Origin: a virus
Strand: one strand, 5' to 3'
DNA: 22,249 nucleotides
Virus record (IMG/VR): IMGVR_UViG_3300027146_000009
Location: 1-22,249 of that record
The notes under the pieces were generated by a model. That model ran no database searches, had not been told where the DNA came from, and was given only the letters and a program-made list of their open reading frames with translations. Positions within the stretch are counted from its first letter, which is position 1, and every line of letters begins with the position of its first letter. Positions 1-22,249 of the stretch are shown here, in pieces. The position numbers and the translations under genes were made by a program.

Positions 1-291
1 GAAATGAACAGGCCGCCAGACAGTGACGTTGACCTAGTCCCAACCGTAAACCGCAACTTCCACCCGACCGTAAAGCCTACCGACCTGATGCGCTACTTGT
101 GCCGCATGGTTACACCTACCGGAGGCATCGTGCTTGACCCCTTCACCGGATCAGGTAGCACCGGGCGGGGTGCAGTGCTTGAAGGATTCCGGTTCATCGG
201 TTGCGAGATGGATGCAGACTACATCGAGATAGCGAAAGCCCGCATCCTTGCAGCTGAGAAAGCGTACCAGCCTTGCCTGATATTCGACTAG
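1..291 (+). CDS. DNA methyltransferase (beta-class N4/N6 type), C-terminal fragment
   Basis: The frame is open to the left edge of the window, so only the C-terminal ~96 residues are seen and the true start is outside. The fragment carries the motif X-like segment HPTVKPTDLMRYL followed by motif I DPFTGSGSTG, the S-adenosylmethionine-binding loop, and then FIGCEMDADYIEIAKARI. This order, with motif I near the C-terminus, is that of beta-class amino-methyltransferases, whose DPPY catalytic motif lies N-terminal and would be off-window. Such enzymes methylate adenine N6 or cytosine N4 in DNA; in phages they often protect against host restriction. The 3' end overlaps the terminase start by 19 nt, so it is probably co-transcribed with packaging genes. 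Target sequence and methylated base cannot be told from this fragment. Confidence 0.88.
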   Translation, partial: EMNRPPDSDVDLVPTVNRNFHPTVKPTDLMRYLCRMVTPTGGIVLDPFTGSGSTGRGAVLEGFRFIGCEMDADYIEIAKARILAAEKAYQPCLIFD

Positions 292-1445
292 TCTTACCAA
301 GGCCCCATGAAGCCCAGCAGATTATCTTGCGGGAAGCCAAGCGGTACAACGTGCTTGCTTGCGGGAGACGCTTCGGTAAGACCACGCTGGGCGGTAATCT
401 TTTATCTGACCCGGTGCTGATTGACGGCTTGCCTTGTGCTTGGTTTGCACCTACCTACAGGCTCCTAGAAGAGGCATACGCCGATCATAAGAGAATCTAT
501 GCTCCGGTTATCCGCAGGGCGGTACAAAGCCCCGCACCGCGCATCGAGCTTATAACCGGGGCAGCCATCGATTACTGGACTTTAGATGACCCTAGCACCG
601 TAGCCCGTGGTCGTAAGTACAAGCGGGTCATCATCGATGAGGCAGCCATGGCACGGCATCTAGAGCAAGCCTGGACGGAAGCAATCCGCCCAACGCTAAC
701 GGATTACCGGGGAGATGCTTTCTTCTTGAGCACGCCCAAGGGTAGCAATTACTTCCGCACCCTTTACAACCAAGCCGCTACCGATGCCGACTGGATGTCA
801 TGGCAGATGCCTACCACGGCTAACCCGTGGATCGATGCTGAGGAGGTAGGCAAGGCGGGGGAATCTCTGCCGAGCATCGCTTTCCGGCAGGAATATTTAG
901 CGGAGTTTGTCGATGCGGCTGGAGCAAGAATCAAGCGCGAGTGGTTGCGCTACGGCGATTGCCCTGAAGGGCTGCCTACCTACATCGGAGTTGACCTTGC
1001 CATCAGCACCAAGAGCGAGGCAGACTATACCGGGGTTGCGGTTGTATCCCGTGGTGACGATGGCACGATCTACGTTAGAGACATCAACCGTACCCGCGCT
1101 GACTTTGCTTCTGTCCTGCGGTTCATCGAAGCAATGGCCGATAAGTGGAAGCCATCCATGATCGGCATCGAGCAGGTGCAGTATCAGGCGGCTGTTGTGC
1201 AGGAGCTCCTACGGCGTACTAAGTTACCGATACGGGGCATCCGCCCAGACCGTGACAAAGTGACCCGCTTTGCGCCTCTAGAAGCCCGGTATGAGCAATC
1301 ACAGGTTATGCATTGCCAAGGGCTACCGGCTTACTTTGAGGATGAGCTGCTATCCTTTCCCGTTGGTAGGCATGATGACGTGGTGGATGCTCTGGCGTAC
1401 GCGTGGCAGGTGTGCGGATCAAAGCGAAGTTGGGGAGCCGTCTAA
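273..1445 (+). CDS. terL: Terminase large subunit (TerL)
   Basis: This is the phage DNA-packaging motor: an ATPase that translocates DNA into the prohead and a nuclease that cuts the concatemer. The 390-aa protein has a Walker A motif GRRFGKTT (residues 31-38), a Walker B/catalytic glutamate IIDEAA (Asp122, Glu123) and a coupling motif FLSTPKGS. The C-terminal RNase H-like nuclease half shows GVDLAIS (Asp241), IGIEQ (Glu300) and GRHDDVVDALAYA (Asp368, Asp369, Asp372), the usual acidic metal-binding set. The start is a TTG at 273, inside the methyltransferase end, with no strong Shine-Dalgarno; no ATG fits ahead of the Walker A region. No small terminase subunit is visible here; it may lie upstream of the methyltransferase. 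The portal gene follows only after an inserted small gene. Confidence 0.95.
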   Translation: MPDIRLVLPRPHEAQQIILREAKRYNVLACGRRFGKTTLGGNLLSDPVLIDGLPCAWFAPTYRLLEEAYADHKRIYAPVIRRAVQSPAPRIELITGAAIDYWTLDDPSTVARGRKYKRVIIDEAAMARHLEQAWTEAIRPTLTDYRGDAFFLSTPKGSNYFRTLYNQAATDADWMSWQMPTTANPWIDAEEVGKAGESLPSIAFRQEYLAEFVDAAGARIKREWLRYGDCPEGLPTYIGVDLAISTKSEADYTGVAVVSRGDDGTIYVRDINRTRADFASVLRFIEAMADKWKPSMIGIEQVQYQAAVVQELLRRTKLPIRGIRPDRDKVTRFAPLEARYEQSQVMHCQGLPAYFEDELLSFPVGRHDDVVDALAYAWQVCGSKRSWGAV

Positions 1446-1464
1446 AATATATCTCTCTATACCC

Positions 1465-1493
1465 TTGCAAGATATACACGGGCGGTGTATATT
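1465..1493 (+). promoter_or_regulatory. Sigma-70-like promoter with palindromic operator (class A)
   Basis: TTGCAA (1465-1470) and TATATT (1488-1493) are separated by 17 nt, a good -35/-10 pair. The spacer and -10 are covered by a perfect inverted repeat, ATATACAC (1472-1479) and GTGTATAT (1485-1492), with 5 nt between, as expected for a dimeric repressor or activator site. The predicted start near 1500 gives a ~21-nt leader with AGGGAG (1507-1512) 8 nt before the ATG at 1521. The same half-site and leader recur at the minus-strand gene at the right end of the window. Confidence 0.72.
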
Positions 1494-1520
1494 ATTGACA
1501 TCAAGCAGGGAGATAGAGAT

Positions 1521-1757
1521 ATGAAACTGAAGACCGCAAACAAAGAGATTCGCCAAGTGTTGACTGAGGATGGCGTGGTTGTTGATGTAGCACCGGTTGG
1601 TACTTGGCAGTGTGCCGGTGAATGGGCAGAGTCGCTTATCAAGATGAACGCAGACACTGAGACATCTTGGTATTACGAAGGCTCAAGCGAAGACGGCAAC
1701 GTCAAGACCTACATCGTAAGCGGAGACGCATACCGCTACGAGATGAAAACAATCTAA
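1521..1757 (+). CDS. Small orphan protein between terminase and portal (moron-like)
   Basis: The product is a 78-aa hydrophilic, acidic protein that I do not recognise. It begins MKLKTANKEIRQVLTEDG, has several W and Y residues in its second half (ESSWYYEG-like region, TYIVSGDAYRYE) and no membrane segment or signal peptide. The start at 1521 is chosen because AGGGAG lies 8 nt upstream and the leader is shared with the minus-strand gene at 22172; an upstream ATG at 1485 lies inside the promoter. The gene has its own promoter/operator on the left and an intrinsic terminator on the right, so it is an independent transcription unit set between two genes usually co-transcribed. That is the layout of a phage moron. 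Function is unknown; a fold related to small antirestriction or regulatory proteins is possible but unsupported. Confidence 0.72.
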   Translation: MKLKTANKEIRQVLTEDGVVVDVAPVGTWQCAGEWAESLIKMNADTETSWYYEGSSEDGNVKTYIVSGDAYRYEMKTI

Positions 1758-1772
1758 ACCACTCAAGCCTAC

Positions 1773-1800
1773 AGGCCCCCGCAAGGGGGCTTTTTCTTTT
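1773..1800 (+). terminator. Intrinsic terminator after the moron-like gene
   Basis: A G+C stem GCCCCC (1775-1780) / GGGGGC (1785-1790) is closed by a GCAA tetraloop, extendable by a G·T and an A-T pair, and followed by TTTTTCTTTT (1791-1800). The class B late promoter begins at the very next base, so this terminator insulates the portal operon from upstream transcription. Confidence 0.88.
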
Positions 1801-1813
1801 TGTGGGATACTGG
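1801..1813 (+). promoter_or_regulatory. Leaderless late promoter motif (class B) before portal
   Basis: TGTGGGATACTGG ends 4 nt before the ATG at 1818. Read as an extended -10 (TGG + GATACT, hexamer 1806-1811), the expected transcription start 7 nt after the hexamer is 1818, the A of ATG, giving a leaderless mRNA. There is no -35 box; that position is inside the terminator stem. Matching copies occur at 4634 and 6939 with the same spacing to ATG. Confidence 0.7.
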
Positions 1814-1817
1814 GAGC

Positions 1818-3554
1818 ATGGGTATCTTTGACCGCTTCCTTGGGCGTAAGGCCGCCGCTAATCCTACACAAGCATTGCCATTGCCGCTTAGCCAGTCTAG
1901 GGACATCTACCTAACCGGGTACGGCTCTGGTCAGCTGCAGACATTGCTACGCCGGGCGCTCCCTGGAAGTACTAAGGACTGGGCTAGAGTAGCCGGTGAC
2001 CTTGGCTTGAATGGCGTTGTTGCTAGTGCTATCGATTGGTACGTGCGGAACTACCCACAGGCAACACCAAGACTCTACCGACCGGTAGATTCTCAACAGG
2101 CAGACCCGGTAGAAGACCACCCAGTCATTCAGTTGATGGCGCAACCGGATCCGATGATTATGGGTAGCCTTTTCTGGGGCTGGGTCATTCAAGATTTCAA
2201 ATTGTTTGGCAACACTTACCTGAGAAAGATTCGCTCTTCCACCCGCGGCACGGTGACAGCTTTGCAGTTTCTACCGCAGGACATGGTTAGGCCTGTAGGC
2301 AACGGTGTCAACCCGCTAACCCACTACATCTACACCACGGATGGCCGCTCCTTTGACATCCCGGTTTCTGACATCATCCATATCCGGTACGGTAGAGACC
2401 CTAGCGACATCCGCATAGGTAGAGCGCCGCTTACCGCTGTACTGCGGGAGATTGCCACCGACAACACGGCAAGTACAACCGCATACGGCTTGCTTGCTAA
2501 CGGTGCTATGCCATCCTTGATTGTCGGGCCTGATGCCAAAGAGACAACCGTAGACATGAGCATGGACGATGCTCGGCAGGTGAAGCGCCAACTGCACGAA
2601 GACCTTACCGGGGACGGATCAGGCGGCATCGTGGTAATGACCGGTGCCTACAAGATGGATAGGGTTAGCCTTACCCCTTCCGAGCTTGCTCTGGATTCTG
2701 TGAGACGTGTACCGGAGGAGCGTATCTGTTCAGCCCTGGGCATCAACCCGATGGTCTTGGGCCTTGGAAGCGGCTTAGAGCGCTCTACCTACAGCAATTA
2801 CGAACGCGCCCAGCAAGCGGCTTGGGAAGATGGCATGGTGCCTTTGCTCCGTACCTTGGCGGATGCCATCACCGCTGACCTGCTGCCGGAATACCCGGAA
2901 ACTCAGCAGGGTGACTTTGTAATGTACGACCTTGAAACCGTACGTGCTTTGGCAGATGACCTACAGGCGGAAGCGTTGCGGGCGGAGAAACTTTACAAGG
3001 CGGGCATCATTGATCGGGCTGAAGCCAAGCGCATAGCCGGGCTGGAAGCCGTGCCGGAAGATGAAGGGCATCTACACCCAACGGCAATCCCAGTACAAAG
3101 CACCGGCGGCTTTGATGGTGCCGCAGTGCGATCGTATGAGATGAAGTTCCGACCGACCGAAGCCATGCGGACAGCGGCACAACGGGCGCTTGACTGGAAG
3201 GCTGAAGGCTTTGACGGCGGGACGCGGGTAGGCCTTGCGCGGGCTAATCAAATCGTAAACGGTGAGAAACTATCCGAAGACACGATACTCCGAATGTACT
3301 CTTTCTTCAGCCGTCATGAAGTAGACAAACAAGCCGAAGGCTTCAACGCTGGTGAAGAGGGCTTTCCAAGTCCGGGGCGTGTAGCCTGGGACTTGTGGGG
3401 CGGTGATGCCGGGTTCCGCTGGTCTACAGCCAAGCGTGACGCAATGCAGCCAGACGGCAAGAGCCTTGATGGTGACCACGTATGCACTCCGGGGGTAGTG
3501 TATAAGAGCCACCCTTTTTACGGGTATTCGCTGGAGGAAATCTCAAGCGAGTAG
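1818..3554 (+). CDS. Portal protein (HK97 family) with extra C-terminal domain
   Basis: The portal forms the dodecameric ring at the capsid vertex through which DNA passes and onto which terminase and connector dock. The first ~430 residues are typical of HK97-type portals: MGIFDRFLGRK start, DWYVRNYPQ, a clip/stem segment, FGNTYLRKIR, LQFLPQDMVRP, SDIIHIRYGRDP, and a C-terminal part with RVPEERICSALGINP and ERSTYSNYERAQQAAW. From about residue 442 a second unit follows (MKFRPTEAMRTAAQRALDW... GFPSPGRVAWDLWGGDAG), making 578 aa against ~400-450 for a normal portal. The start at 1818 is preferred over a TTG at 1800, because 1800-1817 is the promoter motif. The 3' end overlaps an open -1 frame that leads into the head morphogenesis gene. 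Confidence 0.93.
   Translation: MGIFDRFLGRKAAANPTQALPLPLSQSRDIYLTGYGSGQLQTLLRRALPGSTKDWARVAGDLGLNGVVASAIDWYVRNYPQATPRLYRPVDSQQADPVEDHPVIQLMAQPDPMIMGSLFWGWVIQDFKLFGNTYLRKIRSSTRGTVTALQFLPQDMVRPVGNGVNPLTHYIYTTDGRSFDIPVSDIIHIRYGRDPSDIRIGRAPLTAVLREIATDNTASTTAYGLLANGAMPSLIVGPDAKETTVDMSMDDARQVKRQLHEDLTGDGSGGIVVMTGAYKMDRVSLTPSELALDSVRRVPEERICSALGINPMVLGLGSGLERSTYSNYERAQQAAWEDGMVPLLRTLADAITADLLPEYPETQQGDFVMYDLETVRALADDLQAEALRAEKLYKAGIIDRAEAKRIAGLEAVPEDEGHLHPTAIPVQSTGGFDGAAVRSYEMKFRPTEAMRTAAQRALDWKAEGFDGGTRVGLARANQIVNGEKLSEDTILRMYSFFSRHEVDKQAEGFNAGEEGFPSPGRVAWDLWGGDAGFRWSTAKRDAMQPDGKSLDGDHVCTPGVVYKSHPFYGYSLEEISSE
3512..3518 (+). other. Candidate -1 slippery heptamer linking portal and MuF frames
   Basis: C CCT TTT fits the X XXY YYZ pattern in the portal frame (codons CCT TTT). 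It lies just downstream of 3503-3505, the last stop in the -1 frame. Slippage here would bypass the portal TAG (3552-3554) and continue into the head morphogenesis frame up to 4624, giving a ~935-aa fusion. I see no clear stimulatory stem; a GGAGG lies downstream at 3533-3537. This is speculative. Confidence 0.28.
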
Positions 3555-3637
3555 ACACCGGCACGGGCAGGATATATGCCGCTTCCCAGAAGTACCGGAA
3601 TGACCTGTTAGAGCGTGAAGGCGTAGCCATCAGCCGT

Positions 3638-4624
3638 ATGCAACGCGCATACAAGGCGGCAACCAAGGCAAGCATCGATGAACTGGAAGCGCTGGAGGGT
3701 AGGATAGCCGAGCGTGAAGCAAACGGTGAACCGCCATCCGAGACCATACTCTGGATGCGTCAGCGGATCATAGATAACATTGAGGAACTCGGAAAGAACC
3801 TTAAGAAGTTCAGCGTTGAAGGGGCAGTAATTACAGCAGATGGGCAACTGCAAGCCGCTATCCTTGCTAATGATGCAACGCCGCGCCTTGTGGAAGCGGC
3901 AGCGGGTAAAAAGCCCGCCGGTGTTACCCTTGGTACTTCATGGACAAGTCTTCCTGACGAAAGCCTCCAAGCCTTTGTCGGGTTCGCAGGCGATGGTTCG
4001 CCTCTGGCTGAGTTATTCAATAAGATTCCACAGGTAACTACCGATGCCATGCAGATGGCTTTGGTACAGGGCATCAGCCTCGGTGAAGGCCCGCGCACGG
4101 TAGCACGGCGGGTACGCAAGGCGGCAGATATTGGACGGCAAAGAGCCGAGACGATAGCACGTACCGAGATGATACGCGCAAGCCGGGAAGCTCAGCGGCA
4201 ACTCTATACCGAGAATGGCGCAGTAACCGGATACCGCCGACAGGCTACGCAGGATGCGCGGGTATGCCTTGCTTGCTTGGCTCTCTCTGGCACCTTGCAG
4301 GCCACCGATACCATCATGCCTTCACACCCGAACTGCCGGTGTGTGATGATTCCGGAGACGCTCTCCTGGGCTGAGATAACCGGTGATTCTTCCATACCGG
4401 ATACACGCCCAAAGGTGGCAACCGGTGAAGAGATTCTGAAGGGGCTAACACCGCTTGAAGCTCAGCAGATACTAGGCACTGCCCGCTACAACCTTTACAC
4501 CGAAGGGCTACCGCTTAGTGACATGGCAACCGTGGTGCAGAATGCCGACTGGGGGCCTACTACACGGGTATTGCCGCTTAGAGACCTAGAGGGATATCAA
4601 CCGGATCTCACAACGTACCTATGA
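3638..4624 (+). CDS. Head morphogenesis protein (phage Mu F / SPP1 gp7 type)
   Basis: This is a minor head protein carried in the prohead near the portal and thought to help assembly or be ejected with DNA. The C-terminal half shows the family pattern: IARTEMIRASREAQRQLY, then GYRRQAT-DARVCLACLALSG (Cys210, Cys213) and PSHPNCRC (Cys233, Cys235), a conserved Cys/His cluster. The N-terminal ~90 residues are helical and charged. ATG 3638 is the first usual start codon, but the frame is open back to 3506 and the residues ahead of it (KYRNDLLEREGVAISR) look like the helix that begins members of this family. The annotated start may therefore be truncated, with expression by frameshift from the portal or a rare start codon. 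The stop overlaps ATG 4621 (ATGA). Confidence 0.88.
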   Translation: MQRAYKAATKASIDELEALEGRIAEREANGEPPSETILWMRQRIIDNIEELGKNLKKFSVEGAVITADGQLQAAILANDATPRLVEAAAGKKPAGVTLGTSWTSLPDESLQAFVGFAGDGSPLAELFNKIPQVTTDAMQMALVQGISLGEGPRTVARRVRKAADIGRQRAETIARTEMIRASREAQRQLYTENGAVTGYRRQATQDARVCLACLALSGTLQATDTIMPSHPNCRCVMIPETLSWAEITGDSSIPDTRPKVATGEEILKGLTPLEAQQILGTARYNLYTEGLPLSDMATVVQNADWGPTTRVLPLRDLEGYQPDLTTYL

Positions 4625-4633
4625 AAAATGCAC

Positions 4634-4646
4634 TGTGGGATAGTGG
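4634..4646 (+). promoter_or_regulatory. Leaderless late promoter motif (class B) before prohead protease
   Basis: TGTGGGATAGTGG ends 4 nt before ATG 4651. The hexamer GATAGT (4639-4644) predicts transcription starting at 4651, the A of the ATG. No -35 box is visible. Unlike the other two copies there is no terminator before it; the motif sits inside a possible N-terminal extension of the protease that begins at 4621. Confidence 0.68.
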
Positions 4647-4650
4647 GTGT

Positions 4651-5607
4651 ATGGACTTGCTGACATCTACCGTAGACGGTATCAAGAGCGACCGGTTAGG
4701 CTACGTCAAGGGCTATCTGGTTCGCTTTGGCGATACTAAGACCGCCGACCTTGAAGGTGACTTTTTCACCGCTTCAACCGACTACGGCTTTCCGGTATCG
4801 AAGGGTCAGCGCGTACCGCTCAACGTGTACTATCATCACGGCATGGATGCCGCTGTAGGCAAGAAGAGCATCGGTACAGGCTTCATCAAGATGGACGATA
4901 CCGGGCTTTGGTACGAGGCGCAGTTAGATATAGCAGATGAATACGGAAGCATGATTGCCAAGTTATGCAAGCAAGGCAAGATGGGCTTTTCCTCTGGTGC
5001 AGCTGGTCATCTGGTAGAGCGCAAGAGCATGGGCGGTGCAGCTGAGATAACCCGCTGGCCTATTGCCGAAGCAAGCATTACACCGACACCAGCCGAGTAT
5101 CGTAACAGCGTAAAGACCCTCAAGGAGTACTACGGCATGGAGCCTATGATGGATATGGAAGAAGAAGAGATGGTCATGGCTCCAATGCCTGAACAGTCCC
5201 CGGAAGAGTACGCAATGTCGGTATACGATGATGCCGAGGGTGACCTTATCCATGAAGGATTAGAAGCCTACTACGATGCGCTTTGTGGAGCCATTGAAGC
5301 GGTATCAGATCAGAGCATGGCTGATGCCATCATTGATGAATTTGCTCGACGTGCTAAGGGGCTATATGCCATGCACGGCATGAAGAGCGTACAGCCCGCA
5401 TCCCTGCGGGGTGTTGAACGTCGACTGCGGGATGCAGTCGGTTTGTCACGGTCAAGCGCCAAGCGCTTGGCTCCCGTAGTCTGGGATTCTCTGCGGGATG
5501 CAGACCAGCCGGAAGAGCAGCCGTCCATCGTAGTAGAGGCGAAAGCCCATGACAATGACGAACGCCAGGAACTGCTGGCTCGTCTGGAGTTGTTGACACA
5601 ACTATGA
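4651..5607 (+). CDS. Prohead protease (S78 family) with C-terminal scaffold-like region
   Basis: The protease cleaves the capsid delta domain, scaffold and itself during HK97-type head maturation. Family signatures are VYYHHG (His62/His63 region), GKMGFSSGAAGH (Ser114/Ser115) and ITRWPIAEASITPTPAEYRN; His and Ser form the catalytic pair. After an acidic linker (EEEEMVMAPMPEQSPEEY) the last ~150 residues are helical and end with a SLRGVERRLRDAVGLSRSSAK segment, a type of tail seen on protease proteins that also act as scaffold. No separate scaffold gene is present before the capsid gene, which supports a fused role. Start 4651 follows from the leaderless promoter; ATG 4621 overlapping the upstream stop would add ten residues and could be used by translational coupling. 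It overlaps the capsid ATG by 4 nt. Confidence 0.92.
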   Translation: MDLLTSTVDGIKSDRLGYVKGYLVRFGDTKTADLEGDFFTASTDYGFPVSKGQRVPLNVYYHHGMDAAVGKKSIGTGFIKMDDTGLWYEAQLDIADEYGSMIAKLCKQGKMGFSSGAAGHLVERKSMGGAAEITRWPIAEASITPTPAEYRNSVKTLKEYYGMEPMMDMEEEEMVMAPMPEQSPEEYAMSVYDDAEGDLIHEGLEAYYDALCGAIEAVSDQSMADAIIDEFARRAKGLYAMHGMKSVQPASLRGVERRLRDAVGLSRSSAKRLAPVVWDSLRDADQPEEQPSIVVEAKAHDNDERQELLARLELLTQL

Positions 5608-6884
5608 ATCTAACACAATTGCAGAATCAGAAAGATTCTGTGCTTGCTACCGCGCGGGAGCTTGCTTCCGGTAACGGTGACCTTGCACAGGTCAAGTCCC
5701 TGATGGCTGAAGCCAAGGGCATCGAAGAGCGCATTGAGACAATCAAGGCACTCGGACAAGGCCACCCTGTGGCAACCGAAGTGCAAGCTGAGCAGCCATG
5801 GAAGTCCGGCGGCGTTGGACGCAATCCACTTTCCGGTACTCGTGATGAGGCTAACTACAAGGCTTACGCTTGGGGTCAGTGGGGACGCTCTATCATGGGC
5901 AACCGCAAGGCCGCTGAGTGGGTCAAGAACAACCTGAAATCACAGAGCGAAGGCACGAACAGTGCTGGTGGTTTTACTGTTCCAGATCCGTTGTCCTCTG
6001 AGCTTATCTACCTCCGTGAGCAGTTCGGAATTGCTCGGCAGAACTGCCGCATCTATCCGATGAGCAGCGATGTCCTCAACGTCCCTAACGCAACCGCGAG
6101 CACAACGGTCTACTACCCTGGTGAAAACACGGCTATCACGGCATCCGACCTGACCTTTGCACAGGTCAACTTGGTTGCGAAGAAGCCATCGATTCTTACT
6201 CAGGTTTCTAAAGAGCTGGCAGAAGATAGCATCATCGACTTTGGTGCAACCCTTGCCCGTGACATGGCGTACTCGCTTGCTAAGGAAGAAGACCGTGTTG
6301 TTTTCAACAACGCAGTAGACTCCACGAGCGGCCTCGATGGCATCCTGTATGCCGTCTACAACCTCAACGCAACCAAGGCTAACATCGCTAGTCTTCAGGT
6401 GTTCACAACCGGTCAGACCATCACGTATTCACCTACGTTGGCTAACCTTAAGGGCATGGTTGCCAAGCTCCCAACGTATGCACCTAATGCTAAGTGGTAT
6501 ATGCACAAGGAGATTTGGTACAACGCCATCGCACCTCTGCTTGATGCTTTGGGCGGTAACTCGATTATGGACATCCAAGGCGCCTACGGCCCTACGCCTA
6601 TGCTCTACGGATACCCTGTGGTGTTCGTCCAGAACATGGCGAAGACGCTTGCAGCAACCACGCCTTACATCCTGCTTGGTGACCTGAGCGTTGGTACTGC
6701 ATTTGGTGACCGCCGTACTGTTACGATTGAGGTTTCGGATCAGCGCTACTTTGTTGAGGATGCTTTGGCATTCAAGGCTACAGAGCGTTTTGCTTTCTCC
6801 GCTTTCGATGTTGGCAACGTCAATGCCACGGCATCCAGCCGTGTCCCTGGCTCGCTTATCGTTGGAGCATCCGCAGCTACATAA
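5604..6884 (+). CDS. Major capsid protein (HK97 fold)
   Basis: This 426-aa protein forms the icosahedral shell. Residues 1 to about 112 are a charged coiled-coil delta domain (MNLTQLQNQKDSVLATAREL, later EAKGIEERIETIKAL) that acts as internal scaffold. The mature part begins near SEGTNSAGGFTVPDPLSSEL, a strong match to the start of the HK97 N-arm, so protease cleavage near Lys112 is inferred by analogy. Further family features are KKPSILTQVSKELAEDS (E-loop to spine helix region), EEDRVVFNN and a C-terminal P-domain/A-domain stretch with LLGDLSVGTAFGDRR and ERFAFSAFDVG. ATG 5604 overlaps the protease stop (ATGA), implying translational coupling. The gene is closed by a strong terminator, as expected for a highly expressed late gene. 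Confidence 0.95.
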   Translation: MNLTQLQNQKDSVLATARELASGNGDLAQVKSLMAEAKGIEERIETIKALGQGHPVATEVQAEQPWKSGGVGRNPLSGTRDEANYKAYAWGQWGRSIMGNRKAAEWVKNNLKSQSEGTNSAGGFTVPDPLSSELIYLREQFGIARQNCRIYPMSSDVLNVPNATASTTVYYPGENTAITASDLTFAQVNLVAKKPSILTQVSKELAEDSIIDFGATLARDMAYSLAKEEDRVVFNNAVDSTSGLDGILYAVYNLNATKANIASLQVFTTGQTITYSPTLANLKGMVAKLPTYAPNAKWYMHKEIWYNAIAPLLDALGGNSIMDIQGAYGPTPMLYGYPVVFVQNMAKTLAATTPYILLGDLSVGTAFGDRRTVTIEVSDQRYFVEDALAFKATERFAFSAFDVGNVNATASSRVPGSLIVGASAAT

Positions 6885-6904
6885 GCCTAGCGGTTTCTAT
6901 CTCA

Positions 6905-6937
6905 AGCCCTCGGCAGACGTGCCGGGGGCTTTTCTTT
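6905..6937 (+). terminator. Intrinsic terminator after major capsid gene
   Basis: AGCCCTCGGCA (6905-6915) pairs with TGCCGGGGGCT (6920-6930) over 11 bp with one G·T wobble and a GACG loop. TTTTCTTT follows. The next class B promoter starts 2 nt after the T tract, so the head and connector transcription units are separated back to back. Confidence 0.9.
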
Positions 6938-6938
6938 A

Positions 6939-6951
6939 TGTGGGATAGTGG
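6939..6951 (+). promoter_or_regulatory. Leaderless late promoter motif (class B) before connector genes
   Basis: TGTGGGATAGTGG ends 4 nt before ATG 6956. Hexamer GATAGT (6944-6949) predicts a start at 6956. A -35 is absent, because that position falls in the preceding terminator stem. It is likely to drive the connector, spike and tail genes that follow. Confidence 0.7.
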
Positions 6952-6955
6952 AGCC

Positions 6956-7453
6956 ATGATGACACGAGCCGAAGCGATAGCGCAGGTATCACTTTTTGTG
7001 GATGCCCAGTCCTATCCGCAGATGTCCACAACCGACATAGGGAGCATCTTGGATTCCTACTCCCGGTTCACCACTTGGGCGGCTAGCACCACCTATGCTG
7101 TCGGTGACCGTGTAGTGCCTACAACGCCCAATGGGCGGGTCTACGAGTGCCGTGTGGCCGGAACATCAGGCACGACACAACCTGATTATCCGGTGTATGC
7201 TCCTTACCACGTCAGGGGCTACACCCTTGAAGATGGCACGGGAGACCCTACCTTGATGTGGGTAGACCAAGGCCCGATCAATGTAGAGCGCTACGATGTA
7301 AGGACAGCCACCCGGCAAGCGTGGATGATAAAGGCTAGCCGGTGTGCTAGTGACATCGATGCCAAGGAAGGCACAAGCGATGTGAAGCTCTCACAACTAA
7401 AAGCCCACTGCCTTTCGATGGCTGAACGATATCGCCCCCTGGTGTTCGCATGA
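6956..7453 (+). CDS. Head-tail connector/adaptor with carbohydrate-module-like insert
   Basis: The 165-aa protein occupies the slot right after the major capsid gene where HK97 gp6 / SPP1 gp15-type adaptor proteins lie; these ring proteins extend the portal. It has an N-terminal helical part (MMTRAEAIAQVSLFVDAQ, DIGSILDSYSR) and a C-terminal helical part (DVRTATRQAWMIKASRCASD, LKAHCLSMAERYRP), consistent with the adaptor helical bundle. Between them, about residues 38-100, is a beta-rich stretch WAASTTYAVGDRVVP...YECRVAGTSGTTQPDYP...DPTLMWVDQG resembling the small CBM5/12-like repeat found in many phage virion proteins. The start at 6956 is set by the leaderless promoter; an ATG at 6938 would translate the promoter. 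The stop overlaps the next start. Confidence 0.78.
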   Translation: MMTRAEAIAQVSLFVDAQSYPQMSTTDIGSILDSYSRFTTWAASTTYAVGDRVVPTTPNGRVYECRVAGTSGTTQPDYPVYAPYHVRGYTLEDGTGDPTLMWVDQGPINVERYDVRTATRQAWMIKASRCASDIDAKEGTSDVKLSQLKAHCLSMAERYRPLVFA

Positions 7454-7815
7454 GCCCGATACTCCGCGCAACCATCAGCGCTGGCATGGTACGTAACCTG
7501 TGCCAAGACCGTGTAGAAATACACCGCTTCACACTCACCGAAGACGGCCGTGGTGGTGCTACTGAGACATGGCGCAAGGTTGCCGAGTACAACGCCAGGC
7601 TAACCAACCAATCAGACACAGAGAGCATTGTAGGCGGTGGTATCCAGTCATCTGCACAGTGGACGCTGATAGTTGCTGTTAGTGCTGATGTCATGCCGCA
7701 AGACCGGGTTTACCGTATAGGCGATGATTCAAAGTATTACGATGTGATCGGGACAGACTTTGGACAAACCGAGCTGCTCGTTCAGCACTGTGGATTAGTG
7801 GAGCGTACAGCGTGA
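7450..7815 (+). CDS. Head-tail joining / head closure protein
   Basis: The product is a 121-aa beta-rich protein matching small head closure proteins of the SPP1 gp16 / HK97 gp7-like group, which plug the connector and receive the tail. Its pattern DRVEIHRFTLTEDGRGGATETW ahead of an ALTN-like NARLTNQSDTES, a central WTLIVAVSADVMPQDRVYRIGD and a final YYDVIGTDF...LLVQHCGLVER is typical: strand-rich, with a GRxGxTETW turn and a D-R-I/V-GD motif. ATG 7450 overlaps the upstream stop (ATGA). In most relatives the next gene is the HK97 gp10-like protein; here that gene is 4.6 kb away, after an accessory block. Confidence 0.78.
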   Translation: MSPILRATISAGMVRNLCQDRVEIHRFTLTEDGRGGATETWRKVAEYNARLTNQSDTESIVGGGIQSSAQWTLIVAVSADVMPQDRVYRIGDDSKYYDVIGTDFGQTELLVQHCGLVERTA

Positions 7816-8024
7816 TGGCAGAATGGATGCAACTAGCGGCGGTTATAGGGATACCTTTGATTGCAAGTATCAGCGGTTTGTATAAGATGCTCTGGGATAT
7901 CAAGTCTGACATCAGGATTCTGGTGCATGATGCCAAGCAGACCGAAGCGGATCTAATCATTATCAAGAAGGCGATAGCGAGACTGAGCGAGCGAGTAGCC
8001 GCACTGGAGGCACGACATGGGTAG
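7815..8024 (+). CDS. Small membrane protein with coiled coil (possible lysis/holin-type)
   Basis: The ~69-aa protein has one hydrophobic segment near the N-terminus (LAAVIGIPLIASISGLYKML, about residues 6-25) followed by a charged helix, likely a coiled coil (DIKSDIRILVHDAKQTEADL to LSERVAALEARHG). This single-span plus coiled-coil layout resembles small phage membrane proteins of the XhlA/holin-associated kind, although the order of parts is reversed from classical XhlA. ATG 7815 is chosen over GTG 7812; it overlaps the previous TGA (TGATG). The next gene, also membrane-bound, overlaps its end by 8 nt, so the pair is probably translated together. Holin function is inferred from size and topology only. 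Confidence 0.68.
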   Translation: MAEWMQLAAVIGIPLIASISGLYKMLWDIKSDIRILVHDAKQTEADLIIIKKAIARLSERVAALEARHG

Positions 8025-8268
8025 CATCAGCATCAAGCGGTTAGTGGTCGTTGTGATCGTGGCTTTCGTAGCTGCTTTTACTTCCGTTTTCGGCGATGGC
8101 ATCAGGACAAGCGAAGCACACGACCTCAGCGAGCTTGGCGCAGTGCTGGCACTCTACGGCAGCAAGGCGGTAGCGGCTGGTGTCTCCGCTGCGGTGAGCA
8201 GTGTGCTGGCGTTCTTGACGATGCCTTTCAAGGGTACGAATGCGAACAGCCTGAAGGTGGGCAAATGA
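8017..8268 (+). CDS. Small two-span membrane protein (candidate holin)
   Basis: The 83-aa protein has a hydrophobic stretch at residues 8-26 (RLVVVVIVAFVAAFTSVFG) and a second at about 45-67 (LYGSKAVAAGVSAAVSSVLA, FLTMPF), joined by a polar loop, with a basic C-terminus. Two or three spans in fewer than 100 residues with a charged tail is the usual class II holin outline. The endolysin-like gene, however, is 13 kb downstream at 21204, so a lysis role is inferred, not shown; an alternative is a virion-associated membrane or superinfection-exclusion protein. It begins within the end of the preceding gene and its stop overlaps the next ATG (ATGA). Confidence 0.68.
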   Translation: MGSISIKRLVVVVIVAFVAAFTSVFGDGIRTSEAHDLSELGAVLALYGSKAVAAGVSAAVSSVLAFLTMPFKGTNANSLKVGK

Positions 8269-8492
8269 ACCTCCAGAACTTCAGGATTGAAAAGGAACCT
8301 GCACCGTCAACAGACTGGAAGGTTTACGGTGACATCGAGGATGACAATGGACAACCGTTAGGGACGTTCGGGCCTGATGGAACATCCGTCAATCTCTGGT
8401 GGGTTACACAGGACGAATTATTTCAATATGGAATTGTCCAACAATTTGCAGTGATTATGGCAAATCAAATTGCCACAGGGGACGCTGAGTAA
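8265..8492 (+). CDS. 75-aa spike-associated protein, copy 1
   Basis: I do not recognise a named family. The small soluble protein starts MNLQNFRIEKEPAPSTDW and contains LGTFGPDGTSVN and WWV, ending in a helix (QFAVIMANQIATG). A paralogue at 10402-10629 is identical at 56 of 75 positions by direct alignment. Each copy sits immediately upstream of, and overlaps by TAATG, a beta-helix spike gene, so the two form a cassette. A dedicated chaperone, a linker that docks the spike or a small virion subunit are all possible. Translation is coupled on both sides (ATGA upstream, TAATG downstream). Confidence 0.75.
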   Translation: MNLQNFRIEKEPAPSTDWKVYGDIEDDNGQPLGTFGPDGTSVNLWWVTQDELFQYGIVQQFAVIMANQIATGDAE

Positions 8493-10402
8493 TGGCAACC
8501 TATTATGTAAGGCAAGACGGTAACGACTCAAATACTGGTCTTGGGTCTACTACTCTTCTTGCTTGGCGTACTGTTCAAAAAGCGTTAGGTGCTACAGGTA
8601 TGGGATCTGGTGACACTGTATACATTGCACCGGGCACATACGTTGAACAAATCACAGTAGCGGGAACTTATAGTGCAACCACTTCTATTATTGGAGACAC
8701 TACAGCATCACAGTTTATTGGTATAAACGCAGGGCCAGTTCGACTTACTCCGTACCCATCTAGTGGTATTCTTGCAGCAACTTTTTCAGGGCCGGTTTTA
8801 TCAGCAACATCAAAAAACTTTTTATCTTTTGATTCTATAATCTTTCAATTTCAACACGGTACGACAACTAATGGCGTGCAGTTTCTGACTTGTCAAAATA
8901 TCACTTTGACCAGCTGTGTTTTTGAAACGTTTGCGTATGTCGGTCAAAATCTTGGATGTAGTTTACGATTCACTGCTCCGACATCACTACCGGCTAATAT
9001 GACCATACAGAGATGTATTTTTGGGCCACAGGCTAGTTTCCATATTTATGCCACAGGTAGCAGTGTTACAGATGCAACAATAATATCTGACTGTTTATTT
9101 TTAGGTTCACAACCTGATTCTATTACTCATGTGAATTTACAAATAAGTGTTTTCAACTCTACGTTTGTGCGTATTCACGGTGCGGCTATATTTCAATCTG
9201 GAGGGACTGCTACCAATTTTCAAACAATAAGAAACTGTGTTTTTTATCTATGTGCCACTGGGGTTTACTCTACAAGTACAAGTACGTCATCTGACAACTT
9301 CAACAGGTATATCGGATGCAGTGCTAATGCTACAAATACAACACTAGGTGGATCTACATCTGTTGTAGGTGTTGCAGGTATTGACTATGGTCAAGAGTAT
9401 CTTGTCGGATTGAATCCACAGGCTTATTTCGGAAACTTCAGCACATCGCCAAACTTAGGTACTGGAACCCCGACAGGCGCACCTTCTGTTGATATGTTTG
9501 AAAAGGCTTGGTCTACAGGTCAACGTGACATAGGAGCCGTAACCTACAGTGCGTTGTCAGGTGTTGGCAACTACCTCCCAACCGAGCGCAACGCTTCAGC
9601 CATCACGATAGCACCTGCAAGCACATCACAAAGCATTGAACTCTACCTAGGTGCTACAGGTCTGACGTTCAGCACGACTGGTCTAGCGGCCTACTACGTC
9701 CGCAATCAGAGCGCACCGGTGTCTATAACGCTGGTCACGCAGACACCTACAGGCGCGTGGTCATCTGGTGGCTTTGCTGAGATTGATTCTAGCCTTGTGC
9801 CGGGCGTGTATCGTTTGGATGTCCCTAACGCAGCTTTCTCGGCTGGTGCATCTGATGTCACGATCGTGGTGCGTGGTGCCTCTGGCACGAACGGGGCGGT
9901 GCTGACGGTCACGCTGAGTAGTGGTGGCTTGACGGCAGCGCAGACTGCCGCAGCGGTATGGGATGAGGCAAGGGCAAGCCATACGACAGCCGGTACATTC
10001 GGGCAGTACGTCAACGCGGAACTGGTTACCCCGGTAACATCTGCCGCTCTGGTTCGCATGGGGCCGTTTGAGGTTAGGGCTGACGGCTTGGGGGCATCTG
10101 ATCCGCTGGACATCCAGAAGGGCGCACAGCACGGTGTAGACATCCAGTGCGTAGACAACAACGGCTCAGGGATAGACATTACCAGTGCAACGGTTACGGC
10201 TAAGGTCTACAACTCTGGTGCTACGCTGGTAGACACGTACGCCTGTACGGCAACATATGCAGCTGATGGCAGGGCAACATTTACCATTGACACGACGGTA
10301 ACCAACGTCCCTGGAACCTACACAGCAACGATTACACGAACCACCGGGGCAAACGACACGCAAGTATTCGGCCCACTCCGAATCTATGTGAGGGACATAT
10401 AA
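8492..10402 (+). CDS. Beta-helix tail spike/fibre-like protein, copy 1
   Basis: The 636-aa protein begins with the entry motif of right-handed parallel beta-helix proteins: MATYYVRQDGNDSNTG, AWRTVQKALGATGMGSGDTV, YIAPGTYVEQITV. Residues ~70-345 are rich in short strands with N, T, S and C turns (NITLTSCVFE, IQRCIFGP, TIRNCVFYLC), the repeating coils of the helix, as in receptor-binding or glycan-cleaving spikes. Residues ~360-480 (NASAITIAPASTSQSIELYL, PGVYRLDVPNAAF, VVRGASGTNGAV) match the same region of copy 2. A linker with AAVWDEARASHTTAGTFG leads to a C-terminal Ig-like domain. No catalytic residues can be assigned. The central part is visibly more A+T-rich than flanking genes, suggesting exchange of the host-contacting segment. 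The position between connector genes is unusual. Confidence 0.8.
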   Translation: MATYYVRQDGNDSNTGLGSTTLLAWRTVQKALGATGMGSGDTVYIAPGTYVEQITVAGTYSATTSIIGDTTASQFIGINAGPVRLTPYPSSGILAATFSGPVLSATSKNFLSFDSIIFQFQHGTTTNGVQFLTCQNITLTSCVFETFAYVGQNLGCSLRFTAPTSLPANMTIQRCIFGPQASFHIYATGSSVTDATIISDCLFLGSQPDSITHVNLQISVFNSTFVRIHGAAIFQSGGTATNFQTIRNCVFYLCATGVYSTSTSTSSDNFNRYIGCSANATNTTLGGSTSVVGVAGIDYGQEYLVGLNPQAYFGNFSTSPNLGTGTPTGAPSVDMFEKAWSTGQRDIGAVTYSALSGVGNYLPTERNASAITIAPASTSQSIELYLGATGLTFSTTGLAAYYVRNQSAPVSITLVTQTPTGAWSSGGFAEIDSSLVPGVYRLDVPNAAFSAGASDVTIVVRGASGTNGAVLTVTLSSGGLTAAQTAAAVWDEARASHTTAGTFGQYVNAELVTPVTSAALVRMGPFEVRADGLGASDPLDIQKGAQHGVDIQCVDNNGSGIDITSATVTAKVYNSGATLVDTYACTATYAADGRATFTIDTTVTNVPGTYTATITRTTGANDTQVFGPLRIYVRDI

Positions 10403-10629
10403 TGAACTTTCAGAACTTTCGCATTGAAAAGGAACCAGCACCGTCGACTGACTGGCGTGTCTTTGGTGACATCTACGACTACTCCAGCAACCTGCTCGGC
10501 ACTTTTGGGCCTGATGGTACAAGCGTGAACTTTTGGTGGGTTCAGCAGGATGAAGCCTTTCAGACGGATATTGTCAATCAATTTGCGGTGATTATGGCTC
10601 AACAAATCGCAAGTGGAGTTTCTGAATAA
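10402..10629 (+). CDS. 75-aa spike-associated protein, copy 2
   Basis: This is the paralogue of the protein at 8265-8492 with the same length and the same conserved segments (QNFRIEKEPAPSTDW, LGTFGPDGTSVN, WWV, QFAVIMA). Differences cluster in the middle (residues 24-31) and near the end. It starts by TAATG overlap with the end of spike 1 and ends by the same overlap with spike 2, preserving the cassette layout. Conservation of the small protein together with its spike argues for a partnership; function is unknown. Confidence 0.75.
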   Translation: MNFQNFRIEKEPAPSTDWRVFGDIYDYSSNLLGTFGPDGTSVNFWWVQQDEAFQTDIVNQFAVIMAQQIASGVSE

Positions 10630-12446
10630 TGGCTACTTATTATGTGAAACTTGCGGCAGATGGCGGAAACGATTCACTTGCTGGAACATCACCGTCTACG
10701 GCTTGGGCTACTCTACAAAAAGCACTCGGAGCTTCAGGCATTGCATCCGGGGACACGCTGTACATCGCTCCGGGAACATACATCGAATCGGTAGTTATCG
10801 GTGGAACCTATAGCGCGTCAACGTTTATTATTGGTGATCCGACCGCTACGTTCTTCCCCGGCATGACTGCCGCTCCGGTTCGGCACAGTAACCTTAACGC
10901 CGCGCAAACTGCCGTTTCAATTAGTGCTATTTTGTTATCTGGCACAGGTAAATCAAACCTAAAGTTTTCGAACATCCACTGGTACGGGGGACAATTATCA
11001 GCCAATGGATACCACCTTGTAAGCCTATTGACTGGCGCAAGTAATAGTTTTGACAAATGCGTTTTTGAATCTACTAGCAACTTTAACCGAACATTGGTTT
11101 GTACCCCACCAACATCGGCTGCACTTAATCTCTCAGTCACTAACTGTATATTTATGGGCGGAGGTGGCAACCCTTCCGTAGACTTGACTGGCTCAAATGT
11201 TGCAGACACGACGATTATTAGAAACTGTCTAATTTATAGGATGTCTTGGTTTTGCTCCATGACAAACCTAGGAGCAAAAGTCACAAACTGTACATCATCA
11301 ACCCCTGAAGGAAACTTTCTCGTTCTAAACAGCGGAAGTCTTTCGTTTCCAACTACAGTAAATAACTGCTTGATTATGAATAGTTTACGTTTCTGTTTTA
11401 ATGTAGGCACGAATGGAATGCTTCTGGAAAACTACAATCGTGTTTTAGGTGGAGCCGTAAACTCAAACGTGACGCAGGGTGCAAATAGTATCTACGCTGG
11501 CGGAAGTGGTATCGAGTCTGGGTATGCATTACTGCACGGACTCAACTATACGCAGGTGTTTGGTTCTTTCCTGACAAGCCCTAACGCATCATTCGGAATC
11601 GCGACAAATGCATCTGCTACCGACCTCTATGGTGTGACGTGGACTGGTGCTAATCCTGACAGTGGTTCGGCAACATATCGAGTTATAACCACTGTTCCAT
11701 CGCAGATTGCATACAACGGTGGTGTAGAGCGCAACGCATCCACGATCAGAATTGCACCCGGCAGTACATCACAAAGCATCGAGCTCTACTTAGGTGCTAC
11801 AGGCCTTACAGCCTCTACAAGCGGTCTATCAGCCCGGTACAACCGTACCCGTACAGCAAGCGTAAACATACCGCTGGTAGCACGTACGATAGGACAGGCG
11901 TATACAGCTGGCGGCTTTGCTGAGGTTGACGCAACCAATATGCCGGGTGTCTACAGGCTTGACCTCCCTGATGCCGCCCTAGCGGTAGGAGCAGATGACG
12001 TTACCGTAGTAGTCAGAGGAGCCAGCGGTACTAACGGTGCAGTCATGACCGTTACACTTTCAACTGGTGATAATACCGGGGCGGGTGATGTCAGCGGAAA
12101 CATCTTGGAAATCACCGAAGACCCGCAAGAGGTTACAAACATTTCTGCTTGGACTGGAGACTGGCACACGTACGTTATGCGCTTGGTGGATGACAATGGG
12201 ACTCCATACGACACAACAAACGATACTTTGTCAGTGACTTATACCAATGTTGCTACAGGGTCGGCGTACAGTTTTAATAGCGGCAGTGCAACCATAACCA
12301 AGCAGCTGAATGGGCAGGGGATAATCAGTTTATTGAATCCAGCTGCATATCCAACAGCCGCTGTTATACGCATAACCATTGGCGCTGCTATCGGATCCAC
12401 GGTACGCCGCTTTGGCCCGTTAGAAGTTGAGGTGTTGGCACCGTGA
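10629..12446 (+). CDS. Beta-helix tail spike/fibre-like protein, copy 2
   Basis: The 605-aa paralogue of the spike at 8492 starts MATYYVKLAADGGNDSLAG, then TAWATLQKALGASGIASGDT and YIAPGTYIESVV, and later carries NCIFMGGG, IIRNCLIYR and TTVNNCLIMN, coil-like repeats of a right-handed beta-helix (about residues 70-340). Residues ~365-475 (NASTIRIAPGSTSQSIELYL, MPGVYRLDLPDAAL, VVRGASGTNGAVM) align with copy 1. The C-terminal ~120 residues (WTGDWHTYVMRLVDDNG, RRFGPLEVEVLAP) look Ig-like and differ from copy 1 except for the closing FGPL motif. Host receptor binding is inferred from fold type. Having two variants could widen host range, or one could form a hetero-complex with the other. The stop overlaps GTG 12443. 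Confidence 0.8.
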   Translation: MATYYVKLAADGGNDSLAGTSPSTAWATLQKALGASGIASGDTLYIAPGTYIESVVIGGTYSASTFIIGDPTATFFPGMTAAPVRHSNLNAAQTAVSISAILLSGTGKSNLKFSNIHWYGGQLSANGYHLVSLLTGASNSFDKCVFESTSNFNRTLVCTPPTSAALNLSVTNCIFMGGGGNPSVDLTGSNVADTTIIRNCLIYRMSWFCSMTNLGAKVTNCTSSTPEGNFLVLNSGSLSFPTTVNNCLIMNSLRFCFNVGTNGMLLENYNRVLGGAVNSNVTQGANSIYAGGSGIESGYALLHGLNYTQVFGSFLTSPNASFGIATNASATDLYGVTWTGANPDSGSATYRVITTVPSQIAYNGGVERNASTIRIAPGSTSQSIELYLGATGLTASTSGLSARYNRTRTASVNIPLVARTIGQAYTAGGFAEVDATNMPGVYRLDLPDAALAVGADDVTVVVRGASGTNGAVMTVTLSTGDNTGAGDVSGNILEITEDPQEVTNISAWTGDWHTYVMRLVDDNGTPYDTTNDTLSVTYTNVATGSAYSFNSGSATITKQLNGQGIISLLNPAAYPTAAVIRITIGAAIGSTVRRFGPLEVEVLAP

Positions 12447-12859
12447 TAAAGATGAGCTTCAGTCTAAAGAAAGTACGGCTTGATTCTTATCAGAAGAATC
12501 TACGCCAACTTTCACAGGTTGTCGGCAAGGCAGCGGCTGACATCGAGGGTGAAGCCAAGTCTAGTATTTTGAAAAGCTCCGGCAAGTACAAGCAATACGG
12601 CGATCACTGGTCAAGCCCCCCTGGCTCACCGCCTAACAACGATACCGGCAATCTTGCTAACAGCATCGGGCATCGAATGACGGGCCCAACATCTGCGGAA
12701 GTATTTGTAAGCGCAAAGTACGGCGTACCGCTGGAACTTGGTTGGATAGCAAAGTCTGGCAACCACGTACCGGCAAGACCGTTCCTGCGTCCAGCGGTTG
12801 AGTATGTAGCCCCGTCTTTTCAAGCGGCGTGTAAGAGCATCCTGAAGGGTGGCAAGTAA
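12443..12859 (+). CDS. HK97 gp10-like tail completion/neck protein
   Basis: The 138-aa protein of the HK97-gp10 group lies at the head-tail joint and links connector to tail terminator. Evidence is the helical N-terminal region with KAAADIEGEAKSSI, the characteristic PPGSPPNNDTGNLANSI segment, a beta strand with VSAKYGVPLELG and the conserved ARPFLRPAVE near the end. The start is taken at GTG 12443, which overlaps the spike stop (GTGA); ATG 12452 is an alternative three codons in. Relatives normally sit directly after the head-tail joining gene, so this gene marks where the conserved connector order resumes after the 4.6-kb accessory block. Confidence 0.85.
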   Translation: MIKMSFSLKKVRLDSYQKNLRQLSQVVGKAAADIEGEAKSSILKSSGKYKQYGDHWSSPPGSPPNNDTGNLANSIGHRMTGPTSAEVFVSAKYGVPLELGWIAKSGNHVPARPFLRPAVEYVAPSFQAACKSILKGGK

Positions 12860-13338
12860 TGGCATTTGAACCAGCCGTGATTGAGCAGTGGATCTACGAA
12901 ACTCTAACAGGCGATACTACCTTGATGGGTTTGCTTGCTCCTGATAACAAGCCTAACGGTTTCCAGATGGGCGTGTACAACACGATCGCCCCGCAGATAG
13001 ACCCGATATCACGCAAGCAACCGGTTACTCCCTACATTGTCTTTGATCGTGCAGGTAACGCAGGGCAAGACCAAGACGTGCTGTGCGGTAGCCGGGTCTT
13101 CACATACCCGACCTACAGAATCACCGTGTGGGATACTGCAAGTGGTGCGGTAAGCATGAATCAGTCCGCTGCTATCATGTCCCGCGTAGACACATTGCTT
13201 GACAATATCCACGTTTCGAGTACCACTCCACGGTTCTACAGCCGGAGGGAATCAACAGCTCAGACGTTTGGTTTGGAAAGTGGTGGTCGGACTGATTTTG
13301 GAGTGACGGCGGTGTACCGTATGGTCACACAACAATAG
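12859..13338 (+). CDS. Tail terminator / tail completion protein (DUF3168-like)
   Basis: The 159-aa protein has the position, directly before the tail tube gene, and features of tail terminator proteins, which cap the tube and bind the head connector. It shows an N-terminal helix with a short-range motif WIYETLTGDTTLMGLL, PYIVFDRAGNAG, a strand YRITVWDTASG and a C-terminal strand TDFGVTAVYRMV. Assignment rests mainly on size and synteny, with support from the PYIVFD and Y-R-I-T-V-W pattern. It starts by TAATG overlap. Its coding sequence contains a near-copy of the late promoter motif at 13127-13139, encoding VWDT, which may drive the following tail tube gene. Confidence 0.75.
   Translation: MAFEPAVIEQWIYETLTGDTTLMGLLAPDNKPNGFQMGVYNTIAPQIDPISRKQPVTPYIVFDRAGNAGQDQDVLCGSRVFTYPTYRITVWDTASGAVSMNQSAAIMSRVDTLLDNIHVSSTTPRFYSRRESTAQTFGLESGGRTDFGVTAVYRMVTQQ
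13127..13139 (+). promoter_or_regulatory. Possible internal late promoter (class B near-copy) upstream of tail tube gene
   Basis: TGTGGGATACTGC matches 12 of 13 positions of the class B motif. The hexamer GATACT (13132-13137) predicts a start near 13144 and a ~204-nt leader to the tail tube ATG 13348, a gene with its own good Shine-Dalgarno. Coding constraint (VWDT) could also explain the match. Confidence 0.35.
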
Positions 13339-13341
13339 GAG
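13337..13341 (+). promoter_or_regulatory. Strong Shine-Dalgarno of the tail tube gene
   Basis: AGGAG lies 6 nt before ATG 13348, overlapping the stop codon of the upstream gene (13336-13338). Most neighbouring genes have no such site and start by overlap, so this marks independent, high-level initiation for the tail tube protein. Confidence 0.75.
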
Positions 13342-13347
13342 TAACTT

Positions 13348-13782
13348 ATGCCATTTACACGTACATCTGCTTTGATCGGTGAAAACTGCGTGGTTACCGT
13401 TGCCTTTGGTGGCTATCAAGACGGTACACCTTCAGCCTTTACGGCTGACACCTACACCTGTATTGCTCGTTCGGTTCGGTTCAGCACTTCTGTCAATACC
13501 GTTGATGTTTCCGCGCTCTGCGATACTCAGAACAAGGCGCAAGCAACGAAGGCTAACGGATCCGTTGAGGTTGAGTTTCTGGTAGATTCCGTGGTCGGGC
13601 CTATCTTCTACAATAAAGATGGTTACTACTGCCAGATTGTCCTTACACCAGGGACGCTTGCCGCTCGGACATTCGTTGGTGTCGTTACCTCTACAGGTAT
13701 CAGCGTTGCAAACGAAGAAGCCGTAACCGAGTCCGCAACATTGACACTTGGTGCTAACGGAGTAACAACCGCTTGGGCGTAG
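13348..13782 (+). CDS. Major tail tube protein
   Basis: The 144-aa beta-rich protein lies just before the G/GT frameshift pair, the standard place for the tail tube subunit, which stacks in rings around the tape measure. The sequence has alternating strand segments (CVVTVAFGGYQDG, TCIARSVRFSTSVNTVDVSA, VEVEFLVDSVVG, YYCQIVLTPG, FVGVVTSTGISVANEEAV) and the expected size. The SVNTVDVSALCDTQNKAQAT region corresponds to the loop typical of tube proteins (S-x-N-x-x-D-V-T/S). A clear AGGAG precedes the start, fitting high expression. There is no Ig-like C-terminal add-on. Confidence 0.85.
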   Translation: MPFTRTSALIGENCVVTVAFGGYQDGTPSAFTADTYTCIARSVRFSTSVNTVDVSALCDTQNKAQATKANGSVEVEFLVDSVVGPIFYNKDGYYCQIVLTPGTLAARTFVGVVTSTGISVANEEAVTESATLTLGANGVTTAWA

Positions 13783-13793
13783 TAAACTAAGCC

Positions 13794-14186
13794 ATGTCAC
13801 TAAGTAACCTTAAACAAATCCCTAAAGATGCCGACAGGGGAATCCTTGTGGTCGACCTGTCGAGCATCGCTGGAGATGGCGCAGAACTCCGCTTTCGTGA
13901 ACCGAAGGCGGCTGACCTCTTCCCAGATTCCAAAGAGCTGCAATCCCTGCGAGTTGCTTTCGCTGAGTTTCCCGAAGCGATGCTATACCAGATCTATCTA
14001 CTTGGTCGGTGCTATGTGCCAGACCCTACAGATGGCGCTGAGGAATCACCACTACGAGCATTTGGTAATCTGGCACGTACAAGCAAACAGACGTTCTTTC
14101 GTATCCTTGGTGAGTTTATTAGTTGGTATCCAACAGATGACTTACAGGGTAGGGTCAAAGACGCAAAAAACGACTCAGAGGTGTAG
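13794..14186 (+). CDS. Tail assembly chaperone, short form (gpG-like)
   Basis: The 130-aa protein takes the place of lambda gpG: a chaperone that binds the tape measure during tail assembly and is not kept in the virion. It has an N-terminal strand region (RGILVVDLSSIAGDGAELRF, REPKAADLF) and a helical rest (AFAEFPEAMLYQIYLLGRCY, SKQTFFRILGEFISWYP). It ends with ...KDAKNDSEV just after a slippery A AAA AAC. TAAACT (13783-13788) lies 5 nt before the ATG and could act as a -10 box, but its spacing differs by 1 nt from the class B sites and the extended motif is absent. No Shine-Dalgarno is evident. Confidence 0.88.
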   Translation: MSLSNLKQIPKDADRGILVVDLSSIAGDGAELRFREPKAADLFPDSKELQSLRVAFAEFPEAMLYQIYLLGRCYVPDPTDGAEESPLRAFGNLARTSKQTFFRILGEFISWYPTDDLQGRVKDAKNDSEV

Positions 14187-14341
14187 CCGGTCAGGTTGCC
14201 TACTACACCGTTAAGTATCTCAACCGGCACCCTTCAGAGACCGACTTGACCCTTGACCAGATAGCCGAGGTGGCTATGATCGGGCAAGAGATAGAAAAGC
14301 AACAGGTCGAAATGCTAGGTGCGTTGTTTGGAGGCAGGTAA
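13794..14341 (+). CDS. Tail assembly chaperone, -1 frameshifted long form (gpGT-like)
   Basis: A -1 slip at A AAA AAC (14165-14171) avoids the TAG at 14184-14186 and continues in the overlapping frame to TAA 14339-14341. This adds 56 residues after residue 126, for a total of 182 aa. The added part (RLRGVAGQVAYYTVKYLN, then DQIAEVAMIGQEIEKQQVEM, ending LFGGR) is helical, as in lambda-type T extensions that bind tail tube protein. The T region has no start codon of its own in a sensible place and ends by TAATG overlap with the tape measure gene, as in other siphophages. Confidence 0.88.
14165..14209 (+). promoter_or_regulatory. Programmed -1 frameshift signal (A AAA AAC plus stem-loop)
   Basis: The slippery heptamer A AAA AAC spans 14165-14171 in the G frame (codons AAA AAC). 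After an 8-nt spacer, GGTGTAG (14180-14186) can pair with CTACACC (14203-14209) across a 16-nt loop. Heptamer, spacer length and stem together form the standard -1 signal, and the open T frame starts right here. Confidence 0.9.
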
Positions 14342-15972
14342 TGACAGTCGCGGAACTCACAGCCAAGATATCGGTAGTAGGTGAAGCCGCCGCTGTTCGT
14401 GCCTTGAGCCGGGTAGGCCAGTCGGCTAAAAGTGTAGGTGAAGCAATCCGCACTGCAGCAGATGCCACCCGGTTATTTGAGTTGGCACAAAACTCTTTCG
14501 CTGCCGTAACCGGTGTACAAGCTGCAATGGCTTATGACTCACAGGTTCGTGGCTTGGCTGCATATGCGAAGAATGCAGAAGAACTTCAAGCCCAACTAGG
14601 TAGACTCAAAGAGATAGCCAAACTCCCCGGATTGGGGCTTACAGAGGTTCGTGCGGGTGTCCTTAACCTCGAAGCCGCAGGGTTATCTGCTCAAACATCT
14701 GAACGTGCATTGATGGCTTTTGGCAATGCGCTTGCATTGGTTGGTAAAGGCAAATCAGAACTGGACGGGGTTATCCTTGCCCTTGGACAGATAGCCAGTA
14801 AGGGCGCAATCTCTGCTGAGGAAATCAACCAGATAGCCGAGCGTGTCCCGCAGATCAGGCAGGTACTGGTTTCCGCCTTTGGTACGGCATCCACTGAAGC
14901 CATACAAAAGATGGGCATTACAGCAGACGAAGCCATCAAGCGTATTATCTCCGGGCTTGAACAACTACCGAAGGCCACACAATCCGCATTGACTACGTTT
15001 GAGAATCTACAGGATGCGCTTACCGCTGCCTTCCTACCGATTGGCCGTGGCATCCTTGACATCTTCAGTAGTGCCGAAGGCGGCTCGATGCGCTTGATTG
15101 AGCGTGTCGCAGAGATGGGTAGACAGATCGGCGAAGTGTTTAGCGCCATCGGCAAGAGCGGTGTAATCCAAGACTTTCTAAACCGCGTTATCGGAGCATT
15201 TGGCCCCGGTGGTAACTTCCAGCAAGCAATGATCAATGTAGCCGCTAACCTGCTAGCATTCTTTGCCCAACTACCCCGCATATTGCAGGAGCTTGGCCCT
15301 GCTGTAATGACGTTCTTTGGTGACATCGGCTACAACATAAAAGCCTTTTTCAAGAATACATTCGGTGACTTACAGACTGAAATCCAAGACTTGGTCAAGT
15401 TCTTGGATTCTCAGTTTTCATCCTTCCTTTTCAAGTTTGAGCCAATCCTACCTGACAATGTAAAGTCAATCTTGCAGACACGGCAAAACGAACTACAGGC
15501 ACCAGAAACCAAGGCGCCAAAGTGGAACTACATCACCCCACGATTCCCAATGCCTGCCGCTGGGGCTGTCCCTGATTTGGCTGGTGAGTATGGCAGAGCC
15601 ATTAGGGATATGTTAGGCCCTCAAGGATTACCGCCAGGGATGATTTATGGCGGCGCTCAAGGCACGGCTGGCGGTATGGGTGGAGACTCTATCGGCGGCA
15701 TACTGGGCAAGATTGCAGACAATACAAAGACAACCGCTGACGCTCTAACATTACGCCGTGAGACGCTCGGTGGTGGGCAACTTGGACAGATGGGCGTTAC
15801 GGCTGCAGAGATGGCGGTAGGTGGTGGTGGTGGTATCCGGATGGGTGATTTCATGGGCGGTGGTAACCGTGGCTTGATACCTGCCGGTACTGAGTTGGAA
15901 CGAGCAGTTCGATCTGTCATCCGTGATGAAGCAAGGCGCAACGGTACGCCCGGAATAATGAAGAGGTTCTGA
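14341..15972 (+). CDS. Tail tape measure protein
   Basis: The 543-aa protein sets tail length and is ejected with DNA. The N-terminal part is the tape-measure domain: AELTAKISVVGEAAAVRALS, SKVG-like helical repeats, then LAAYAKNAEELQAQLGRL, LPGLGLTEVRAGVLNLEAAG, ISAEEINQIAERVPQIRQVL and MGITADEAIKRIISGLEQLP, a conserved sequence in this family. A hydrophobic stretch follows (AMINVAANLLAFFAQLP to VMTFFGDIGYNIKAFF). The C-terminus is rich in glycine and low in complexity (GGGGGIRMGDFMGGGNRG). At ~0.15 nm per residue the tail would be about 80 nm, short for a siphovirus (inference from the general rule). It starts by TAATG overlap with the T frame. Confidence 0.92.
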   Translation: MTVAELTAKISVVGEAAAVRALSRVGQSAKSVGEAIRTAADATRLFELAQNSFAAVTGVQAAMAYDSQVRGLAAYAKNAEELQAQLGRLKEIAKLPGLGLTEVRAGVLNLEAAGLSAQTSERALMAFGNALALVGKGKSELDGVILALGQIASKGAISAEEINQIAERVPQIRQVLVSAFGTASTEAIQKMGITADEAIKRIISGLEQLPKATQSALTTFENLQDALTAAFLPIGRGILDIFSSAEGGSMRLIERVAEMGRQIGEVFSAIGKSGVIQDFLNRVIGAFGPGGNFQQAMINVAANLLAFFAQLPRILQELGPAVMTFFGDIGYNIKAFFKNTFGDLQTEIQDLVKFLDSQFSSFLFKFEPILPDNVKSILQTRQNELQAPETKAPKWNYITPRFPMPAAGAVPDLAGEYGRAIRDMLGPQGLPPGMIYGGAQGTAGGMGGDSIGGILGKIADNTKTTADALTLRRETLGGGQLGQMGVTAAEMAVGGGGGIRMGDFMGGGNRGLIPAGTELERAVRSVIRDEARRNGTPGIMKRF

Positions 15973-18185
15973 TGGCGAACGCTTGGCCACTATTGATCGA
16001 AGTAGACTGCCCAGAGCCACGCCCACAGAAGGGGCGGTTGGTTGTTGCAGCTGACGGCACTACCTGGGACTTAGCCAAGAGTAGCGGTGTCTGGCTTGAC
16101 CCTACTACTCTAACCTTGATGCTTGCTCCCTTACCGACAACGGCGGCATGGCGTACAACCTACGCTGGAAACTATGCTCGATTTCAAAAGACCGACTACA
16201 CGCTAACCACGGCGGCATCGTGGAAGCAGATGCAGATCAAAGCATCCGGTGACTACTACCTGCAAAGCCTCAACGTTACCGAGCGGGCAACGCTAACGAC
16301 AGCCTGGAGTGCTAACCAATCCGCCTATCTATCGCTCTATGTACCGGGGCTAAAGGATTCAGACGATAGCACGATTCTAAAGGCAGGGTGGGGCGTTGGT
16401 TCGGCTGGTTCTGTAGAGGTCTGGTTTGGGGCTAACGGAAGCGCACAGGTGTACAAGAGCGGCGTGTTGGTTGGTAGTTATCAAAAGAATGATTCCAACA
16501 TCGCACCAACTGCTAACGTTGCTTTCTTGTCTTCAGTCAATAGTGAATTTATTACCATCATGATGATTCCCTGCCGAAGGCGGGAGCTTATCGTGGTTGC
16601 ATCTAACGGTTTGGCTTTTAGCCACGTCTTTGCTGACCTGTCTGCATTGACCAGCAACACGATCACACCTGCCGCCGCTTTCTCTTGGTTGGTACCAGCG
16701 GGTCAAGCATCCGTGCAGCTCGCAAAGTTGCAATTTACTACTTCAGGCTACGGTGTTTCACCAGTCAAAAAGTTACGTTATGCACCTCCAACGGGTGCTA
16801 CATTTGCATCTACTTTTGCATACGACCAGATAGGCACTGGCACTGCATCCGCGTCATACAGCGTTGTTAAGGACGATCTAACGGCATACACGCCTAACGG
16901 GACAATCAAGGATGTACGGGCAAAGGTAAGCCTTACAAGCGCAACCGGCGCGGCAACATATGGATTCTATGAAGTTGACATGGTGTATCAACCTGCTGCC
17001 GGTTCAACCGCTGATGATCCGGTAGACATCACCTGTGATGTTGAGCGGGTGAGTATCAGCGTAGACGATGACGGCAGGGCTACGTGTAGCCTAACAACCC
17101 GCAGGAAGCCCATCACGGATGCCGGAGTAGACCAACCACAGATTACTTCAGACAGACCAATCCGGATTGCCCTAAGCGATGGGGCAACACCGACACCAAC
17201 ATACATTGATGTATTCCGTGGCACCCTTACACCACCAGAGATTACATACGAGCAAGGCGATACGACACGGGATTGGTCGGTCTTTGTCTATGCTGGGCAA
17301 GACCGTAGTCGTGACTTTGACCTTGCTTACATCGTGGAGTCTTACCCTTACGATGGTTTGCTTTTCAGTAGTGCGTTATTGGACTTACTAGAAATTGCAG
17401 GTTATCCGGATGGTTCCGGGCCTTATCTTGGCGGTGACTTTCCAGCACTAGACTTGCCGTACAGCCCTAACATTTCAAAGGGTCAGTATGCTTTGGCTCC
17501 TGACTATTTCGACACGGTTGGTGGTTACCTTGACAAACTCAAGAATGACTATGCCGCTAACTACATCACCGGCTGGATGCCGAGCCTAAGTGGTTACATT
17601 TATTATTGGATTGACCCGGCACTGGCTACAACCACTCCAGCCGTCACGCTATACCAAAGCATCGCAGCTGCAACAACCGCTGGTGTTACTGAAGTACTAC
17701 GCCCTAAGCGGGTTGTACGGGCTATGTCAAGCCACTACGAGACTCCTGAAGCCACACAGGTACAGGTTGTTGGGCAAGACCCAGCAACCGGGTTGTTCAT
17801 TACAAAGTCATTGGTAGACAGTGCAGCAGAGACTGCAAGCACGGCACCCGCCAGCAGACCCTACAACTGGAGGGGTAGACCTGTCCCGTATCAACTAAGA
17901 GACCCAACCCTAACCACACAGGATGCGGTTGATGCTGCTTGCGACATCCTATACAGCCGGTTGACCACGGGAAGAATCTTGATCGAGTGGGAATCGGATC
18001 TATTGGTCTTGTCATCTAACAACCGACCTTTATGGCTTGGTGATGTGGTGCGTATCATGGAGCCGGACGGCACAACGACCAAGGGTGATTACCGTATTAT
18101 CGGCATTCCATCGATTGACTTTGTTACTGAGCAAACATCCGGGTTTAGCGTACGTAAAGCCGTTTACCGTGGGCAGAAAATCTAA
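15972..18185 (+). CDS. Tail hub / minor tail protein (large)
   Basis: The 737-aa protein directly follows the tape measure, where distal tail and hub proteins lie. The first ~270 residues are beta-rich with W, Y and S/T (VLVGSYQKND, VEVWFGANGSAQVYKSG), suggesting a jelly-roll, lectin-like domain. The second half reads like a hub: VDITCDVERVSISVDDDG, SDRPIRIALSDG, IDVFRGTLTPPEITYEQGD, SYPYDGLLFSSALLDLLEIA and, near the end, RPLWLGDVVRIMEPDG with IDFVTEQTSGFSVRKAVYRG, a pattern seen in gp27-like or Tal-like baseplate hubs. No separate Dit-like gene is present between tape measure and this gene, so distal-tail and hub roles may be combined. Assignment is by position and layout. Starts and stops overlap neighbours (TGATG, TAATG). 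Confidence 0.6.
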   Translation: MANAWPLLIEVDCPEPRPQKGRLVVAADGTTWDLAKSSGVWLDPTTLTLMLAPLPTTAAWRTTYAGNYARFQKTDYTLTTAASWKQMQIKASGDYYLQSLNVTERATLTTAWSANQSAYLSLYVPGLKDSDDSTILKAGWGVGSAGSVEVWFGANGSAQVYKSGVLVGSYQKNDSNIAPTANVAFLSSVNSEFITIMMIPCRRRELIVVASNGLAFSHVFADLSALTSNTITPAAAFSWLVPAGQASVQLAKLQFTTSGYGVSPVKKLRYAPPTGATFASTFAYDQIGTGTASASYSVVKDDLTAYTPNGTIKDVRAKVSLTSATGAATYGFYEVDMVYQPAAGSTADDPVDITCDVERVSISVDDDGRATCSLTTRRKPITDAGVDQPQITSDRPIRIALSDGATPTPTYIDVFRGTLTPPEITYEQGDTTRDWSVFVYAGQDRSRDFDLAYIVESYPYDGLLFSSALLDLLEIAGYPDGSGPYLGGDFPALDLPYSPNISKGQYALAPDYFDTVGGYLDKLKNDYAANYITGWMPSLSGYIYYWIDPALATTTPAVTLYQSIAAATTAGVTEVLRPKRVVRAMSSHYETPEATQVQVVGQDPATGLFITKSLVDSAAETASTAPASRPYNWRGRPVPYQLRDPTLTTQDAVDAACDILYSRLTTGRILIEWESDLLVLSSNNRPLWLGDVVRIMEPDGTTTKGDYRIIGIPSIDFVTEQTSGFSVRKAVYRGQKI

Positions 18186-21112
18186 TGCCATACCTTGACG
18201 GCACCCGTACATCAACGCTCACGATGTCGCATACCCAGAATGTATTGGTTAGAATCTGGAATCCTTTTGCCACGCAACCGCTGGAGCCTGATTACGATAC
18301 TCACTTTACAAACTTTACCTTTGGTGGGCATCTAGGCTTTTCTGCATCGCTTGCCATTGTTAGTACAGTGGTTGCGCCTTCCCCTGGCTCGGCTTGGACT
18401 TGGGAACTTAGAGCAAACATCACGGTCAACAATGGCCACGGTTCAAGTAATACGAGTTATGTTGTGCTGACATCAGGAAGCGAAACCGGGGCTACAACGT
18501 ACAAGGATGTTAGCCAGACGGTAGCAGGTACCTTTAGCGCTTCAGTATCAACTGACAAACTTTGGGATATTGCCGAGGCAGCCTTTTCCTCTTCCAGCGC
18601 ACCTACGCAGTTCCCTAGCCAAACCTCTTACACTTGGTATGAACGCACCACTACGGGCGCTACAGCGGCTTGTAGCCTATCTGCTGGCGGTTCATCGGTA
18701 AGTGTTTCAGCTGCGGCAACATCGAGACGAAACGCAGACTACACGGCTACACTTTCGGCATCCGGCTTTTCATCTGGTGATGTCCGGCATGACTTTGCCG
18801 TATCGCTGGTGAAGGTCAACACCGTTTCCGTGCATGACATCACACACGCACACACTTGGTACGATCAGAGCGCCACCGAGTGGAGCCTAAGCCTTTTAGG
18901 TGAGACTGACGGCTTTGGCATCGTGTCATCTGCAAGCGGAACAATCAGCACGTCTTCATGCCTTGATCGTGCTGTCTCGATTGTTGGCAGAATACGAGCA
19001 TGGGAGGGTGCGTACCCTGACAACCTAAATGTCATCGTAACCGGCTATGACGGCGGCACCCGTACGGTTACAAGCTCAGGCGGGTCTTACGGTGGCCAGG
19101 ACACCTTTGTAAACTACAGCACGACCACGGTGCTAACCGACCCGACCTATGGCAGCAACAGCCTAACAACATCACTCAATGATGTACCGGCGTGGATATC
19201 AGCGGCACTATCAAGCAGTGGCCTAACCACAAACGGAGATAGTAGTACAGACACCAGAGTCTTGTTCCGGGGCTTCCGCTTCAATGGCTGGAGCATCGCG
19301 GAGACAAACAACCGCTCTATAGGTCTTACAGGTAACGACCGGCTTTATGCACCATACGAGGGTATGAGCGGATACCGATATCTACAGATACAAATCAAAG
19401 CGCAAAGCGGCACCAACCAAGCCGGATACATCGAACTAACCGATTACCACGGGAACTGGAAAAGATGGCAGGTTGTGGCTCCTACGACCTCCTACAGCAC
19501 GGTTACCCTTGACCTTTGCTCTCCTGATATCTGGAGCCTTGGAGCCTTACCGGCAACCGAAGACAAGGACAACCCGTACCCGCGCAAGAACACGGCATCC
19601 AGCAGCTACGCAGGAAGTGAAAGCGTAGACTCGGCTTATTGGGGCATCACTTCATGCCAACGTTTGAGGGTGTCTAGCGGATCTATTGACATTGGTACAA
19701 CCACGCTGACCTACACCAACACCGACAGCACCTATGTACCGGATACGTTCACAGCGGCTTTTGAGCGCATCACGCCGGCAATCGTTGCAGAGGTAGACAC
19801 CACCACCTACTACTACGGTAGACGTTTCTGGCAACAAGACCGCGATGGTAGGACTGAAGAAGAAAGCGATGTCTACTGGCAGATGACGGTCGGTGGTGCA
19901 ACGGGCGTGACAACCTATAGCGTTGACCCGGTAACCATCAGCGAGCTATGCGACCAAATCAACGCATCCGATAACTCGATTGTGAGGCATCCCGGCTGGA
20001 CGGCAACCAACAGCGTAGCCTACCCGGCTGGTGCTACCTGCTCTGCATCTCAACCACCGCTTAGAGATTGTTTCCTCAACGGCGTTACCGGCTATTCAAC
20101 ATGGCTAAGGGGCGGCGGTATCCTTGCCACGCCACACGCTACAACCGGTACAGACTTTGCTTACGGGCATCAGCTTGCGCAGGGTACCATCGTAGCCCAG
20201 ACACTCTTCGACCGCATTAATGGTAACTTCCCGCCAGACTTACCGGATCCGTTTGATGTCAACGGCGGCACCGAAGCCGGGCTGTACTTGGCGGGTGGAA
20301 GTTTGCTCCGTGGTATCGCCCATGGTGCCTTGCTTGACAATGCGGGAGACCCGCTTACTAGCGGAACTGTCAACCTCCTACTAACAACGACGAGCGCGAA
20401 CCGGGGGAGTGATAGCACGATAGATGCCGAAGGGCGGTACTACACCTCCGCTCCCTGGGGGCTTGGCGAAAGCAACCATACGGTGAGCTACAGCACAAGC
20501 ACCATTGGATTGTTGCCACTTCACACCAGTCACCGCTTCCGCTCTTGGTTCCGCGAGCAGGAGTTAGCCGGTGTTTGTGTATCTGCTGCCGTGGCACCTA
20601 ATCAGAGATTCTGCTATGCGGTAATCGAGTCCGGGGCGGTAGCTCTACACTTTGCCGATGGGCCGAACGCTACCAACTTTGTGATGACTTTGACATCGAT
20701 TACTGACGCTTCATGCGTACACATCGCATACGATCCGACCACGGCTAAAAGTCGGCTCTATATCGTGGTTGAGGCATCAGGTAATGCCATCAAAGAATAC
20801 TACACAGAAGATGAGGGGGTGACGGTATCCGTGGCAGTAACAGTAACCAGTAACGGCAATGATGCCAGTGTGGCAATCAACCCGATGGGTAAAAGAATCG
20901 TGCTATACCATCATTCTAACGACTTGTATAGGGTCATCTACGACCCACAGGGTAACGTCATTACGGCGGCAAGCATAATAGTCACCGGCGGGGTGCAGAA
21001 CGGTAAGACGGCTATTGCTTGGAGGCTTGGCACTTGGTACGCCTATTACCGTGATGGTGGTAGTTCACTTATCCAAATCAGCAGCATCGATGACGGTGAG
21101 ACTTGGAGTTAG
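18185..21112 (+). CDS. Large tail tip/fibre protein with Asp-box-like C-terminus
   Basis: The 975-aa protein is predicted to be almost entirely beta-structured, rich in S, T, G, W and Y. It follows the hub gene and is the last and longest structural gene, fitting a tail tip or receptor-binding fibre. Internal segments such as TTYKDVSQTVAGTFSASVST and WTWELRANITVNNG are not diagnostic. The C-terminal ~190 residues resemble beta-propeller blades: FCYAVIESGAVALHFADGP, SRLYIVVEASGNAIKEYYTE, VSVAVTVTSNGNDASVAINP and, as its very last residues, SIDDGETWS, an exact Asp-box (S-x-D-x-G-x-T-W) with a weaker copy at YYTEDEGVTVS (~residue 874). Asp-boxes occur in sialidases and other glycan-binding propellers. 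No catalytic arginines can be assigned, so glycan binding is an inference. Confidence 0.65.
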   Translation: MPYLDGTRTSTLTMSHTQNVLVRIWNPFATQPLEPDYDTHFTNFTFGGHLGFSASLAIVSTVVAPSPGSAWTWELRANITVNNGHGSSNTSYVVLTSGSETGATTYKDVSQTVAGTFSASVSTDKLWDIAEAAFSSSSAPTQFPSQTSYTWYERTTTGATAACSLSAGGSSVSVSAAATSRRNADYTATLSASGFSSGDVRHDFAVSLVKVNTVSVHDITHAHTWYDQSATEWSLSLLGETDGFGIVSSASGTISTSSCLDRAVSIVGRIRAWEGAYPDNLNVIVTGYDGGTRTVTSSGGSYGGQDTFVNYSTTTVLTDPTYGSNSLTTSLNDVPAWISAALSSSGLTTNGDSSTDTRVLFRGFRFNGWSIAETNNRSIGLTGNDRLYAPYEGMSGYRYLQIQIKAQSGTNQAGYIELTDYHGNWKRWQVVAPTTSYSTVTLDLCSPDIWSLGALPATEDKDNPYPRKNTASSSYAGSESVDSAYWGITSCQRLRVSSGSIDIGTTTLTYTNTDSTYVPDTFTAAFERITPAIVAEVDTTTYYYGRRFWQQDRDGRTEEESDVYWQMTVGGATGVTTYSVDPVTISELCDQINASDNSIVRHPGWTATNSVAYPAGATCSASQPPLRDCFLNGVTGYSTWLRGGGILATPHATTGTDFAYGHQLAQGTIVAQTLFDRINGNFPPDLPDPFDVNGGTEAGLYLAGGSLLRGIAHGALLDNAGDPLTSGTVNLLLTTTSANRGSDSTIDAEGRYYTSAPWGLGESNHTVSYSTSTIGLLPLHTSHRFRSWFREQELAGVCVSAAVAPNQRFCYAVIESGAVALHFADGPNATNFVMTLTSITDASCVHIAYDPTTAKSRLYIVVEASGNAIKEYYTEDEGVTVSVAVTVTSNGNDASVAINPMGKRIVLYHHSNDLYRVIYDPQGNVITAASIIVTGGVQNGKTAIAWRLGTWYAYYRDGGSSLIQISSIDDGETWS

Positions 21113-21124
21113 GAAAAGAGGGGT

Positions 21125-21165
21125 GCTGGGCAGATGAGGAAACAGCAACCAGGAGACTGCCCAGC
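21125..21165 (+). repeat. Inverted repeat between tail fibre and lysin genes
   Basis: GCTGGGCAG (21125-21133) and CTGCCCAGC (21157-21165) are perfect 9-bp complements around a 23-nt loop, extendable by two G·T pairs. No T tract follows, so it is not a standard terminator. It lies in the 91-nt gap before the lysin gene and could be an mRNA stability or attenuation structure or a binding site. Confidence 0.6.
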
Positions 21166-21203
21166 GTGTCGGGAGATAAGGTCGACAAAAGGAATATATC
21201 ACC

Positions 21204-21740
21204 ATGAGTAGACCTATCGCTTTAAGGGCAGCCAAAGAAGCCCTAGACAACATCGGTGTGCAGGAGACCGGGGACAATCGCGGCAAAGCGGTTGAGACAT
21301 ACCAAGCCTCTACGGTTCCACCTGTCCCACCCGGTAGCCCGTGGTGTGCTGCCTTTGTTGTGTACCGGCTTAGGAATGCAGCTCATGACTTGGCGCTAAC
21401 AATCCCCCTTGACTGGCCACGCTCGGCTTACTGTCCCGATCATGGCAATTGGGCAAGAAGAACCAAAAACTGGCTAAGCGTGAAGGATGCGGAAGCCGAT
21501 CATACAAAAGTAAGAATCGGTGACCTGTGCTGCTTTTGGTTTTCACCGCTGAACCGGCTGGCTCATATCGGGATTGTAATAGGTGTATTTCCTTGGGGTG
21601 TCAAGACCGTTGAAGGCAACACCTCACCAGAGATGGAAGACGAAGACAAGCCAGAGCGCGAAGGTGACGGGGTCTACCGCAAGGCTAGAGCATGGCGCGA
21701 GCTCGGCAGCAACGGTGGCTTTGTAAGCATCGACTGGTAA
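21204..21740 (+). CDS. Endolysin-like cysteine peptidase/amidase (CHAP or NlpC/P60-like)
   Basis: The 178-aa protein has the layout of a papain-like peptidoglycan hydrolase: Cys48 in PPGSPWCAAFVVYRL, His121 in LAHIGIVIG, and a third polar residue in VKTVEGNTS (Glu137 or Asn139). The opening ALRAAKEALDNIGVQETGDN is like the start of many phage CHAP-type hydrolases (N-R-G-x-x-V-E-x-Y-Q motif). No signal peptide or wall-binding domain is visible, so release through a holin is expected; candidates lie at 7815-8268. It could alternatively be a virion-associated lysin used at entry, as it follows the tail genes. The start is supported by AAAGGA 10 nt upstream (21188-21193). It is closed by a terminator 5 nt after the stop codon. 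Confidence 0.82.
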   Translation: MSRPIALRAAKEALDNIGVQETGDNRGKAVETYQASTVPPVPPGSPWCAAFVVYRLRNAAHDLALTIPLDWPRSAYCPDHGNWARRTKNWLSVKDAEADHTKVRIGDLCCFWFSPLNRLAHIGIVIGVFPWGVKTVEGNTSPEMEDEDKPEREGDGVYRKARAWRELGSNGGFVSIDW

Positions 21741-21745
21741 CGAAA

Positions 21746-21774
21746 AAAGACCCGATTGTTTAGATCGGGTCTTT
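21746..21774. terminator. Bidirectional intrinsic terminator between convergent genes
   Basis: AAAGACCCGAT (21746-21756) pairs perfectly with ATCGGGTCTTT (21764-21774) over 11 bp with a 7-nt loop. On the minus strand it is followed by a run of T (opposite A at 21743-21748), on the plus strand by TTTCC. It ends both the late + strand unit and the minus-strand gene. The rest of the gap (21775-21839) holds a T8 tract but no feature I can support. Confidence 0.88.
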
Positions 21775-21839
21775 CCTCATCAGTTCCGGCATCAGTTGTT
21801 GTTTTTTTTGGTTTCCCTTGCGGGTGCTAGGATTATACC

Positions 21840-22172
21840 CTACGGCATCAACTCTTTTGCCATCTGTGCGATCCAAGCGCGTACACCCCAGTCATCAGGA
21901 GCGCCTTGAGTAAACTGGTCAATGCTGATGTTGATGTCTACCCCACCGGAACTGTAGACCACGTTCAACAACTCACCCTTGCAGGTCGTGAACCAGAGCA
22001 TCCGGGAAAGGTTGTGGATGCTACAACGAATAGAGCGCTGATACTGGTAGGCTCCCCGCGCTTCATTCCACATCGCACTAAAGTCAATCTCGATTGTTTC
22101 AAAGGTTGTCTGGTCGCGCTTCAGCACGTCCTCTAACCTTTCCATTGTGTACACTTCTTCTACTACTGTCAT
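21840..22172 (-). CDS. Orphan minus-strand protein under class A promoter
   Basis: The 110-aa protein is not recognised. It starts MTVVEEVYTMERLEDVLKRD, has a central aromatic part (DFSAMWNEARGAYQYQRS, RMLWFTTCKGELLN), a strand-rich segment VVYSSGGVDINISI and a C-terminal helix with two tryptophans (DDWGVRAWIAQMAKELMP). It is soluble, with no signal peptide. ATG 22172 is preferred to the longer frame from 22205, because AGGGAG lies 8-9 nt upstream and the leader (GGGAGATA...GAGATATGA) nearly equals that of the gene at 1521. It is transcribed toward the lysin gene and ends at the shared terminator. Common control with the 1521 gene suggests related roles, possibly early or regulatory. The protein sequences are not similar to one another. 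Confidence 0.72.
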   Translation of the reverse strand: MTVVEEVYTMERLEDVLKRDQTTFETIEIDFSAMWNEARGAYQYQRSIRCSIHNLSRMLWFTTCKGELLNVVYSSGGVDINISIDQFTQGAPDDWGVRAWIAQMAKELMP

Positions 22173-22189
22173 ATCTCTATATCTCCCTG

Positions 22190-22239
22190 CGGTGTATAAC
22201 CACACCCGGAATATACACCGGATGCGGATATATTGTCAA
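22190..22239 (-). promoter_or_regulatory. Sigma-70-like promoter with palindromic operator (class A), minus strand
   Basis: On the minus strand TTGACA (22239-22234) and TATATT (22215-22210) are 18 nt apart. A perfect 9-bp inverted repeat, CGGTGTATA (22190-22198) and TATACACCG (22212-22220) on the + strand, overlaps the -10 and the early transcript with 13 nt between halves. The half-site is the same as at 1472-1492, but the spacing differs (13 against 5 nt). Shine-Dalgarno AGGGAG is at 22188-22183. Confidence 0.75.
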
Positions 22240-22249
22240 ACTGTTTTTA

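Follow-up and report, generated by a model that had tools for sequence, protein, structure and literature searches.

Bacteriophage T4 gp55 is a minimal phage sigma factor which acts together with gp33 and the sliding clamp on a -10-only late promoter, whose element is TATAAATA. In phage phiEco32, gp36 is associated with a single element, tAATGTAtA, from which transcription starts 6-8 bp downstream, and the phiEco32-like phage 7-11 has a bipartite late element (PMC8948821). In Deinococcus-Thermus and Actinobacteria, the TANNNT motif is a -10 element lying a few bp before the ATG, which gives leaderless mRNA and needs no -35 (PMC3160421, PMC12340547). Searching the open-access literature, we found no case that joins a phage, a sigma factor, leaderless transcripts and late genes. 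Here we analysed a stretch of 22,249 nucleotides from an uncultured phage (IMG/VR record IMGVR_UViG_3300027146_000009; hereafter the window), in which the element TGTGGGATANT very probably marks late promoters for a phage-encoded sigma factor, driving leaderless virion operons.

The original prediction had described a 13-nt motif, TGTGGGATA(C/G)TGG, ahead of three late genes, and exact copies were observed at 1801-1813 (with C), 4634-4646 (G) and 6939-6951 (G). Exactly 4 nt separate the end of each copy from the ATG of the portal (1818), protease (4651) and connector (6956) genes. As had also been proposed, two copies directly follow terminators, the hairpins ending at 1792 and 6931, and a sigma-70-type -35/-10 pair is absent at all three sites. 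When up to two mismatches were allowed, 5 motif sites were seen in the window against 0.99 expected, a number reached in 0 of 100 shuffles. There is a fourth copy of the core (13127-13137), which is real and conserved, but is intragenic and not ahead of a start codon. At 7789 a near-match with two mismatches was noted. A scan of the whole IMG/VR collection for the motif followed by ATG returned 107 stretches, ~89 of which encode relatives of the window phage, while the control scan with the reversed motif returned 11. The features of the window are collected in Table 1, where the promoter at 1465..1493 is an example of a promoter class contrasting with the late motif.

Table 1. Features of the window; late promoters, their +1 positions and leaderless genes are predictions.
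Feature	Position	Strand	Details
Host-type promoter TTGCAA-17-TATATT	1465..1493	+	before gene 1521-1757, which has a Shine-Dalgarno sequence
Intrinsic terminator upstream of late promoter 1	1773..1792	+	8-pair stem and T tail
Candidate late promoter 1, core TGTGGGATACT	1801..1811	+	TG 1803-1804; -10 hexamer GATACT 1806-1811; predicted +1 at 1818; core conservation 100% over 120 distinct portal contexts
Portal protein, predicted leaderless	1818..3554	+	Pfam Phage_portal 2e-51; PHROG portal
Head morphogenesis (Mu F-like) protein, downstream in operon 1	3638..4624	+	Pfam Phage_Mu_F 6e-15
Candidate late promoter 2, core TGTGGGATAGT	4634..4644	+	predicted +1 at 4651; 105 distinct protease contexts, spacing 6 nt in each
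Prohead protease, predicted leaderless	4651..5607	+	Pfam Peptidase_S78 7e-7
Major capsid protein	5604..6884	+	start overlaps protease stop (coupled); Pfam Phage_capsid 6e-38
Intrinsic terminator upstream of late promoter 3	6904..6931	+	12-pair stem and T tail
Candidate late promoter 3, core TGTGGGATAGT	6939..6949	+	predicted +1 at 6956; 74 distinct connector contexts
First connector-region gene, predicted leaderless	6956..7453	+	precedes Phage_HCP gene; PHROG head decoration 3e-8
Head completion gene (Phage_HCP)	7450-7815		after first connector-region gene
Candidate late promoter 4, core TGTGGGATACT	13127..13137	+	inside gene 12859-13338; predicted +1 near 13144
Gene downstream of promoter 4	13348..13782	+	tail-tube candidate by position only
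Host-type early promoter TTGACA-18-TATATT	22210..22239	-	leftward gene at right end; 11/12 consensus bases

At least 600 portal relatives of this phage are present in IMG/VR. A capsid-protein search of the collection gave 80 loci, chosen regardless of the motif, and in these the core was found ahead of every readable start: 34/34 for the portal gene, 66/66 for the protease gene and 78/78 for the connector gene; these are the unselected counts. In 13 further gene families of the capsid-fetched loci, the core was not seen at any start, and several of these families show a Shine-Dalgarno (SD) sequence. Neither the head morphogenesis gene (0/110 homologues) nor the major capsid gene (0/117) has the motif upstream. 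A portal search started from a divergent member showed the core to be kept likewise, down to ~68% identity. Pooling all loci yielded 299 distinct start contexts, every one of them reading TGTGGGATA followed by C or G and a T; these contexts are not independent, as the searches share loci, the motif itself served to fetch some of them, and the sequences are related to one another.

Comparison of the contexts narrowed the motif. The 13 nt are exact in the three window copies, but what is conserved in the relatives is an 11-nt core, TGTGGGATANT, after which the trailing GG varies: the information content is 2 bits at each core position except N, and is near 2 bits in the 11-nt core only. The distance to the ATG, claimed to be fixed, is the same for the three window copies, but in the relatives the core stands either 6 nt (279 contexts) or 5 nt (20 contexts) away, with no other value, and both gaps place the predicted +1 at the ATG if the hexamer is taken as the -10. 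Among the 74 connector contexts, 62 have the longer and 12 the shorter spacing. Both flanks of the core vary freely, the spacer before the ATG being occupied by many different sequences, and no shared upstream element or conserved -35 was detected among the 299 contexts. The weaker conservation upstream of the core is gene-specific and mirrors terminators or the preceding gene. The terminator ahead of the portal is itself retained in most portal relatives, other sequence taking its place in the remainder.

The early region of the long relatives encodes a sigma-70-family protein of ~280 residues, 7-10.5 kb upstream of the portal gene. The early region lies outside the window, which is a fragment, and we infer the phage's own sigma gene from synteny with near relatives. 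The protein matches the PHROG 351 sigma factor family (8e-30), Pfam Sigma70_r2 (8e-9) and the NCBIfam TIGR02937 superfamily (score over the cut-off), with Sigma70_r3 scoring slightly below its curated cut-off, and a phmmer search of PDB sequences aligned residues 58-281 to a cyanobacterial-type SigA (5e-25). An AF2 model of the protein, moderately confident (pLDDT 71, pTM 0.43), gave Foldseek matches that are sigma subunits, with low whole-chain TM-scores, and supports the fold family only. Judged by the sequence matches, the protein is homologous to RpoD/SigA over regions 2-4. One further sigma match, in a Klebsiella phage record, was set aside, the rpoD there standing beside rpsU and dnaG and probably being host DNA at the end of the record.

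We collected clades A and B of this sigma (24 and 40 loci, partly overlapping; 43% identical). Altogether three clades, 22-43% identical, are paired with the same motif. All sigma contigs that reach the portal gene have the motif there, and elsewhere in the early region of the sigma contigs it was not found. The gene was present in 13 of the 32 long records searched; those lacking it all end within ~8.2 kb upstream of the portal. Because these records stop short, and the gene lies 7-10.5 kb upstream elsewhere, no record clearly contradicts the pairing of motif and sigma.

In E. coli sigma-70, the -12 base is set by Q437 and T440, which face that base pair, while recognition of the -35 falls to R584, E585 and R588 (PMC2613000). 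We transferred this numbering to the phage proteins through a 617-residue RpoD, with an offset of 4. In 44 distinct clade A/B sigmas the changes T440R, A438K, V454E and T459K are invariant, and R584 is replaced by P or V, E585 by S, T, V or A, and R588 by E or K. The third lineage (clade C), represented by G038, has 62% GC and most of its structural proteins are 48-69% identical, and it keeps TGTGGGATAA(T/C): TGTGGGATAAC ahead of the protease gene, and TGTGGGATAAT both after a terminator ahead of the connector gene and at the internal site. Its sigma is 22-30% identical to those of the other clades; R440, R441, E454 and H455 are present, and R584, E585 and R588 are missing. On sequence, arginine at 440 combined with lost -35 contacts matches a promoter with G at -12 and no -35. 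R440 may thus read the -12 G, and the protein would qualify as a phage sigma without -35 recognition. E458, which in E. coli sigma-70 contacts the extended -10 G, is Y or V in the phage sigmas, although the TG is invariant in the motif.

These observations bear on two other ways in which the motif might serve transcription. In the first, the host sigma-A would read a -10 beside the ATG, like the TANNNT of Actinobacteria and Deinococcus-Thermus, and the geometry does equal that of these known leaderless -10 motifs (PMC3160421, PMC12340547). We consider this unlikely, since the first base of the hexamer is always G and never T, 11 nt are invariant across a group that includes a lineage of 62% GC, other genes of the phage have TTGACA/TATATT promoters and SD sequences, and the motif is linked to a phage sigma carrying matching residue changes. 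In the second, the motif would bind another phage transcription factor, an activator or accessory protein working on the host holoenzyme, while the sigma has some other job. The early region does encode HTH proteins, but the motif fills -17 to -7 before the ATG, leaving no room for a separate downstream -10, and the changes in region 2.4 at the residue contacting -12 correlate with the unusual -12 base; this too is improbable.

The fourth copy shows the level at which the motif is constrained. In 76 distinct homologues of the gene at 12859-13338, just 5 of 154 codons with a degenerate third base are invariant at that base, and the motif supplies 3 of these 5 (GTG, GAT and A[CGA]T); all other listed valine and aspartate codons of the gene vary. 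If the invariant codons were placed at random, such a coincidence would have a probability of ~2 in 100,000 (simple arithmetic, in which relatedness is ignored). Since silent codon positions are frozen at this copy, the constraint acts on DNA, and the lack of a start codon at the usual spacing shows that this copy does not signal translation. A signal acting in the RNA, within a longer 5' UTR, would account for the constant distance to the ATG at three genes, but it is very hard to reconcile with the terminators directly upstream of two copies, with the frozen internal copy, or with a sequence which reads unlike an SD, and we give it scant probability. That the motif merely encodes a conserved N-terminal WD[TS]G peptide is refuted, for although the window copies have an in-frame TTG or ATG upstream, the frame is shifted in the 20 contexts with 5-nt spacing, 20 contexts have an in-frame stop after the motif and ahead of the ATG, and the silent sites of the internal copy are not free to vary as the WD-G-M peptide alternative entails.

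The warning that gene callers may mistake the motif for a false N-terminus was borne out, the mechanical list of open reading frames extending all three genes through it. The TTG at 1800 was rejected as a false start of the portal gene, and the upstream ATG of the protease gene (4621) is probably not used. Annotations of these virion proteins may therefore be lengthened N-terminally across the promoter.

Taken together, the DNA-level conservation and the position after terminators support the proposal that an altered polymerase reads a late promoter specific to the phage, an extended -10 lacking a -35, and starts at the A of the ATG, as do the 5-6 nt spacing and the linkage to a phage sigma gene in every contig long enough to show both. 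Early genes would be transcribed from host-type promoters (TTGACA-18-TATATT, with SD), and the sigma-70-family subunit, made early, would redirect host core RNA polymerase to four late sites. Linkage and residue logic point to this sigma as the reader of the motif. It would recognise the extended -10 alone, that is, the upstream TG followed by GATANT, with G replacing T at -12, having given up recognition of the -35. As the element lies 5-6 nt before the ATG, transcription should begin on the start codon, with +1 presumably on its A, and the mRNAs should be leaderless. Three of the sites abut start codons, so that the portal (with head morphogenesis), protease-capsid and connector operons would be leaderless, their timing being presumably late. 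The fourth, inside a tail-module gene, would serve the gene that follows, whose transcript would have a conventional leader; this gene (13348..13782) has its own SD, AGGAG at 13337-13341, and its relatives are without the motif at their start. The terminators ahead of two sites would shield the operons from transcription arriving from upstream.

The host of these phages was approached by two scans of bacterial genomes with the capsid and portal alignments, in which no relative was found. One sigma shows a slight preference for cyanobacterial SigA models, which is too weak for a host to be named. Among cultured phages, we found distant portal, capsid and sigma matches only. The group is presumably of freshwater origin, as we read the metagenome numbers. 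Whether a sigma family diverged to ~22% identity keeps one promoter code (R440 for the -12 G, no -35) and fuses promoter and start codon, so that the operons for virion proteins lack leaders and late expression escapes Shine-Dalgarno control, in phages of more than one host composition, is in our view evenly balanced. With late promoters of the kind proposed here, the signals to start copying and to start translating would be merged into one element. The phages offer a clean candidate for leaderlessness as a designed feature of phage late genes, and three diverged sigmas with one promoter constitute a natural experiment on how region 2.4 reads -12. A sequence oddity has in this way yielded a testable candidate for a switch of transcription in a phage group that is abundant and uncultured.

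Comparing with the known systems, the likeness to phiEco32, the nearest case that has been worked out, lies in a phage-encoded sigma and a single conserved element without a -35 before middle/late genes, here the structural genes. In phiEco32, the missing -35 is explained by the absence of region 4 homology, whereas here region 4 is present and lacks the residues that contact DNA. The elements themselves are unrelated in sequence (TGTGGGATANT versus tAATGTAtA), suggesting a similar working in another promoter family, and here the element abuts the ATG, the predicted transcripts being leaderless, in a genome of ~35 kb. The phages phiKZ and AR9 also have short phage-specific late promoters, but these serve phage multisubunit non-virion RNA polymerases, and in AR9 the element is AACA-6N-TA/G and the UTRs measure 26-491 nt (PMC5312081). 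The TANNNT class depends on host sigma-A and has a loose consensus, in contrast to the invariant 11-nt element, the putative phage sigma and the G at -12 in all contexts found here. With T4 the likeness is a -10-only promoter and a phage sigma, although the T4 late element is not built onto the start codon. The principle is thus already known from phiEco32 gp36 and T4 gp55, while the specificity, the leaderless fusion and the phage group appear to be new.

In all the aligned start contexts, the one variable base in the 11-nt core of the predicted late-promoter motif was observed to be C at portal starts, without exception, and either C or G at protease and connector starts. In the lineage of 62% GC this base is A.

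Sigma genes of clade A and of clade B occur together (L283 and L287) on one contig of 62,434 bases, IMGVR_UViG_3300042429_000522, which is either a pair of phage genomes joined in assembly or a genuine concatenate. Second, non-identical sigma copies lie at opposite contig ends in the relatives G003 (L182/L183) and G012 (L317/L318), so that either the gene is truly duplicated or a permuted genome was assembled from mixed strains.

The phage group has at least 600 portal relatives in IMG/VR. Since no relative was detected in genome_contigs, which covers 84,980 species of bacteria and archaea with a single genome apiece, either the host is uncultured or the phage is strictly lytic.

Within the window, a gene pair is duplicated in tandem, whereas in the relatives G001 and G003 it seems to be present once. 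The connector-region protein encoded at 6956-7453 gave a weak carbohydrate-binding match (CBM_5_12), slightly below the Pfam cut-off, over residues 40-76.

Repeated features of the window
Feature	Position	Remark
75-aa protein, first copy	start 8265	closely similar to second
600-aa fibre-like protein	in 8265-10402	follows first copy
75-aa protein, second copy	start 10402	closely similar to first
600-aa fibre-like protein	in 10402-12446	follows second copy
Inverted repeat ATATACAC-5-GTGTATAT	1472-1492	overlaps host-type promoter, 1465-1493
Inverted repeat, 21-nt pair	22178-22232	overlaps host-type promoter in 22178-22239

Two host-type promoters overlap inverted repeats. A small HTH_3 repressor gene is present in G001 (3216-3440), and it is likely that both repeats are operators for a repressor of this type.
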